Source: Saccharopolyspora galaxeae (GTDB lineage: Bacteria; Actinomycetota; Actinomycetes; Mycobacteriales; Pseudonocardiaceae). From it: a DNA stretch of 64,000 nucleotides. Below the pieces are notes generated by a model. That model ran no database searches, had not been told where the DNA came from, and was given only the letters and a program-made list of their open reading frames with translations. The DNA is taken from contig NZ_JADDUE010000011.1 of the NCBI RefSeq assembly GCF_016526145.1, positions 124,001-188,000 of the forward strand, given 5' to 3'. Position 1 is the first letter of the stretch. Every line of letters begins with the position of its first letter. The translations under genes and the position numbers were made by a program. Positions 1-64,000 of this stretch are shown piece by piece.

Positions 1-177
1 ACCCGCGATCGGCGTCCCGGAGTCGAACGCGGCCAGCGTGCGGTCCAGTTCGGTGGCGGCGCGCTGGCCGGTGATCTCCTGCTCGCAGCGGTCGGCGCCG
101 TAGGTGTCGGCGATCATGCGCGCCCACGGGGCGAATTCGGCCTCGGTCACCGGGCGCAGCGGATACGGTTCGCGCAC
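1..177 (-). CDS. GNAT acetyltransferase, Eis-like (N-terminal fragment, cut by window edge)
   Basis: Only the first 59 codons lie in the window, and the gene runs off the left edge. From a GTG start the peptide reads LRPVTEAEFAPWARMIADTYG and then a stretch ending ELDRTLAAFDSGTPIAG. This resembles the N-terminus of actinobacterial Eis-type GNAT acetyltransferases, which acetylate amines using acetyl-CoA. The catalytic and acetyl-CoA-binding parts are outside the window, so the family call is tentative. It reads in the same direction as the small gene upstream, about 50 bases away. Confidence 0.55.
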   Translation of the reverse strand, partial: MREPYPLRPVTEAEFAPWARMIADTYGADRCEQEITGQRAATELDRTLAAFDSGTPIAG

Positions 178-229
178 CGGGCACTGTGTAGTGCACCCGC
201 CGCTGCGCCGCGATCGATTTTTCGCCGGC

Positions 230-607
230 TCACCGCTCAGCGGCGGCGACCGCTTCGGCCAGCCGAGCCAGTTCCCGGCCGACGTGCGCCAGGCGGTCGC
301 CGACCGCGCCGGCGTGCCCGGTCAGCGCACCCGCGTGCCCGGCCGCTCGCAGCCAGTCGTTGACGCCCGCCAGTCCTTCGGCCATCCCGTCGACGGTGGT
401 GGCGAAGCCGCGGGTGACCTGTTCGATCTCGGCGACGGAGTGCGGTACGCCCGGATCGCGCAGCCGCGCGCCGAGTTGCAGCGCCGCTTGCCCCACTTGC
501 TCGGCCACCTCCGCGGTGTAGGCACCGCCATCGGTGCCGCGTGATCGATCGGCCGTGGAAGGCCGCGGTGGAGCGGACTGCGCAGCGGCGTCATCGGAGC
601 GGCTCAT
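230..607 (-). CDS. Small helical hypothetical protein
   Basis: A 125-residue protein I do not recognise. The first 30 residues are polar and probably disordered (rich in Ser, Arg, Pro). The rest is Ala/Val/Leu/Glu-rich and should form two or three long amphipathic helices, with heptad-like spacing in the last 50 residues (HVGRELARLAEAVAAAER). There is no signal peptide and no membrane segment. The pattern recalls small actinobacterial helical-hairpin proteins of the WXG100 or phasin kind, but no WXG motif is present. It precedes the acetyltransferase fragment in the same direction. Confidence 0.55.
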   Translation of the reverse strand: MSRSDDAAAQSAPPRPSTADRSRGTDGGAYTAEVAEQVGQAALQLGARLRDPGVPHSVAEIEQVTRGFATTVDGMAEGLAGVNDWLRAAGHAGALTGHAGAVGDRLAHVGRELARLAEAVAAAER

Positions 608-785
608 AACCGCTCAGCCAACCCGACTCGGGCGGTGTGGGCCACACGATCGAGGTAGAAGATCGCCGAGCGGTGGTCAAGAACACCCGATTCCCGCACA
701 ACCTCCCCACCCCGTTGCGCATTGCGCACTCTCACTTCGTTGCTTTTTCTCGTGAGGTTCGAAGTCGGGCGTGATGCCGGAGGCT

Positions 786-809
786 TGATTTCGGGCAACA
801 CTGAAATCA
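786..809. repeat. AT-rich inverted repeat TGATTTC-N10-GAAATCA
   Basis: Seven-base perfect arms separated by 10 bases, in the intergenic region between the phosphoribosyltransferase and the small helical protein. The arms are not G+C-rich and there is no T-run, so it looks more like an operator for the downstream minus-strand gene than a terminator. Confidence 0.3.
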
Positions 810-871
810 GCGAGGCAATTAACAGTTAGAAACGCGAGTCGACGAACTTGTCCCTCGGGTTCTTCAGCGGC

Positions 872-1549
872 CTAGCCGCCGGACGTTCCCCGCCCGGCAT
901 CCACCTCGCCGAGGATCCGCAGGATCTCCTCGTCAGTGGTCTCCCGGAAAGTGCCGTACCACTGCCCCACCGCGGCGAAATCCACCGGCTGCAGCACGCA
1001 CAGCACCTCGTCGGCCTCCTGGCGCAACGCCTTGACCGCGTCCGGGGCGCCGACCGGCACGGCCAGCAGGATGCTGCGCGGGTCCGACTCCCGGATCATG
1101 CGCAGCGCCGCACGGGCGGTCGCGCCGGTGGCCAGACCGTCGTCGACCAGCACCACGTCCCGGCCGGTCAGCCGCGGTGGCGCACCTTGGCCGAACCGTT
1201 CCTCGCGGCTTCGGGCCTCGGCGCGCTCCCGCTCGCGGTCCTGCGCCAGCTCGGCCTGCTCCAGGTGGAAGGTGCGCAGCAACCGCTCGTCGTAGGTGGC
1301 CGGGCCGTGCGCGGTCACCGCGCCCAGCGCCAGCTCCGGCTGGCCCGGCGCGCCGATCTTGCGGGCCACGGTGACCCGCAGCGGTGCCGCCAGCGCACGC
1401 GCCACTTCAGCGGCGACCGGTACGCCGCCGCGGGCCAGCCCCAGCACCACCGGATCGGCCAGGTTCCGCTCGGTCACCTTCCCGGCCAGCACCCGGCCGG
1501 CGTGCCTGCGGTCCCGGTAGCTCTCGGTCCGCGCGCCGATGCCCGGCAT
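872..1549 (-). CDS. Phosphoribosyltransferase-domain protein
   Basis: A 225-residue cytosolic protein of the type I phosphoribosyltransferase fold. The PRPP-binding signature VVLVDDGLATGATA is near residue 130, and the N-terminus (YRDRRHAGRVLAGKV) matches the group of predicted phosphoribosyltransferases often annotated ComF- or Apt-like. The substrate base is not predictable. The start is set at the ATG at 1549 because a clear GAGGAGG ribosome site lies 8 bases upstream. An in-frame start 12 codons earlier has none. It lies about 75 bases downstream of the ABC-class ATPase stop end, on the same strand but not tightly coupled. Confidence 0.8.
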   Translation of the reverse strand: MPGIGARTESYRDRRHAGRVLAGKVTERNLADPVVLGLARGGVPVAAEVARALAAPLRVTVARKIGAPGQPELALGAVTAHGPATYDERLLRTFHLEQAELAQDRERERAEARSREERFGQGAPPRLTGRDVVLVDDGLATGATARAALRMIRESDPRSILLAVPVGAPDAVKALRQEADEVLCVLQPVDFAAVGQWYGTFRETTDEEILRILGEVDAGRGTSGG

Positions 1550-1623
1550 CGTGGGCCTCCTCGCGACGAGACTCCGCTCACCCACAAGGTGCCCCCGAGC
1601 CGGGCCGGGACAAACCTGGCGGA

Positions 1624-3402
1624 TCAGTCGCGGAACGCGCCCACCCGCAGCGCGCGCAGCCGGTTCAACGCCGCGGCGAGTTCGAAGCGCCGCGGCACCG
1701 CGAAGTCGCCGACGTAGCGCTCGTCGACGGCGGCCACGCCCCGCTCGACGACCTCGGCGCTGTAACCGTCGAGCACCTCGGCCACCGTGCGCGAGCCGTC
1801 CAGCAATCCGGAACGCGCGCAGGTCACCAGCGCCAACCCGATCCCGGTGACCTGCGCGGGGTCGACGATCTGCTCCACCGCGCGCAGCTCCACAGTGGAA
1901 TCGCCCAGCGTGAGCGCATCGGTGCCGCGGGAGCGCACCTTCGGCCGGTCCACCGGGATCGACCGCGGATCCGGCACGCGCCGGCGCACCGCCGGGAACC
2001 CCTCGGCCTCCCGGTTGCGGCCGGTCGGATTCGCCGCCAGCGCCTTGGCCTGGCCGGTGACCTCCCGAGCCCGGTAGGCGTCCATCATCAACACCTGGTC
2101 GGCGACGTCCATGTAGTCCCCGGAACCGCCCATGACCAGCACCGTCGACACACCCCGCTCGCGCGAGAGCGGCCGGATCAAATCCAGGAACGGCGTCAGC
2201 GGCTCGGACTCCTTGGCCACCAGCGCCTGCATCCGCGCATCGCGGATCATCAGGTTCGTCGCCGCCGTGTCCTCGTCCAGCAGCAGCACCCCGGCACCGG
2301 CCTCCACCGATTCCACGATCGACGCCGCCTGCGAGGTCGATCCCGAGGCGTTGTCGGTGGAGAAGTCCGTGGTGTCGGCGCCGGTGGGCAGGTGGCTGAC
2401 GAACGGGCTCACATCCACCCGGTGCACCCGGCGACCGTCCTCGGCGCGGACCTTGACCGTGTCCTCCCGGCAGACCACGAGCTCGCGACCGTCACCGGGC
2501 ACGTGGTCGTAGATGCCGTTCTCCAGCGCCCGCAACAGCGTCGACTTGCCGTGGAACCCGCCGCCGACGATAAGCGTGATCCCGTCCGGGATGCCCATGC
2601 CGGACACGACACCGCGGTTGGGGACCTCGATGTCGACCCGCATCGACGCCGGTGACTCGAAGGCCACGGCATCCGACAGCGGGCGCTCGTCGACGCCGCT
2701 GCGCCGCGGCAGGATCGCGCCGTCGGCGACGAAGGCGACCAGTCCGCGCGCGGACAGTGCTTCCCGCAGCGCGTCGGTGTCCTCGACCGACTCGACGAAC
2801 TCGGTCATCCGCGCCCGATCGGCGGTGGCATGGCGCAGCGCGTGCTCGACCATGTCCGGCAGGTCCTCGCACAGCGACTTCTCCGCGGCGCGGCCGTCGA
2901 TGCTGCGGCCCTTGCCGGGCAGGTCGATGCCCAGGCGCAGCCGCACCGCACCGTCGACGACCTGGCAGGAGCTGCGATCGAGGACCTGCTGGCGACCGGC
3001 GTCGACGCGCAGGCCGCTGTCGCGCAGCCTGCGGTGCGCCGCGCGCACCAGGAAACCGGCCAGCGCGCGGGCGCGCACCGGCGTGCGCCACAGCTCCTTG
3101 GGAAGCTCCGCGGTCTCGGCGTCCACTCGCACTTCGCAGCGGCTGGCCGGCGCGTACGGGTCCGGCTGGACCTTCTGGATCTCCAAGGTGAACCCGTCGA
3201 AGCGCCACTGCCCGGACAGCGACTTGTACCGCCCGTAGCTGGCGCCGTGCATGTCCCGCAACGCCGAGCGGAGCCCACCGGCATCGCGCGGTCCCTTGTG
3301 CCCAGCGGGACCGCCGCGTTTCGGGCCTTGCTCGCCCCTCCTGCCCGGGGCTTGATCGGGGCGGCGCCGCGGCCCGCCCGGTCCGCTCGTTCGTTGTGCC
3401 AT
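1624..3402 (-). CDS. Predicted ABC-class ATPase (COG3044-type)
   Basis: A 592-residue soluble protein. After a basic Gly/Pro/Arg-rich leader of about 45 residues comes the family start (LRDMHGASYGRYKSLSG). A mid-protein Walker A variant (GGGFHGKSTLLRAL) follows, then a Walker B-like LLLDEDTAATNLM and a serine/glycine signature region (STDNASGSTSQAASI). These features define the widespread but uncharacterised 'ATPase of the ABC class' family. No transmembrane segments are seen, so it is not a transporter by itself. The start is the ATG that leaves the basic leader. A longer reading frame exists upstream, but it overlaps the opposing muramidase promoter and is compositionally odd. Confidence 0.8.
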   Translation of the reverse strand: MAQRTSGPGGPRRRPDQAPGRRGEQGPKRGGPAGHKGPRDAGGLRSALRDMHGASYGRYKSLSGQWRFDGFTLEIQKVQPDPYAPASRCEVRVDAETAELPKELWRTPVRARALAGFLVRAAHRRLRDSGLRVDAGRQQVLDRSSCQVVDGAVRLRLGIDLPGKGRSIDGRAAEKSLCEDLPDMVEHALRHATADRARMTEFVESVEDTDALREALSARGLVAFVADGAILPRRSGVDERPLSDAVAFESPASMRVDIEVPNRGVVSGMGIPDGITLIVGGGFHGKSTLLRALENGIYDHVPGDGRELVVCREDTVKVRAEDGRRVHRVDVSPFVSHLPTGADTTDFSTDNASGSTSQAASIVESVEAGAGVLLLDEDTAATNLMIRDARMQALVAKESEPLTPFLDLIRPLSRERGVSTVLVMGGSGDYMDVADQVLMMDAYRAREVTGQAKALAANPTGRNREAEGFPAVRRRVPDPRSIPVDRPKVRSRGTDALTLGDSTVELRAVEQIVDPAQVTGIGLALVTCARSGLLDGSRTVAEVLDGYSAEVVERGVAAVDERYVGDFAVPRRFELAAALNRLRALRVGAFRD

Positions 3403-3596
3403 GTCCCGAGACGTACCCGAAGGCATCGGGATTATCCAACTCGGGGCCGCGATGCGAGCCGTGCATATCGATGTGCAATCGCGCTCGGGCATGCAACCGA
3501 TCACGCGGTTATTCTCCCTGCGCGCATGATCTCGCACGCTATGTGCACACGACCACCGAAGGTGCAAAGCCGCCAGTGTCAAGGAGGCGAACCGTC

Positions 3597-4436
3597 GTGC
3601 CAGTCCCCCGCAGCCGCCGGCCCCGAACCACGGCACTGCTCTCCCACGGCCTGGTGACTCTGCTCAGCGCAGCCGTGTTGACCACTGTCCCCGGAACCGC
3701 CGCGGCTCGCCCGGCGAACCACCCCGACCCCGGCCGCGAAGGCGCGTGGGCCGGCTACAGCATCGGCCGCTCGGCCACCGAAGGCGTGCCGCGCAGCGCA
3801 GCGCCCCGTGCCGGAGGCGTGGCCGGGATGGACGTCAGCGGGCACCAGGGCGCGGTGGACTGGGCGAAGGCGTGGGCCGACGGCGCCCGGTTCAGCTACG
3901 TCAAAGCGACCGAAGGAACCGGGTTCATCAGCGACTCCTTCGGTCAGCAGTACGACGGGGCGGCCTCGGTCGGCATGGACCGCGGCGCCTACCACTTCGC
4001 GCTGCCCGACCGCGCCAGCGGCGCGGCGCAGGCGAACTACTTCATCGACCACGGCGGCGGGTGGCTGCCCGACGGGCGCACCCTGCCCGGGGCGCTGGAC
4101 ATCGAGGACAACCCCTACGGCGAGATGTGCTACGGCATGGCGCCGCAGCAGATGTCGGACTGGATCGCGGAGTTCAGCAACACCTACGAGCTGCGGACCG
4201 GGCGCTATCCCGCGATCTACACCACGACCCGCTGGTGGGACCGCTGCACCGGCGCGAACCCGGACTTCGGCGCGAACAACCCGCTGTGGCTCGCGCGGTT
4301 CGCCCCGGAGATGGGACCGCTGCCGGCCGGTTGGGACTTCCAGGCGATCTGGCAGTTCGCCAACTCCGGGATCTTCCCCGGCGATCAGAACTCGTTCAAC
4401 GGTGACGCGGCCCAGCTGGAGCGCTTCACCCTCTGA
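3597..4436 (+). CDS. Secreted GH25 muramidase (lysozyme)
   Basis: A 279-residue glycoside hydrolase family 25 enzyme that cleaves the MurNAc-GlcNAc bond of peptidoglycan. The GTG start is preceded by AAGGAGG at a spacing of 9 bases. It opens a signal peptide with an Arg-rich n-region, a hydrophobic core (LVTLLSAAVLTTVPG) and an AAA-type cleavage site. The catalytic barrel follows with GMDVSGHQG, where the conserved Asp lies, and ALDIEDN, carrying the DxE acidic pair. The C-terminal WQFANSG and FNGDAAQLERF are typical of the family end. It has no separate wall-binding domain. Probable roles are wall turnover or attack on competitors. Confidence 0.92.
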   Translation: MPVPRSRRPRTTALLSHGLVTLLSAAVLTTVPGTAAARPANHPDPGREGAWAGYSIGRSATEGVPRSAAPRAGGVAGMDVSGHQGAVDWAKAWADGARFSYVKATEGTGFISDSFGQQYDGAASVGMDRGAYHFALPDRASGAAQANYFIDHGGGWLPDGRTLPGALDIEDNPYGEMCYGMAPQQMSDWIAEFSNTYELRTGRYPAIYTTTRWWDRCTGANPDFGANNPLWLARFAPEMGPLPAGWDFQAIWQFANSGIFPGDQNSFNGDAAQLERFTL

Positions 4437-4454
4437 CAGCAGCGCAACGACGAA

Positions 4455-4482
4455 CGGGGGGACCGGAAAACCGGTCCCCCCG
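4455..4482. terminator. Bidirectional hairpin terminator
   Basis: A 12-bp perfect stem (GGGGGGACCGG arm) around an AAAA loop, located between the stops of the convergent muramidase and LCP genes. Its symmetry suits termination in both directions. Confidence 0.85.
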
Positions 4483-4495
4483 TCGCATGTTCGGC

Positions 4496-5608
4496 TCACT
4501 TCTCGATGAGGTCCGGCGGGATCGGTTCGCTCTTGGCGATGGCCTCGAACATCCGCGAGGCGTCCTCGGAGTCCCACTTGATCACCGACTGGCCGCTGGA
4601 GGACCTGCCGAAGTCACCGAAGGGCACGCTCGTGGTGATGCCCTCACCGCTGCTGACGTCGCCGAGTGCCTTGGTCAGCCAGAACAGGTGCCAGACGTGG
4701 CCGCCCTCGTCGAGCAGGAACGTGGTGCCCGCGGCGTTGGCCAGCGGCACCAACCGGAACGGGTTGAGCAGCGTGCCCGGCCCCATCGCCTTGTCCACCA
4801 GCGCGCCGAGCAGCTTGCGCTGGTTCTCCGCGCGTTCCAGGTCACCACCGGACAGCGAGTAGCGGGCCCGCACGAACGCCAGCGCCTGCGCACCGTTGAG
4901 TTCCTGCGGCCCGGCGGGAAGGTGCGCGTTGGCCTTCTCGTCGTCCATCGGCTTTTCCAGGTTCATGTCGACCCCGCCGACGGCGTCGACCAGCTCGGAG
5001 AACCCGCCGAAACCGATCTCGGCGTAGTGGTCGATGTGCACGTCGGTGGCCGTCTCCACGGTCTGGGCCAGCAGCTTCGGCCCGCCCTCGGAGAACGCGG
5101 CGTTGAGCTTGTCCTTGCCGTGCCCGGGGATCGACACGTAGGAGTCGCGGGGCAGGCTGATCAGCGCCGGTTTGCCGCCGCCGGAGGGGATGTGCACCAG
5201 CATCATCGAGTCGGTGCGGCGCCCGGCCGCGTCACCGGCCGAGAGTTCCTCGCGCTGCGATTCGTCGAGCCCTTCGCGGCTGTCCGAGCCCACCAGCAGC
5301 CAGTTCGTGCCGGGCGTGTCGGCGATCCGGTTCGGATAGTCCAGCGCGGGCGTGCGCTGCAGCACGCTGTCGACGTAGATGCCGAAGCCGACCACGATCA
5401 GCACCAGCACCAGCAGCGTGATGCCGATGCGCCGGGGCCAGTTCGCCCGTTTGCGCCGCGGCGGTGGCGGACCGGCCGGACGCCCGCCTTCGGGAGGCCG
5501 CGGCGGCTGCGGAGGCGCGGCACCGCCCTGCCGGTTGCGGGCACCCCGGTAGTAGTCGTAACCGCCTTGCTGCGGCCGCCGGCCTGGATTCGCCGACCAA
5601 TCACTCAT
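4496..5608 (-). CDS. LytR-CpsA-Psr (LCP) family protein
   Basis: A 370-residue membrane-anchored protein. LCP enzymes transfer glycopolymers such as arabinogalactan or teichoic acid from a lipid carrier to peptidoglycan. A Gly/Pro-rich cytoplasmic tail of about 55 residues precedes one membrane segment (about 61-80). The LCP domain then carries NWLLVGSDSREGL, the DSMMLVHI strand, the arginine motif SLPRDSYVSIPGHG and the late AQALAFVRARYS. All lipid-pyrophosphate-binding Arg and Asp motifs are present. ATG 5608 is preferred over the GTG three codons earlier because an AGGTGT-like site is well spaced for it. Confidence 0.9.
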   Translation of the reverse strand: MSDWSANPGRRPQQGGYDYYRGARNRQGGAAPPQPPRPPEGGRPAGPPPPRRKRANWPRRIGITLLVLVLIVVGFGIYVDSVLQRTPALDYPNRIADTPGTNWLLVGSDSREGLDESQREELSAGDAAGRRTDSMMLVHIPSGGGKPALISLPRDSYVSIPGHGKDKLNAAFSEGGPKLLAQTVETATDVHIDHYAEIGFGGFSELVDAVGGVDMNLEKPMDDEKANAHLPAGPQELNGAQALAFVRARYSLSGGDLERAENQRKLLGALVDKAMGPGTLLNPFRLVPLANAAGTTFLLDEGGHVWHLFWLTKALGDVSSGEGITTSVPFGDFGRSSSGQSVIKWDSEDASRMFEAIAKSEPIPPDLIEK

Positions 5609-5819
5609 GACCTTCACACCTGCGGAGTCGACTCACCGGCACGCTCGGTGCCGACCTTCGCCGTGCAGCATCCCAGAAGCCCGCACGGGCGTGGCACACC
5701 GCTATCGGAACGGTATGGAAACCACTCTGCTGCGCACCGGCGCAGTTACCGAGCCGACACGCACGGCGGCGAGCCGATGGTCGGGTTTTCCCGCTCCAAC
5801 AGCGGCACCGGGACGCGAA

Positions 5820-5851
5820 AACGGGGTGCGGCGAGACTGCCGCACCCCGTT
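5820..5851 (-). terminator. Terminator downstream of the GABA aminotransferase
   Basis: A 13-bp perfect stem (AACGGGGTGCGGC arm) with a 6-base loop, starting about 15 bases past the aminotransferase stop. On the minus strand the arm ends in a short T-containing stretch. Confidence 0.8.
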
Positions 5852-5865
5852 CGCAACCGGTCCGT

Positions 5866-7122
5866 TCAGCCGGAAACCGCCGCCGAGACCGCCTCCGACC
5901 ACAGTCGCACCGCCTCGTCGACCTGTTCGGAGTTGACGATCAGCGGCGGGATCATCCGCACGACGTTGCCGCGCGGGCCGCAGGTCAGCAACAGCAGCCC
6001 GCGCTCGGCCGCGGCGGCGTGCGCCCGCGTGGCGGTCGCGGTGTCCGGGGCCCCGTCGGAGGTGGTGAACTCGTTGCCGACCATGAGCCCGCGCCCGCGC
6101 ACCTCGCCGATCACCGGGTGCTCGGCGGCGACCTTGCGCAGCCCTTCCTGCAACCGGGCGCCCTGCTCGGCGGCGTTGCCGACGAGGTCGTTCTCGCGCA
6201 CCACGTCGAGGGTGGCGATCGCCGCGGCCGCGGCCACCGCGTTGCCGCCGTAGGTGCCGCCCTGCGAACCCGGCCACGCCTTGCTCATCAGCTCCGCGGA
6301 GGCCGCGATGCCCGACAGCGGGAAGCCGCTGGCCAACCCCTTGGCGGTGATCAGGATGTCGGGTTCGATGGTGGAGTGCTGGTGTCCCCAGAACTTCCCG
6401 GTGCGGCCCACCCCGGTCTGCACCTCGTCGGCGATCAGCAGGATCCCGTGCCGGTCGGCGCGTTCGCGCAGCCCTTCGAGGAATTCCGCGGGCGCCGGGA
6501 TGTAACCGCCTTCGCCGAGCACCGGCTCGATGATGATCGCGGCGGTGTCCTTCGGGGAGGTCACGGTGACCAGCAGCTGGTCCAGCTCGCGCAGCGCGAA
6601 GGCCACCGCCTCCGACTCGGACCAGCCGTGCCGGTAGGTCTCCGGGAACGGGGTGAACGCCACGCCCGGCATCATCGGGCCGATCCCGGCGCGCACCTTC
6701 ACCCCGGAGCTGGTCAGCGAGCCCGCGCCCATGGTGCGGCCGTGGAAGCCGCCTTCGAAGGCGATGATGTTCTGCCGCCCGGTGGCCTGCCGGGCCAGCC
6801 GCACCGAGGCTTCGACGGCCTCGCTGCCGGAGTTGAGGTAGAACATCCGGTCCAGCCCGGCGGGCAGCACCTCGCCGAGCCGCTCGGTCAGCTGGAGTAG
6901 CGGCCGATGCATGACTGTCGTGTACTGGCCGTGGATCAGGGTTCCCACCTGGCGCTGCGCAGCTTCCACCACGCGCGGGTGGCAGTGCCCGGTGCTGGTC
7001 ACCCCGATCCCCGCGGTGAAGTCGAGGTAGCGGCGGTCGTCCTCGTCGTAGAGGTAGACGCCCTCCCCGCGGGCGGCCAGCACGGGTGTCGCCTGCTGCA
7101 ACACCGGCGAGAGCTCAGCCAT
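5866..7122 (-). CDS. gabT: 4-aminobutyrate aminotransferase (class III, PLP)
   Basis: A 418-residue PLP enzyme predicted to transfer the amino group of GABA, or a close omega-amino acid, to 2-oxoglutarate, yielding succinate semialdehyde. Family motifs in order are NSGSEAVEASVRLAR, GGFHGRTMG, the cofactor Asp in LLIADEVQTGVGRTG, the Schiff-base Lys in ILITAKGLASGFPLSG, and the late GGTYGGNAVA. The start ATG 7122 has GGAG 8 bases upstream. An upstream in-frame start would run through the operator at 7169-7182 and is rejected. The gene is divergent from a succinate-semialdehyde dehydrogenase, the expected next step. The shared GntR-type palindrome between them suggests joint repression. The exact omega-amino acid is an inference. 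Confidence 0.88.
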   Translation of the reverse strand: MAELSPVLQQATPVLAARGEGVYLYDEDDRRYLDFTAGIGVTSTGHCHPRVVEAAQRQVGTLIHGQYTTVMHRPLLQLTERLGEVLPAGLDRMFYLNSGSEAVEASVRLARQATGRQNIIAFEGGFHGRTMGAGSLTSSGVKVRAGIGPMMPGVAFTPFPETYRHGWSESEAVAFALRELDQLLVTVTSPKDTAAIIIEPVLGEGGYIPAPAEFLEGLRERADRHGILLIADEVQTGVGRTGKFWGHQHSTIEPDILITAKGLASGFPLSGIAASAELMSKAWPGSQGGTYGGNAVAAAAAIATLDVVRENDLVGNAAEQGARLQEGLRKVAAEHPVIGEVRGRGLMVGNEFTTSDGAPDTATATRAHAAAAERGLLLLTCGPRGNVVRMIPPLIVNSEQVDEAVRLWSEAVSAAVSG

Positions 7123-7168
7123 GATCGACTCCAAAGCTGTCGTGTCGGCTGTGATGTCCCGACTGTAG

Positions 7169-7182
7169 GATTGTTGACAATC
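7169..7182. promoter_or_regulatory. GntR-type operator, site 1 (gabT/gabD)
   Basis: The palindrome GATTGT-TG-ACAATC lies between the divergent gabT and gabD. It contains a TTGACA hexamer that could be the -35 of gabD, so a bound repressor would occlude it. Near-identical copies occur at 11789-11800 and 13284-13299, with the likely repressor gene at 10223-10930. Confidence 0.75.
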
Positions 7183-7249
7183 TAGCTCGACATGCAACCA
7201 TCACGGCTGCGTCCTGTCCACCCGCCGAAATGGAAGGTCCGCTGAAGCG

Positions 7250-8743
7250 ATGAGCACCACCAGCAGCACGCCTGCCAGCACCGAGACCCGAGAGGCCCGC
7301 GTCGTCGAGGCCGCTCCGAAACAGCTGCTCATCGGCGGCAAGTGGCGCGGGGCCAGCGGTGACCGCAGCTACGAGGTCGAAGATCCCTCCACCGGCCGGG
7401 CGCTGTGCTCGGTCGCCGACGCCACCCCCGAGGACGGGCTGGCCGCGCTCGCGGCCGCGCACGACGCCCAGTCCGGCTGGGCCGCCCACCCGCCGCGCGA
7501 ACGCGGCGAGATCCTGCGCCGCGCGTGGGAACTGATCACCGAGCGGCACGAGGACCTCTCGCTGCTGATGACCCTGGAGATGGGCAAGCCGCTGATCGAG
7601 TCCCGCGCCGAGATCACCTACGCCGCGGAGTTCTTCCGCTGGTTCGCCGAAGAGGCCGTGCGCATCGACGGCGACTACGCGGTGGCCCCGAACGGCAAGG
7701 GCCGGTTCCTGGTCACCCGCCAGCCGGTCGGCCCGGCGCTGCTGATCACCCCGTGGAACTTCCCGATGGCGATGGGCACCCGCAAGATCGGCCCGGCGAT
7801 CGCGGCCGGCTGCACCTCGGTGATCAAACCCGCGCACCAGACGCCGCTGTCGATGCTGGCGCTGGCCGACATCCTCAACGAGGCCGGGCTGCCCGAGGGC
7901 GTGCTCAACGTGGTCACCGCCCGCGGCGCCGGCTCGGTGATGGAGCCGATGATCCGCGACGGCCGCGCCCGCAAGCTCTCGTTCACCGGCTCCACCTCGG
8001 TGGGCCGCAAGCTCATCGAGCAGTCCGCCGAGCAGGTGCTGAAGGTGTCCATGGAACTCGGCGGCAACGCCCCGTTCCTGGTGTTCGACGACGCCGACAT
8101 CGACGCGGCGGTCGACGGGGCGATGCTGGCGAAGATGCGCAACATCGGCGAGGCGTGCACCGCGGCCAACCGGTTCTACGTGCACGCCGACGTCGCCGAC
8201 GAGTTCGCCCGCAAGCTCACCGACCGGATGGCCGCGCTGCGGATCGGGCGCGGGGTCACCGACGACGTCGAGGTCGGCCCGCTGATCGACTCCGCCCAGC
8301 TGGACAAGGTCGACGAGCTGGTCAGCGACGCGGTCGGCCGCGGTGCGCAGGTCGAGCTCGGCGCCTCCCGCGGCGACGGCGAGGGCTACTTCTACCAGCC
8401 CACGGTGCTCAAGAACGTGCCGTTGCAGGCGCGGATGACCTCCGAGGAGATCTTCGGCCCGGTCGCGCCGATCAGCACCTTCACCGACGAGCAGACCGCG
8501 CTGCGCGAGGCCAACAACACCGAGTACGGCCTGGTCGCCTACCTCTACACCCGCGACATCCAGCGCGCGCTGCGCGTGTCGGAGCAGCTGGAGACCGGCA
8601 TGGTCGGGCTCAACCAGGGCATGGTCAGCAACCCGGCGGCGCCGTTCGGCGGGGTCAAGGCGTCCGGGCTGGGCCGCGAAGGCGGCAAGGTCGGCATCGA
8701 CGAGTTCCTGGAGACCAAATACATCGCCATCGGCGGTCTGTGA
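7250..8743 (+). CDS. gabD: NAD(P)-dependent succinate-semialdehyde dehydrogenase
   Basis: A 497-residue aldehyde dehydrogenase that should oxidise succinate semialdehyde to succinate. All catalytic elements are intact: the oxyanion Asn in LITPWNFPMAMG, the general base Glu in SMELGGNAPF, the nucleophile Cys in GEACTAANRF, and the cofactor Glu in SEEIFGPVAP. FTGSTSVGRKL and the C-terminal GLGREGG...FLETKYIAIGGL are typical of the GabD/SSADH class. It is divergent from gabT, completing the GABA-to-succinate route. The first 20 residues are a variable extension. Confidence 0.92.
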   Translation: MSTTSSTPASTETREARVVEAAPKQLLIGGKWRGASGDRSYEVEDPSTGRALCSVADATPEDGLAALAAAHDAQSGWAAHPPRERGEILRRAWELITERHEDLSLLMTLEMGKPLIESRAEITYAAEFFRWFAEEAVRIDGDYAVAPNGKGRFLVTRQPVGPALLITPWNFPMAMGTRKIGPAIAAGCTSVIKPAHQTPLSMLALADILNEAGLPEGVLNVVTARGAGSVMEPMIRDGRARKLSFTGSTSVGRKLIEQSAEQVLKVSMELGGNAPFLVFDDADIDAAVDGAMLAKMRNIGEACTAANRFYVHADVADEFARKLTDRMAALRIGRGVTDDVEVGPLIDSAQLDKVDELVSDAVGRGAQVELGASRGDGEGYFYQPTVLKNVPLQARMTSEEIFGPVAPISTFTDEQTALREANNTEYGLVAYLYTRDIQRALRVSEQLETGMVGLNQGMVSNPAAPFGGVKASGLGREGGKVGIDEFLETKYIAIGGL

Positions 8744-8766
8744 CCGCCGCTTTCCGCGCAGAAACC

Positions 8767-8798
8767 GGTGCCCCGCACGTTGCGACGTGCGGGGCACC
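8767..8798 (+). terminator. Terminator after gabD
   Basis: A 14-bp perfect stem (GGTGCCCCGCACGT arm) with a 4-base loop, 24 bases after the stop. It separates gabD from the following dehydrogenase, which therefore needs its own promoter. Confidence 0.85.
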
Positions 8799-8885
8799 GT
8801 CGTGTGGGCCGAACGGCGGTGCGCGCAACCGTCGTTGTCAGCATGTGGAGTCCTGATTGCTCCGAATGGGCGTGCGCGATCAAAA

Positions 8886-8897
8886 TTGACGGGTCAA
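8886..8897. promoter_or_regulatory. Candidate operator TTGAC-GG-GTCAA
   Basis: A perfect 5-2-5 inverted repeat in the 264-base gap upstream of the glycerol-dehydrogenase-like gene. It differs from the GntR palindrome of the neighbouring promoters, so if real it would bind another regulator. Confidence 0.3.
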
Positions 8898-9007
8898 CCG
8901 ATACAGGTGCGCCCGGCCGCGACGGCTCGTCCGCCGCCCGGCGCGCACCCGCCCCGCGATGGACCCCGCGGTCCCGCCCGGGGCGTCCACGCAGGAGGGA
9001 CGATCCG

Positions 9008-10156
9008 ATGACCGAGACACCGGCGGCGCTGCGCACGATGATCTCCCCCGGCCGCTACGTGCAAGGCCGCGGCGCACTGCAATCGCTGGGAGCCAACGTG
9101 GCCAAGCTCGGCAAGCGGCCCGTGGTGCTGGCCGATGACATCGTCCGCGAGCTGACCGAGACCACGATCACCAAGTCCTTCGGCGAGGCCGGGCTGCCGG
9201 TGGTCTTCGAGCGCTTCAACGGTGTGCCCACCGCCGCGGAGAGCCGCCGCGTTGCCGAGGTGCTGCACGAGCAGGGCGCCGACGTGATCGTCGGGGTCGG
9301 CGGCGGCGCACCGATCGACACCGCCAAGGCCGCGGGCGACGACACCGGCCTGCCCACGGTCAGCGTGCCCACGGTCGCCTCCACCGACGCTCCGTGCTCG
9401 GCGCTGTCGGTCGTCTACACCGCCGAGGGCGCATTCGAGGCCTACCGCTTCTACGACCGCAACCCCGCGCTGGTGCTGGTCGACACCCAGCTGGCCGCGA
9501 ACGCCCCAGCGCGGTTCCTCGTCGCAGGCATCGGCGACGCGCTGGCCACCTGGATCGAGGCGCGCGCGGTCGAGCAGTCCAACGCCGCGACGATGGCCGG
9601 TGGGCAGGCCACCGGCGCCGGGCGGGCACTGGCGAAGCTGTCCTGGGACATCTTGTGGGAATCGGCGCTGCCCGCGGTGCACGCGGTGCAGAGCAACCTC
9701 GTCACCCCGGCCGTGGAGGCGGTCGTGGAAGCCAACACGCTGCTGTCCGGGCTCGGGTTCGAATCCGGCGGGCTGGCCGCGGCGCACGCGGTGCACGACG
9801 GGCTCACCGCCGTCGAGCACACCCACGGCCTCGCGCACGGCCAGAAGGTCAACATCGGCTCGATCACCCAGCTGATCCTGGAAGGCCGCCCGACCGCGGA
9901 GATCAACGACTTCGTCGAGTTCACCACCCGGGTGGGCCTGCCGACGACGCTGACCGAGGTCGGCCTGGCGGGTGCGGAGGACTCGGTGCTGCGCACCGTC
10001 GCGGAAGCCGCCACCGACCCGGCCGAGACGATCCACAACCTGCCGTTCCCGGTCACCGTCACCGAGGTCGTGGACGCGCTCAAGGCCGTCGAGGTCACCG
10101 GCCGCGCCGTGCGCGCCGACAAGGGACTGCCCGAGCCGGTCGCGCACCAGCACTGA
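9008..10156 (+). CDS. gldA: Glycerol-dehydrogenase-like iron/zinc alcohol dehydrogenase
   Basis: A 382-residue group III metal-dependent alcohol dehydrogenase. GldA-like enzymes oxidise glycerol or related polyols to the ketone with NAD. The nucleotide-binding GVGGGAPIDTAKA, the metal Asp in GIGDALATWIEAR, and the metal His in SGGLAAAHAVHDG and HTHGLAHGQKV are all visible. The ATG start has AGGAGG at a spacing of 9. It sits between gabD and the GntR gene but has its own promoter region and lacks the ATTGT-N2-ACAAT operator. Membership in the regulon is therefore uncertain, and the true substrate may not be glycerol. Confidence 0.85.
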   Translation: MTETPAALRTMISPGRYVQGRGALQSLGANVAKLGKRPVVLADDIVRELTETTITKSFGEAGLPVVFERFNGVPTAAESRRVAEVLHEQGADVIVGVGGGAPIDTAKAAGDDTGLPTVSVPTVASTDAPCSALSVVYTAEGAFEAYRFYDRNPALVLVDTQLAANAPARFLVAGIGDALATWIEARAVEQSNAATMAGGQATGAGRALAKLSWDILWESALPAVHAVQSNLVTPAVEAVVEANTLLSGLGFESGGLAAAHAVHDGLTAVEHTHGLAHGQKVNIGSITQLILEGRPTAEINDFVEFTTRVGLPTTLTEVGLAGAEDSVLRTVAEAATDPAETIHNLPFPVTVTEVVDALKAVEVTGRAVRADKGLPEPVAHQH

Positions 10157-10163
10157 CCGACCG

Positions 10164-10219
10164 CGCGCGGCCAGCGGTCGCCGACGGGCGGCGACCGCTC
10201 GTCGGGCCCTGGCCGCGCG
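10164..10219. terminator. Nested double hairpin between convergent genes
   Basis: An inner 10-bp stem (AGCGGTCGCC arms at 10173-10182 and 10190-10199) lies inside outer arms CGCGCGGCCAG and CTGGCCGCGCG (10164-10174, 10209-10219). Inner and outer arms overlap slightly, so these are alternative or stacked structures. It lies between the convergent gldA-like and gntR genes and is a likely bidirectional terminator. Confidence 0.65.
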
Positions 10220-10222
10220 GGA

Positions 10223-10930
10223 TCAGTGCGCGGCGTCGGACAGGTGCGGGGTGTAGGCGTTGAGGCGTTCCAGCGCGTCGTTCATGTGCGCCTCCAGCCG
10301 CTGCAGCAGCAGCACCTCGTCCCCGTCCTCGATCGCGTCGACGAGCCCCTTGTGCTCGTCGACCAGGGTCTGGGCGTCGGCGGTGTACTTGTCCTGCAGC
10401 GCGGTCAGGCACATCCGCTTTTCCACCAGCAGCGTCTGCGCCATCCGCTGCAGCCGCGGGCTGCCGGACACGCGCACCAGCGTCTCGTGGAACTCCTGGT
10501 CGGCGTCGCTGAGCTCGATCGCGTCGCCGCGCCCGGCGGCCGAGACGATCCGCGCCTGCGCCGCGGTCAGCTCCGCGACCGCCTCCACCCGGTGCTTGCG
10601 GATGATCCGCTCGCAGGCCGCCCGCTCCACGGCCAGCCGCCCCAGGTAGATGTCGGCCACGTCGTCGGCGTCCAACGTCGTGACGAACAATCCCCGGTGC
10701 GGCTCGCTGTGCAGCAGACCTTCCTGCACCAAGCGCTGCATCGCCTCGCGCAGCGGGCCGCGGCTCACGCCCAGCCGCGAGGACAGCTCCGCTTCGCCCA
10801 TCTGCGTGCCCGGCGGCAGCGAGCCGTACATGATCGCCGAGCGCAGCTGGTCGGCCACGATCGCGGCAGTGGATTTGCGCTGCACCGGCTCTAACTCGCC
10901 GTGCTGGTTCTGCTCGTCGACACCGAGCAC
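10223..10930 (-). CDS. GntR-family regulator, FCD (FadR-like) subgroup
   Basis: A 235-residue repressor. The winged helix-turn-helix at about 20-85 carries LRSAIMYGSLPPGTQMGEAELSSRLGVSRGPLREAMQRL. The helical FCD ligand-binding domain at about 90-225 has the metal-binding Asp and His pattern (D..EFHETLVR, H near DEHKGLVDAI, LEAHMNDALERL). FCD regulators usually sense small carboxylates. It is the distal gene after the racemase-like gene, with a 19-base gap, so it is autoregulated if the palindrome at 11789-11800 is its site. The GTG start has GAGGAG 10 bases upstream. Confidence 0.9.
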   Translation of the reverse strand: MLGVDEQNQHGELEPVQRKSTAAIVADQLRSAIMYGSLPPGTQMGEAELSSRLGVSRGPLREAMQRLVQEGLLHSEPHRGLFVTTLDADDVADIYLGRLAVERAACERIIRKHRVEAVAELTAAQARIVSAAGRGDAIELSDADQEFHETLVRVSGSPRLQRMAQTLLVEKRMCLTALQDKYTADAQTLVDEHKGLVDAIEDGDEVLLLQRLEAHMNDALERLNAYTPHLSDAAH

Positions 10931-10949
10931 CTCACATCATCTCCTCGCA

Positions 10950-11711
10950 TCAGCTCGAAACCGGGCCGGCTCCCCACTGCTGCGCCGTCGTCCCGGACTG
11001 CCGGAACAGGGTGCCCAGGCCCTCGTGTGGTCCCTTGTCCCCGGCCAACCGCAAGACCTCCCACGCGCTGACCTGGTTGGCGGTCAGCACCGGTTTGCCG
11101 ATGCGCTGCTCGAGCTCGTCCAGCCACGCCGCGGTGTGCAGCGCGGTGTCCGGCATCAGCAGCGCCTGCGCCGTCGGGTCGTCGTTGGCCGCGGCGAACT
11201 CCAGCACCTGCTCGCGGCCCAGCGTGCCCACCTCGGCGGCGGTGACGATGCCGCGGCTGGACAGCCGGGTCACCTCGACGCCGCCGTGCGCCAGGAAGTC
11301 GGCGAACCGGTCGGCCACCTCCGACGGGTAGGTCGCCGCGACCGCCACCCTGCCGAGCCCGAGCCGCGCCGCGGCGTGCACGAACGCGAACGAGGTGCTG
11401 GAGGTCGGCAAGCCGGTCACGGCCTGCAGCTTCTCGACCTGGTCGCGCGCACCGTCCCAGCCGAAGACGAAACTGCCGCTGGTGCAGGCCCAGATGACCG
11501 CGTCCACCCCGTGCGCCAGCAGCTCCCGGGCTCCGTCGGCGAGCACCTCGGACGAACCGACGTCCAGCAGCGCGTCCACCCGGTGAGCGTCCTCCCGCAT
11601 CAGCGTGTGCACCAGCGGCAACCGGACCTGGTCACCGAAGATCCGCTCCAGTGCGGGGTAGTCGTCTTCGGCGCTGTATCCGGGGTAGAGAATCCCTGCG
11701 GTGATCGGCAC
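10950..11711 (-). CDS. Asp/Glu racemase-superfamily protein, second catalytic Cys missing
   Basis: A 253-residue member of the maleate isomerase / arylmalonate decarboxylase / Asp-Glu racemase superfamily. These enzymes normally act through a Cys pair, one per lobe. The first Cys is present in WACTSGSFVFG. At the position of the second (FISCTN in its neighbour) it reads LLMPDTALHT, with no Cys. The C-terminal GKPVLTANQVSAWEVLR matches the family. It is paralogous to 11856-12614. The GTG start is supported by AAGGAGG at spacing 9, and an upstream in-frame start would cross the operator. It is followed by gntR in an apparent two-gene unit. Possible roles are isomerase or decarboxylase with altered chemistry, or a binding protein. 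Confidence 0.75.
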   Translation of the reverse strand: MPITAGILYPGYSAEDDYPALERIFGDQVRLPLVHTLMREDAHRVDALLDVGSSEVLADGARELLAHGVDAVIWACTSGSFVFGWDGARDQVEKLQAVTGLPTSSTSFAFVHAAARLGLGRVAVAATYPSEVADRFADFLAHGGVEVTRLSSRGIVTAAEVGTLGREQVLEFAAANDDPTAQALLMPDTALHTAAWLDELEQRIGKPVLTANQVSAWEVLRLAGDKGPHEGLGTLFRQSGTTAQQWGAGPVSS

Positions 11712-11788
11712 CGGCAGCTCCCTCCTTGATTCGTCCGGTGGGGATGGCGAGCACCGTCCCCACCGAAACGGCACCGGACCTGCGGTCG

Positions 11789-11800
11789 ATTGTCGACAAT
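11789..11800. promoter_or_regulatory. GntR-type operator, site 2 (racemase-like gene / gntR)
   Basis: The perfect palindrome ATTGT-CG-ACAAT lies 78 bases upstream of the racemase-like GTG start. It sits in the 144-base gap that splits the minus-strand genes into two transcription units. It is the second copy of the motif seen at 7169 and 13284, and it implies autoregulation of the gntR gene. Confidence 0.7.
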
Positions 11801-11855
11801 GTTACCGCACGGTCCGATGCCGCTCCCAATAGCGGAAATGCTTTCGTAACCGGTT

Positions 11856-12614
11856 TCAGGCCGCGGACTCGTCCAGGGCCTGCACCAGGCGCTGCTGCGG
11901 CGCGACCGCGGGCATCCCGATCGCGTGCAACGCGCCCCACATCGTGACCTGGTTGGCCGTGAGCACCGGCTTGCCCAGTTCCTGCTCCAGCGGCCCGATG
12001 ATGTCGTAGGTCGGCAGGTTCGTGCAGCTGATGAACATCGCATCGGCCTCCGGGCGATCCGCCGAGCGCACGATGTCGACCACCTGGCGGTAGTTGACCT
12101 TCCAGATCTGACCGAGCAACCCCAGGCCCACGCTGGTGACCACTTCGATGTCGTGCTCGCCGAGGAAGCCCACCAGCCGCTCGGTCACGTTCTCCACGTA
12201 CGGCGTGGCGATCGCGATGCGCCGCGTGCCCAGCGCGTGCAGCGCCTGCACCAGCGCACCGGAGGTGGTCACCGCGGCGGGCGCACCGGCCTCGCGCATC
12301 ACCGTGACCAGGTTGCGCTCGCCGGCCGCGCCGTCGACGAAACTGCCCGAAGCGCACGCGTAGGCCACCACCTCCGGCTCCGGTGAGAGCAGGTCGCGGG
12401 TGGCCGAGTGAACCGCGGCCTCGTCGGAGATCAGCGAGGCCATCTCCACCGTCATCGGCACCGGCACGAACGCCGTGCGGGTCAGGTACAACGTGACCTC
12501 GTCCGGCACCCATCGCCACAGCTCGCGGTCCATCGCCAGGTCGAACGGGGCGACCACGCCCACACCGCGCTGCGGCGCCGGACCGGACACCGCCCCGAGG
12601 AAGTCGTCCGGCAT
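11856..12614 (-). CDS. Maleate cis-trans isomerase-like protein (Asp/Glu racemase superfamily)
   Basis: A 252-residue enzyme with both catalytic cysteines of the maleate isomerase / racemase superfamily: AYACASGSFVDG in the first lobe and MFISCTNLPTYDIIG in the second. The family tail GKPVLTANQVTMWGALHAIG follows. Maleate isomerases convert maleate to fumarate through a covalent Cys adduct. Amino-acid racemases and arylmalonate decarboxylases share the fold, so the substrate is not certain. The start is 13 bases after the DUF3830 stop, so the two are co-transcribed. The proximity of an amidase suggests a maleamate- or amide-derived dicarboxylate, which is inference. Confidence 0.8.
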   Translation of the reverse strand: MPDDFLGAVSGPAPQRGVGVVAPFDLAMDRELWRWVPDEVTLYLTRTAFVPVPMTVEMASLISDEAAVHSATRDLLSPEPEVVAYACASGSFVDGAAGERNLVTVMREAGAPAAVTTSGALVQALHALGTRRIAIATPYVENVTERLVGFLGEHDIEVVTSVGLGLLGQIWKVNYRQVVDIVRSADRPEADAMFISCTNLPTYDIIGPLEQELGKPVLTANQVTMWGALHAIGMPAVAPQQRLVQALDESAA

Positions 12615-12627
12615 GCGGCGGCCCGCC

Positions 12628-13122
12628 TCAGCCCGAGTGGCGTTCGTAGCGCAGGCGCTCGCCGACGCTGCCCGAACGCCACACGTCGTTGCACGCCTCC
12701 GCGAACGGCCCCAGGTTCTCCACGATGGCGCCGTAGACGTTGCCCGGCACCCAGCCGACATCGCCGTTGAGCAGCAGGTTGTTGCGGCCGTAGAAGATCG
12801 CCAGGTCGATCACGCCGGGCAGCTCGTCGATGTCCTTCTCCTGCTTGAACTCGCGGTCGAGCATCCCGCTGTCGAAGGAGAAGTACACCAGGTCACCAGG
12901 GATCGGCGTGACCGTCGGGTTCTCCTGGCCCGGCTCCCGCTCGGCGAAGCGCGGGACCATCGTGTAGATCTCGTTGCGCGCGTACTTCGCGTGGTGCACC
13001 GGCCCGGCCTGCGGCAACGCCTGCCACACGGCCTCGCAGGTGCGGGGTGCGTCCTTGTCCAGCAGCTCCGCGACGCAGGACACGCCACGCTTTTCCAGCG
13101 TGATCGACAGGTACCTGGGCAT
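12628..13122 (-). CDS. DUF3830 family protein (cyclophilin-like fold)
   Basis: A 164-residue cytosolic protein of the DUF3830 family. The start MPRYLSITLEKRGVSC, the central AVWQALPQAGPVHHAKYARNEIY and the late GDVGWVPGNVYGAIVENL are characteristic. The family is predicted to have a cyclophilin-like barrel and has no assigned function that I know of. It is found with racemase-type and amidase genes in other genomes. Here it heads the minus-strand unit and is divergent from the D-2-hydroxyacid dehydrogenase and amidase, sharing the operator at 13284-13299. ATG 13122 is used. The longer in-frame start would cross the operator. Confidence 0.8.
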   Translation of the reverse strand: MPRYLSITLEKRGVSCVAELLDKDAPRTCEAVWQALPQAGPVHHAKYARNEIYTMVPRFAEREPGQENPTVTPIPGDLVYFSFDSGMLDREFKQEKDIDELPGVIDLAIFYGRNNLLLNGDVGWVPGNVYGAIVENLGPFAEACNDVWRSGSVGERLRYERHSG

Positions 13123-13283
13123 CGGTGAAATTCCGTTTCGGTGAGGGTGCGAGTGCATGGGTCTCCGCATGTCTCGGCTCGCGCCCACCTGACTCGGCTC
13201 ACCGCCGATGGGGACCACGCCGTGCCCTGCATCGGGCCGGAGACGTGCCACCGCAGCCGGGCGCCGCCCGGCGGGGTACCTGC

Positions 13284-13318
13284 GGATTGTTGACAATCCT
13301 ACGAGTGCTTTCTAGCGT
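13284..13318 (+). promoter_or_regulatory. GntR-type operator site 3 overlapping a -35/-10 promoter
   Basis: The palindrome GGATTGT-TG-ACAATCC (13284-13299) is the longest of the three copies. Embedded in it is TTGACA (13290-13295), followed after 17 bases by TAGCGT (13313-13318). This is a reasonable promoter for the hydroxyacid dehydrogenase-amidase pair that a bound repressor would block. Confidence 0.75.
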
Positions 13319-13392
13319 GTCAATCCCCGGTACCGCACGGCCCGGCCTGCGACGACGCGCCGCCCACTCCCCGCCCACTCCGAAGGCAGCTC

Positions 13393-14400
13393 ATGACCCA
13401 GCACCCGCCGACCGTCGTCGTACTGCACGGGGGCACCCCGCCCCCGGTGATGGACCGGATCGAACAGATCGCCGCGGTCCGCTACGCCACCGAACCCGAA
13501 CTGCCCGCCGCCCTGCCGGGTGCCGATGTGCTGTTCGTGTGGGACTTCCGCTCCGACGCGGTCGCCGAATCCTTCGCCCGCGCCGACGCGCTGCGCTGGG
13601 TGCACGCCGCCAGTGCCGGAGTGGACCGGCTGCTGTTCCCGCAGCTGCTGGAGTCCGGGGTCGCGGTGACCAACTCCCGCGGCGTGTTCGACCAGCCGAT
13701 GGCCGAATACGTGCTGGCCGCCGTGCTGTCGTTCGCCAAAGACCTGCACACCAGCGTCCGGCTGCAAGACCGCAAGCAATGGCGGCACCGCGAAACCGAA
13801 CGCATCGCGGGCAAGCACGCGCTGATCGTGGGCACCGGGCCGATCGGCCGCGCCATCGCCACCCAGCTCTCCGCCGCGGGGCTGCGCGTGTCCGGAGCGG
13901 GCCGCGTGGCCCGCGACGACGACCCCGACTTCGGCACCGTGCAAGCCTCCGCCGACCTCGCCCTCGGCGACGTCGACTACCTGGTGCTGGCCGCGCCGCT
14001 GACCGAGCAGACCCACGGGCTCATCGACGCCGACGCCCTCGCCCGGTGCAAACCCACCGCGCGGCTGATCAACGTCGGCCGCGGCGAACTCGTCGTGCAA
14101 CCCGACCTCGTCGAAGCGCTCGAAGCAGGCCGACTCGGTGGCGCCGCGCTCGACGTGTTCGACACCGAACCGCTGCCGCAGGACTCGCCGCTGTGGGAGA
14201 TGCCGAACGTGCTGGTCTCACCGCACATGTCCGGTGACACCGCCGGCTGGACCGAGGAACTCGTGCAGCTGTTCCGGGAGAACCTGCGCAGCTACGCCGC
14301 AGGTGGCCCGCTGCGCAACGTGGTGGACAAGCAACGCGGTTATGTCAGCGGCCCCGGCGATGCCGGCGGCCAGACCAGCGGAACGGAGCGCGATCGATGA
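13393..14400 (+). CDS. D-2-hydroxyacid dehydrogenase family protein
   Basis: A 335-residue NAD-dependent D-isomer-specific 2-hydroxyacid dehydrogenase that interconverts a D-2-hydroxyacid and a 2-oxoacid. The Rossmann motif is ALIVGTGPIGRAIATQL. The catalytic triad residues are the Arg in INVGRGELV, the Glu in DVFDTEPLP and the His in VSPHMSGDT. The early HAASAGVDRLL is the usual substrate-loop region. An AAGG site precedes the ATG. Its TGA overlaps the amidase ATG (ATGA), so the pair is translationally coupled. The substrate is unknown, and it may act on a product of the amidase or racemase-like enzymes. Confidence 0.88.
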   Translation: MTQHPPTVVVLHGGTPPPVMDRIEQIAAVRYATEPELPAALPGADVLFVWDFRSDAVAESFARADALRWVHAASAGVDRLLFPQLLESGVAVTNSRGVFDQPMAEYVLAAVLSFAKDLHTSVRLQDRKQWRHRETERIAGKHALIVGTGPIGRAIATQLSAAGLRVSGAGRVARDDDPDFGTVQASADLALGDVDYLVLAAPLTEQTHGLIDADALARCKPTARLINVGRGELVVQPDLVEALEAGRLGGAALDVFDTEPLPQDSPLWEMPNVLVSPHMSGDTAGWTEELVQLFRENLRSYAAGGPLRNVVDKQRGYVSGPGDAGGQTSGTERDR

Positions 14401-15833
14401 CCTCGACCCCCGAAGCAGCGGCAGCAGCGACAACCGCCACCCCGGTTTCCGCGGCCGATCTGACCGCCACCGAGCTACTCGCCCGCTTCCACACCGGCGA
14501 GCTGTCCCCCGTCGAAGCGACCGAAGCCACCCTGGCCCGCATCGCCGAAGCCGACCAGGCCGTCAACGCCTTCTGCCTCGTCGACCGCGAGCGCGCGCTG
14601 CAGCAGGCCCGCGCCTCCGAAGCCCGCTGGGCACGCGGCGAACCCGACGGCGCACTCGACGGCGTGCCCACCTCGATCAAGGACATCTTCCTGACCAAGG
14701 ACTGGCCCACGCTGCGCGGCTCCCGCACCGTCGAGCCCGCGCAGAGCTGGACCGTCGACGCGCCCACCGTCGCGCGGCTGCGCGAGCACAACGCGGTGTT
14801 CGTCGGCAAGACCACCACGCCCGAACTGGCCTGGAAAGGCGTCACCGACAACACCTTGAGCGGCATCACCCGCAATCCGTGGAACACCGCGCGCACGCCG
14901 GGAGGTTCCAGCGGCGGCGCGGCCGCGGCGGTCGCGCTGGGCATGGCGCCGCTGGCGATCGGCACCGACGGCGGCGGCTCGGTGCGCATCCCGGCGGCGT
15001 TCTGCGGCATCTTCACGATCAAACCCACCTACGGGCTCATCCCGCACTACCCGGCCAGCCCGTTCGGAACCCTGGCGCACGCCGGGCCGATGACCACCAC
15101 CGTCACCGAGACCGCGCTGATGCTCGACGTGCTGACCGGGCCGGACAGCCGCGACTGGTCCGCGCTGGCGCAGCCGGCCGGGTCGTTCCTCGACGGGCTC
15201 GACGACGGCGTGCGGGGACTGCGGATCGCTTTCAGCCCCGATCTGGGGTTCGCCCACGCCGACCCGGAGGTGGCCGAAGCGGTCGCGCGGGCCGCCGAGG
15301 TGTTCACCGAACTCGGCGCCACCGTCGAACGTGCCGACCCCGGCTTCAGCGACCCGGTCGCCGACTTCCACGTGCTGTGGTTCGCCGGTGCGGCCAAGTC
15401 CGTCGAGCACCTCGACGAGCGGCAGCGGCAGCTGCTCGACCCCGGACTGCGGGAGATCGTCGAACAAGGGCTCACCTACTCCGCCCAGGACTACCTGGAA
15501 GCCACCAACACGCGCATGGCCCTCGGCCAGCGCATGGGCGCCTTCCACGAGACCTACGACCTGCTGCTGACCCCCACGGTCGGAATCCCGCCGTTCGAGG
15601 CCGGGCTGGAGGCACCGGCAGGTTCGGACTCGCCGCGCTGGACCGGGTGGACGCCGTTCACCTACCCGTTCAACATGACCCAGCAACCGGCTTCGAGCGT
15701 GCCGTGCGGGTTCACCTCGCACGGGCTGCCGATCGGGCTGCAGATCGTCGGCCCGCGGCACGGCGACGCCCGCGTGCTGCGCGCGTCGCGGGCGTTCGAG
15801 CAGGCCCGGCCGTGGAGCCGCCCGCGACGCTGA
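14397..15833 (+). CDS. Amidase (amidase-signature family, GatA-like)
   Basis: A 478-residue amide hydrolase with the Ser-cisSer-Lys triad: Lys in VPTSIKDIF, first Ser in TPGGSSGGAAAAV, and nucleophile Ser in IGTDGGGSVRIPAAFCG. The C-terminal half, with MTQQPASSVPCGFTSHGLPIGLQIVGP, is standard. It is not part of a GatCAB operon, so a catabolic amidase is more likely than the transamidosome subunit. The overlap with the preceding dehydrogenase and the GntR operator upstream tie it to the local catabolic regulon. It would release ammonia from an unidentified amide. Confidence 0.9.
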   Translation: MTSTPEAAAAATTATPVSAADLTATELLARFHTGELSPVEATEATLARIAEADQAVNAFCLVDRERALQQARASEARWARGEPDGALDGVPTSIKDIFLTKDWPTLRGSRTVEPAQSWTVDAPTVARLREHNAVFVGKTTTPELAWKGVTDNTLSGITRNPWNTARTPGGSSGGAAAAVALGMAPLAIGTDGGGSVRIPAAFCGIFTIKPTYGLIPHYPASPFGTLAHAGPMTTTVTETALMLDVLTGPDSRDWSALAQPAGSFLDGLDDGVRGLRIAFSPDLGFAHADPEVAEAVARAAEVFTELGATVERADPGFSDPVADFHVLWFAGAAKSVEHLDERQRQLLDPGLREIVEQGLTYSAQDYLEATNTRMALGQRMGAFHETYDLLLTPTVGIPPFEAGLEAPAGSDSPRWTGWTPFTYPFNMTQQPASSVPCGFTSHGLPIGLQIVGPRHGDARVLRASRAFEQARPWSRPRR

Positions 15834-15835
15834 GC

Positions 15836-16834
15836 TCAGGCCGTCACCAACACCCCGGCGATGGTCACGCCGGTGATCAGTGCGGTCGAGGCCGCGCCCA
15901 GCACCAGCGCCTTCGGGCCGGTGCGCGCCAGCGCGGCCAGCCGCATCGAAGTGCCGAGCGCGAACAGCGAACCGGCCATCAACACGGTCGTGACCTGCTG
16001 CGCTCCCGCGAGCGCAGCGGCGGGCAGCAGGCCGGTGCTGCGCACCAGCATCGCGAGCAGGAATCCGGTCACGAACCACGGCAGCACCGGCGGGCGCTCG
16101 CCCGATCGGGCGCGGATTCGCCGGGTCTGGCTCAGCAACGCCACCAGCGGCGCCAGCAGCACCACCCGGCTGAGCTTGACCACCACCGCCACCGCGACCG
16201 CAGCCGTGCCCACCGGCGACGCCGCGGCCACGACCTGCGCGACCTCGTGCACGCTGCCGCCGGCGATCCGGCCGTACTCGGCCGGGGCCCACCCGAGCAT
16301 CGCCGCCAGTGACGGCAACAGCGCCATCGCGGCCGCACCGAACACGGTCACCATCGCGACGCTGGTGGCAACGTCCTCGTCGTCGCGGTCCACGACTCCT
16401 TCCACAGCCATGATCGCCGAAGCGCCGCAGATCGAAAACCCGGTCGCCACCAGCACCGACAATCCGCGCGAGACCCCGAGCAGCCGACCGAACGCCACCG
16501 TTCCCACGTAGGTGACGACCACGGCCACCACCACAACGACCAAGGTCGCCGCCCCCAGGTGCAGCACTTGACCGACCGCGAGCTGCACGCCCAGCAGGAC
16601 CACACCCACCCGCAGCAGAACCCGCGTAGCCCAGCGCAGACCGGGACGCACCGACGCAGGCACCGGAACGTTCCCCACCAGAACACCGAGCACCACCGCC
16701 GCGGTCAGCGGACTCACCCAGGACACCGCCGAGGCCAGCATCCAGGACAGCGCGGTCGCCGCGGCGGTCAACGCCAGCCCCGGCAGCAACTGCTGCCAGG
16801 GCCGGCCGGTTCGATCTTCTCGCGCAAGCTGCAT
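15836..16834 (-). CDS. YeiH/UPF0324-type putative sulfate exporter
   Basis: A roughly 332-residue integral membrane protein with nine to eleven hydrophobic segments of the YeiH family (putative sulfate/sulfonate exporters). Landmarks are LRVGVVLLGVQLAVGQVLHLG, FSICGASAIMAVEGVVD and GGSVHEVAQVVAA, each a conserved family block. The start is uncertain: ATG 16834 has a weak AAGG site, while ATG 16894 would add 20 residues with no visible site. It is divergent from a LysR gene, the same arrangement as E. coli yeiH-yeiE, which suggests sulfite- or sulfonate-linked control. It converges on the amidase with a 2-base gap. Confidence 0.85.
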   Translation of the reverse strand: MQLAREDRTGRPWQQLLPGLALTAAATALSWMLASAVSWVSPLTAAVVLGVLVGNVPVPASVRPGLRWATRVLLRVGVVLLGVQLAVGQVLHLGAATLVVVVVAVVVTYVGTVAFGRLLGVSRGLSVLVATGFSICGASAIMAVEGVVDRDDEDVATSVAMVTVFGAAAMALLPSLAAMLGWAPAEYGRIAGGSVHEVAQVVAAASPVGTAAVAVAVVVKLSRVVLLAPLVALLSQTRRIRARSGERPPVLPWFVTGFLLAMLVRSTGLLPAAALAGAQQVTTVLMAGSLFALGTSMRLAALARTGPKALVLGAASTALITGVTIAGVLVTA

Positions 16835-16948
16835 GGGCACGAGCCTTGCGCCCGCGGCGCCCCAGCTGTAGCCGTGAGCAGGAGAGGTCGTCATAGCCGC
16901 AATGCATGACCGAGGCGAACTCGGCGCCGTGCTACCCAGGAAGGCACC

Positions 16949-17845
16949 ATGACCGAACCCGACCTGCCGTCCTTGCGGCTGCTGGTGCTCGTCGACGAGC
17001 TCGGCAGCATCGGCGCCGCCGCCACCGAATTGCGGATCAGCCAGCCTTCCGCGAGCAAACGGCTCAGCGGCCTGGAACGCGGCCTCGGCCTGCACCTGCT
17101 GGAACGCACCAAACGAGGTGCCACCCTCACCCACGCCGGAGCCACCGTCGCCGGATGGGCCCGGCACGTGCTCACCGACGTCGACGCGCTGCTGACCGGC
17201 GTGCGGACCCTGCACGCGAAGCACGAGCAACGGCTTCGGGTCGCCGCGAGCATGACCATCGCCGACTACCTCGCACCGCGCTGGGTCGGCGAACTGCGCA
17301 ACGCCTTCACCGGACTGCGCATGGAACTCGACAGCGCCAACTCCGCAGCGGTCACCGACGCCGTCCGGCACGGGCGCGCCGACCTCGGTTTCCTCGAATC
17401 ACCCGAAGTGCCCGAGGGTGTTTCGGTGCGCTACCTCAGCCAGGACCGGCTGGCCGTGGTGGTTCCGACGTCGCACCCGTGGGCGCGGCTGCGGCGGCCA
17501 CTGGACGCCGCGGAGCTCGCGGGCACGCCGCTGATCGTCCGGGAGACCGGCTCGGGCACCCGCGAAACGCTCGACCGCGCACTGGCGACGGCCTCGGTCA
17601 CACCCGCCGAGCCGCTGCTGGAACTGCACTCGACCACCGCGGTCCGCAACAGCGTGGTGGCCGGAGCCGGGCCTGCCGTGCTCAGCATGATGGCGGTGGG
17701 CACCGACCTCGACGCGGGTCTGGTCGTGGAAGCACCGGTCACCGGGCTGGATCTGACGCGGCCGCTGCACGCGGTCTGGCAGGCCGGGCGGCGGCTCACC
17801 GGCCCCGCGGCGGCCCTGCTGTCGGTCGCGCTGCACCGGAGCTGA
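16949..17845 (+). CDS. LysR-family transcriptional regulator
   Basis: A 298-residue regulator. The N-terminal winged helix (about 8-66) has GSIGAAATELRISQPSASKRLSGLERGLGLHLLERTKRG. The rest is the periplasmic-binding-protein-like effector domain (about 90-290) with RHGRADLGFLESPEVPEGV and a cleft around ETGSGTRETL. AGGAAGG precedes the ATG. It is divergent from the YeiH-like exporter, so that gene is the probable target. The effector could be an oxidised sulfur anion, by analogy only. Confidence 0.9.
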   Translation: MTEPDLPSLRLLVLVDELGSIGAAATELRISQPSASKRLSGLERGLGLHLLERTKRGATLTHAGATVAGWARHVLTDVDALLTGVRTLHAKHEQRLRVAASMTIADYLAPRWVGELRNAFTGLRMELDSANSAAVTDAVRHGRADLGFLESPEVPEGVSVRYLSQDRLAVVVPTSHPWARLRRPLDAAELAGTPLIVRETGSGTRETLDRALATASVTPAEPLLELHSTTAVRNSVVAGAGPAVLSMMAVGTDLDAGLVVEAPVTGLDLTRPLHAVWQAGRRLTGPAAALLSVALHRS

Positions 17846-18077
17846 CGAGCACCGAGATCCACTCGATCCAGTGATGCGAACTCGCGTTCGACGGCGGCAT
17901 GGTGGAGTCATGCCCGCAACGATCGCCACCACCACGCATCGCGCGACCCGCCCGCAAGCCTCGCACGACAGCCCGCCGCGCCCATTCCGCGACGCCAGCA
18001 GAACCATCCGCAATGCACTTCCACGTGTCGGCGTCGGTGCGGCACGGACAGAACGGGGAATGCCCGCGACCCGGACC

Positions 18078-19514
18078 TCACTCGTCCACTTGGGACATCA
18101 CGTGCTTGATGCGGGTGTACTCCTCCAGACCGAAACGGCCGAAATCGCGCGCCGACGCGGAATGCTTGAACCCGCTGTGCGGCATCTCGGCGACCAGCGG
18201 CCGGTGCGCGTTGATCCACACCGTGCCCGCCTGCAACGCCTGCGACATCCGCATCGCCCGCGCGTGCTCCCGCGTCCAGACGCTGGCGACCAGCCCGTAG
18301 CGCACTCCGTTGGCCAACGCCACCGCCTCGGCCTCATCGGTGAAGCGCTGCACCGTCAGCAGCGGGCCCAGCACCTCGTGCTGCACCAGCTCGTCCTCCT
18401 GCTGCATCCCGGCCACGACGGTGGCCTCGTGGAAGTAGCCGCGACCGCCCTTGCGCCTGCCGCCTGCGACCACCCGGGCGTGCTCCGGCAACCGCTCGAC
18501 GTGCTCGGCGACCAGGTCCAGCTGTCCGGAACTGTTCAGCGGGCCGAACGCGGCATCGAGGTCCTGCGGCGGCCCCGGGCGCAACGCGGCCGCCTGCTCC
18601 GCGAGCGCGGCCACCAGCTCGTCGTGCACACCAGGCCCGGCCAGCACCCGGCTCGCAGCGGTGCAGCTCTGCCCCGCGTCGCCGAACGCGGCCCGCGCAA
18701 TGCCCCGCGCCGCGCGCTCGACATCGGCATCGTCGAACACCACCGCCGGGGCCTTGCCGCCCAGCTGCAGGTGCGCGCGCTTGAGATCGGCGGCCGCGGA
18801 GGCCGCGACCTCCATGCCGGAGCGGACCGTGCCGGTGATCGAGAACATCCCCGGCGCCTCGTGGGCCACCATCGCCCGGCCGCTGTCGCGGTCGCCGCAG
18901 ATCAGGTTCAACACGCCGGGCGGCAGCACCTCCCCGGCAATCCCGGCCAGCAGCGACGCGCTGACCGGCGTGGTCTCGGCGGGCTTGAGCACCACCGTGT
19001 TACCCGCAGCAAGCGCGGGAGCGATCCGCGCCACCGCCAGCAGCAACGGGTGCGTCCACGACGTGACCTGCGCGCACACCCCGATCGGCTCGCGCCTGGC
19101 GAACGAGGTGTGCCCGGGCTCGTACTCCCCGGCCGCACCGGCCTCCTGAACCCGCGCGGCCGCCGCGTAGAACCGCAGCAGGTCGATCGCCTGCGGCAAC
19201 TCCTGCTCGCGGACCACCGCCCACGGTTTGCCGGTGTTGCGGCACTCGGCCACCACCAGTTCCTCGGACCGCTCCTCGAGGGCCTCCGCGATCCGCAGCA
19301 ACATCCGCTGCCGCTGCCCGGGCGTGGTCTGCGTCCAGCTCCGCGCGGCCGCGCCAGCGGTGCGCATCACCTCGTCGACGTCGGTCCAGCGGGTCAACGG
19401 GGAAGTGCCGTACTCCTCCCCCGAGCTCGGATCGACCAGCGGCAACGTCGCACCCGAAACCGTGCCGACGCGCTCCCCGCCGACGAAGTTCTGCAGTTCC
19501 AGCGTCGTGGTCAC
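18078..19514 (-). CDS. Aldehyde dehydrogenase homologue with substituted catalytic residues
   Basis: A 478-residue member of the NAD-dependent aldehyde dehydrogenase superfamily, closest in feel to gamma-aminobutyraldehyde or betaine-aldehyde dehydrogenases. The nucleophile Cys is kept (GDAGQSCTAASRV). The oxyanion Asn of the PWNYP motif reads TSWTHP (Thr). The general base Glu of the ELGGK motif reads LQLGGKAP (CAG, Gln). VLKPAETTPVSA and the C-terminal YTRIKHVM are normal. The frame is intact and the GTG start has GGGAGG, so it is expressed rather than decayed. It may be a non-oxidising homologue such as an esterase, a binding protein or a structural partner, or an enzyme using a different base. 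Confidence 0.85.
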   Translation of the reverse strand: MTTTLELQNFVGGERVGTVSGATLPLVDPSSGEEYGTSPLTRWTDVDEVMRTAGAAARSWTQTTPGQRQRMLLRIAEALEERSEELVVAECRNTGKPWAVVREQELPQAIDLLRFYAAAARVQEAGAAGEYEPGHTSFARREPIGVCAQVTSWTHPLLLAVARIAPALAAGNTVVLKPAETTPVSASLLAGIAGEVLPPGVLNLICGDRDSGRAMVAHEAPGMFSITGTVRSGMEVAASAAADLKRAHLQLGGKAPAVVFDDADVERAARGIARAAFGDAGQSCTAASRVLAGPGVHDELVAALAEQAAALRPGPPQDLDAAFGPLNSSGQLDLVAEHVERLPEHARVVAGGRRKGGRGYFHEATVVAGMQQEDELVQHEVLGPLLTVQRFTDEAEAVALANGVRYGLVASVWTREHARAMRMSQALQAGTVWINAHRPLVAEMPHSGFKHSASARDFGRFGLEEYTRIKHVMSQVDE

Positions 19515-19704
19515 GAAACCTCCCCCTGGGCGACGATGCCGGCCGATCCAGCGACCCTATCCGGCACCGGCGGCCCCAGGGGTGTCAGTGCCCGCCTCGG
19601 GACCTACGAACGGCTCTGGTGCCGGCTTTGCAAGCGGTGTCAGCCGCTTCCGCCGCAACCCGGCGAGCGGCCGCCTACGCAGAACGAGCTCAGAGACAGC
19701 GCGT

Positions 19705-20982
19705 TCAACGCCCGGAGATCGCGCCGAACCGCCCGCGGTACACCCACTGCCCGGCAGCGCCCAACAGCAACAACACCAGCACCGGCACGAACGCCCAGCG
19801 GTACGCCGTCGCAGCAGGCGATCCGACCGCCTCCAGCACCCAGCCGACCACCAGCTGGGTCAGCACCGCGGCCAGGAAACCGCCCATGTTCACCACGCCG
19901 GAGGCAGCGCCCGAACGATGCGCGGCGTTGGCCGATCCCGCGCCGTCGAAGGCGAGCATCGCCCCACCACCGCAGAAGCCCATCACGGCCAGCACGCACA
20001 CCAACACCGGCAGCGGCAGCGCACCGGGCCACCCGATCACCAGCGCCCAGGCGACTGCCACCAACAGCGACACCGCCAGCGTGTACCGCTCACGGCGCTG
20101 ATCACGACCGGCCACCCACTGCCCTGCCACCAGCGAGCCGACGATGAACCCGACCGCACACAGCAACAGCAGACGTCCGGCCGCACCGCCGGAAAAGCCC
20201 TGCGCCGAGGTCAGCCACGGCGCACCCCACAACGTGGTCACCGTCAAGAACTGGCCCATGAGCACGAAGTGCGCGAAGAACGAGTTCCGCGTGCCGCGCT
20301 GGGCCACGACCGCGCGCAACGTGCCTGCGATCCGCTCGTGCCTGGCGGCGTCCTCCTCGACCAGGCCACGCGGCCGATCCCGGATAACCGCGACCGCCAC
20401 CACCGCCAGCACCGCGGTCAAACCCGCAGCACCGAGGAACGTCGTCAGCCAACCCAGCCCGTGCAACGCCGAAGTCAGCGGGACTGTGGAGACCACCTGG
20501 CCGAGCCCGCCGATCAACCCGGTCAGCGCCGCGATCCGCCCGTAGCGGTTGGCCGGGAACCACTGCGCGGCCAACCGCAGCACGTTGGTGAACATGAACG
20601 CGTCGCCGATGCCGATGAGCACCCGGCCGGCGATCCCGCCGACGATCGAGCCGCTGATCGCGAAGACGGCGGACCCGACCGCGAGCGCGACCACCCCGCC
20701 GGTGATCACTCGACGCGGCCCGAGACGGTCGGCAAGCAGACCCGACGGCACCTGCAGCACCAGGTACACCCCGAGCTGCAGCGCGGTGAACAGTGCCAGC
20801 ACCGCAGGACCCGCGGAGAAGCGCACCAGCGCGTCCGGTGCGGCCACCCCCAGGCTCGCCCGGTGGAACAACGCCACGAAGTAGCACGCAGCGCCCACGC
20901 CCCACACCAGCCATGCGCCACGCGGCGCCGTGGCTGGTGCGGCTGAGCGCTCGGTTCGGTCTTCGACCACCTCGGCCGTCAC
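19705..20982 (-). CDS. MFS transporter
   Basis: A 425-residue major facilitator with about 12 membrane helices in two six-helix halves, and a short acidic N-terminal tail. The helix 2-3 loop has the MFS signature GLLADRLGPRRVITGG, and the pore-facing FALGIGDAFMF-like segment (VLIGIGDAFMFTNVLRLAAQWFP) resembles organic-anion or hexuronate transporter types. The substrate is not predictable. The GTG start has GGAGG 10 bases upstream. It is divergent from a GntR/FCD regulator with an imperfect palindrome between them, so regulator-controlled uptake or export is likely. Confidence 0.88.
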   Translation of the reverse strand: MTAEVVEDRTERSAAPATAPRGAWLVWGVGAACYFVALFHRASLGVAAPDALVRFSAGPAVLALFTALQLGVYLVLQVPSGLLADRLGPRRVITGGVVALAVGSAVFAISGSIVGGIAGRVLIGIGDAFMFTNVLRLAAQWFPANRYGRIAALTGLIGGLGQVVSTVPLTSALHGLGWLTTFLGAAGLTAVLAVVAVAVIRDRPRGLVEEDAARHERIAGTLRAVVAQRGTRNSFFAHFVLMGQFLTVTTLWGAPWLTSAQGFSGGAAGRLLLLCAVGFIVGSLVAGQWVAGRDQRRERYTLAVSLLVAVAWALVIGWPGALPLPVLVCVLAVMGFCGGGAMLAFDGAGSANAAHRSGAASGVVNMGGFLAAVLTQLVVGWVLEAVGSPAATAYRWAFVPVLVLLLLGAAGQWVYRGRFGAISGR

Positions 20983-21003
20983 TGGTAACGCACCTCCCCA
21001 AAT

Positions 21004-21026
21004 CTCGTATGCATGTTAGATACAAG
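21004..21026. promoter_or_regulatory. Imperfect inverted repeat between MFS and GntR genes
   Basis: Arms CTCGTAT and ATACAAG are separated by 9 bases with one mismatch, in the short divergent intergenic gap. TTGTAT/ATACAA-type sites are typical of GntR regulators, so this is the likely operator. It overlaps the most upstream possible ATG of the regulator, which argues for a later start. Confidence 0.55.
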
Positions 21027-21048
21027 TTGGGATCAGTACGATGTCCTC

Positions 21049-21762
21049 GTGTCGAGCGCAACACCACAGGAGCCCGTGCCCCATACCACCCAGGCCGCAG
21101 CGGGCGCCGCGGAAACACCGGCCGCCGATCGCGCCTACCAGCACGTCAAAGCCGGTCTGCTCGACGGCTCCTATCCGGACGGGCATCTGCTGTCCGAAGG
21201 CGAAGTGGCCACCGCGCTGACGATGTCGCGCACACCCGTGCGCGAGGCGTTCCTGCGCTTGCAGACCGAGGGGTTCCTGCGGTTGTATCCGAAGCGCGGC
21301 GCGCTGGTGGTGCCGGTGACCCCGACCGAAGCACGTGCACTCCTGGAAGCCCGGCTGGCCATGGAGACCTTCGCGATCGACAAGCTCGCCGCACAGGGTC
21401 TCGACGCGATGGCCACGGTCGGCCGCGAACTCACCACGCACCCGGCCTGCGACGCCCGCGGGCTCAGCGATGCCGAGATGCACGAGGCGGACCGCGACTT
21501 CCACGCCCTGCTGGTCGCCGCTGCGGCGAACCCGGTGGTCGACGACCTCTACAACGCGCTGCGCGACCGGCAGCTGCGGATCACCGCCACCGCCCGCACC
21601 CAGGACCGGCGTCCGCTGATCACGCACCAGCACAGCGGGGTCGCCGAGGCGATCAGGGACGGCGACGCCGAGACCGCGAAGACCCGGCTGCGCGAGCACC
21701 TGCTGGACGTCGTGCGCGTCCTCGGCGTGGCGGGCGGACCCATGCTCGAACCGCCGCAGTGA
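21049..21762 (+). CDS. GntR-family regulator, FCD subgroup
   Basis: A 237-residue regulator with an N-terminal winged helix (HVKAGLLDGSYPDGHLLSEGEVATALTMSRTPVREAFLRLQTEGFLRL) and a C-terminal FCD domain with metal-ligand-like EADRDFHALLV, HQHSGVAEAI and REHLLDVV. The start is uncertain. ATG 21013 lies within the inverted repeat. GTG 21049 is used here. Another GTG at 21076 has AGGAG, but too close. The residues before the helix-turn-helix are Ala/Pro-rich and poorly informative. The divergent MFS transporter is the probable target. Confidence 0.82.
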   Translation: MSSATPQEPVPHTTQAAAGAAETPAADRAYQHVKAGLLDGSYPDGHLLSEGEVATALTMSRTPVREAFLRLQTEGFLRLYPKRGALVVPVTPTEARALLEARLAMETFAIDKLAAQGLDAMATVGRELTTHPACDARGLSDAEMHEADRDFHALLVAAAANPVVDDLYNALRDRQLRITATARTQDRRPLITHQHSGVAEAIRDGDAETAKTRLREHLLDVVRVLGVAGGPMLEPPQ

Positions 21763-21940
21763 CCCGACAGCACTGATCGGCCCACCTCCGCCCCTTCCCG
21801 AGGGCCTTTAGGCGGACTCCAGCAGGTCGCGTTGGTCTGCAGCGGTTTGTCTGGACCAGGTGGCCGAGGTGAGCTGATTGTTGGCGTTAATTTCGGCGTA
21901 CACTGAAACGTCTATATGTTTCGACTTGGAAAGTGCAAAG

Positions 21941-21976
21941 CGTGGGGGCGGTGCGCGAACGAGCACCGCCCCCACG
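21941..21976 (-). terminator. Strong hairpin downstream of the SPFH gene
   Basis: A 14-bp perfect stem (CGTGGGGGCGGTGC arm) with an 8-base loop, about 60 bases past the SPFH stop. The rest of this 275-base gap is relatively AT-rich and shows no gene. Confidence 0.8.
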
Positions 21977-22038
21977 AGATCTGCTCAGCCGCTCACCGCA
22001 CCTCGATCACCGATGCGCACCGAGCCCGGAGACGCCGG

Positions 22039-23259
22039 TCAGGCGGGTGGATTGCCGCCCGCGGGCGGCTCGTCGAGACCACCGGGCCTGCCCAGCGCCC
22101 GCGCGGCCTCCGGACCGGACAACGCGCCGCCCTGCCCGGTGTTGCCCGGCGCCGAGGCGCTGGGCACCTCCTTGCGGGCCACTTCCTCGGCCGCCCGGAC
22201 CGCTTCGGCGACCTCCGGATTCGTGGAGGTGTCGAACCAGCCGGCCACCGACTCCTCCTCGTCCTCCGGAGCGCCTGCGGGCGGTTCCTCGGCCGGCGGC
22301 TCGTAGCGGAAGGTACCGTCCTCGCCGGGCGCGCCGAGCATCCGCGCGAAGCCCTCCAGCGACTTGTTGAAGTCGCTGGGCACCACCCACACCTTGTTCG
22401 CGTCGCCCTGCGCCATCTGCGGCAGGGTCTGCAGGTACTGGTAAGCCAGCAGTTCCGGAGTGGGCTTGCCGCGCTTGACCGCGGCGAAGACCTTCTCGAT
22501 CGACTTCGCCTGGCCCTGGGCCTGCAGGTAGCGACCCGCCCGATCGCCCTGCGCACGCAGGATGCTGGACTGCCGCTCCCCCTCGGCATCGAGGATGGAC
22601 GCCTGCTTGGCGCCCTCGGCGGCCAGGATCTGGGACTGCTTCTGGCCTTCGGCGGTCTTGATCGCCGACTCCCGCTCGCCTTCGGCGTTGAGGATCATCG
22701 CGCGCTTCTCCCGGTCGGCGCGCATCTGCTTCTCCATCGAGTCCTTGATCGACGGCGGCGGGTCGATCGCCTTGAGCTCCACCCGCGCGACCCGGATGCC
22801 CCAGCGCCCGGTCTCCTCGTCGAGCACCCCGCGCAGCTGGGTGTTGATCTGGTCGCGGGAGGTCAGCGTCTCCTCCAGGCTCATCCCGCCGACGACGTTG
22901 CGCAGCGTCGTGGTGGTCAGCTGCTCCACGCCGACGATGTAGTTGGAGATCTCGTAGACCGCCGCGCGCGAATCGGTGACCTGGAAGTAGACGACGGTGT
23001 CGATGGACACCGTCAGGTTGTCCTGGGTGATCACCGGCTGCGGCGGGAACGACACCACCTGCTCGCGCAGATCGATCCGGGCCCGCACCCGGTCCAGGAA
23101 CGGCATCAGGAAGTTCAGCCCCGGCGCGGCCACGGTCCGGAACCGGCCGAGCCGCTCGACCACCGACGCCTGCGCCTGCGGCACCACCAGCACCGACTTC
23201 ACCAGCACCACGATGACCAGCAGTACGACGACCACCAGCACGATCAATCCAGGACCCAC
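22039..23259 (-). CDS. SPFH/Band 7 (stomatin/QmcA-like) membrane protein
   Basis: A 406-residue protein with one N-terminal membrane helix (LIVLVVVVLLVIVVLVKSVLVV) and then a Band 7 domain (VPQAQASVVERLGRFRTVAAPGLNFLMPFLDRV through the RGVLDEETGRWGIRVARVELK segment). A long coiled coil of Ala/Glu/Gln repeats (AEGERESAIKTAEGQKQ) and an acidic Pro/Gly-rich tail follow. Such proteins form ring or cage oligomers that organise membrane microdomains and control proteases. The GTG start has GGAGG at 7 bases and lies 14 bases after the NfeD stop, the usual NfeD-SPFH pairing. The pair is also found downstream of inhA-hemZ in mycobacteria (Rv1487-Rv1488). Confidence 0.9.
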   Translation of the reverse strand: MGPGLIVLVVVVLLVIVVLVKSVLVVPQAQASVVERLGRFRTVAAPGLNFLMPFLDRVRARIDLREQVVSFPPQPVITQDNLTVSIDTVVYFQVTDSRAAVYEISNYIVGVEQLTTTTLRNVVGGMSLEETLTSRDQINTQLRGVLDEETGRWGIRVARVELKAIDPPPSIKDSMEKQMRADREKRAMILNAEGERESAIKTAEGQKQSQILAAEGAKQASILDAEGERQSSILRAQGDRAGRYLQAQGQAKSIEKVFAAVKRGKPTPELLAYQYLQTLPQMAQGDANKVWVVPSDFNKSLEGFARMLGAPGEDGTFRYEPPAEEPPAGAPEDEEESVAGWFDTSTNPEVAEAVRAAEEVARKEVPSASAPGNTGQGGALSGPEAARALGRPGGLDEPPAGGNPPA

Positions 23260-23273
23260 CTGAATCCTCCAGC

Positions 23274-23702
23274 TCAAGGTTGTGCCGAAACCACCGCGGT
23301 GGCCCCGGAGATCTCCACGACCAGCACCGTCGCGCCGGTCTGCAGCACCTGCTCGTCTTCGGCCGTGCGGGCCGACCACACGGCGCCGTCGATGCGCACC
23401 CGGCCGCCCTGGTGATCGACCGGTTCGAGCACGGTGGCGCGTTTGCCGACCAATGCCTCGACGTTCGTCTTCAGCTCCTGCTCGACCTGGAAGCGGCGCT
23501 TCAGCGCCGGTCGCACACCGGCGACCAGTCCGGCCGACAGCGCGGCGAACACCAGCGCGTCGACCCACAGCGGAGCTCCCAGCGCCGCGGCGCCCGCCGT
23601 CCCCAGCGCGGCCGCGCCCAGCATCGCCAGGACGAAGTCCCCGGACAGCACTTCCGCGGCGATCAGCAGAAATCCGACGATCAGCCACAGCACCGGGACC
23701 AT
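23274..23702 (-). CDS. NfeD-like membrane protein
   Basis: A 142-residue protein with three hydrophobic segments (LWLIVGFLLIAAEVL, VLAMLGAAALGTAGAAAL, VDALVFAALSAGLVAGV). A short C-terminal OB-fold domain (ALVGKRATVLEPVDHQGGRVRIDGAVWSAR) follows. This is the NfeD1b truncated type, without the ClpP-like protease domain. NfeD OB-fold proteins partner with Band 7 proteins, and the SPFH gene follows immediately. No promoter is obvious upstream. Confidence 0.9.
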   Translation of the reverse strand: MVPVLWLIVGFLLIAAEVLSGDFVLAMLGAAALGTAGAAALGAPLWVDALVFAALSAGLVAGVRPALKRRFQVEQELKTNVEALVGKRATVLEPVDHQGGRVRIDGAVWSARTAEDEQVLQTGATVLVVEISGATAVVSAQP

Positions 23703-23785
23703 GCGTTCATGGTGGCAGAACCGGACCGCCCTGGTGGCAGGATTACTCCGAAGTGATCAACGCGTGATCCGCCGCGTCGCGGCCC

Positions 23786-24667
23786 TCAGTCGGTGGTGAC
23801 GAAGTCGATCAGCCGTTCCACCGCGCCCAGCAGCGGCGCCTGCAGGTCCCGGAATCCGGAGACACCGGAGAGCACCCGGCGCCAGCCTTCGGCGGGTTCG
23901 CCCCAGCCGAGCGCGTCGCACACGCCCTGCTTCCAGTCCTGCCCGCGCGGCACCTGCGGCCACTGCGCGATGCCGAGCGCGGCGGGCTGCACCGCCTCCC
24001 ACACGTCCACGTACGGATGGCCGGTGATCAGCACGTTCGGGTCGGTGATGCCTTCGACGAGGCGGGATTCCTTGCTGCCCGGGACCAGGTGGTCCACCAG
24101 CACCCCGACCCGCCTGCCCGCGGCGGGCTCGAACTCGGCCAGCAGCCCGGGCAGATCGTCGACGCCGTGCAGCGGTTCGACCACCACGCCCTCGACTCGC
24201 AGGTCGTGGCCCCATACCCGTTCGACCAGCTCCGCGTCGTGCAGCCCTTCCACCCAGATCCGGCTGCCGCGGGCCTGCCGGGCGCGCAGGCCTTCGACCC
24301 GCCTGGACCCGGAGGCCGAGCGAGCCGGTGCGGCCTCGGCGGGCCCGGAAGGGGCCGGTACGAGCGTGGCGGGTTTGCCTTCGTGCAGGAAAGCGGCCGG
24401 GCGCATCGGGAAGACCCGGCGAGCGCCGTGCCGGTCCTCCAGCAGCACCTCGCGCTTGTCGGCCCGGATGACCGCGCCGCAGAACCCGCTGGCCGGGTCC
24501 TCGACCACGAGGCCGGGTTCGGCGGGAATCTGCGGGACTTCGCGCCGCTTCCGCCCGCCGGCGAGCACATCCTTGCCGTAATTGACCGAACGCACGACGA
24601 TCACCGTACTGATCGGGTCCTGCGAGGTGCTGCGGACTCGCCCGGGAATGTCGGCGACGCGGCCCAC
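23786..24667 (-). CDS. DUF3097 family protein
   Basis: A 293-residue soluble actinobacterial protein of the DUF3097 family, function unknown. Recognisable blocks are YGKDVLAGGRKRREVP, GLVVEDPASGFCGAVIR, a variable Ala/Pro linker, RIWVEGLHDAELVERVWGHDLR, and the strongly conserved GVLVDHLVPGSKESRL and VLITGHPYVDVWEAV. The VEG-HDAE-V and VDHLVPGSKE segments have the look of a Toprim-like nucleic-acid enzyme fold with acidic residues, which is inference. GTG 24667 is chosen for its GGGGGAGG site 5 bases away. It is divergent from the hypothetical at 24722. Confidence 0.8.
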   Translation of the reverse strand: MGRVADIPGRVRSTSQDPISTVIVVRSVNYGKDVLAGGRKRREVPQIPAEPGLVVEDPASGFCGAVIRADKREVLLEDRHGARRVFPMRPAAFLHEGKPATLVPAPSGPAEAAPARSASGSRRVEGLRARQARGSRIWVEGLHDAELVERVWGHDLRVEGVVVEPLHGVDDLPGLLAEFEPAAGRRVGVLVDHLVPGSKESRLVEGITDPNVLITGHPYVDVWEAVQPAALGIAQWPQVPRGQDWKQGVCDALGWGEPAEGWRRVLSGVSGFRDLQAPLLGAVERLIDFVTTD

Positions 24668-24721
24668 ATTCGCCTCCCCCGGGCCGCACGAGAACCCGCG
24701 CGGTCTCGTATCTTGAATACC

Positions 24722-25516
24722 GTGCCATGCCCAAGCGCAACGATGGTCGTCTGGACTTCCGCCTGGCTGCACGGTGCGGCCGCCTCGGACGACGTGCTCG
24801 ACGCCTTGCAGATCTGGGGCGAGTCGCAGGAAGTGCGCGCCGCCGACGACGAGCTGGCCGCGCAGCTGGAACTGCCCGGCCCGCAGGACGTCCCGGCAGG
24901 CCCGGCGATGCTGCTCGCGGCGTTGCGCAGAGCGGGCGCGGCAGGCGGCGAACTGGCGCTGCCGGTCTCCGGTGACGTGCGCGGCCTGGGCGGGGCGAGC
25001 GCGTTCGCGAAGCAGGCGTTACGGCGCGGGGAAGCCGCGGTGCTGCCGGACGTCGGGCTCGGGCTGGTCCCGGAGACGATCGCGGAAGGAATTCTGCGCT
25101 GGAGCGTGCACTCGACCGGCGAGCTGCCCCCGGCCGAGCACCTGCCGATCGGCGAGGCCGAGCACGGCATGTCCTCGGCGATGCGCGAGGCCGCCAGCAC
25201 GCTGGTCGACCTGGACATCGCCAAGCACCGTCCCGGCGTGCGCGAGGAGATCGCCGAGACCGTAGCCGACCGCCCGAGCCCGCCCTGGCCGCAGACCGTC
25301 CCGCAACGCCCGCTGCGGATCCTGCAGCGGGCGTCCGAGGTCGAGGCGATCCTGTGGGTGGCCACCGACGACGCGCCCGGCGGAGCGTTGTCGGCATCGG
25401 CGACGCGCGCCCGGACCGAGGCGCTCAAGCCGCTGTTCGATTCGGTGCGGGCTGCGCGCCGCGCGTCGGTGGCCGAGATGGTGCGGGTCGTGGCCGAGAG
25501 CGCGGACAAGCACTGA
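24722..25516 (+). CDS. Conserved actinobacterial hypothetical protein (possibly leaderless)
   Basis: A 264-residue soluble protein I cannot assign. It starts near MVVWTSAWLHGAAASDDVLDALQIWG and has a central ALRRGEAAVLPDVGLGLVPE and GPAMLLAALRRAGAAGGELALPVSGD. The Ala/Leu-rich helical C-terminus ends AEMVRVVAESADKH. No membrane or catalytic motif is evident. TATCTT at 24709-24714 is followed 8 bases later by the GTG at 24722, with no ribosome site, so a leaderless mRNA is plausible. ATG 24743 is the alternative start. It is divergent from DUF3097 across about 55 bases. Confidence 0.7.
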   Translation: MPCPSATMVVWTSAWLHGAAASDDVLDALQIWGESQEVRAADDELAAQLELPGPQDVPAGPAMLLAALRRAGAAGGELALPVSGDVRGLGGASAFAKQALRRGEAAVLPDVGLGLVPETIAEGILRWSVHSTGELPPAEHLPIGEAEHGMSSAMREAASTLVDLDIAKHRPGVREEIAETVADRPSPPWPQTVPQRPLRILQRASEVEAILWVATDDAPGGALSASATRARTEALKPLFDSVRAARRASVAEMVRVVAESADKH

Positions 25517-25531
25517 GACCACCTCCCCGGA

Positions 25532-26356
25532 TCACACCAGGGGTTTTCCGGCCTTGATCCGCCGACGCACGTCCCACAGGTAGTAGTTGAACGGGAACTT
25601 CCGCAGCACCGGCGGCAGCCTGCGCACCACCGCGCCGAGGCGGCGCATCATCCGCTCGAAGCGGCGCTGATCGCGGTCGGTCCACGGCAGCCGCATCTCC
25701 TCCCGGAACCGCGGCGGCAGGAAACCGGTGGTGATGAACTTGTTGAACCCGCCCAGCGGCAGGCTCACCCAGCGCGGCATGAACCCGAGCACCGCGATCT
25801 GGTGCAGGTACGCGCGCACGGTGTCGTCGACGTGCACCTGGTCCAAGGCGTCGTTCCAGTACTCCTCGAACGCCTTCCGGTTCGGCGGCCACATGTCCTC
25901 GGTGACTTGCAGCGTGGTGCCCAGCGTGATGGCGCGCCGGTAGAGCTCGTCGATCTCGTCGTCGGCGAGCTCGCCGATGAGCAGGTTGTAGGTGTCCTCC
26001 ACGCCCCGGTACAGGCAGGCCGCGACCCACAGCTGCAGGTTCTTGTCGAAGGCGTTGTAGCTCACCGGGCTGTCCGGGCCGGAGCGCACCTGCGCGTGCG
26101 AGCGGTTCGTCGCGCGGCGGAACTGCTTGCGTTCCTCGTCGGTGCCCATGGTGGCGACGGCGAGGTAGGTCAGCGTGGTGCGGGTGCGCTTGACCGGGTG
26201 CTTGAAGATGTTGCCGCTTTCGACCTTGCTCTCCACCACGCCGTAGCCGACACCGGGACGGGCGAGCTGCATGATCACGTTCGCGCCGCCTGCGAGCAGC
26301 CCGGCGCCGAGGATCAGTTCGTCCTCGCGCGCCCGGGATTCGACGGGAGCTGTCAT
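25532..26356 (-). CDS. Oxygenase MpaB family protein (DUF2236)
   Basis: A 274-residue protein of the MpaB/Lcp-like (latex-clearing-protein-related) haem oxygenase family. Conserved blocks are ELILGAGLLAGGANVIMQLARPGVGYGVVESKV, the RxxxxRSHAQV motif with the likely haem His (FRRATNRSHAQVR), LQLWVAACLYRGVEDTYNLL and TEDMWPPNRKAFEEYWND. The family is widespread in actinomycetes and mostly uncharacterised. It is divergent from a TetR gene, and the 20-bp palindrome in between strongly suggests repression by it. Confidence 0.85.
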   Translation of the reverse strand: MTAPVESRAREDELILGAGLLAGGANVIMQLARPGVGYGVVESKVESGNIFKHPVKRTRTTLTYLAVATMGTDEERKQFRRATNRSHAQVRSGPDSPVSYNAFDKNLQLWVAACLYRGVEDTYNLLIGELADDEIDELYRRAITLGTTLQVTEDMWPPNRKAFEEYWNDALDQVHVDDTVRAYLHQIAVLGFMPRWVSLPLGGFNKFITTGFLPPRFREEMRLPWTDRDQRRFERMMRRLGAVVRRLPPVLRKFPFNYYLWDVRRRIKAGKPLV

Positions 26357-26387
26357 CGGTCCCTCCTTGACGACCGGGCGGCAAACT

Positions 26388-26407
26388 CTGCTAACGCCCG
26401 TTAGCAG
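26388..26407. promoter_or_regulatory. TetR operator CTGCTAAC-GCCC-GTTAGCAG
   Basis: A perfect 8-4-8 palindrome located 31 bases upstream of the mpaB start and 74 bases upstream of the TetR start. Its length and symmetry are typical of TetR operators, so it probably controls both divergent genes. Confidence 0.8.
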
Positions 26408-26480
26408 ATATGGAAGCGATCTCCCGCCGCGCTGTCAAGGGTTGCGCCGCCGCTGCGCCCGCGATGCCAAGATGGCGGGC

Positions 26481-27107
26481 ATGAACCCCTCTCCCCTGCG
26501 GGTCTACGGCGGCGTCGAAGGCGACCACCGCAAGGCCGAGCGCCGCGGGCAGATCATGGCCGCCGGCCTGGAGCTGCTCGGCACGCCAGGAGCCGAGGGC
26601 GCGCTGACCGTGCGCGGCGTGTGCAAGCAAGCCGGACTGGCCGCGCGCTACTTCTACGAGAGCTTCAGCGACCGCGACGCGCTGGCCGAGGCCGTCTACG
26701 ACCAGGTCATCCGCGACCTGGCGGACAGCGCGCTGGAAGCCGTCGCAGCGGCACCGGTGGACGCGCGGGCCAAAACGCACGCCGGGTTGAGCACCATCGT
26801 GCGCACCATCGCCGACGACCCCCGCCGCGGCAGGCTGCTGTTCGACACCACGACCAGCACCACGCTCGCCCAGCGGCGCAAGAACTCCACCGCGCTGTTC
26901 GCCGGCCTGCTCGGCGGGCAGGCGAAGGACTTCTACGGGCTGGCCGACAGCCCCGACCTGGAACTGTCCACGCAGTTCGTCGTCGGCGGACTAGCGCAGA
27001 CGCTGACGACGTGGCTGGACGGCACCCTGGCGATGAGCCGCGAGGAACTCGTCGAGCACTGCACGGAGATCTTCCTCGCCCTGGGAACGCGCTCCCAGCA
27101 GCCGTGA
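26481..27107 (+). CDS. TetR-family transcriptional regulator
   Basis: A 208-residue regulator. The helix-turn-helix spans about 18-64 (RRGQIMAAGLELLGTPGAEGALTVRGVCKQAGLAARYFYESFSDRDALAEAVYD). The RYFYESF variant at the recognition-helix end is typical of a large actinobacterial TetR subgroup. The C-terminal ligand domain is all-helical. The start may be ATG 26481 or ATG 26472, and neither has a good ribosome site. It is divergent from the MpaB-like oxygenase and converges on ferrochelatase with a 4-base gap. Confidence 0.88.
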   Translation: MNPSPLRVYGGVEGDHRKAERRGQIMAAGLELLGTPGAEGALTVRGVCKQAGLAARYFYESFSDRDALAEAVYDQVIRDLADSALEAVAAAPVDARAKTHAGLSTIVRTIADDPRRGRLLFDTTTSTTLAQRRKNSTALFAGLLGGQAKDFYGLADSPDLELSTQFVVGGLAQTLTTWLDGTLAMSREELVEHCTEIFLALGTRSQQP

Positions 27108-27111
27108 ACGC

Positions 27112-28140
27112 TCAGGCCGACTCCGGCACGCAGCAGCCCGGCGCGCACGTTTCGCCGTTGACACCGCAACCCGCGGCGGGCATCAGCGACAGCTTGCGCG
27201 GGCGCACCTCGTCGGTGTGCTCGGCCAGCAGCTCCACGATCATCTTCGCGAACCGCGGATCGTCGCCGGCCGTAGCAGCGCGGCGGAAACCCATGCCCAG
27301 CTCGGCAGCCTTCTCCGCGGCCTCGTTGTCGAGATCCCAGACCACTTCGAGGTGGTCGGAGACGAATCCGATGGGGCTGAGCACCACCGAGCCGACGCCC
27401 TTGCCGTGCAACTCCTCGATGTGATCGACCACGTCCGGCTCCAGCCACGGCACCTGCGGCGGCCCCGACCGCGACTGCCACACCACGTCGTAGGCGTCCA
27501 CCTCCGCGGCCTCGGCGACCAGCCGGGCGGCCTCGTGCACCTGCCGCGAGTACCACTCCGGGCGCCCGTCCGGGCCGGGCGCGTGATCGGCGCGCAGCGG
27601 GATCGAGTGCGCGGTGAACACCAGCCGCGCGTCCGGGTCGGCCAGCTCGGCCAGCGCCCGGCGGACCGCGTCGGCGTTGGCCTCGATGAACAGCGGGTGG
27701 TCGAAGAACTGCCGAATCTTGACCAGATCGGGTGCGCGCTGGCCGACCGACTCGCGGGCCCGCGCGATGTCCTCGTGGTACTGCTTGCAGCCCGAGTACC
27801 CGCCCCACGCCGAGGTCGCGAACACCAGCGCTCTGCGCACTCCGTCGTCGGCCAGCTGCGCGACGGTGTCCTCGATCATCGGATGCCAGTTGCGGTTGCC
27901 CCAGTAGATCGGCACGTCCCGGCCCTCGGCGCGCAGCTCGTCCTGCAGCGCGGCCATCATCTCGCGGTTGAGCCGGTTGATCGGCGAGACCCCGCCGAAG
28001 TGGTGGTAGTGCTCGGCGACCTCGTCGAGCCGTTCCGGCGGCACTCCCCTGCCTCTGGTGACGTTCTCGAGGAACGGGCGGACCTCTTCCGGGCCCTCCG
28101 GCCCGCCGAACGACAGGAACAGCAGCGCATCAAAGCTCAC
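27112..28140 (-). CDS. hemH: Coproporphyrin ferrochelatase (HemH/CpfC)
   Basis: A 342-residue enzyme that inserts iron into coproporphyrin III (actinobacterial route) or protoporphyrin. It shows [35 protein letters not shown], the catalytic His in [12 protein letters not shown] and the metal-site Glu in [18 protein letters not shown] Cys in the [10 protein letters not shown] segment and the Cys-rich tail [16 protein letters not shown] match the [2Fe-2S] ligands described for mycobacterial ferrochelatase. The order fabG-inhA-hemH is the mycobacterial order, here with a stem-loop between inhA and hemH. Confidence 0.95.
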
Positions 28141-28165
28141 CCGACCATGATGGCGCGGCGCCGGA

Positions 28166-28200
28166 ACGCGCGCGCACGCGGGTGGGGCGTGCGCGCGCGT
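28166..28200 (-). terminator. Inter-gene hairpin between inhA and hemH
   Basis: A 14-bp perfect stem (ACGCGCGCGCACGC arm) with a 7-base loop fills most of the 69-base gap between the inhA stop and the hemH start. With no T-run it may act as an attenuator or RNA-stability element that lowers hemH expression relative to fabG-inhA. Confidence 0.6.
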
Positions 28201-28209
28201 GGCACCGGC

Positions 28210-28977
28210 TCAGCCGCCGAGAGCGTGGTAACCACCGTCGGCCATGATCATCGAGCCGGTGGTGGTCGGCAGCCAGTCCGACAGCGCCGCGCAGATCGTG
28301 CGCGCGACCGGCTCCGGGTCCGTCATGTCCCAGCCCAGCGGAGCGCGCTCGCCCCACTTGTCCTCCAGCGTGGCGAAGTCCGGAATGGACTTGGCCGCCA
28401 TCGTGCGCACCGGCCCGGCCGAAACCAGGTTCACCCGCACCCCGCGCGGACCGACCTCGCGGGCCAGGTAGCGGTTGGTCGACTCCAGCGCCGCCTTGGC
28501 CACGCCCATCCAGTCGTAGCCGGGCCACGCCACGCGCGCGTCGAAGTCCATGCCCACGATCCCGGAGCCCGCGGTCAGCAGCGGCAGCGTCGCGGTGGTC
28601 AGCGACTTCAGCGAGTACGCCGAGATCTGCACACCGGTGGCGACGTCCTCCCACGGCGCCTCCAGGAAATCCCCGCCCAGGCAGGACGGCGGCGCGTAGG
28701 CGATCGAGTGCAGCACCCCGTCCAACGCGGGCAGGTGCTCGCGCACCCGCTCGGCCAGGGTGTCGAGGTGTTCGGCGTTGGTGACGTCGAGCTCCAGCAC
28801 CGGGGCGGGCTTCGGCAGCCTGCCCGCGATGCGCTCGACCAGGCTCAACCGGCCGAAACCGGTCAGCACCACCTCGGCGCCCTGTTCCTGGGCGGTCTTG
28901 GCGGCGTGGAACGCGATCGACGCGTCGGTGATCACGCCGGTGATCAGGATCCGCTTGCCTTCGAGCAATCCGCTCAC
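28210..28977 (-). CDS. inhA: Enoyl-[acyl-carrier-protein] reductase (NADH), InhA-type
   Basis: A 255-residue short-chain reductase that reduces the trans-2-enoyl chain in FAS-II elongation. It shows the glycine motif ITGVITDASIAFHAAKTAQEQGAEVVLTG, the HSIAYAPP segment and the Tyr-x6-Lys catalytic pair in GYDWMGVAKAALESTNRYLAREVG. These and the ITGVITDASIA wording are closer to mycobacterial InhA than to E. coli FabI. The GTG start has GGAGGAAG 6 bases upstream. It follows fabG on the same strand across 118 bases that hold a 20-bp repeat. By known biology this is the isoniazid/triclosan target class. Confidence 0.94.
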   Translation of the reverse strand: MSGLLEGKRILITGVITDASIAFHAAKTAQEQGAEVVLTGFGRLSLVERIAGRLPKPAPVLELDVTNAEHLDTLAERVREHLPALDGVLHSIAYAPPSCLGGDFLEAPWEDVATGVQISAYSLKSLTTATLPLLTAGSGIVGMDFDARVAWPGYDWMGVAKAALESTNRYLAREVGPRGVRVNLVSAGPVRTMAAKSIPDFATLEDKWGERAPLGWDMTDPEPVARTICAALSDWLPTTTGSMIMADGGYHALGG

Positions 28978-28995
28978 GTGCTTCCTCCGCGATGA

Positions 28996-29044
28996 TTGTG
29001 GCCCGCTGGCGCGGGCGGTGAAGGTTGTGGCCCGCTGGCGCGGG
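28996..29044. repeat. Two 20-bp direct repeats upstream of inhA
   Basis: TTGTGGCCCGCTGGCGCGGG occurs at 28996-29015 and again at 29025-29044 (period 29). Each copy includes GCCCGC-TGGC-GCGGG, which can fold into a small hairpin. They lie between the inhA start and the fabG stop, just upstream of the inhA ribosome site. Confidence 0.75.
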
Positions 29045-29095
29045 GTGGGAACCGGCCGCCGAGCCCCGGGCGCGGCGGCAAGAATCCGCCGTTGG

Positions 29096-30128
<1,033 letters not shown>

Positions 30129-33017
30129 ATGACCGCCACCCCGGACAGGGCGACCGCCCAGCCCACCACCACTCACCTTCCGCAGGACTTCGCCGCCGAA
30201 CTGCGCGGCGCGCTCGACGGGCAGGCACGGTTCGACCCCGGAACCCGCGCGCTGTACTCCACCGACGCCTCCAACTACCGGCGCGTGCCGGTCGGCGTGG
30301 TCTACCCGCGCCACGCCGACGACGTCGCCGCCACGGTCGCGCTCGCCCGCGAGCACGGCGTGCCGATCACCGGCCGCGGTGCGGGCACCAGCATCGCGGG
30401 CAACGCCTGCGGCTCCGGCCTGGTGCTGGACTTCGCCCGGCACATGAACCGGATCTCCGAGATCGACCCGCAGGCCCGCACCGCCACGGTCGAACCCGGC
30501 GTCGTGCTCGACACCCTGCAGGCTGCGGCGAAACCGCACGGGCTGGCGTTCGGCCCGGACCCGTCGACGCACAGCCGCTGCACGCTCGGCGGGATGATCG
30601 GCAACAACTCCTGCGGCACGCACTCGGTCGCCTGGGGCAAGACCGTCGACAACGTGCGGTCGCTGGACGTGCTGCTCTCCGACGGGACGCGGCTGCAAGT
30701 CGGCCCTACCGCACCGGCCGAACTGGACGCGCTCTGCGCTCGCGGCGACCGCGTCGGGCGGCTCTACCAGCAGCTGCGGAACCTGCGCGACGAAACCGGT
30801 GAGCTGGTGCGCGGCTCGTTCCCGGACCTGACCCGCCGGGTCTCCGGTTACAACCTGGACCAGCTGCTGCCGGAGAACGGTTTCCACCTCGCCCGCGCGC
30901 TGGTCGGCACCGAAGGCTCCTGCGCCACGGTGCTCGGCGCGACCGTCGACCTCGCCGAAACTCCCGCGGTGCGCACGATGATCGTGCTCGGGTTCGACGA
31001 CAGCTACGCCGCGGCCGACCAGGTGACCCGGCTGCGCGGGCTGGGCGCGCTGGCGATCGAAGGGCTCAGCGCCGAGCTGGTCGACGTGGTCCGCGCCCGC
31101 AACCCGGAATCCCCCGCGCTGCGGCTGCTGCCGGGCGGGCGAAGCTGGCTGCTGGTCGAAGTCGGCGGCGCCGAGCCCGGCGAAGCCGAAGCCGCCGCCG
31201 AGAAGGTGCGCAGCGCCATGGGCTCGCGGGCCGAGTCGGTCGTGCACACCGACCCGGCCCGGATGGGCGCGCTGTGGAAGATCCGCGAGGAGGGCTCGGG
31301 CTATTCCACCCGCATGTCCGACGGGTCCGAACGCTGGTCGGGCTGGGAGGACGCCGCCGTGCCGCCCGAACACCTCGGCAGCTACCTGCGCGAGTTCGAC
31401 CAGCTGCTGGAGCGCCACGGGCGCAAGGGCGTGACCTACGGCCACTACGGCGACGGCTGCATCCACGTGCGCATCGACTTCGATCTGCTCACCGGCGGCG
31501 GTGCGCAGAACTACCGGGAGTTCATGGAGGCCGCCGCTGACCTCGTCGTCTCCCACGGCGGCTCGGTCTCCGGCGAACACGGCGACGGGCAGGCCCGCTC
31601 CGAGTTGCTGGCGCGGATGTACCCGGCGGAGGTGATCAGCGCGTTCGAGCGGTTCAAGTTCGCCTTCGACCCCGACGACCTGCTCAACCCGGGCCAAATC
31701 GTGCGGCCCCGGCCGCTGGACTCCGACCTGCGGCTGCTGGTCGCGCCGCCGAACATCCCCACCCGCACCACGCTGGCGCTGCACGCCGACGACGGCGACC
31801 TCGCCCCGGCGTCGCGGCGCTGCGTCGGCATGGGCAAATGCCTCAACACCACAGGTGGGGTGATGTGCCCGAGCTACCGGGCCACCAAGGAGGAGAAGCA
31901 CTCCACCCGCGGGCGCGCGCACCTGCTGTTCGAGATGCTCAACGGCTCGCTGATCAAAGGCGGCTGGCGCTCCGAAGAAGTGCACGACGCACTCGACCTG
32001 TGCCTGTCCTGCAAGGGCTGCAAGACCGACTGCCCCGTCGGCGTCGACATGGCCACCTACAAGGCCGAGTTCCTGCACCAGCACTACCGCGGGCGCGTGC
32101 GCCCGGCCGCGCACTACTCGATGGGTTTCCTGCCGCTGTGGCTCGCGCTCGGCCAGTACGCGCCCGGCGCGGCCAACCGCGTCCTCAGTGGACCGATCGC
32201 GTCGCTGATCAAGCGGATCGGCGGCATCGCGGCCGAACGCGACATGCCCGCACTGGCCGGGCGCACCCTGCGCTCGTGGTGGCGGCAACGCGAACACCGG
32301 CCCGCGGGCGGTGACCGGGTCGTGCTGTTCCCCGACACCTTCACCAACCACTTCGACCCGCACATCGGCCGGGATGCGGTGCTGGCGCTGGAAAAACTCG
32401 GATCGTCCGTGGAAATCCCGCGCTCGCAAGTCTGCTGTGGACTGACGTGGGCATCCACCGGCCAGCTCGACATCGCCCGCCGCGTGGTGCGCCGCACCGC
32501 GCGGCTGCTGCGCCCGCAGGTCCGCTCCGGCCTGCCGGTCGTCGGCCTCGAACCCAGCTGCACCGCATTCCTGCGCAACGACGCGCTCGAACTCGCACCA
32601 GAGGATCCGGACGTGCGGGCGCTGGCGGAAGCCACCGAAACCTTCGCCGAGCACGTCGAACCCACGCGGTCGCGGTGGGAACGTTCCGGTGACGGCAAAG
32701 CACTGGTGCAGCAGCACTGCCACCAGTACTCCGAACTCGGCTTCGACGCCGACCGCTCGGCGCTGGCCGCCACCGGCACCGATGCGCAGGTGCTCGACGC
32801 CGGCTGCTGCGGGCTCGCGGGCAACTTCGGCTTCGAGCGCGGGCACTACGACGTGTCGATGGCTTGCGCCGAACAAGCACTGCTGCCCGCCGTGCGGCAG
32901 GCCGAACCGGGGACCGAGGTCGTCGCCGACGGGTTCAGCTGCCGCCTGCAGATCCGCCAAGCCACCGAAACCGAACCGGTCCACCTGGCGACCCTGGTCC
33001 GCCGAGCGCTCGACTGA
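30129..33017 (+). CDS. FAD- and Fe-S-binding D-2-hydroxyacid (D-lactate-type) dehydrogenase
   Basis: A 962-residue fusion of a GlcD-like flavoprotein and a GlcF-like iron-sulfur domain. Such proteins oxidise D-lactate or another D-2-hydroxyacid and pass electrons to the respiratory chain. The FAD_binding_4 motif ITGRGAGTSIAGNACGSG and the NNSCGTHSVAWGKT segment are near residues 95-190. The flavin C-terminal domain has GHYGDGCIHVRI and SVSGEHGDGQARSEL. Ferredoxin-type Cys sets follow (RRCVGMGKCL...MCPSY and CLSCKGCKTDCPVG), then two CCG-type domains (VCCGLTWASTGQL and AGCCGLAGNFG). The ATG has AGGAG 9 bases upstream. Confidence 0.9.
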   Translation: MTATPDRATAQPTTTHLPQDFAAELRGALDGQARFDPGTRALYSTDASNYRRVPVGVVYPRHADDVAATVALAREHGVPITGRGAGTSIAGNACGSGLVLDFARHMNRISEIDPQARTATVEPGVVLDTLQAAAKPHGLAFGPDPSTHSRCTLGGMIGNNSCGTHSVAWGKTVDNVRSLDVLLSDGTRLQVGPTAPAELDALCARGDRVGRLYQQLRNLRDETGELVRGSFPDLTRRVSGYNLDQLLPENGFHLARALVGTEGSCATVLGATVDLAETPAVRTMIVLGFDDSYAAADQVTRLRGLGALAIEGLSAELVDVVRARNPESPALRLLPGGRSWLLVEVGGAEPGEAEAAAEKVRSAMGSRAESVVHTDPARMGALWKIREEGSGYSTRMSDGSERWSGWEDAAVPPEHLGSYLREFDQLLERHGRKGVTYGHYGDGCIHVRIDFDLLTGGGAQNYREFMEAAADLVVSHGGSVSGEHGDGQARSELLARMYPAEVISAFERFKFAFDPDDLLNPGQIVRPRPLDSDLRLLVAPPNIPTRTTLALHADDGDLAPASRRCVGMGKCLNTTGGVMCPSYRATKEEKHSTRGRAHLLFEMLNGSLIKGGWRSEEVHDALDLCLSCKGCKTDCPVGVDMATYKAEFLHQHYRGRVRPAAHYSMGFLPLWLALGQYAPGAANRVLSGPIASLIKRIGGIAAERDMPALAGRTLRSWWRQREHRPAGGDRVVLFPDTFTNHFDPHIGRDAVLALEKLGSSVEIPRSQVCCGLTWASTGQLDIARRVVRRTARLLRPQVRSGLPVVGLEPSCTAFLRNDALELAPEDPDVRALAEATETFAEHVEPTRSRWERSGDGKALVQQHCHQYSELGFDADRSALAATGTDAQVLDAGCCGLAGNFGFERGHYDVSMACAEQALLPAVRQAEPGTEVVADGFSCRLQIRQATETEPVHLATLVRRALD

Positions 33018-33029
33018 CCCGGGATCTCG

Positions 33030-33064
33030 CGGCTCGGGTGGCCGTTCCAGCGCCACCCGAGCCG
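33030..33064. terminator. Hairpin terminator after the FAD/Fe-S dehydrogenase
   Basis: A 13-bp perfect stem (CGGCTCGGGTGGC arm) with a 9-base loop, beginning 13 bases after the stop. It lies between convergent genes and can serve both. Confidence 0.8.
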
Positions 33065-33141
33065 GATCGTCGCCTCCGACGGCGAAAACGTCGGCTGATC
33101 TCCGCACCCATCCGCGACTGGCCTCCGGCCGCGACCGACGC

Positions 33142-33864
33142 CTAGATCCCGCTGTCCGCCGAATCCGCGGCCGAGGCGTGCAGCACGCCGTCCAGTTCGG
33201 TGAGGTCGTTGACCAGGTCCGCCACCGGCTGCTTGCCCTGCAGGTGCACCGCCACGACCGCCGTTCGCTGCTCGTCGGCGTCGGTGTCCTCCCGCTCCAC
33301 CTGCAGGTCCAGCACCTTCCAGCCGCGACTGGTGCACAACGTCAGCACGTTGCGCAGCACCCCGTATCCGTCCAGGTAGCCGATGCGCACCACTTGGGGC
33401 TCGCGCAACGCGCTGCGCATCAGTCGCAACACCCGCGGATAGCCCACCGCGACCAGGAAATGCACCGCCGTCGTCGCGGTCCCCAGCAGCAGCAACCCGC
33501 TGCCGCAGGCCGTGCCGATCGCGGCGACCAGCCACACCGTCGCCGCCGTGGTCAGCCCGCGCACCACGTCGCGGCGCACGAAGATCAAACCGGCACCGAT
33601 GAACCCGATGCCGGAGACGATCTGCGCGGCCACCCGGGACGGGTCGAACGAGACCTTGTCGAACTCCAGCACGTCCCCGAAGCCGTACTTCGACACCAGC
33701 ATGAACAGCGCCGCCCCCACCCCGACCAGGGTGTGCGTGCGCAGCCCGGCGCTTTTCGCGCGCAGCTCGCGTTCGAGTCCGACCAAACTGGACAGCACCA
33801 GCGCGGAGCCCAGCTCGACCAGCAGCGGCAGCTCCCGCAAGCCCGTGATCACCTCGTCCGCCAC
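33142..33864 (-). CDS. MgtC/SapB family membrane protein
   Basis: A 240-residue protein with four to five N-terminal membrane helices. It carries the family signature SSLVGLERELRAKSAGLRTHTLVGVGAALFML and GIGFIGAGLIF, then a C-terminal ACT-like cytosolic domain (VVRIGYLDGYGVLRNVLTLCTSRGWKVLDLQVERE). MgtC proteins modulate F-type ATP synthase and low-magnesium survival in other bacteria. The role here is unproven. GTG 33864 is used, and a start 12 codons earlier is possible. It interrupts the mycobacterial-type gene order between the VWA and fabG genes. Confidence 0.87.
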   Translation of the reverse strand: MADEVITGLRELPLLVELGSALVLSSLVGLERELRAKSAGLRTHTLVGVGAALFMLVSKYGFGDVLEFDKVSFDPSRVAAQIVSGIGFIGAGLIFVRRDVVRGLTTAATVWLVAAIGTACGSGLLLLGTATTAVHFLVAVGYPRVLRLMRSALREPQVVRIGYLDGYGVLRNVLTLCTSRGWKVLDLQVEREDTDADEQRTAVVAVHLQGKQPVADLVNDLTELDGVLHASAADSADSGI

Positions 33865-34082
33865 CCCGCGAACGTAGCGCACAGTGGACCGTCCCGGCAC
33901 TGGTGAGATCGACTACCAGCGGTTATGCCGTTCTCAGCGCACTTCCGCGCAGACGGCCGCGACCGGGAGAGGAGCGAGTGCTGAGAGCGCAGTGGTGCTC
34001 GAGACCCCAGCGACATTCGGGACGACAGCGGACTACCGCGACACACCCCGAATCGACCGACTCAACTCGACACCACGCGACC

Positions 34083-34679
34083 TCACCTCGGCCGCCGCGC
34101 CAAGTACACCAGCGCGGGCGGCACGTTGCGCCACACCGTCCGGCTGACCACGGTCTCCTCGAACACCGCCCGCAGATCCGCATGCTGGCGCCGTGCCGGT
34201 GCCGCCCACTGCGTCCACGTGTAGGCGAACTGCGTGAACGCGCCCTGCTCGGTCAGCGAATCCGCCACGAGCCGGATCAGCGGAACCCCGTCCTTCGGCG
34301 TGTGCGCCACCCACGGCAGGCCGCTGACCACCACATCCGCCCGCAGTCCCCGCTCCGAGAGCAACTCCGGAAGCTGTCGCGCGTCCCCGCGCACAACCTC
34401 CACATCGCCGAATCGGGCATCCAGCGAGTCCGCCCACCGCTGGTTGAGCTCCACCGCCAGGTGCCTGCCCCGGCCGCCCAACCGCTGCTGGATCGCCTCG
34501 GTGAACGCACCCGTGCCCGGCCCGAGCTCCACCACCACCGGATCACCCGACGCAGGCACCGGCGCAACCATGTCGCGGGTCAGGTACCGCGAACTCGGAC
34601 CCACCGCGGCCGTGGTGGTCGGAGACTTCACGAACTCACGCAGGAACTCCCCCGCGCCTGCGGCAACGCTCACGTCCAC
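34083..34679 (-). CDS. Class I SAM-dependent methyltransferase (PmtA/KsgA-like)
   Basis: A 198-residue methyltransferase. It shows the SAM-binding VVELGPGTGAFTEAI, ARFGDVEVVRGDARQLPELL (motif III), and SGLPWVAHTPKD at the position of the NPPY-like motif IV. This arrangement is typical of the small phospholipid N-methyltransferase group related to KsgA, but a small-molecule or rRNA target is not excluded. The N-terminal EFLREFVKSPTTTAAVGPSSRYLTRDM matches that group. It follows the VWA gene on the same strand after a short gap. Confidence 0.78.
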   Translation of the reverse strand: MDVSVAAGAGEFLREFVKSPTTTAAVGPSSRYLTRDMVAPVPASGDPVVVELGPGTGAFTEAIQQRLGGRGRHLAVELNQRWADSLDARFGDVEVVRGDARQLPELLSERGLRADVVVSGLPWVAHTPKDGVPLIRLVADSLTEQGAFTQFAYTWTQWAAPARRQHADLRAVFEETVVSRTVWRNVPPALVYLARRPR

Positions 34680-34712
34680 TCCCGTGCTCGAACCTGCGGA
34701 GCACGCCGCGGC

Positions 34713-35693
34713 TCACGGCAACCGCCTGCCGAACAGCAGCGCCAACGCGGCCGCGACGATCGCGGTGAGCGTACCCAGCACCAACCACGGCTTGCTGGCG
34801 TCTGTGTGCTTGATCTCGTAGCCGATCTGCTCGCCCAGCGTCGCGTAGACCCGGCGCAACTGCTCGGCGCTGGCGGCCTTGTGGAACTCCCCGCCGGACA
34901 GGCCCGCGATCTCCTCCATCGCCTCGTCGTCGACGTCCACCGGCTGCGGCTGGCCCTCGATGTCGATGGTGCCGTGCCGGGTGCCGAACGAGATCGTGGT
35001 GATCGGGATGTTCGCCTTCTTCGCCTCGCCCGCCTTGGTGTAAGCCCCGCGCGGCGCGTCCAGGTCCCGCGGGATCGTCTGCCCGCCATCGGCCATCAGC
35101 ACGATCCGCGCAGGCGGCGCACCCTCCGGGCCGCCGACCATCTTGCCGAACGAGTCGATCGCCGACATCGAGGCGTTGATCCCGTCGCCGGTGGCCGTGG
35201 CCTCGGACAGCGTCAGGTTGTCGATCGCCTGCTTCACGCTGGTCCGGTCGGTCGTGGGCATCGTCATCACCGTCGCGGTGCCCGCGAACGACACCAAGCC
35301 CAGGTTGATGCCGGGGGTGAGCTTGTCCGCGAACTCCTTGGCCGCGATCTTCGCCGCCTCCAAGCGGCTCGGCTCGACGTCCTTGGCCATCATCGACAGC
35401 GACACGTCCACGGTCAGCATCACCGTCGCGCGATTGCGCGGAATGCGCTGCTCCGAAGTCGGCCCCGCCAGCGCGATCGTCAGCACCAGCACCGCCACGC
35501 CCAGCAACGCGGGCGGCGCGTGCTTGAACCAGCCCTGCCGCTTCGGCGCCACCCGGTCCAACAGCTCCAGGTTGCTGAACCGCAACGTCTCCTTGCGCGC
35601 ACGCCGCTGCACCCACACGTACCCGGCGACCAGTGCGGCCAGCACCAGCAGCAGCAAGAACCACCAGGGCGAAGCGAAACCCCACAAGCTCAT
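34713..35693 (-). CDS. VWA-domain membrane protein (BatA-like)
   Basis: A 326-residue protein with membrane helices at residues 8-27, near 65 and at the extreme C-terminus. The von Willebrand A domain between them carries the MIDAS start VDVSLSM, the downstream Thr in ATATGDGI and the LMADGG strand. It is the third member of the MoxR-DUF58-VWA set, which acts as a chaperone-like module. Its ATG overlaps the DUF58 stop (ATGA). This corresponds to Rv1481 of the mycobacterial locus by position and architecture. Confidence 0.9.
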   Translation of the reverse strand: MSLWGFASPWWFLLLLVLAALVAGYVWVQRRARKETLRFSNLELLDRVAPKRQGWFKHAPPALLGVAVLVLTIALAGPTSEQRIPRNRATVMLTVDVSLSMMAKDVEPSRLEAAKIAAKEFADKLTPGINLGLVSFAGTATVMTMPTTDRTSVKQAIDNLTLSEATATGDGINASMSAIDSFGKMVGGPEGAPPARIVLMADGGQTIPRDLDAPRGAYTKAGEAKKANIPITTISFGTRHGTIDIEGQPQPVDVDDEAMEEIAGLSGGEFHKAASAEQLRRVYATLGEQIGYEIKHTDASKPWLVLGTLTAIVAAALALLFGRRLP

Positions 35694-36646
35694 CAGGCCG
35701 CTCCCCCGGACCAGCCGCGTTTGCGGGCCATCACGAACCGAACGATGTCAGCGATCCAATCCGAATCCGTCCGCAGCACCAGGTGCGCGCAACCCGCGCG
35801 CCGCAGCGCCGCGGCCACCTCCTCGCGATGCGCCGCGGCCGCCGCGGCGAATTCCTTGCGCAGCACCGGAGTCGTACGCACCTCGCGCTGCTTGCCGGTC
35901 TCCGGGTCCGACAGCACCACCGTGCCCACGTCCGGCAACTCGATGTCGCGCGGATCCAGCACCTCGATCGCCAGCAGCGAATGCCGCGCGCTCAACCCGC
36001 GCAGCGCGCGCTGCCAATCGAGGCCACCGACGAAATCCGAGATCACCACGGCGAGCCCGCGCCTGCGCGGCGGCCGCCGCAACGACTCGAGCAACGCGTT
36101 CAGATCCCCACGCGTGCCCGCCTGCGCGCGCGGCGTCTCGGCGACCTTCTTCAGCATCGCCCGCGAATGCGCGAGACCTCCGCGCGCGGGCAGCCGGACG
36201 TGCCCGGAACCGTTGTCCAGCACGGTGCCGATCCGGTTGCCGCCACCGCTGGTCAGATGGGTGACCGCGGCCAGCGCCGCGATCGCGAGCTCCCGCTTGT
36301 CGCAAGCCGCGGAGCCGAAGTCCAAGCTGGCCGAGAGGTCCAGTGCCACCCAGGTCTCCAGCTCGCGGTCGGCCTCGGTCTGGCGGATGTGCGGCTCGGC
36401 CATCCGCGCGGTCACCGCCCAGTCCATCCGCCGCACGTCGTCGCCGGGCTGGTAGGTCCGGGCCTCGCCCGGCTCGGTTCCCGGACCGGGCACCAGGCCG
36501 AGGTGGTTGCCCTGCAGCAGACCGTCCAGGCGGCCGCGCACGGTCAGCTCCAGCGAACGCAGCGCGGATTGCATCCGCGGCCCGTCCAGCGCGGGCGGAG
36601 CCCACGAAGGGCGCTCGCCTTGCGGCCCGCCGGGCTGCTCGGTCAT
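35693..36646 (-). CDS. DUF58 domain-containing protein
   Basis: A 317-residue protein with the DUF58 signature GEARTYQPGDDVRRMDWAVTARM and the following WVALDLSASLDFGS, a VWA-like acidic strand. No transmembrane helices are seen, so it is the soluble type. It is the middle gene of moxR-DUF58-VWA. The start ATG 36646 lies 14 bases after the moxR stop, and its own stop overlaps the VWA start. Partnership with the MoxR ATPase is established for the family, but its client is unknown here. Confidence 0.9.
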   Translation of the reverse strand: MTEQPGGPQGERPSWAPPALDGPRMQSALRSLELTVRGRLDGLLQGNHLGLVPGPGTEPGEARTYQPGDDVRRMDWAVTARMAEPHIRQTEADRELETWVALDLSASLDFGSAACDKRELAIAALAAVTHLTSGGGNRIGTVLDNGSGHVRLPARGGLAHSRAMLKKVAETPRAQAGTRGDLNALLESLRRPPRRRGLAVVISDFVGGLDWQRALRGLSARHSLLAIEVLDPRDIELPDVGTVVLSDPETGKQREVRTTPVLRKEFAAAAAAHREEVAAALRRAGCAHLVLRTDSDWIADIVRFVMARKRGWSGGAA

Positions 36647-36660
36647 CGGGTCCTGCCCCG

Positions 36661-37764
36661 TCACGGGTACTGCGGCGAACCGGCGGCGGCGTGCCCGTAG
36701 CCGCCCGCCTGCGGCTGCGGCTGGCCTGCCTGCGAACGGGCCGAGACTTGCGGCAGCGGCACCGTCTGCAGCACCCGGTTGATGATGTGGTCGACCGGCA
36801 CGCCGTCGGCCAGCGCGTCGTAGGACAGCACCAGCCGGTGCCGGAACACGTCCGGTACCACGTCCACCACATCCTGCGGCAGCACGTAATCCCGCCCGCG
36901 CACCAGCGCCAACGCCCGCGACGCCGACACCACGCCGAGGCTGGCGCGCGGCGAAGCTCCGTAGGACACCCAGCCCGCGATGTCGGACAGCCCGTGATCG
37001 TTCGGCTGCCGCGTGGCCAGCACCAGCCGCACCACGTAGTCCACCAGCGCGTGGTGCACGAACACCTGCGCGGCGACCTCCTGCAACCGGGTCAGCGCGG
37101 CCGGGTCCAGCACCGGGTTCGGCTCCGGAGAAGCGACGCCCATCCGGTAGACGATCTCGCGTTCCTCCTCCGCGGTCGGGTACTCGACCTGGAGCTTGAA
37201 CAGGAACCGGTCGCGCTGCGCCTCCGGCAGCGGGTAGACGCCCTCGTTCTCGATCGGGTTCTGGGTGGCCAGCACCAGGAACGGCTGCGGCATCGGGAAG
37301 CTCTGCCCACCGATCGAGACGTGCCGCTCCGCCATGACCTCCAGCAGCGCCGACTGCACCTTCGCGGGCGCGCGGTTGATCTCGTCGGCGAGCACGAAGT
37401 TGGCCAGCACCGGGCCGAGTTCGACGTCGAACCGCTCGCTGCCCTGCCGGTAGATCCGGGTGCCGAGGATGTCGGCGGGCACCAGATCGGGGGTGAACTG
37501 CAACCGGGAGAACGAGCCGCCGACGACGTTGGCGAAGGTCTCCACCGCGAGCGTCTTGGCCACACCGGGCACGCCTTCGAGCAGGATGTGGCCCTTGGCG
37601 AGCAGGCCGACCAGCACCCGCTCCACGAGCCGGTCCTGCCCGACGATGATCCGCTTGACCTCGAAGACGGTGCGTTCCAGCAGCTGCGCGTCCCGGGCCG
37701 GGGTGTTCACCTGCTCCGCGGGCGTCCCTGCCTCGGTTGCGCCGCCCTCGCCGGCCTCGGTCAC
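36661..37764 (-). CDS. moxR: MoxR-family AAA+ ATPase
   Basis: A 367-residue AAA+ chaperone. It shows Walker A GVPGVAKT, FSRLQFTPDLVPADILGT (pre-sensor insert), Walker B NFVLADEINRAP, sensor 1 LATQNPIENEGVYPLPEAQRDRF and the helical lid. The C-terminal Gly/Gln/Pro tail is about 30 residues. The GTG start has GGAAGG at 7 bases and removes a basic leader that an upstream start would add. It leads the moxR-DUF58-VWA operon. A candidate promoter is TTGTAA near 38021 with a TTAT-containing -10 (minus strand), giving a leader of about 220 bases. Confidence 0.92.
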   Translation of the reverse strand: MTEAGEGGATEAGTPAEQVNTPARDAQLLERTVFEVKRIIVGQDRLVERVLVGLLAKGHILLEGVPGVAKTLAVETFANVVGGSFSRLQFTPDLVPADILGTRIYRQGSERFDVELGPVLANFVLADEINRAPAKVQSALLEVMAERHVSIGGQSFPMPQPFLVLATQNPIENEGVYPLPEAQRDRFLFKLQVEYPTAEEEREIVYRMGVASPEPNPVLDPAALTRLQEVAAQVFVHHALVDYVVRLVLATRQPNDHGLSDIAGWVSYGASPRASLGVVSASRALALVRGRDYVLPQDVVDVVPDVFRHRLVLSYDALADGVPVDHIINRVLQTVPLPQVSARSQAGQPQPQAGGYGHAAAGSPQYP

Positions 37765-38057
37765 TTCGGCACCTTCCGTTCGCGCTTGTCCTCGCACCGG
37801 CCGCGCAGCGCACCGGTTCCCCAACCGGCACCGGGAGCCCGGTTTCCGCGTCGCCCGCCGGCCGATCTTGGCACGCGCCCGCCACGTCCGCGCGAGGGGG
37901 CGCCGCACCGGCGACCAGTCAACCTCGCAGCCGGTGTGAGCGTTGTGAAGCGCTCCGCGCTCGGTGCGTCGTTGCGGTTTCGTCGGCTCGACATAATTTC
38001 ACTCGGCACTGAAGTTACAAAGTCATCGAAATGCTGCGCGCGGCTCCGGAAAGGGGT

Positions 38058-38096
38058 TTGACCTTGACCTCGGGGCAGGGAGCACCGTCGAGGTCA
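38058..38096 (+). promoter_or_regulatory. Candidate MerR operator and -35 region
   Basis: Tandem TTGACC TTGACC (38058-38069) runs into an inverted repeat, TGACCTC (38065-38071) and GAGGTCA (38090-38096), with an 18-base spacer. It ends 33 bases before the GTG of the MerR-PP2C gene. Long-spaced symmetrical arms next to a TTGAC hexamer are what MerR regulators use, so autoregulation is the simplest reading. The rest of the 365-base gap from 37765 to 38129 shows no gene. Confidence 0.5.
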
Positions 38097-38129
38097 TCGG
38101 GCAGATCGCCCGCGATGCGGAGGGGAATC

Positions 38130-39209
38130 GTGCGCAGGTTGAGCATCGGTGCGTTCGCGCAGGAATCGGGTTTGAGCCCGAAAGCGCTGCGGCTCTACGA
38201 CGACCTGGGCCTGCTGGCCCCGGCCGACGTCGATCCGCGGACCGGCTACCGCTCCTACGACCGCTGCCAGCTCGCCACGGCGAAGCTCATCGTCCGATTG
38301 CGCGTGCTGGGGATGCCGCTGGAACGGATCCGGGTGGTGCTGGCCCTGCCGTCGGAAGCCGCCGCGGCGGAGGTCGCTTCGTACTGGCGGCAGGTCGAAG
38401 CCGACACTGCGGCCCGCCGCGAAGCAGCCGCATCCCTCATCGACCAACTGTCCAGGAAGGACGCGACCATGACGGACGCAGTGCGGGAACTCGAGGTGCG
38501 CGGCTCCGCGAGCACCGACATCGGACTGGTGCGCGACAGCAACCAGGACGCGGTGCTCGCGGGCGACCGCCTGTTCGCGGTGGCCGATGGTTTCGGCGCG
38601 CAGGGCTTGGGCCGTGCCGCGAGCTCGGCCGCGCTCGACGCACTCGAACGGCTCGAGCGGCAAGGCCCTGCCGAGGATCCTCTGGGCGCGCTCAGCGACG
38701 CGGTGCGCAATGCGCGCGCTGCGGTGCGCGAGTTCACCAAGTCCGACATCGCCGCGCAGGGCGCGGGTACGACCTTGACGGCGATGCTGTGGTCAGGCGT
38801 GCGCTTCGCGCTGGCGCACGTCGGGGACTCGCGGGCGTACCTGCTGCGGGGTGCGGAGCTGACCCGGCTCACCCACGACCACAGCTTCGTGCAGTCGCTT
38901 GTCGACGAGGGGAAGCTGACCGTGGAAGAGGCCGCGGCACATCCGCAACGTGCGATGTTGCTGCGCGCGTTGGAGCACGAAGGCACGGCGGAACCGGACA
39001 TGCACCTGCGCGAAGCCTGGGCGGGCGATCGCTACCTGCTCTGCTCGGACGGGCTCACCAGCGTGCTCGACGAGCAGGAGATCTCCCGCGCACTCGGCAG
39101 CAACGGCACTTCCCAGCAAGCCGCGGACCGATTGGTCGAGCTGGTGCGTTCGGCGGGGGCGCCGGACAACGTCTCCTGCTCGGTCGTCGACGCGACTGCC
39201 CGCGCGTGA
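38130..39209 (+). CDS. MerR transcription factor fused to a PP2C-type phosphatase
   Basis: A 359-residue two-domain protein. Residues 4-72 are a MerR winged helix (SIGAFAQESGLSPKALRLYDDLGLLAP and the TGYRSYD wing). Residues 73-120 form a helical linker as in effector-type MerR proteins. Residues 125-355 are a PP2C Ser/Thr phosphatase with all metal-binding acidic residues: Asp140 in RDSNQD, Asp153 in AVADGFG, Asp307 in LLCSDG and Asp346 in APDNVS. The substrate-phosphate Arg is probably Arg135. The GTG has GGAGG 6 bases upstream. It is divergent from moxR and converges on mobA. The phosphatase may sense a kinase-dependent signal that alters DNA binding, which is inference. Confidence 0.88.
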   Translation: MRRLSIGAFAQESGLSPKALRLYDDLGLLAPADVDPRTGYRSYDRCQLATAKLIVRLRVLGMPLERIRVVLALPSEAAAAEVASYWRQVEADTAARREAAASLIDQLSRKDATMTDAVRELEVRGSASTDIGLVRDSNQDAVLAGDRLFAVADGFGAQGLGRAASSAALDALERLERQGPAEDPLGALSDAVRNARAAVREFTKSDIAAQGAGTTLTAMLWSGVRFALAHVGDSRAYLLRGAELTRLTHDHSFVQSLVDEGKLTVEEAAAHPQRAMLLRALEHEGTAEPDMHLREAWAGDRYLLCSDGLTSVLDEQEISRALGSNGTSQQAADRLVELVRSAGAPDNVSCSVVDATARA

Positions 39210-39297
39210 CGCGGAGCCGAGCAACGTTGAACGGCCCCTCTGCGAGGAATCGCAGTCGGCCAGGCCGCCGTCGCTGTGGGTCTTGCGCACCGGTGGT

Positions 39298-39849
39298 CTA
39301 GGTGAGGCGGCGGTAGTCGTCCGGGGTGTCCACATCGGATGCTTCGGTGCCGGTGGCGGGCACGCGGGCCGGTTCGAGCTGGGCCAGCAGGTCGCGGACC
39401 GGGCGGTTCACCACTTCCGCCGGCATGTGCTCGCGCAGCGCCTCGGCCCGCCACACCCCCAGCAGCCACTGTGGACGATCGTCCGAGTCGATCAGTACCG
39501 CGCCCGCATCGCGCACGGCCGCGCGCAGCCGGTCGATCGTCGAGGCGGTCAGGCCGGGGTGGTCGGCGGCCACGACGGCCACCAGCCCGACCTCGCGCGG
39601 GACTTCCCGCAGACCCGCGTGCAAACCGGCCAGCGGTCCGCTGCGCGGAGGGTCCTCCCGAGCCCATCGGACCGGCACCGCCACCGGCCGTTCCGGTCCG
39701 ACGATGACGATCGGCTCGGCTCCGCCCACCGCCGCCAGCGTGCGATCCAGCAACGTGCGGCCGCCGACCCGCAGAGCGAGTTTGTCCACGCCGCCGAGCC
39801 GCTTGGCCTCGCCGCCCGCGAGCACCACCGCAGCGAATCCGTTCGTCAC
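39298..39849 (-). CDS. mobA: Molybdenum cofactor guanylyltransferase
   Basis: A 183-residue nucleotidyltransferase that joins GMP to molybdopterin, giving the MGD cofactor needed by NasA-type nitrate reductases. It shows VVLAGGEAKRLGGVDKLALRVGGRTLLD, EDPPRSGPLAGLHAGL, VVAADHPGLT and a final DVDTPDDYRRL. The GTG start has AAGGA at 7 bases. It is a short version with no MobB fusion. It sits about 3 kb from the nitrate reductase gene nasA at 43837, a likely client. Confidence 0.85.
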   Translation of the reverse strand: MTNGFAAVVLAGGEAKRLGGVDKLALRVGGRTLLDRTLAAVGGAEPIVIVGPERPVAVPVRWAREDPPRSGPLAGLHAGLREVPREVGLVAVVAADHPGLTASTIDRLRAAVRDAGAVLIDSDDRPQWLLGVWRAEALREHMPAEVVNRPVRDLLAQLEPARVPATGTEASDVDTPDDYRRLT

Positions 39850-39898
39850 GCAGCGATCCTTATCGCACCGGTTCCACCGCCGCCGGGCCGGGCCGGAT

Positions 39899-41230
39899 TC
39901 AGAACATGCGCACCGCGTAAGGCGCGATCCCGTCGTAGCGCACGGGCGCGACACGCACCTGCGAGCCGGAGTACGGCGCTTCCACCATCTTGCCGTTGCC
40001 CAGGTACAGCGCCACGTGGTGGACGCTGCCGCTGCTGCGCCAGAACAGCATGTCGCCGCGCTGCATCGACGACAGCGGAACCTGCTCGCCCGCCTTGTAC
40101 TGGTAGCCGCTGTAGTGGTCGAGCTCCACACCGGCCGCGGCGAATGCGTAGACCATCAGGCCCGAGCAGTCGAAGCCGGTCTTGCGGTAGTCGCCGTAGG
40201 AGTCGGCCACTCCCCCGTCCCGGATGCCTTGCGTCGGTCCGTCCTCGTCGCCGCCGCCCCATGCGTACGGCATCCCGAGCTGGGACATCGCCCGCTGCAC
40301 GACGGTCTCGACCCCGGCTGGCGCCGCGTCGTCGGAGTCGTCGGAATCATCCGAGCCACCGGAGTCCCCGGTGGGCGCCGGCCGGGACGCCGCCTGCGCG
40401 GCCTGTGCGGCTTGCGCCTGCGCCTGCTGCTCGGCCTCGCGGGCGTCGAGCCATTCCTGGTAGCGGTCCTTCTGGCCCTCCATGCCCTGCACCGTGGAGC
40501 GGGCCTGCCGCAGTTCGGCCTGCGCGCCGTCGCGTTCGGCTGCGAGCCGTTGTGCGCTACCGGCCTGCCCAGCGCGCGCGGCGATGGCGGCGCTCTGCGC
40601 GGCTTCGGCCCGGCCGCGCGCGGCGTCGGCCGCAGCGCGCTTGGCCGCGGCGTCCTGCAACGCCTGGCGGGCCAGCGAGTCCTTGTTGACCCGCTCGATG
40701 CGGGCGCGTTCGAGGTCGTCGAGGACGTCGAGCTGATCGCGGCTGACGATGTCCAGCAGTTCGGCGCGGTTGAGCAGCTCTTCCGGACCGCGCGCGCCCG
40801 CGAAGGCGGTCAGCGAGCCGATGCGGCTGCCCTGCCGGTAGCTGCCCGCGGCGAACCGGTCGAGCCGCTCCCGCTGGCGCTCGACCTCGGTGGCAGCGGC
40901 GGTGGCTTGATCCCCGGCGCCGTGCGCCAGCTGCTCGGCGCGGCTGTGCGCGCGTTCGGCGCGGGTCATGTCGACGCGGGCCTTGTTGGCCTCTTCCATC
41001 GCGACTTCGACGCCGGCCCCGAGTTCGTCGAGGCGGGTCTCGGCTTCGGCGAGCCGCTGGGTCAGCGCACCCACCTGGCCGGCCCGGTCCCCGGCGAGCT
41101 CGCGCTGCGCCTGCAGGTCGCCTTCGTCCGGTCGCGGTGGCGGCGGCGTGCTGCCCGCGACCGGCGGGCAGCTCACCGCCACCAGCGCAGCCAGCAGGAG
41201 CCCGCCGGAAAGCTGTCGGGATCGCCGCAC
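39899..41230 (-). CDS. NlpC/P60 peptidoglycan endopeptidase with coiled coil (RipA-like)
   Basis: A 443-residue exported hydrolase. The signal peptide (LSGGLLLAALVAVSCPPVAG) has a Cys that could be a lipobox variant. A long Ala/Glu/Arg coiled coil spans about 35-290, then an acidic SD-rich linker (DSGGSDDSDDSDDAAP). The C-terminal NlpC/P60 domain follows, with Cys in TGFDCSGLMVYAF, His in SVHHVALYLGNG and a third polar residue in MVEAPYSG. It should cleave the D-Glu-mDAP bond of stem peptides, like mycobacterial RipA. The coiled coil probably holds the active site inactive until processed. The GTG start has a perfect AGGAGGTGA. Confidence 0.9.
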   Translation of the reverse strand: MRRSRQLSGGLLLAALVAVSCPPVAGSTPPPPRPDEGDLQAQRELAGDRAGQVGALTQRLAEAETRLDELGAGVEVAMEEANKARVDMTRAERAHSRAEQLAHGAGDQATAAATEVERQRERLDRFAAGSYRQGSRIGSLTAFAGARGPEELLNRAELLDIVSRDQLDVLDDLERARIERVNKDSLARQALQDAAAKRAAADAARGRAEAAQSAAIAARAGQAGSAQRLAAERDGAQAELRQARSTVQGMEGQKDRYQEWLDAREAEQQAQAQAAQAAQAASRPAPTGDSGGSDDSDDSDDAAPAGVETVVQRAMSQLGMPYAWGGGDEDGPTQGIRDGGVADSYGDYRKTGFDCSGLMVYAFAAAGVELDHYSGYQYKAGEQVPLSSMQRGDMLFWRSSGSVHHVALYLGNGKMVEAPYSGSQVRVAPVRYDGIAPYAVRMF

Positions 41231-41482
41231 GAGCCGTCACCTCCTGTCGCCGACGGCTCGTTGGACCGTTCGGCCTTGCAGGCATTGCGCCATTCGGCGC
41301 ACAGGACGGAAGCAACTCTGCGATGCGACCTCAAAGCTCGCAATTCGTAACTTGCACCTCTTGCGGCACAACATGCACACCACGGCGGTGGTAATGATCT
41401 TGTGCGCAGCGCGGATCGTCGGCACGTGACTTGCCAACAAAAATTTCGCGGGCGAGCCGCCCGGGCGGGCAGCGGAGCGGGC

Positions 41483-42337
41483 TCAGCTCCAGGTGCCGGG
41501 GTCGCCCCAAGTGCTCAGCGGCTCGTCGGAGCCGGTGGCGGGGACGGCGACCAGTTCCGGCAGCACCTCGACCAGCGGCTCGCGCAGCACGGCCGCGGCC
41601 AGCTCGTCATAGGGAGTGGGCTCTGCGTTGCAGACCACCAAGTCCGCCCCGGCCCGCACGGCCAGTTCGGCGAGCCCAGCGGCGGGCTGCACGGTCAGCG
41701 AGGTGCCCGCGGTCAGGAACAGGTCGCAGTCCAGCGCCGCCCGCTGCGCGGACCGGATCACGTCCGCGTCCAGGGCTTGCCCGAAGGAGATCGTGCTGGA
41801 CTTCAGGATGCCGCCGCAGGAGTTGCACGGCGGGTCCGGCTCGCCCGCGGCGACCCGTTGCAGCGCGGCGCGCATCGTGCCGGTCGAGCCGCAATCCAGG
41901 CACACCACGCCGAAAACCGAACCGTGCAGTTCCAGCACCGAACCGGAGTCCAGCCCGGCGCTCTGGTGCAGCCCGTCGATGTTCTGGGTCAGCACCGTGC
42001 GCAACCGCTGCTGGGCGGCGAGGTCGGTGAACGCGCGGTGCGCGGCGTTCGGCTCCGCGCTCCACGCCGGATGCTCGGCGCGGCTGCGCCACGCCTTCCT
42101 GCGCACCTCGGGATCGGCGACGTAGCAGTTGATGTCGCTGAGCCGCTGCGCCTCCGGGTCCCGCGTCCACACCCCGTTCGGACCGCGGAAGTCCGGGATG
42201 CCGGAGGCGGTGGAAAGCCCGGCCCCGGTCAACGCGGTGATCCGCCGCGCCCCGGCGAACAGGGCGCGGGCGCGCTCGAGGGCTTCGGAACTTCCGCGTG
42301 CTGGCACATCCCCACCGTGCCACGTGTCCCAGCTCAC
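41483..42337 (-). CDS. Sir2-family NAD-dependent protein deacylase
   Basis: A 284-residue sirtuin. It shows ITALTGAGLSTASGIPDFRGPNGVW (NAD pocket), VLTQNIDGLHQSAG with the conserved NID, the catalytic His in LELHGSVFG, the zinc Cys pairs CLDCG and CNSCGG, and the cofactor-closing TAGTSLTVQP. The structural zinc is intact. It lacks obvious Tyr-Arg residues of a desuccinylase, so plain deacetylase is the default call. The start is GTG 42337, with GTG 42307 possible. It is divergent from narK with only about 136 bases between. Confidence 0.92.
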   Translation of the reverse strand: MSWDTWHGGDVPARGSSEALERARALFAGARRITALTGAGLSTASGIPDFRGPNGVWTRDPEAQRLSDINCYVADPEVRRKAWRSRAEHPAWSAEPNAAHRAFTDLAAQQRLRTVLTQNIDGLHQSAGLDSGSVLELHGSVFGVVCLDCGSTGTMRAALQRVAAGEPDPPCNSCGGILKSSTISFGQALDADVIRSAQRAALDCDLFLTAGTSLTVQPAAGLAELAVRAGADLVVCNAEPTPYDELAAAVLREPLVEVLPELVAVPATGSDEPLSTWGDPGTWS

Positions 42338-42473
42338 CCGTATGCCGGGCGGATTCGCAGCGCACTGCGGCCGCGCGGGCCTGCGAAAGTCGTTTTCCCG
42401 GTGGTAACCCGCGAAGAGCAGCGGTGAAACACCGGCTTCCTAACGTCTGGCCAGCCCGACGAGAGGAGCCGAT

Positions 42474-43844
42474 GTGCCCGCCGCCCCGCACACCCGACCC
42501 GGCCGGTGGATCGACGGCTGGGATCCCGAGGACGCGGTCTTCTGGGAGCGCACCGGCAGGCGCGTGGCGCGCCGGAACCTGCGGCTGTCGATCCTGTCCG
42601 AGCACATCGGATTCTCGGTGTGGAGCATCTGGTCGGTCATGGTGCTGTTCATGTCGCCGGCCATCGGACTGGGATTCACCGCCTCCGAGAAGTTCCTGCT
42701 GACCACGGTGCCGACGCTGGTGGGAGCGCTGCTGCGGCTGCCCTACAGCTACGCGGTGACGCGGTTCGGCGGTCGCAATTGGACGGTCGTCTCGACCGCC
42801 GCGCTGCTGGTGCCGACGGCGTCGACGGCCTACTTCGTGCAGCAGCCGGGCACCGAGCTGTGGGTGTTCCTGGTGCTGGGCGCGCTGACCGGCGTGGGCG
42901 GCGGGAACTTCGCCTCGTCGATGACCAACATCACCGCGTTCTTCCCGCAGCGCGCGCAGGGCTGGGCGCTGGGGTTGAACGCGGGCGGCGGCAACATCGG
43001 CGTCGCCGTCGTCCAACTGGTCGGGCTGCTGGTGGTCGCGCTGGCCGGGAACACCTCCCCCGCGCTGGTGGCCGGGGTGTACCTGCCGCTGATCGTGCTG
43101 GCCGCGCTGCTGGCGGCAGTGCGGATGGACAACATCGACGCGGTCGTGGCCGCGCCCGGCGCGCAGCTGGAAGTGGTGCGAGACCGGCACGCCTGGTGGA
43201 TCTCGCTGCTGTACGTCGGCACCTTCGGGTCGTTCATCGGCTACGGCTTCGCGTTCGGGCTGGTGCTGCAGAACGAGTTCGGTTCCAGCCCGCTGCAGGC
43301 GGCGACCTGGACGTTCCTGGGACCGCTGCTGGGTTCGCTGGCGCGACCGCTGGGCGGGCGGATGTCGGACCGCTTCGGTGGAGCGCTGGTGACGTTCTGG
43401 AACTTCCTGGCCATGGCGGTCGCGACCGGGGTGCTGCTGGTGGCTTCCGGGTCGGGTTCGTTCCCGCTGTACCTGACCGCGTTCATCGCGCTGTTCGTGC
43501 TGACCGGGGTCGGCAACGGATCGGTGTACAAGATGATCCCGGGGATCTTCACCGCGCGGGCGGCGCTGTCCGCCACCCCGGACGCGTTCGCGCAGGCCAG
43601 GCGGCTTTCGGGCGCGTTGATGGGGGTGGCCGGTGCGGTCGGTGCGCTGGGCGGGGTGTTCATCAACCTGACCTTCCGCGCCTCGTTCGGCGGGTCCGCG
43701 GCGAACGGGAACGCCGCGCTGCTGACGTTCCTCGCGTTCTACGTGCTGTGCCTGGTCGTGACCTGGGCGGTGTACCTGCGCCCGGCGCCCGGCCGGGTGG
43801 CGACGCGCCGGGAACCGGTCGCCGAAGGGGTCACCAGTGCCTGA
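42474..43844 (+). CDS. narK: Nitrate/nitrite transporter, NarK/NasA family (MFS)
   Basis: A 456-residue 12-helix MFS protein of the nitrate-nitrite porter family. It has the nitrate signature GVGGGNFASSMTNITAFFP and GLNAGGGNIGVAV in the first half, and GVGNGSVYKMIPGIF in the second. Conserved Arg residues in LLRLPYSYAVTRFGG and at the symmetric position (SLARPLGGRMSDRFGG) bind the anion. The GTG start has GAGGAG 5 bases upstream. The stop overlaps the nasA start by 8 bases, so it is the first gene of the nitrate assimilation operon. Confidence 0.93.
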   Translation: MPAAPHTRPGRWIDGWDPEDAVFWERTGRRVARRNLRLSILSEHIGFSVWSIWSVMVLFMSPAIGLGFTASEKFLLTTVPTLVGALLRLPYSYAVTRFGGRNWTVVSTAALLVPTASTAYFVQQPGTELWVFLVLGALTGVGGGNFASSMTNITAFFPQRAQGWALGLNAGGGNIGVAVVQLVGLLVVALAGNTSPALVAGVYLPLIVLAALLAAVRMDNIDAVVAAPGAQLEVVRDRHAWWISLLYVGTFGSFIGYGFAFGLVLQNEFGSSPLQAATWTFLGPLLGSLARPLGGRMSDRFGGALVTFWNFLAMAVATGVLLVASGSGSFPLYLTAFIALFVLTGVGNGSVYKMIPGIFTARAALSATPDAFAQARRLSGALMGVAGAVGALGGVFINLTFRASFGGSAANGNAALLTFLAFYVLCLVVTWAVYLRPAPGRVATRREPVAEGVTSA

Positions 43845-45942
43845 GCCGCGCACCGTCGCCACCCACTGCCCCTATTGCGCCTTGCAGTGCGGAACCCGAC
43901 TCACCTGCGAACGCGCGGGCGTGACCGTGGTTCCGACGGACTTCCCGGTGAACCGGGGCGGGTTGTGCCAGAAGGGCTGGACCGCGACGTCCCTGTTGGA
44001 CGTTCCGGACCGCTTGGTGCATCCGATGGTCCGCCGCGGCGGGGAACTCGTGGCCGCGGACTGGGACACAGCGCTGGGAACCGTCGCCGATCGGCTGCGG
44101 GGATTGCGCGCCGAACACGGCCCGGACGCGGTTGCCGTGTTCGGCGGCGGCGGGCTGACCAACGAGAAGGCTTACCTGCTCGGGAAGTTCGCCAGGCTGG
44201 CGCTGGGCACCAGCCGGATCGACTACAACGGGCGGTTCTGCATGTCCTCGGCCGCGGCTGCGGGCAACGCCGCGTTCGGGCTGGACCGCGGGCTGCCGTT
44301 CCCGGTGACCGACCTGGGCGCGGCGGACGTGGTGCTGCTGGCCGGTGCGAACCCGGCGGAGACGATGCCGCCGCTGATGCAGCACCTCGCCCGGCCGGAC
44401 CTGGTCGTGATCGACCCGCGGCGCACCGCCACAGCCGAGCGCGCGGCGCTGCACCTGCAACCCGCACCGGGCACGGATCTCGCGCTGGCGCTGGGTCTGC
44501 TGCACGTCGCGGTCGTCGACGGCTGGTACGACGACGGCTACGTACGCGAGCGCACCAGCGGTTTCGACGCGGCTCGGCAACGGGCGATGACGTGGTGGCC
44601 GGAGCGGGTCGAACGGGTCACCGGGGTGCCGGTGGGCGCGCAACGCGCGGCGGTGCGGATGCTGGCGCAGGCCGAGCGGGCTTACGTGCTCACCGGCCGC
44701 GGCGCCGAGCAGCACAGCAAGGGCACCGACACCGTCGCCGCGTTCATCAACCTGTCGCTGGCGCTGGGCCTGCCGGGCCGCGAAGGCAGCGGCTACGGCT
44801 GCCTGACCGGACAGGGCAACGGGCAGGGCGGCCGGGAACACGGGCAGAAGGCCGATCAGCTGCCCGGCTACCGGATGATCACCGACGAGGCCGCTCGCGA
44901 ACACGTCTCCCGGATCTGGGGCGTGCCGCCGGAGACCCTGCCGGGACCGGGCAGCAGCGCCTACGAGCTGCTGAACGGGCTCGGCACCCCGCACGGCCCC
45001 CGCGCGATGCTGGTTTTCGGCTCGAACCCGGCCGTTTCCGCGCCGCACGCCGCGCACATCACCGCACGTCTGTCCAGTTTGGACTTCTTGGTGGTGGCGG
45101 ACTTCGTGCCGTCGGAGACCGCGCGGATGGCCGACGTGGTGCTGCCGGTGACGCAGTGGGCCGAGGAGGACGGCACCATGACCAACCTCGAAGGCCGCGT
45201 GTTGCGCCGCCGCCGGTTGCAGAACCCGCCCGGGCACGTCCGCTCCGACCTCGAAGTGCTGCACGGGCTGGCGCGGCGGCTGGGCGAACCGGCGCAGCGC
45301 TACCCCACTGCACCGCGCGAAGTGTTCGAGGAGCTGCGGCGCGCCTCCGCAGGCGGCAAGGCCGACTACTCCGGCATCGACTACGAACGCCTCGACGCCG
45401 AGGCGCTGCACTGGCCGTGCCCGGCGGAAGGCCCGGACGGGACCGCTCATCCCGGCACTCCGCGGCTGTTCCTGCACGGCTTCGCCCACCCGGACGGGCG
45501 GGCGCGGTTCGCAGCGGTCGAGCACCGCGCCGCGGCCGAGTCCGTGCGCGCGGAGTTCCCGCTGCTCGCCACCACCGGCCGCGAGCTGGCGCAGTACCAA
45601 TCCGGTGCGCAAACCCGCCGGGTCGCCGAACTCGACGCAGCGGCACCGGAGGCGTTCGTCGAGGTCCATCCGGACACCGCAGAACGCGCCGGGCTGCGCG
45701 CGGGCGCTCTGGCGGTGGTGACCTCCGCGCGCGGCGAAGTGGTTGCGCGCGTGCGGCTGGTCGCGTCGATGCGCACCGACACCGTGTTCCTGCCGTTCCA
45801 CTTCCCGGGCGATGGCCGCGCGAACCTGCTCACCAACCCGGCGCTGGACCCGCGCAGCCGGATGCCGGAGTTCAAGGTCGCCGCGGTGCGGATCGGCCCG
45901 CACCCGCCTGGAACCACGGCTGCCGAGGAGGTGCCCGCGTGA
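43837..45942 (+). CDS. nasA: Assimilatory nitrate reductase catalytic subunit
   Basis: A 701-residue Mo-bis-MGD oxidoreductase that reduces nitrate to nitrite in the cytosol. The N-terminal [4Fe-4S] ligands are HCPYCALQCG and GGLCQKG. The molybdenum ligand Cys is in YNGRFCMSSAAAAGN. The LTGQGNGQGGREHGQKADQLPGYR segment is typical of NasA, as is the C-terminal molydopterin-binding domain with ATTGRELAQYQSGAQTRRV. No signal peptide is present, consistent with an assimilatory rather than periplasmic enzyme. The start overlaps narK and its end overlaps the electron-transfer gene. Confidence 0.93.
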   Translation: MPEPRTVATHCPYCALQCGTRLTCERAGVTVVPTDFPVNRGGLCQKGWTATSLLDVPDRLVHPMVRRGGELVAADWDTALGTVADRLRGLRAEHGPDAVAVFGGGGLTNEKAYLLGKFARLALGTSRIDYNGRFCMSSAAAAGNAAFGLDRGLPFPVTDLGAADVVLLAGANPAETMPPLMQHLARPDLVVIDPRRTATAERAALHLQPAPGTDLALALGLLHVAVVDGWYDDGYVRERTSGFDAARQRAMTWWPERVERVTGVPVGAQRAAVRMLAQAERAYVLTGRGAEQHSKGTDTVAAFINLSLALGLPGREGSGYGCLTGQGNGQGGREHGQKADQLPGYRMITDEAAREHVSRIWGVPPETLPGPGSSAYELLNGLGTPHGPRAMLVFGSNPAVSAPHAAHITARLSSLDFLVVADFVPSETARMADVVLPVTQWAEEDGTMTNLEGRVLRRRRLQNPPGHVRSDLEVLHGLARRLGEPAQRYPTAPREVFEELRRASAGGKADYSGIDYERLDAEALHWPCPAEGPDGTAHPGTPRLFLHGFAHPDGRARFAAVEHRAAAESVRAEFPLLATTGRELAQYQSGAQTRRVAELDAAAPEAFVEVHPDTAERAGLRAGALAVVTSARGEVVARVRLVASMRTDTVFLPFHFPGDGRANLLTNPALDPRSRMPEFKVAAVRIGPHPPGTTAAEEVPA

Positions 45943-47345
45943 GCCACGTGCTGGTCATCGGGAACGGCCCGGCCGCGCACCGACTGGTGGAGCGGCTGCG
46001 CCACCACGGGCACCACGGGCCGATCACCGTGCTGGGTCAGGAGCCGCGTCCTGCGTACAACCGGGTGCTGCTGGGCTCGGTACTGGACGGGACGCTCAGT
46101 CCGGACTCGATCACGCTGCCGGAGTCCGAAGCGCAAGTGCGGCTCGGCGTGACCGCCACCGCCATCGATCCGGCGCGGCAGCTCGTGCGCACCACCACCG
46201 GCGTGGTGCACCGCTACGACGAGCTCGTGCTGGCCACCGGAGCGCGGGCGACCGTGCCGGGAATTCCCGGGGTGCGGAGCGGGAACGGCGGACTCGCGGA
46301 CGGCGTGACGACGCTGCGCACGCTGGCCGATTGCGAACGGATAGCCCGTGACGCGCGGCGTGCGGTCGTGCTCGGCGGCGGAGTGCTCGGAGTCGAGACC
46401 GCGCGCGGGCTCCAAGGCCGCGGCATCGACGTCACGCTCGTGCACCCGCAGCCGCATCCGATGGACCGCCAGCTCGATGCCGCCGGTGGCGAACTGCTCG
46501 CGGAGCACCTGCGAGGTATGGGCGTGGCCACCGAGCTGGGCCGTCGCGCGGTGACCTACCGGCCCGGCGAACTCGTGCTCGACGACGGCCGGGTGCTGCG
46601 GGCCGACGCGCTCGTGCTGTGCACCGGGGTGCAGCCGGAGACGGACACGGCGGGCACGGCCGGGCTCGCGGTCGGGCGCGGCGTGCTCGTGGACGACCGG
46701 ATGCGCACCACCGACCCGCACGTGCACGCGATCGGCGACTGCGCCGAGCACGACGGGCTGGTGCCGGGGCTGATCGCGCCCGCTTGGGAGCAGGCGGACG
46801 TGCTCGCGCAGGTGCTCACCGGCGGGCACGCGCGTTATGCGCCCGCAGGCAGCGTGACCCGGCTGAAGGCTCGCGGCATCGACCTGTCCGCCATCGGCGC
46901 GGCGTCCAGTTTGGACGGTTCGCGGACCGATGTGGAGCTGGTGACCGTGGCCGATCCGGCGCGCGGCCGGTACGCGAAGCTCGCGCTGCGCCGGGACCGG
47001 GTCGCCGGTGCCGTGCTGATCGGGTTCCCGCAGGCCGGTGCCGCGATCGGCCAGCTGCACGAGCGCGACCTGCCCGTGCCCGCGGACCGGCTGGGACTGC
47101 TGCTGGGCGGCGGCGCGCCCGAGCGGTCCGCACCCGCCGAACTCGCCGACGACGCGGTGCTCTGCCGCTGCAACAACGTCACCAAGAACCGCCTCGTGCG
47201 GGCCTTCCACGACGGTGCTCGCGACGCCGGCGCGCTCGCGCGGGCGACCAGGGCGACCACCGGCTGCGGCGGCTGCGGCGACGAGGTGCGCCGGCTCTGC
47301 GGCGCCTTGCTGGAGACCTCGACCGAACAGGAGGGAGCGGCATGA
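45939..47345 (+). CDS. FAD/NAD(P)H oxidoreductase with BFD-type [2Fe-2S] domain (NasB-like electron-transfer subunit)
   Basis: A 468-residue flavoprotein homologous to the N-terminal part of NirB: FAD motif VIGNGPAAHRLVERL, NAD motif AVVLGGGVLGVETARGL, HAIGDCAEHDG, then a BFD-like Cys set (LCRCNNVTKNRLV...TTGCGGCGDEV). It should pass electrons from NAD(P)H to NasA, like Bacillus NasB. The GTG overlaps the nasA stop (GTGA) and has GAGGAGG upstream. The end overlaps the nirB ATG. NasC and ferredoxin-dependent schemes are possible alternatives. Confidence 0.88.
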   Translation: MSHVLVIGNGPAAHRLVERLRHHGHHGPITVLGQEPRPAYNRVLLGSVLDGTLSPDSITLPESEAQVRLGVTATAIDPARQLVRTTTGVVHRYDELVLATGARATVPGIPGVRSGNGGLADGVTTLRTLADCERIARDARRAVVLGGGVLGVETARGLQGRGIDVTLVHPQPHPMDRQLDAAGGELLAEHLRGMGVATELGRRAVTYRPGELVLDDGRVLRADALVLCTGVQPETDTAGTAGLAVGRGVLVDDRMRTTDPHVHAIGDCAEHDGLVPGLIAPAWEQADVLAQVLTGGHARYAPAGSVTRLKARGIDLSAIGAASSLDGSRTDVELVTVADPARGRYAKLALRRDRVAGAVLIGFPQAGAAIGQLHERDLPVPADRLGLLLGGGAPERSAPAELADDAVLCRCNNVTKNRLVRAFHDGARDAGALARATRATTGCGGCGDEVRRLCGALLETSTEQEGAA

Positions 47346-49867
47346 CCCGGACCCTTGTCGTGATCGGCCACGGAATGGTCGGCCACCGCCTCGTGCAAGA
47401 CCTGCGCGCCCGCGATGCGGCGGGTACCTGGCGGGTGGTGGTGCTGGCCGAGGAGCCGCACGCCGCTTATGACCGGGTGGCGCTGTCGTCCTACTTGGAC
47501 GGCAAGAGCGCCGCGGACCTGAGCCTGGCCGGGCCGGACTTCCGCACCGATCCGGCCGTCGAGCTGCGACTGGACTGCGGCGCCGCGCGCATCGACCGCG
47601 CGGAGCGGACGGTGACCACCACCGGCGGTGCACAGCTCGGCTACGACGCGCTGGTGCTGGCCACCGGCTCGCGCCCGTTCGTGCCGCCGGTGCCCGGGCA
47701 CCAGCTGGCCGGCTGCCACGTGTACCGCACGCTCGACGATCTGGACGCCATCCGGGACGAAGCGGTCCCCGACCGGCCCGGCGTGGTCATCGGCGGCGGT
47801 CTGCTCGGGCTGGAAGCGGCCAACGCCTTGCGGCTGCTGGGCATGCGCCCGCACGTGGTGGAGATGGCGCCGCGGCTGATGCCGATGCAGGTCGACGAAG
47901 GCGGCGGACAGGTGCTCGCCAAGCTCGTCGGGGACCTCGGGCTCGAGTTGCACTGCGACGTCGCCACGCAGTCCATCGACGCCGGGCCGGACGGCCGGGT
48001 AGCCGGGGTGACGCTGTCCGACGGGACCTCGGTGGAGACGGACCTGGTCGTGTTCTCCGCCGGGATCCGCCCGCGCGACGAACTCGCCGAGCCGGCCGGG
48101 CTGCACCGCGCCCATCGCGGCGGCGTGCTCGTCGACGACCGCTGCCGCACCAGCGACGAGCGCATCTGGGCGGTCGGCGAGTGCGCGGCGGTCGAAGGCC
48201 GTTGCTACGGCCTGGTCGCGCCCGGCTACAGCATGGCCGAGGTCGTCGTGGCCCAGCTGCTGGAGCTGGGCGACGACCCGTTCCCCGGCGCCGACATGTC
48301 GACGAAGCTCAAACTGCTCGGCGTCGACGTGGCCAGCTTCGGCGACGCGCACGGGAGCAACGCGGGCGCGCTGGAGGTCGTCTACGCCAACAACGCCGCG
48401 GGCACCTACGCGAAGCTGGTGCTCAGCGACGACGCCTCGACGCTGCTCGGCGGGGTGCTGGTGGGCGATGCGAGCGCGTACGCGGCGCTGCGTCCGCTGA
48501 TCGGGCGGGAACTACCGGCTCCGCCGGAGCAACTGCTGCTGCCCGCGGGCTCGGGTGCGGACGCCGCAGCGCTGCCCGGCGATGCGCTCGTCTGCTCCTG
48601 CAACAACGTGTCCAAAGCGGACATCACCGGCGCCATCACCGGCGAGTCGCTGACCGATGTGGCGGGCGTCAAGGGCTGCACCAAGGCGGGCACCAGCTGC
48701 GGCTCCTGCGTGCCGATGCTGAAGAACCTGCTCGCCGAATGCGGCGTGGCGACCTCCGATGCGCTGTGCGAGCACTTCGGGCGATCCCGCGCCGAACTGT
48801 TCGAGATCGTCCGCGCCACCGGCATCGGCACGTTCTCCGAGCTGATCGGCAAGCACGGCACCGGGCACGGCTGCGACATCTGCAAACCCGCGGTGGCCTC
48901 GATCCTGGCCAGCCTCGGCAACGGGCACATCCTCGACGGCGAGCAGGCCGGGCTGCAGGACACCAACGACCGGTTCTTGGCGAACATGCAGCGCAACGGC
49001 AGCTACTCGGTGGTTCCGCGGGTGCCCGGCGGGGAGATCACGCCGGAGAAGCTGATCGTGCTCGGCGAGGTGGCCCGCGCGTTCGGGCTCTACACCAAGA
49101 TCACCGGTGGGCAGCGGATCGACCTGTTGGGCGCGCGGGTGGAGCAGCTGCCGCAGATCTGGCGGCGGCTGGTCGAGGCCGGTTTCGAGTCCGGGCACGC
49201 CTACGGCAAGGCGCTGCGCACGGTGAAGTCCTGCGTCGGCGACGACTGGTGCCGCTACGGGGTGCAGGACTCGGTGGCGATGGCGATCCGGATGGAGCTG
49301 CGCTACCGCGGGCTGCGCTCGCCGCACAAGGTCAAGGCCGGGGTGTCCGGCTGCGCGCGGGAGTGCGCGGAGGCGCGTTCGAAGGACTTCGGCGTCATCG
49401 CCACCGAAACCGGCTGGAACCTCTACGTCGGCGGCAACGGCGGGTTCGCCCCGCGGCACGCCGGACTGCTGGCCGCCGACCTCGACGACGAGACGCTGGT
49501 GCGGTTCGTCGACCGGTTCCTGATGTTCTACGTGCGCACCGCCGACCGGTTGCAGCGCACCGCCGCGTGGATCGAGGCCATGGACGGCGGGATCGAGCAC
49601 CTCCGCGCGGTGGTGGTCGGCGACTCCCTGGGCATCGCCGCGGAACTGGAGGCCGCGATGGCCGAGCACGTCGCCGGCTACACCGACGAATGGGCCGGGG
49701 TGCTGCAAGACCCGGCGAAGTTGTCCCGCTTCGTCTCGTTCGTCAACGCCCCCGGAACGCCGGATCCGACGATCAGCTTCACCGAGGAACGCGGCCGGGT
49801 CCGGCCCGGTCCGGTGGCGCTGCCGATGCCGTCCGCGCGCGCCGGGTCCGAGGAGGTCTCCGCATGA
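47342..49867 (+). CDS. nirB: NAD(P)H nitrite reductase, large subunit
   Basis: An 841-residue siroheme enzyme reducing nitrite to ammonium with NAD(P)H. In order come FAD (VIGHGMVGHRLVQDL), NAD (VVIGGGLLGLEAANAL), the BFD-type Cys set (VCSCNNVSKADITGA...KAGTSCGSCVPML), a second Cys pair (HGCDICKPAV), then the ferredoxin-like and siroheme/[4Fe-4S] domains with SCVGDDWCRYG and GVSGCARECAEARSKDFG. It is full length for NirB. It is translationally coupled at both ends (ATGA with the preceding gene and with nirD). Confidence 0.95.
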   Translation: MTRTLVVIGHGMVGHRLVQDLRARDAAGTWRVVVLAEEPHAAYDRVALSSYLDGKSAADLSLAGPDFRTDPAVELRLDCGAARIDRAERTVTTTGGAQLGYDALVLATGSRPFVPPVPGHQLAGCHVYRTLDDLDAIRDEAVPDRPGVVIGGGLLGLEAANALRLLGMRPHVVEMAPRLMPMQVDEGGGQVLAKLVGDLGLELHCDVATQSIDAGPDGRVAGVTLSDGTSVETDLVVFSAGIRPRDELAEPAGLHRAHRGGVLVDDRCRTSDERIWAVGECAAVEGRCYGLVAPGYSMAEVVVAQLLELGDDPFPGADMSTKLKLLGVDVASFGDAHGSNAGALEVVYANNAAGTYAKLVLSDDASTLLGGVLVGDASAYAALRPLIGRELPAPPEQLLLPAGSGADAAALPGDALVCSCNNVSKADITGAITGESLTDVAGVKGCTKAGTSCGSCVPMLKNLLAECGVATSDALCEHFGRSRAELFEIVRATGIGTFSELIGKHGTGHGCDICKPAVASILASLGNGHILDGEQAGLQDTNDRFLANMQRNGSYSVVPRVPGGEITPEKLIVLGEVARAFGLYTKITGGQRIDLLGARVEQLPQIWRRLVEAGFESGHAYGKALRTVKSCVGDDWCRYGVQDSVAMAIRMELRYRGLRSPHKVKAGVSGCARECAEARSKDFGVIATETGWNLYVGGNGGFAPRHAGLLAADLDDETLVRFVDRFLMFYVRTADRLQRTAAWIEAMDGGIEHLRAVVVGDSLGIAAELEAAMAEHVAGYTDEWAGVLQDPAKLSRFVSFVNAPGTPDPTISFTEERGRVRPGPVALPMPSARAGSEEVSA

Positions 49868-50187
49868 GCTGGCAATCCATCTGCCCGTTGAGCGCGGTGC
49901 CGCCCGCCTGCGGTGTTCCCGCGCTGCTCGGCGGCTATCCGGTCGCGGTGTTCCGCACCACCGACGACGAGCTGTTCGCGGTCGGCGGCGTCGATCCGCT
50001 CTGCGGAGCGGGTGTGATCAGCCGCGGCATCGTCGGTGACCGCGGCGGCGAACCGACGGTGGCCTCGCCGTTGCTCAAGCAGGTCTACTCGCTGCGCACC
50101 GGCGAATGCCTGGACGAGCCCGCGGCGAAGCTGCCGACCTACCGGGTGCGGCTGCGCGACGAGATGGTGGAGATCGCAGTCCCGTGA
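49864..50187 (+). CDS. nirD: Nitrite reductase small subunit
   Basis: A 107-residue Rieske-fold protein of the NirD family. It has the fold signature DDELFAVGGVDPLCGAGVISRGIVGD and SPLLKQVYSLRTGECLDEP. The CxH and CxxH ligands of a true Rieske cluster are absent, which is normal for NirD, so it acts as a structural partner of NirB. Its ATG lies within the nirB end (ATGA), and its stop overlaps a possible GTG of the next gene. Confidence 0.93.
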   Translation: MSWQSICPLSAVPPACGVPALLGGYPVAVFRTTDDELFAVGGVDPLCGAGVISRGIVGDRGGEPTVASPLLKQVYSLRTGECLDEPAAKLPTYRVRLRDEMVEIAVP

Positions 50188-50264
50188 CTGCGCGGACGAA
50201 CGCACCGGACTACGACCGGCATCGGTTCCCGCCGGTTGCCGGCACCGATGAAGGACGCGCACGG

Positions 50265-50960
50265 ATGCGCGCAAGCATGAAAGCCACACCTCCCCTGCTG
50301 CTCGTCGCGCACGGAACCCGCGACCCCGCCGGTCCCGTCGTCGTCGAACGCATCGCGGCGGCGGTCGCCGACCGCGCGAGCGTTCCGGTGCACGTCGCCT
50401 ACGTCGACGTCATCGGCCCCACCGTGGCCGAGGCGCTGGGTGCGCTGCACGGCCCCGTGGTGGTGCTGCCCGCGTTCCTGGCGTCCGGCTACCACGTGCG
50501 CACGGATCTGCCCGCGCAGATCGCCGAGGTCGGCCGCACCAGCGATGTCGCGGTGACCGCGTCGCTGGGTCCGAGTCCGGAACTCGCGGAGGCGATGCTC
50601 GACCGGCTCCTCGGAGCCGGTTGGCGCCCGGGCGAACAGGTGCTGTTGTCCGCCGCGGGCTCCTCCGACGAAGGTGCGCTCGCCGACGTGCGTACCGCGG
50701 CGAACCTGCTCGGGCGGCTGTGCGGGCAGTGGCTGCACCCGAGTTTCGTCACGACAGCCGCGCCGCTGACCGCGGACCTGTGCGCGGACGGACGCGCGGG
50801 TTTCATCGCGCCGTACCTGCTGGCGCCCGGACTGTTCCACCGCAAGCTCAACGAACTACCGGTGCACGCGGTTGCCGAACCCATCGGTGCGCACCCGCGC
50901 GTCATCGACCTCGTCGTGCGGCGGCATAGCGCGGCGTGCCGGGATTCCTTCGCCGCCTGA
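50265..50960 (+). CDS. Sirohydrochlorin chelatase (CbiX/SirB-like)
   Basis: A 231-residue class II chelatase that inserts iron (or cobalt) into sirohydrochlorin. Beside nirB the expected product is siroheme. Metal-binding His residues are in PPLLLVAHGTRDPAG and LASGYHVRTDLP. The two internally similar halves and the LLSAAGSSDEGA segment are typical. ATG 50265 has AAGGA at 9 bases. A GTG at 50184 overlapping the nirD stop would give a 27-residue extension without homology, but it would preserve the coupling seen throughout the operon. Confidence 0.88.
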   Translation: MRASMKATPPLLLVAHGTRDPAGPVVVERIAAAVADRASVPVHVAYVDVIGPTVAEALGALHGPVVVLPAFLASGYHVRTDLPAQIAEVGRTSDVAVTASLGPSPELAEAMLDRLLGAGWRPGEQVLLSAAGSSDEGALADVRTAANLLGRLCGQWLHPSFVTTAAPLTADLCADGRAGFIAPYLLAPGLFHRKLNELPVHAVAEPIGAHPRVIDLVVRRHSAACRDSFAA

Positions 50961-51114
50961 CGACCGCGGCGCGCACGCCGTCGCCGTGACCGTGCGCAGC
51001 AACGCGCGGCCGGGCAGAACACGATCGTGCTTTTCACTCCTTGTTCGATTCATTCCTTGTTCAACCTCCCGTACGCTGGACGTTTCTCAACGACATCTTC
51101 GTTCTGGAGGGCTC

Positions 51115-51666
51115 ATGACCACCGCAGCCAGTTCCGGAGGGCGTTCGGCACCGAGCCGGAGCACGTCCCGTAGCGGGACGCAGGGGCGGCGCACCGGCAC
51201 GTCGAGTTCGGGCGCTTCACGAACGTCAAGCTCCAGCGCTTCCAGCACGCGAACCCGCGGGCAAACCACCGGCAGCGGGCGCTCCCGCACCCAGACCTCG
51301 TCGCCGTCGGCGCGCAGCCAGTCCGGCAGCGGACGCACCGGCACCCAGACCTCGACGTCCGCGCGCAGCGGATCCGGTGGCGCGTCGAGCTCGGCGCAGT
51401 CGCACGGCGCGACCGTGAACCTGCCCTTCGTCACCGCGGAGTTCCACCGGCCGGACGTGCAGCTGCCGGGCCGCGAGGACTTCGCCTCCGCTGCCGAGAC
51501 CGTCCGTTCGCAACTGCCCACGCCGAAGCAGGCGCTGTTCTACGGCGGCCTGGCCGCAGGAACCGCGCTGAGCCTGCTCGAATGGCCCGTCGCGCTGGCC
51601 ATCGGCGTCGGCACCGCGGTCGTCACCAGCGGCCAAGGCGGTCAGGGCAGCGCCCAGCGGTCCTGA
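51115..51666 (+). CDS. Low-complexity Ser/Thr/Gly/Arg protein with C-terminal hydrophobic segment
   Basis: A 183-residue protein I cannot assign. Residues 1-98 are almost entirely Ser, Thr, Gly, Arg, Gln and Ala with no predicted fold. Residues 99-145 are ordinary (VNLPFVTAEFHRPDVQLPGREDF). A hydrophobic hairpin follows (FYGGLAAGTALSLLEWPVALAIGVGTAVVTSG). There is no signal peptide, so the tail would sit in the cytoplasm or be a phosphorylation target. GGAGGG precedes the ATG. The giant P-type ATPase lies 232 bases downstream on the same strand, so a functional link is plausible. Confidence 0.6.
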   Translation: MTTAASSGGRSAPSRSTSRSGTQGRRTGTSSSGASRTSSSSASSTRTRGQTTGSGRSRTQTSSPSARSQSGSGRTGTQTSTSARSGSGGASSSAQSHGATVNLPFVTAEFHRPDVQLPGREDFASAAETVRSQLPTPKQALFYGGLAAGTALSLLEWPVALAIGVGTAVVTSGQGGQGSAQRS

Positions 51667-51898
51667 CCGGACGCATTCCGGCCGAGGCGCGGGCGGCAGG
51701 ACGGCCGCCCCGCCCCGGCGATCCCGCCGGACGAATCCCCCTGCTCGGCCGCTTCGCGCGGGTGGCGCCACCCGACCCCGGCTGACCCCGCGCCGCACAC
51801 GGCGAGCACGAGCCCGGCGACCCCTTCCGCGGCCCGCACGTTCACGCGCGATTCTTCGCCGCCGCGCGCTCATTCCCGACATTCCAGGAAGGCAATCG

Positions 51899-54800
51899 AT
51901 GCCGTTCGGCAAGCTGCTGTCGCTGGCCGCCGAAACCACCGGGCAGGTGGTCGACGCGGTGCGCACCCTCGGTACCGCTCCGGCGAGCCAGCGAACGTAC
52001 TCCGGTGCCGACCGCACGCACCTCGAGGTGCGCGGGCTGCACCGGCCAGGAACCGAGCAGGCCAACCGCGAGCTGCGCAACCGTCTGTCCGATTTGGACG
52101 GAGTGCGCGGGGTCGAGGTGAACGCCGTGCTCGGCCGCGTGGTCGTGCAGCACGAGCCGGAGATCGATCCCGCCGACCTCGGCGAAGTGGTCTCGCAGGT
52201 CGAGGACGAGCACGACCTCACCGAGCTCGGGCGCGCCCCCGGCGGCATGGCGCACCCCGGCGACGCGGGAGCGCTGGTTCGCGACGTGGGCGCACTGGGC
52301 ATGAGCGTGCTCGGGCTGGGCTATTCGGCGGTCGCCGGCATGCTGCCGCTGCGGCCCGCGTCACCGCTGGTGCCGACCGCGGTCTCGCTGGTCGACTCGG
52401 TTCCGTGGTTGCACAACGGGGCCGAGCGCGCGCTCGGCCGGGACGCCACCGAAACCGCGCTCACCGTCGGCGGCGCGCTCACCCAAGGGCTGTCGCAGAA
52501 TCCGCTGTCGGTGTTCACCGACCTGGCCGGCCGGTTCTGCACCTCGCGGGAGACGATCGCGCGCGGTCAGGCGTGGCGCCGTTGGGAAGAGGCCAATGCC
52601 GGTCTCCCGGGCGTGCACGAGGCGGAGGCGCTGGAACTCGAACCGCGCCCGGCCGAACTGCCGAACGGTCCGGTGGAGCACGTCTCGAACCTCTCCGGCA
52701 CCTTCGCCCTCGGCGGCTACGGCACGGTGCTGGCCGCCACCCGCAACGACCAGCGCGCGCAGGCGACGATGCTCGCCGGAGTGCCGCGACCGGCCAGAAC
52801 CGGCCGGGAGGCGTTCGCAGCGCAGCTCACCACCGCCATCTCCGAACGCGGCACGGTCGTGCTGGAGCCGCGGGCGCTGCGCCGGATGGACCGGGTGGAC
52901 ACCGTCGTGCTCGACGCGCCCGCGCTGCTGACCGGACGGCACGTGGTCGAAGAGGTACTGCCGCTGGACACCGACGCCGACCAGACGCGGCTGTTCGCCC
53001 GCGCCGGTGAACTCGTCGACCCGGAGCAGCCCAAGGCGCGGCACACCCGCGGCGCATGGTCCTGCGCCCCGCTCGGTCGGCCTTCGCTGCCGGACCGGTT
53101 GCGGGACGCGGTGCGCGAACACCGCGAGCGCGGAGCGAACTTGTTGATGCTGAGCCACGAATCGGAGCCGGTAGCGGTCGTCGTGGTCATCACCGAACTG
53201 GATCCGCTGGCAGAAGCGCTCGTGGAAGCGGGGCGTTGCGCGGGTTCGGTGGTGCTGGCGGGCATCGGCAGCCGCCTCGACCACCGGCTCGCCGTCGACG
53301 ACGCCGCGCACGGCGGCAACCGGCTCGCAGAGTCGGTGCGCAGGTTGCAGCAGGACGGGCACGTGGTGGCGCTGCTGTCCGCCCGCGGGCACACCGCGCT
53401 CGCCGCCGCCGACGTCGGCATCGGTGTCCCCGAATCCGAACGGCCCGCGCCGTGGGGCGCGGACGCGCTGTGCCCGAACCGGGCGGAGGCGCACGCGCTG
53501 CTCTCGGCGGTCACCGAGGCGCGCACCGCCAGCAAGCACGCAGCCGCGTTGTCCGTCGGCGGATCCTGCCTGGGCGTGCTGTTCGGCGCGCTCGGCCCGT
53601 CGCTGGGCGCCCCGGCGCGCGCGTCCATGCCGGTGCAGGCAGCCACGATTTTCGCGCTGGGCACCGGCACGCTCGCCGGGTTGCAGGCGGGCAACCGGCC
53701 ACCGCCGGCGCCACGGCAGCGCACCCCGTGGCACGCGCTGCCGGGCAAGGCGGTGCTGGGGATGCTGTCGAGTTCGGTCGACGGGCTCAGCTCCGTCGCG
53801 GCCCGCCGGTTGCGCCGCGGCCAGCCGCGCGAGGCGGGCCCGGAAGACACCGGCGTGCTCTCGGCGACGCTGGAAGGGCTGGTGAACCCGATGACGCCGG
53901 TGCTGTTCGCCGGCGCGGTGGTCTCCGCCGGGCTCGGATCGGTGATCGACGCGGTGCTGATCGCCGGCGTGCTCGGCGTCAGCGCGCTCGTGGACGGCGT
54001 GCAGCGGGTGGCCACCGACCGCGAGCTGGCGCGGCTGCTCGACGCCGGGCAGCTGCCCGCGCGGGTGTACCGCGACGGCGAGACGACCACCGTGCCCGCC
54101 GACCAGCTGGTGCCCGGCGACGTGGTCGAGCTGCAATCCGGCGACGGCGTGCCCGCCGACTGCCGGGTGCTGTCCGCGGAGTTCCTGGAGATCGACGAAT
54201 CCAGCCTCACCGGCGAGTCCAACCTGGTGGTCAAGACACCGGAGGCGACCACGGCGGCCGCGCTCGGCGATCGCACCAGCATGGTCTACCAGGGCACCAC
54301 CGTGGCCACCGGTACCGCCACCGCGGTCGTGGTCGCGACCGGGACCACCACCGAGATCGGCCGCACGACGCACGAGAACGGCGGCGAGGTCGGCAGCGCA
54401 GGCGGCGTGGAGGCACGGCTGGCCGAGCTGACGCAGCAGATCCTGCCGCTGTCGATCGGCGCGGGCGGCGTGCTGCTGGTGGCCGACCTGCTGCGCGGAA
54501 TCCCGCTCGCGCAGACCATCGGCCGCGCCGTCGGCCTGGCCGTGGCCGCGGTGCCGGAAGGCTTGCCGTTCGTGGCCACGCTCGCCGAACTCGCCGCTGC
54601 ACGCCGGTTGTCCCAGCGCGGGGTGCTGGTGCGCAGCCCCGCCACGATCGAAGCGCTCGGGCGGGTGGACGCGCTGTGCTTCGACAAGACCGGCACGCTC
54701 ACCCAGGGCCGGATCAGCCTCGGCCAGGTCTCGGACGGCAGGCACAGCAGCGCTCCGGACGCGCTGGACGGAACCCGGCGCCGCGTAGTCGAGATCGCGG

Positions 54801-56392
54801 TGCGGGCCAACCCGGCGCCGGATCCGGACCAGCCGCTGCCGCACCCCACCGACCGAGCGGTGCTGGAGGGTGCGGTCAACGCAGGCATCGATCCGAACGG
54901 GCGCGACGTGCTCGCGGACCTTCCGTTCGAGCCCGCCCGCAGCTACCACGCCACCCGCACGCGCGGCCGGGACGGCACCGCGCTGCACGTCAAGGGCGCG
55001 CCCGAAGTCGTGCTCGAGCGCTGCACGCGCTGGCGCTGCGCGGACGGGGACCGGCCGTTCGACGTGGCCGCACGCGCCGAAGTCGAGGACGAGATCGAAC
55101 GCCTGGCGCTGCGCGGATACCGGCTGCTCGCGGTCGCCGAGAAGTCCGAACAGGACGAATCCGGGTCCGAATTGGACGATTCCGATGTGGACGATCTGGA
55201 ACTGGTCGGACTGCTGGGACTCGCCGACCCGGTGCACCCGACCGCGGCCGAGGCGGTCGGCAGGCTGCAACGGGCGGGCGTCGGCGTCATCATGATCACC
55301 GGCGATCACCCGAGCACCGCGGAGGCGATCGCCGCCGAGCTCGGGATGCTGGGCGAGCGCTGGGTGCTCGGCGGCGGGCAGCTCGACGAGCTCGACGACG
55401 AGCAGCTCGCGGCCGCGCTGCCGCAGGTCTCGGTGTTCGCGCGGGTCAGCCCGGCGCAGAAGGCGCGGATCGTGCGGCTGCTGCGCGCCGACGGGCGCAC
55501 CGTGGCGATGACCGGGGACGGGGCCAACGACGTGCCCGCGATCAAGCTCGCGCACGTCGGCATCGCGCTGGGCTCGCGGGCCACCCCGGCGGCGCGGGAG
55601 TCCGCGGACCTGGTGGTGGCCGACGACCGGATCGAGACGATCACCGACGGCATCGTGGAAGGCCGGGGCATGTGGGCCTCGGTGCACGACGCGCTGTCGA
55701 TGCTGCTCGGCGGCAACCTCGGCGAGATCGGGTACGCGGTGGGATCGGGTTTCCTCGGCTCCGGTGCCGCGCTCAACGCGCGGCAGCTGCTGGTGGTCAA
55801 CATGCTCACCGACGTGTTGCCCGCGATCGCCATCGCGGTGCGCCCGCCGCCGCACGCGACGCCGGAGAAGCTGCTCGCCGAGGGACCGGAGGCTTCCCTG
55901 GGCAAGGCGTTGACCCGCGACGTGTACGTGCGGGCGGTGGGTACGGCGACCGCGGCCGGCTTGGCGTGGGCGCTGGCCCGCCCGGTCTCCACACCTGGGC
56001 AGGCGCAGACGACGGGGCTGGTGGCGCTGGTGTCCGCGCAGCTGGCGCAGACACTGGCGGTGCGCGGCCGCACACCGCTGGTGCTGGCCTCCGGCGCGGT
56101 TTCGCTGCTGATCCTGCTCGGGGTCGTGCAGGTGCCGGGGGTGAGCCAGTTCTTCGGCAGCAGGCCGCTGCTGCCGCACCAGTGGCTGATCGCGCTCGGG
56201 GCGGCGATGGCGAGCACCGCAGGGGTGGTGGCTTGGCAGCACTGGCCCGGGGACGACGGTGCAGACGGCGCCTCGCAGGCACCGGCGCTGCCCGGTGCGC
56301 CGTCGGAGCCCGTGGTGCAACCGGGCTCCCCGGACGAGTCTCCGCGCGTCGTGGAAGGCGTGGTGGAGCCGAGCGAACCGGCGAGGGTGTGA
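51899..56392 (+). CDS. Giant CtpI-like cation-transporting P-type ATPase
   Basis: A 1497-residue P-type ATPase, about twice the usual length. An N-terminal HMA-like fold (about 40-100) lacks a CxxC. Residues about 110-640 form a degenerate P-type module, with membrane segments and a HAD-like domain in which the phosphorylation motif reads LDAPAL (Asp339). The active module follows: TGES at 771, PEGLPF at 886 (the type II, Ca/Mg-like membrane motif), DKTGTLT with Asp929, LHVKGAPEVVLERC, MITGDHPSTAEA, and MTGDGANDVPAIKLAHVGIALG near 1205. The acidic/Pro tail is about 50 residues. The ATG has AGGAAGG. It resembles mycobacterial CtpI, and the ion is unknown. Confidence 0.9.
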   Translation: MPFGKLLSLAAETTGQVVDAVRTLGTAPASQRTYSGADRTHLEVRGLHRPGTEQANRELRNRLSDLDGVRGVEVNAVLGRVVVQHEPEIDPADLGEVVSQVEDEHDLTELGRAPGGMAHPGDAGALVRDVGALGMSVLGLGYSAVAGMLPLRPASPLVPTAVSLVDSVPWLHNGAERALGRDATETALTVGGALTQGLSQNPLSVFTDLAGRFCTSRETIARGQAWRRWEEANAGLPGVHEAEALELEPRPAELPNGPVEHVSNLSGTFALGGYGTVLAATRNDQRAQATMLAGVPRPARTGREAFAAQLTTAISERGTVVLEPRALRRMDRVDTVVLDAPALLTGRHVVEEVLPLDTDADQTRLFARAGELVDPEQPKARHTRGAWSCAPLGRPSLPDRLRDAVREHRERGANLLMLSHESEPVAVVVVITELDPLAEALVEAGRCAGSVVLAGIGSRLDHRLAVDDAAHGGNRLAESVRRLQQDGHVVALLSARGHTALAAADVGIGVPESERPAPWGADALCPNRAEAHALLSAVTEARTASKHAAALSVGGSCLGVLFGALGPSLGAPARASMPVQAATIFALGTGTLAGLQAGNRPPPAPRQRTPWHALPGKAVLGMLSSSVDGLSSVAARRLRRGQPREAGPEDTGVLSATLEGLVNPMTPVLFAGAVVSAGLGSVIDAVLIAGVLGVSALVDGVQRVATDRELARLLDAGQLPARVYRDGETTTVPADQLVPGDVVELQSGDGVPADCRVLSAEFLEIDESSLTGESNLVVKTPEATTAAALGDRTSMVYQGTTVATGTATAVVVATGTTTEIGRTTHENGGEVGSAGGVEARLAELTQQILPLSIGAGGVLLVADLLRGIPLAQTIGRAVGLAVAAVPEGLPFVATLAELAAARRLSQRGVLVRSPATIEALGRVDALCFDKTGTLTQGRISLGQVSDGRHSSAPDALDGTRRRVVEIAVRANPAPDPDQPLPHPTDRAVLEGAVNAGIDPNGRDVLADLPFEPARSYHATRTRGRDGTALHVKGAPEVVLERCTRWRCADGDRPFDVAARAEVEDEIERLALRGYRLLAVAEKSEQDESGSELDDSDVDDLELVGLLGLADPVHPTAAEAVGRLQRAGVGVIMITGDHPSTAEAIAAELGMLGERWVLGGGQLDELDDEQLAAALPQVSVFARVSPAQKARIVRLLRADGRTVAMTGDGANDVPAIKLAHVGIALGSRATPAARESADLVVADDRIETITDGIVEGRGMWASVHDALSMLLGGNLGEIGYAVGSGFLGSGAALNARQLLVVNMLTDVLPAIAIAVRPPPHATPEKLLAEGPEASLGKALTRDVYVRAVGTATAAGLAWALARPVSTPGQAQTTGLVALVSAQLAQTLAVRGRTPLVLASGAVSLLILLGVVQVPGVSQFFGSRPLLPHQWLIALGAAMASTAGVVAWQHWPGDDGADGASQAPALPGAPSEPVVQPGSPDESPRVVEGVVEPSEPARV

Positions 56393-56418
56393 GCGCGCCG
56401 ACGGCCCGCCCGGACCAG

Positions 56419-56450
56419 TGATCACCACGCCGGTGGTGGTTCGTGATCAC
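56419..56450 (+). terminator. Stem-loop flanked by GTGATCAC, after the P-type ATPase
   Basis: CCACC-GCCG-type inverted arms (ACCAC and GTGGT) lie inside two copies of GTGATCAC (56419-56426 and 56443-56450), itself palindromic. The compound structure begins 27 bases after the ATPase stop and is a plausible terminator. Confidence 0.5.
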
Positions 56451-56504
56451 CCCGGATGTGGTGCGCGCACTCGGTGCAAGAGCATCGTGCAGCGCCGCTT
56501 GCGA

Positions 56505-56551
56505 GTGAAGGACCTCTTCGCCCGGCTAGGTTGGTTGAAGGGGTTCTTCAC
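56505..56551 (+). repeat. 15-bp RNA hairpin with two G-U pairs
   Basis: GTGAAGGACCTCTTC (56505-56519) and GAAGGGGTTCTTCAC (56537-56551) pair over all 15 positions in plus-strand RNA if two G-U wobbles are allowed, around a 17-base loop. In minus-strand RNA the same positions become A-C mismatches, so the structure is selected on the plus strand. It looks like an actinobacterial intergenic palindrome of the GTGAAGG...CCTTCAC kind. Confidence 0.55.
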
Positions 56552-56648
56552 CTCGGTGCAACCGTTGCGCGGGCGGGCGTCATCGGAACGCCAGGGCCGC
56601 GGGGCTCTGCGGCCGCACCTTCACCCACGTGAGGGCGTGCTGAGCTGC

Positions 56649-56678
56649 GGTAACGACAATATTCCCGGTCGTTTTACC
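56649..56678. promoter_or_regulatory. Imperfect inverted repeat upstream of the small membrane peptide gene
   Basis: GGTAACGAC and GTCGTTTTACC are nearly complementary (a two-base insertion in the right arm) around AT-containing AATATTCCCG. In this G+C-rich genome the AT content suggests an operator or promoter for the gene at 56767. The remainder of 56393-56766 holds only the hairpins listed. Confidence 0.4.
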
Positions 56679-56766
56679 CGCTCGTCACCCGGCACCCACC
56701 TCGTCCTCACTCCGGAACGGCACCGTCGGGGCGTACGAGCTGGACACGGCAGAAAGCACGCTGACC

Positions 56767-56883
56767 ATGAACTTCCTGGCGAACCTGCTGACCGGGGTGG
56801 CCGTGGCCCTCCTGGAAGGTCTCATCGTCCACTTGGCCAAGAACGCCTTCACGCGCGTGGCCCGCTCCCGCGCGGCGGCCTGA
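56767..56883 (+). CDS. 38-residue membrane peptide
   Basis: A very short gene encoding a peptide that starts MNFLANLLTGVAVALLEGL, continues through a hydrophobic core (about residues 3-24), and ends in a basic amphipathic tail (HLAKNAFTRVARSRAAA). No strong ribosome site is seen. One membrane helix followed by a positive tail is the shape of type I toxin or regulatory membrane peptides, and also of small uncharacterised peptides in actinomycetes. Third positions are G/C-rich, which favours coding. It has its own upstream inverted repeat. The call rests on composition only. Confidence 0.5.
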   Translation: MNFLANLLTGVAVALLEGLIVHLAKNAFTRVARSRAAA

Positions 56884-56950
56884 GCGCGGCCGCACCGACC
56901 GGTCACGGCTGATCAGCACCGAGCCCGCTGCGGGCGCTGAAACCGGCGCG

Positions 56951-57910
56951 TCAGCGGGCAGATGAACCGCTCTCGGGCACCAGCGGGGTTTCCGCCTCCG
57001 CCGGCGCCGCACGTTGCGCCACGTACGCGCCGGCCAGGATCAACGCTCCCCCGGCCAGCTGCCACGGCCCGAGCCGCTCCCCGAGCAGCAGCCACGCGAG
57101 CAGCGTGGCGACCACCGGTTCCAGGAACGCCACGGCGCCTGCCACCGGCGGGGACAACCTCCGCACCGCGACGATGCCGGTGAGGTACGCCAGCACGGTG
57201 CTCACCAGGACCATCCAGGCCGCCGCCAAGGCGGCGGGCAGCGCGGCACCGGCCAGTTCGACCGACCCGGCCAGCACCGCCCAATCCATCTCCCACGGCC
57301 GCGCCAGCACGGTGACCACCGCCGCGCCGATCAGCAGCCCGTAGGAGGCAAGTGCCCGCGGGTCGATCTCGGCCGAGGAGTCCGACAACAGGAAATAAGC
57401 CGCCTGGCAGCCTGCGGCCGCGAGCGCGAGCAGCAGTCCGAGCGCGTCGAACCGCATCCCCGCGCCGATCTCGACCACGCACGCCAGCCCAGCCAGCGCG
57501 AGCCCGATACCGCCCGCGGCCCGCCGGGTCACCGGGCGCCGCCGCACGAACCGGATCCAGCCGAGCACCAGCACCGGCCCGAGGAACTCGACCAGCAGCG
57601 CCACCGCGACCGGGATCGAGGCGATGGCCGCGAAGTAGCTCGTCTGCACCCCGGCGATGGCGAACAGGCCGTACCCGAGCAGCAGCCACGGTGCGCGCCG
57701 CAGCGCGGACACGTGCCGGAACGCGAACGGCAGCATCAGCAGCGCTCCGCCCGCGAGCCGGATCCAGGCCACTTGCAGCGGGGTGAAACCCGCGGTGATC
57801 AGCGGTTTCGCGAACGGTCCCGAACCGCCGAAGCAGAACGCGGACGCGACCGCGGCGAGCAGCCCGGCGGAACCGGCGTGCTGGGTGAAGCTGCGCATCC
57901 GAGCATCCAA
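56951..57910 (-). CDS. EamA/DMT-family transporter
   Basis: A 319-residue protein with ten hydrophobic segments in two repeated EamA halves. It shows SAFCFGGSGPFAKPLITAGFTPLQVAWIRLAGGALLMLP at the start of half one, ASIPVAVALLVEFLGPVLV at its end, and AVAFLEPVVATLLAWLLLGERLGPWQLAGGALILAG closing half two. It probably effluxes amino acids or metabolites, with no specificity signal. ATG 57910 is used, and ATG 57898 is possible. Its stop converges on the small peptide gene. Confidence 0.9.
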   Translation of the reverse strand: MDARMRSFTQHAGSAGLLAAVASAFCFGGSGPFAKPLITAGFTPLQVAWIRLAGGALLMLPFAFRHVSALRRAPWLLLGYGLFAIAGVQTSYFAAIASIPVAVALLVEFLGPVLVLGWIRFVRRRPVTRRAAGGIGLALAGLACVVEIGAGMRFDALGLLLALAAAGCQAAYFLLSDSSAEIDPRALASYGLLIGAAVVTVLARPWEMDWAVLAGSVELAGAALPAALAAAWMVLVSTVLAYLTGIVAVRRLSPPVAGAVAFLEPVVATLLAWLLLGERLGPWQLAGGALILAGAYVAQRAAPAEAETPLVPESGSSAR

Positions 57911-57958
57911 ACACGCGGTCCCGGGACCGTTTCGGGGTTTTCCGCGTTCGCTGCCGCC

Positions 57959-58900
57959 TCAGTCGCCTGCCCGGCCGGGTTCGGGCGCGGTCTCGCGGGC
58001 GTCGAGCACGCGGCCGATGCAGAAGTCGTAGATCAGCGCCCCGGCGACGCCGCCGATCAGCGGCCCGGCGATCGGAATCCAGAAGTACCAGGAGAACGAC
58101 TCGTAGCTGCCGGGCAGCGCGAGATCACCCCAGCCGGTCAGGAACGTCCACAACCGCGGGCCGAAATCGCGGGCGGGGTTGATCGCGTAGCCGGCGTTCA
58201 CGCCGAACGACATTCCGATGACGGTGACGACCATGCCGATCAGGAATGGCCCCATGTTCCCCAGCGGCGCGGAGTTGCGCTTGTCGATGAGCGCGAAGAT
58301 CAGTCCCACCAGAATCGCCGTGCCGATGATCTGGTCCAGCAGCGGCCCCCACCACGAGGAACCGAAGTACTCGGCGGGGAAAGTCGCGAAAATGGCGAAC
58401 GTGTCCAGTGACTGCTCGCGCGGCAGGCCCTCCTTGGCGTTGAACGCGTCGATGGCCCAGCTGTAGGAGGCGTAGACGAGCGCGGCGGCGAGGAAAGCTC
58501 CGACCAGCTGCGCGACCCAGTACGGAACCACCTTGCGCCAGGGGAAGCCGCGCCGTGCGGCGAAGGCCAGGGTGACGGCCGGGTTGATGTGCGCGCCGCT
58601 GACGCCCCCGGCGACGTAGACGCCGAAGACCACGCCGAAACCCCAGCCCCACGCGACGATCAGCCAGTTCGCGGCGCCGAAGGCGTCCGCTTGCCTGCCG
58701 GAGCCGGGCAGCCCGGCAACGGCCACCGCCACCGCGCCGCACCCCAGCAGGATCAGCACGAAAGTCCCGAGGAACTCGGCGAGCAATTCGCCGCTGAGCC
58801 CGGAACCGTATCCGCGGCGCCGGTTTTCCGAACCGCCGCGCGCCGATCGGCCGCTTTCCGAACCGCTTTCGGATACCGAGTCGTCCGCCCGCTCAGCCAT
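57959..58900 (-). CDS. Aquaglyceroporin / MIP channel protein
   Basis: A 313-residue six-helix channel. The first half has SGAHINPAVTLAFAA and the second GYAINPARDFGPRLWTF. The Asp after NPAR and the overall length are of the GlpF (glycerol-conducting) type. About 30 Ser/Arg-rich residues precede helix 1 (LLAEFLGTFVLILLGCG). The ATG has GGGGGA just upstream. The gene lies about 60 bases from the EamA transporter on the same strand. Glycerol uptake could feed the glycerol-dehydrogenase-like enzyme at 9008, but there is no linkage. Confidence 0.92.
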   Translation of the reverse strand: MAERADDSVSESGSESGRSARGGSENRRRGYGSGLSGELLAEFLGTFVLILLGCGAVAVAVAGLPGSGRQADAFGAANWLIVAWGWGFGVVFGVYVAGGVSGAHINPAVTLAFAARRGFPWRKVVPYWVAQLVGAFLAAALVYASYSWAIDAFNAKEGLPREQSLDTFAIFATFPAEYFGSSWWGPLLDQIIGTAILVGLIFALIDKRNSAPLGNMGPFLIGMVVTVIGMSFGVNAGYAINPARDFGPRLWTFLTGWGDLALPGSYESFSWYFWIPIAGPLIGGVAGALIYDFCIGRVLDARETAPEPGRAGD

Positions 58901-59346
58901 TCCGTCCCCCTAGCCCGGGCGCGGAGTTCGTCGGCATCCGCAGGTCGGGCAGATCTTTTCGGCCGCTGGTCCCGCCGGGATTGTAGGTCGCTGCGGATTC
59001 CTCCGCCGGGTTCCGCGAACGGGCGCCGCGGGAATTCGCCGTGATCGAGCTTCGGAAGCAGTTGTGCGATCAGGACCGCGTCCTCCCGCGGTGGTCCCGG
59101 CGCGCGGGCTCCGGTGCACCCGCCCGCTGCTCCCGGTGCCGCAGGTCACACCTGCGAAAACGGCGGGTATTTGCGCACCCGGCACATCGCCGCGATCTTC
59201 CGCGACCCGGTCTTGAAGCCATTTACAGGACAAGCGTACTGTTACTGGCACGCGACCCGAGGGGCTGCGCGCACGCTCGGCCGACGTGCGCGAGACTCCC
59301 GGTCGTTCCCGAACTGACTTGCGCCCGTCGCGACATGGAGTTGAAC
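58901..59346. other. Divergent upstream region of aconitase
   Basis: A 446-base gap between the aquaporin and acnA starts with no gene that I can support. It holds the acnA promoter and the AcnR-type site listed below. The segment 59160-59250 is distinctly AT-richer than its surroundings, as expected for a promoter. Confidence 0.7.
59213..59242 (+). promoter_or_regulatory. acnA promoter with AcnR-type operator
   Basis: TTGAAG (59213-59218) and TACTGT (59237-59242) are spaced by 18 bases. Over the spacer and -10 lies CAGGAC-AAG-CGTACTG (59226-59241). This fits the consensus CAGNAC-N3-CGTACTG that I recall for AcnR, the TetR-type aconitase repressor of corynebacteria. Overlap with the -10 fits repression. 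Confidence 0.7.
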
Positions 59347-62157
<2,811 letters not shown>

Positions 62158-62187
62158 AGGCACCTGCCGATCCGGCAGGTAACGTAC

Positions 62188-62224
62188 GACGGCCCCGGTG
62201 CGCCACAAGCGCGCCGGGGCCGTC
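62188..62224. terminator. Bidirectional hairpin after acnA
   Basis: An 11-bp perfect stem (GACGGCCCCGG arm) with a GCGC-rich loop, 31 bases after the acnA stop and between the stops of the convergent acnA and LCP genes. Confidence 0.8.
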
Positions 62225-62263
62225 TTGCGCCGTGCCGCGGTCCGGCTTCGTGCGTCGGGGCGG

Positions 62264-63871
62264 TCAGTTCACGCAGGTGAGGCCGCCCGCGTTGAGGGCA
62301 TCGGGCGGGACCGGCTGTGCTGGGCCGGTCGGATCGGGGCTGGTCGGATCGGGGCTCGTCGGCTCGGTCCCGGCGCTCGTCGCTTCGGTCTGCGGCTGCG
62401 GCGCGGAGGTTTCGCCGGTGGACTGCTGCGAGTCGCTCGTCTCCGGTTCGGCTGAGTACTCCGACGTCGTCCGGGGCGTCGTCCGGCCGGTCGCCGTGCT
62501 CACCGGGTGCTCGCTGGTCGCGGGGGCGCGTCCGGTGGTTTCGCCGGTTCCGGTCTCGGCCGATCCGGTTTCGGCGGTGCCCGGTGCGCCAGTGCTGGGC
62601 GATCCGGTTCCGGTTTCGGCGGTGCCCTGCTCGCCGGTTTGCGTCTCGCGACCGCCGGTCTCACCGGTCGTGGGCGCACTGCCCTCGCCGGTTTCGGGAG
62701 TACTCGCGCCTTCGCCGGTGGTCTCGGCGGCGCCGGTGGGGGCCTCTCCCGTTTCCTGCGCCGTCTCTCCCGTTTCCTGGCCGGACTCCCCTGTTTCCTG
62801 CGCGGGCGCCGGCCTGCCGTGCGCCGCGTGGTGCACGGCGCGGCTCACCTCCAGCGGATCCACCCGCACCGCCTCCCCGTCCGGGGTGTCGTAGGCGGCG
62901 TCCTGGATCGGGATCGTGGAGAACGCCACGTCCCCGGCCGCGAGCCCTTGCATCCGCTGCGCGAACGCGAGCAGGTCCCAGTCCCGGTCCAGCACGATCG
63001 AACGCCGCGCCGAGTCGATCAGCCCGCCGAGCTTGGCGGGCTGGGCCAGCAACCCACCGGAGGTCGCGGTGCGCACGAACCCGGCGAGGAACGCCTGCTG
63101 GCGCACCATCCGGTCCAGGTCGCCACGAGGCAGTCCGTGCCGCTGCCGCACGAACGACAGCGCCTGCGCACCCGAGATCAGCTGGTGCCCGGCGCGGAAG
63201 TCGGCACCGGAGTACGGGTCGTGCACGGCCTCGCGCAGGCACACCGGCACGCCGCCGATCGCCTCGGTGAGCTGGGCGAAGCCGAGCAGGTTCACTTCGG
63301 CGTAGTGGTCGACCTGCACGCCGGTCAACTGCTGCACGGTGTCGGTGAGGGTCCTGCGGCCTGCGTCGGCGGCCCGCCGCTCCCGCTCAGCGGGATCGGC
63401 GACACCGGTGAGCGCCTCCGCGGCCTGGCTCTTGCCGCGCCCGTACGCCGAATTGATCTTGTGCTCGCCGTGGCCGGGGATGCTGGTGTAGGTGTCGCGC
63501 GGCAGCGACATGGCGGTGGCACCCGCGCCGTTCGACGGGATGTGCACCAGCATCAGCGTGTCGGTGAGGTTCGCCGGGTTGTCGCCCGCGCGCAGCCGCC
63601 GCAGCACGTCGTCCGGCAGCGGCCTGCCCTGCGAGTCGGTGCGGCTGTCCAGCCCGACCAGCAGGATGTCGGTGGCCCCGTCGGCGGCCGCGCCGTCGGT
63701 GGCGGAACTGGTGCTCAGCGCCCAGCGCAGTTCGCCGTAGTTCGCCCATCCGTACCCGGTGACCGCCAGCACCAGCACCGACAGCAACGCGAAACCAACC
63801 CGACCGGCGATCACGGCACGTGATCGGCGCGGCAGCTGCGGTGCGTCGTAATCGCGCGGATCCTCCGCCAC
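62264..63871 (-). CDS. LytR-CpsA-Psr family protein with Thr/Glu/Gly-rich repeat tail
   Basis: A 535-residue membrane protein. One N-terminal helix (AGRVGFALLSVLVLAVTGYGW) is followed by the LCP domain (about 68-330), with ILLVGLDSRTDSQ, NLTDTLMLVHI, MSLPRDTYTSIPGHG and ISGAQALSFVRQRHG. All lipid-phosphate-binding Arg and Asp motifs are intact. From about residue 355 comes a 180-residue tail of QETGE, STGA and TSPDP-type repeats, ending GGLTCVN. This low-complexity tail would extend through the wall. It is a second LCP paralogue in the window (the other is at 4496-5608) and lies convergent with acnA. The remaining 63872-64000 shows no gene. Confidence 0.9.
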   Translation of the reverse strand: MAEDPRDYDAPQLPRRSRAVIAGRVGFALLSVLVLAVTGYGWANYGELRWALSTSSATDGAAADGATDILLVGLDSRTDSQGRPLPDDVLRRLRAGDNPANLTDTLMLVHIPSNGAGATAMSLPRDTYTSIPGHGEHKINSAYGRGKSQAAEALTGVADPAERERRAADAGRRTLTDTVQQLTGVQVDHYAEVNLLGFAQLTEAIGGVPVCLREAVHDPYSGADFRAGHQLISGAQALSFVRQRHGLPRGDLDRMVRQQAFLAGFVRTATSGGLLAQPAKLGGLIDSARRSIVLDRDWDLLAFAQRMQGLAAGDVAFSTIPIQDAAYDTPDGEAVRVDPLEVSRAVHHAAHGRPAPAQETGESGQETGETAQETGEAPTGAAETTGEGASTPETGEGSAPTTGETGGRETQTGEQGTAETGTGSPSTGAPGTAETGSAETGTGETTGRAPATSEHPVSTATGRTTPRTTSEYSAEPETSDSQQSTGETSAPQPQTEATSAGTEPTSPDPTSPDPTGPAQPVPPDALNAGGLTCVN

Positions 63872-64000
63872 GATTCACCCCCTAGACCCCGGTGACCGCT
63901 GGTGAGACTAGCCGCGACTGCTCCGTTCAGCCGTGTGCCGCCGGCGTCCGCGATGCCGGTCATCGGGTCGAATTCGGGACGATCGGCGGCGTGCGGTCAC

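Follow-up and report, generated by a model that had tools for sequence, protein, structure and literature searches.

In the soil bacterium Saccharopolyspora galaxeae, an FCD-type GntR protein very probably represses the genes of the cluster in which it is encoded through identical palindromes, as judged from sequence comparison across genomes. In the fuller explanation, to which we assign a probability of about 0.6, this GntR (10223-10930) would repress the cluster together with a remote glutamate-dehydrogenase-like (GDH) gene, and the genes would form one nitrogen-releasing pathway, most likely for the turnover of ectoine and 5-hydroxyectoine. Positions refer to the whole stretch of 64,000 nucleotides that was analysed (the window).

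Palindromic sites and neighbouring promoters

A motif scan of the window found exact copies of ATTGTNNACAAT at 7170-7181, 11789-11800 and 13286-13297; with the outer bases included, the symmetry reaches 14 bp at 7169-7182 and 16 bp at 13284-13299. The first-pass annotation had placed a 12-bp core, ATTGT-N2-ACAAT, in three gaps, those of the aminotransferase and aldehyde dehydrogenase genes, of a racemase-like gene plus gntR, and of DUF3830 and the D-2-hydroxyacid dehydrogenase-amidase genes, and both the sites and the gene order are borne out (Table 1). When one mismatch was allowed, the window gave no match beyond the three exact sites, and 100 shuffles of it gave a mean of 0.08 and a maximum of 1. 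A genome-wide search, suggested in the same annotation, returned just five exact sites in 6.4 Mb and none for the reversed control pattern. Chance as the origin of the three palindromes is therefore rejected as practically negligible, given the window expectation, the genome count and the conservation of the sites across loci in other families of the class.

Table 1. Cluster genes, candidate operators and predicted promoters in the window.
Feature	Position	Strand	Basis
Class-III aminotransferase (first-pass gabT)	5866-7122	-	Aminotran_3; GABA-aminotransferase models 309-386 bits (cut-offs 507-747)
Operator 1 (candidate)	7169-7182	.	GATTGTTGACAATC; gap of divergent aminotransferase and aldehyde dehydrogenase genes; kept in relatives
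SSADH-like aldehyde dehydrogenase (first-pass gabD)	7250-8743	+	TIGR01780 567 bits (cut-off 646); PRK11241 557 (cut-off 828)
GldA-like dehydrogenase	9008-10156	+	PRK09423 over cut-off
FCD-type GntR, proposed repressor, 235 aa	10223-10930	-	GntR PF00392 62.7 bits and FCD PF07729 74.2 bits, both over cut-off
RacA, Amdase/EutA-like	10950-11711	-	Amdase PF17645; EutA model 110 bits (cut-off 318)
Operator 2 (candidate)	11789-11800	.	ATTGTCGACAAT; upstream of racA-gntR; kept in relatives
RacB, second Amdase/EutA-like protein	11856-12614	-	Amdase PF17645; EutA model 113 bits (cut-off 318)
DUF3830 protein	12628-13122	-	PF12903, 206 bits
Operator 3 (candidate)	13284-13299	.	GGATTGTTGACAATCC; gap between DUF3830 and dehydrogenase genes
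Predicted promoter, dehydrogenase-amidase operon	13290-13318	+	TTGACA (13290-13295), 17 bp, TAGCGT (13313-13318); read from sequence
Predicted opposite promoter, DUF3830-racB	13296-13323	-	TTGACA (13323-13318), 16 bp, TAGGAT (13301-13296); read from sequence
D-2-hydroxyacid dehydrogenase	13393-14400	+	PF02826, PF00389
Amidase-signature enzyme	14397-15833	+	PF01425; PRK06169 770 bits (cut-off 506)

Two interlocked predicted promoters of opposite direction meet at operator 3, which spans the -35 box of the one for the dehydrogenase and the -10 edge of the other, so that repression by occlusion appears likely at this site. The dehydrogenase promoter arrangement is shared by 76 of 87 related sites, and the opposite promoter, with at most one mismatch in its -35 box, was found at 61 of the 87. 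A predicted -35 box also lies inside the operator of the remote GDH gene (in a promoter count that covered 14 of the 21 GDH loci with the site). The TTGACA hexamer that the first-pass annotation saw embedded in two of the palindromes is indeed present at 7170 and 13286, but its role as a -35 box is supported only at 13286. At 7169 that role was rejected: a TANNNT at the right distance occurs in 0/32 related sites (1 in a shifted control window), and at none of the 32 was a promoter seen where it would be expected in the aminotransferase/aldehyde dehydrogenase gap. At neither 7169 nor 11789 was a promoter overlapping the operator recognised, which would suit a GntR that binds the sites and activates transcription from at least one of them. 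The -35 boxes inside operator 3 and the operator of the remote GDH gene fit repression instead, and activation is considered quite improbable.

The regulator and its sites in related genomes

The gene read in the first pass as an FCD-type gntR inside the block does encode the two domains typical of the FadR/FCD subfamily, an N-terminal GntR winged helix and a C-terminal FCD domain, and Asp144, His148, His193 and His215 are the same in 99% or more of the 89 sequences aligned. A domain search of the 235 residues returned these two domains only, the aminotransferase-like PLP domain of MocR-type regulators being absent. Since the best NCBIfam model, phnR_burk, scores far below its cut-off (115 against 271.5 bits), no named regulator fits this GntR. 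The racA gene lies directly upstream of gntR with a gap of 19 bases, and the two probably share one transcript.

That the local GntR controls all three promoters, as first proposed from the motif copies, is strongly supported by phylogenetic footprinting. An exact site occurs in 104 of 105 fetched loci whose orthologue has at least 45% identity, three of the loci being duplicates. Among 150 sampled genomes of the family, site density is 0.61 per Mb in the 93 with the orthologue (identity at least 53%, the next match listed being 41%) versus 0.17 per Mb in the 57 without; the reversed control motif occurs in the same genomes at 0.03-0.04 per Mb. Four fetched loci (L121-L124) have the aminotransferase gene elsewhere, with a site just upstream of it in every case, and GntR, sites and genes are conserved together in other families of the class. 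Genes in the fetched loci were tblastn matches or the output of a simple ORF caller, some starts being miscalled; per-genome counts and genome lists were transcribed from listings into scripts, and the smaller Fisher-test tables were counted by hand.

At least one motif is also present in 35 of the 57 family genomes without the orthologue, and one genome that lacks it (L135) has a pair of sites close to the gene of a different FCD GntR. Such cases might suggest a different regulator for the palindromes, such as a paralogous FCD GntR, with the local GntR acting on other targets. Against this, site density tracks the orthologue of the local GntR, and sites accompany it across families, even in g39, where the locus is reduced to the GntR and aldehyde dehydrogenase genes. 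Binding by a different regulator is thus very unlikely, and control by the local GntR is retained.

The two exact sites outside the window lie upstream of the GDH gene, on another contig, and beside a PrpF-family gene. The GDH site is conserved: among the 30 nearest homologues of this gene, 21 have an exact site, and in both Georgenia loci the gene stands beside the GntR gene. The regulon is therefore not self-contained, contrary to the first-pass description. The C4 site (ATTGTTCACAAT, L036), which at first resembled a second remote member, is left unassigned, because the three PrpF-type sites inspected in other species of the genus (L157-L159) have TT in the middle and because of the L135 pair near a different FCD GntR. 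The GldA-like gene was rejected as a member; it has no site nearby, and among 111 related loci (three duplicate pairs included) just two, L039 and L079, have the gene, which is therefore probably a passenger.

Association with ectoine

EctA was found in 91 of the 93 family genomes with the GntR versus 15 of the 57 without, counts that ignore shared ancestry. In a class sample of 394 genomes, with any match at E <=1e-40 (down to 38% identity) taken as GntR-positive, it was found in 36 of 42 positive versus 53 of 352 negative genomes, again ignoring shared ancestry. Within family f2 the figures are 10/10 and 12/25 (by a Fisher test that also ignores shared ancestry), and the co-occurrence is seen within two genera mixed for GntR. 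The ectABCD genes lie directly upstream of the DUF3830 gene in 6 of the 111 loci, all of one clade, and in genus g44 three genomes have a solitary ectC after the GDH gene that bears the site. Together these ect linkages represent two lineages. The S. galaxeae genome has no site near its own ectABCD. In one genome (G117) with the GntR, ectD is absent and no ectA reaches the cut-off; in family f21, many genomes carry ectA and yield no GntR match at E <=1e-40.

The cluster enzymes reach the cut-off of none of the known ectoine-degrading models tested. EutD (TIGR02993) is over cut-off in 0 of the 150 family genomes, and the three that match at E <=1e-60 do not include S. galaxeae; a search of the latter for EutE/DoeB (TIGR02994) gave no match at E 0.001. 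The EutA of canonical eut/doe clusters likewise finds no counterpart over cut-off, RacA and RacB both scoring well under it (Table 1).

The first-pass annotation had supposed that the enzymes share one substrate. What they share is more aptly described as a pathway; the genomic evidence favours ectoine or 5-hydroxyectoine over GABA, and the pathway is probably that of ectoine/5-hydroxyectoine turnover. A less probable reading, which nevertheless carries appreciable weight, keeps a real, GntR-run regulon and assigns it another nitrogenous acid or amide (GABA-, beta-alanine- or maleamate-like), the ectoine link then being due to shared ancestry or chance. In its favour are the similarity of the aminotransferase to GABA-T and of the aldehyde dehydrogenase to SSADH, that of RacB to maleate isomerases and to arylmalonate decarboxylase, the restriction of the ect linkages to two lineages, and one genome (G239) that has the full cluster and no EctA match. 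However, the first two enzymes stay under the GABA-T and SSADH equivalog cut-offs (Table 1), so that gabT and gabD were rejected as equivalogs; the EctA co-occurrence holds within f2 and both mixed genera, and ectABCD adjoins DUF3830. Ectoine turnover accordingly remains the preferred pathway.

Known systems and a proposed mechanism

The excerpted text of PMC4494728 gives NyGT-Nx-ACNy as the operator consensus of the FadR/FCD subfamily, and ATTGT-YR-ACAAT, which is conserved with the orthologue, conforms to it. FadR/FCD regulators with local regulons are alike in their GntR and FCD domains and in having their operators in gaps between divergent genes, close to the gene of the regulator itself, and palindromes whose GT and AC are separated by two bases are common to this operator and those of GntR, HpxS, HypR, MdcY, PrpR and UxuR. 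The gene sets of these systems differ from that of the present cluster. ATTGT-N2-ACAAT was not found in the GntR/FCD literature among the matches listed, and a search on the motif letters gave, among the matches listed, no title that treats the regulon.

According to the available portion of PMC8739950, EnuR/EutR of Proteobacteria is also a repressor with operators that overlap a sigma-70 promoter, with the same half-sites, ATTGT and ACAAT, and the proteobacterial eut/doe clusters likewise contain EutA-like, aminotransferase and aldehyde dehydrogenase genes. EnuR, however, is a MocR-type protein with PLP and a 6-bp spacer, whereas here the regulator is FCD-type and the spacer 2 bp, and the present cluster differs from the eut/doe clusters in the EutD and EutE results given above. 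Tentative clusters for the catabolism of ectoine were found through EutD and EutB homologues in Bacillota and Actinomycetota (PMC13188858, in the part available); like ours, they were proposed from genomic context alone and belong partly to Actinomycetota. As the present cluster is without EutD, a EutD-based search of that kind would miss it.

From the motif copies, promoter overlap, conservation, gene linkage and co-occurrence observed, we infer binding, repression, a ligand and each enzymatic step as follows. The GntR would be a repressor that binds GATTGTYRACAATC. One dimer at 13284-13299, placed over the -35 box and the opposite -10 edge, would thereby silence the dehydrogenase-amidase and DUF3830-racB promoters together. 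Binding at 11789 would shut off racA-gntR, and thus amount to autoregulation, while binding at 7169 and at the remote site would shut off the aminotransferase/aldehyde dehydrogenase pair and the GDH gene, respectively. Release of the GntR from DNA would be brought about by an intermediate, a small acid or an amino acid, that probably occupies the conserved Asp/His site in the FCD domain. The enzymes for ring opening and deacetylation of the ectoine(s) may be among the amidase, the DUF3830 protein and the racemase-fold pair; the aminotransferase would convert diaminobutyrate to aspartate semialdehyde, the aldehyde dehydrogenase would convert this to aspartate, and glutamate dehydrogenase would regenerate 2-oxoglutarate.

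We see an even chance that many ectoine-making Actinomycetota have a new degradation route for ectoine and 5-hydroxyectoine, one without EutD/DoeA and EutE/DoeB. Its parts would be the amidase, DUF3830, two Amdase/EutA-like proteins and the D-2-hydroxyacid dehydrogenase, and its switch an FCD-type GntR whose operator combines the half-sites of EnuR with a shorter spacer. The DUF3830 protein is close to a solved structure, 3kop, for which no function is given, and a literature search for DUF3830 found nothing. A plasmid search matched 4 records for DUF3830, at identity below 31%, and 584 for RacB.

The analysis thus gives a testable identity, in several actinobacterial families, to a transcription factor with its operator and some nine target genes, and the interlocked promoter pair with one operator offers a clean case for one-site repression of opposite promoters. 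If the pathway reading is true, the ectoine producers of this group would own a breakdown route that EutD-based searches have overlooked, and DUF3830 would acquire a role.

The palindrome and its gene block

The three copies of a 12-bp core, ATTGT-N2-ACAAT, described in the first-pass annotation are present as exact matches at 7170, 11789 and 13286; no fourth copy appears in the window when one mismatch is allowed, and 0.08 would be expected. The genome-wide count that it called for gave 5 exact sites in 6.4 Mb, and none for the reversed control pattern. The names gabT and gabD could not be retained, since the aminotransferase and the aldehyde dehydrogenase do not reach the equivalog status of GabT and GabD. 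In many Saccharopolyspora loci the cluster also has two neighbours (18078-20982), encoding an MFS transporter and a protein like aminobutyraldehyde dehydrogenase; neither has an operator in the window.

In domain make-up and operator, the window protein is an ordinary member of the FCD group of GntR regulators. Of the named relatives among its matches, the closest belongs to Saccharopolyspora sp. NFXS83 (94%). The window motif matches the FadR-subfamily consensus in the accessible part of the published account, down to the 2-nt spacing between GT and AC that some groups show (PMC4494728). The half-sites ATTGT/ACAAT are also those reported, in the accessible part of PMC8739950, for EnuR, the MocR-type regulator of Proteobacterial ectoine catabolism. 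The window GntR is not EnuR itself: the aminotransferase-like domain is absent and the spacer is 2 bp. No published account of this GntR regulon was found in the open PMC literature, the sole literature covered.

Genes of the block and predicted promoters at the dehydrogenase operator (window positions)
Feature	Position	Strand	Basis
Class-III aminotransferase	5866-7122	-	
SSADH-like aldehyde dehydrogenase	7250-8743	+	
GldA-like dehydrogenase	9008-10156	+	
GntR/FCD gene	10223-10930	-	
RacA, racemase-fold protein	10950-11711	-	
RacB, racemase-fold protein	11856-12614	-	
DUF3830	12628-13122	-	
D-2-hydroxyacid dehydrogenase	13393-14400	+	
Amidase	14397-15833	+	
Predicted dehydrogenase-side promoter	-35 13290-13295, -10 13313-13318	+	read from window sequence
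Predicted opposite promoter	-35 13323-13318, -10 13301-13296	-	read from window sequence

Regulator and sites in related genomes

A GntR orthologue was found in 93 of 150 sampled family genomes, the next match listed having 41% identity. Exact motif density is 0.61/Mb in these 93 genomes vs 0.17/Mb in the 57 without the orthologue (reversed control 0.03-0.04), and genomes without any site number 0/93 and 22/57, respectively; the Mann-Whitney P for the difference in sites is ~2e-20, a value uncorrected for ancestry. At least one exact ATTGTYRACAAT occurs in 104 of the 105 fetched loci, three duplicate pairs being present among those fetched, whose GntR has at least 45% identity; the sole exception (L104) is a 4.5-kb contig. 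A site is found in 2/10 loci with a weaker GntR match or none, and in 0/200 shuffled family loci.

The relatives' sites lie at the same promoters, namely those of dehydrogenase/DUF3830 (or RacB) and of aminotransferase/aldehyde dehydrogenase, and in many cases that of RacA. All four fetched loci with the aminotransferase elsewhere in the genome (L121-L124) have an exact site just 5' of it, and genus g39, its locus reduced to the GntR and aldehyde dehydrogenase genes, has kept the site upstream of GntR. Site density, the 104 of 105 loci and the shared promoter positions strongly favour the earlier proposal that the local GntR controls the three window promoters, to which we would assign a probability of about 0.93.

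Contrary to the earlier suggestion, the regulon is not self-contained. An exact site lies on another contig (C30:436521), upstream of a glutamate-dehydrogenase-like (GDH) gene whose product scores 175 bits with its best model, below the cut-off of 620. Exact ATTGTTGACAAT lies 230-322 bp before the aligned start in 21 of the 30 nearest family GDH homologues, the 9 siteless ones comprising seven with 67-73% identity and two g38 loci. In Georgenia, each of the two loci (L102, L104) contains a GDH relative (63-64%) along with GntR, directly adjoining it in L102.

Another site, C4:72018 (ATTGTTCACAAT, L036:9019-9030), which is not assigned to the GntR regulon, lies between PrpF-family and flavin-reductase-like genes, with two Amidohydro_2 proteins and one RraA-like protein in its surroundings, which look like a ring-cleavage-product pathway. 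A similar palindrome (ATTGTTAACAAT) sits beside PrpF-family genes, in a like setting, in other species of the genus (L157, L158, L159 at 3501). ATTGTCGACAAT recurs in L125-L132 (genera g39 and g14; at 3501, 2865 or 2611), distant from the GntR locus and adjoining other long reading frames (in protein clusters c30, c76, c37, c139). ATTGTGGACAAT/ATTGTCCACAAT, whose two central bases are GG or CC, turns up repeatedly, whether or not the genome has this GntR (e.g., G119, G110, G068), and probably belongs to another regulator.

Overlap of operator and promoters

TTGACA, in gene direction, lies inside 78 of the 87 sites adjoining the dehydrogenase gene, and in 76 of those 78 TANNNT follows 16-19 bp beyond (shifted control window, 0). 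A promoter in the opposite orientation (TTGACA, one mismatch allowed, then TANNNT after 16-19 bp), its -10 box overlapping the operator edge, is also present at 61/87 (control position, 0). One GntR dimer on the operator at 13284-13299 would block both promoters. The remote GDH promoter has a like arrangement with the operator in 14/14 loci given, and the aminotransferase/aldehyde dehydrogenase gap in 0/32 related sites. Across an alignment of 89 sequences, Asp144, His148, His193 and His215 of the FCD part are conserved at 99% or more. In FCD proteins, residues of this kind bind a metal and an acid ligand, and the titles of papers on DgoR and CitO agree with this.

Ectoine and 5-hydroxyectoine

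In 6/111 loci, four from Mycolicibacter (L106, L109, L110, L112) and two from family f2 (L186, L189), ectA-ectB-ectC-ectD lie directly 5' of DUF3830 in the same direction, with a gap of 26 bases in L109; one linked product per kind was tested, and each was over cut-off. Mycolicibacter sp. MYC340 (L109:3-2000) has two copies of the dehydrogenase-racB-racA stretch, which flank ectABCD and have one exact site each. In three g44 genomes (L118:5007-5408, L119:5007-5420, L120:1599-1982) the gene after the site-bearing GDH gene is a lone ectC, and full ectABCD is also found elsewhere in both g44 genomes checked (L200, L201).

EctA is over cut-off in 91/93 family genomes with GntR vs 15/57 without. 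One of the two exceptions, G122, may have lost ectA to assembly, because its ectD sits right where a contig begins. The corresponding counts are 36/42 vs 53/352 in the class sample (GntR matches at E<=1e-40), 10/10 vs 12/25 in f2, and 8/9 vs 0/3 in two own-family genera mixed for GntR. The own genome has ectABCD, on C11; at C15:14835-15656 it carries another ectoine-hydroxylase-like gene, which exceeds the TIGR02408 cut-off.

DUF3830 is present in 86/93 family genomes with GntR vs 0/57 without. All five g39 genomes lack both ectD (E 1e-60) and DUF3830, a joint absence that, in this one lineage, hints at 5-hydroxyectoine. Against such a pairing, both g36 genomes have ectD without DUF3830, and G037, an assembly of 730 contigs, has DUF3830 and no ectD match.

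Several observations speak against an ectoine role: G239 has the full cluster and no EctA match, the ect linkages amount to two lineages, many EctA genomes of family f21 lack a GntR of the window type, and none of the cluster enzymes reaches known ectoine-degradation cut-offs among the models tested. On gene content and linkage, ectoine/hydroxyectoine turnover nevertheless seems the somewhat better bet for the cluster. EutD is over cut-off in 0/150 sampled family genomes, and a search of the own genome for EutE gave no match. The chances are about even that these genes represent a new route of ectoine breakdown without EutD/EutE. A 2026 survey, in its accessible part, located tentative actinobacterial ectoine clusters via EutD and EutB (PMC13188858); an EutD-less cluster would be missed by the approach described there.
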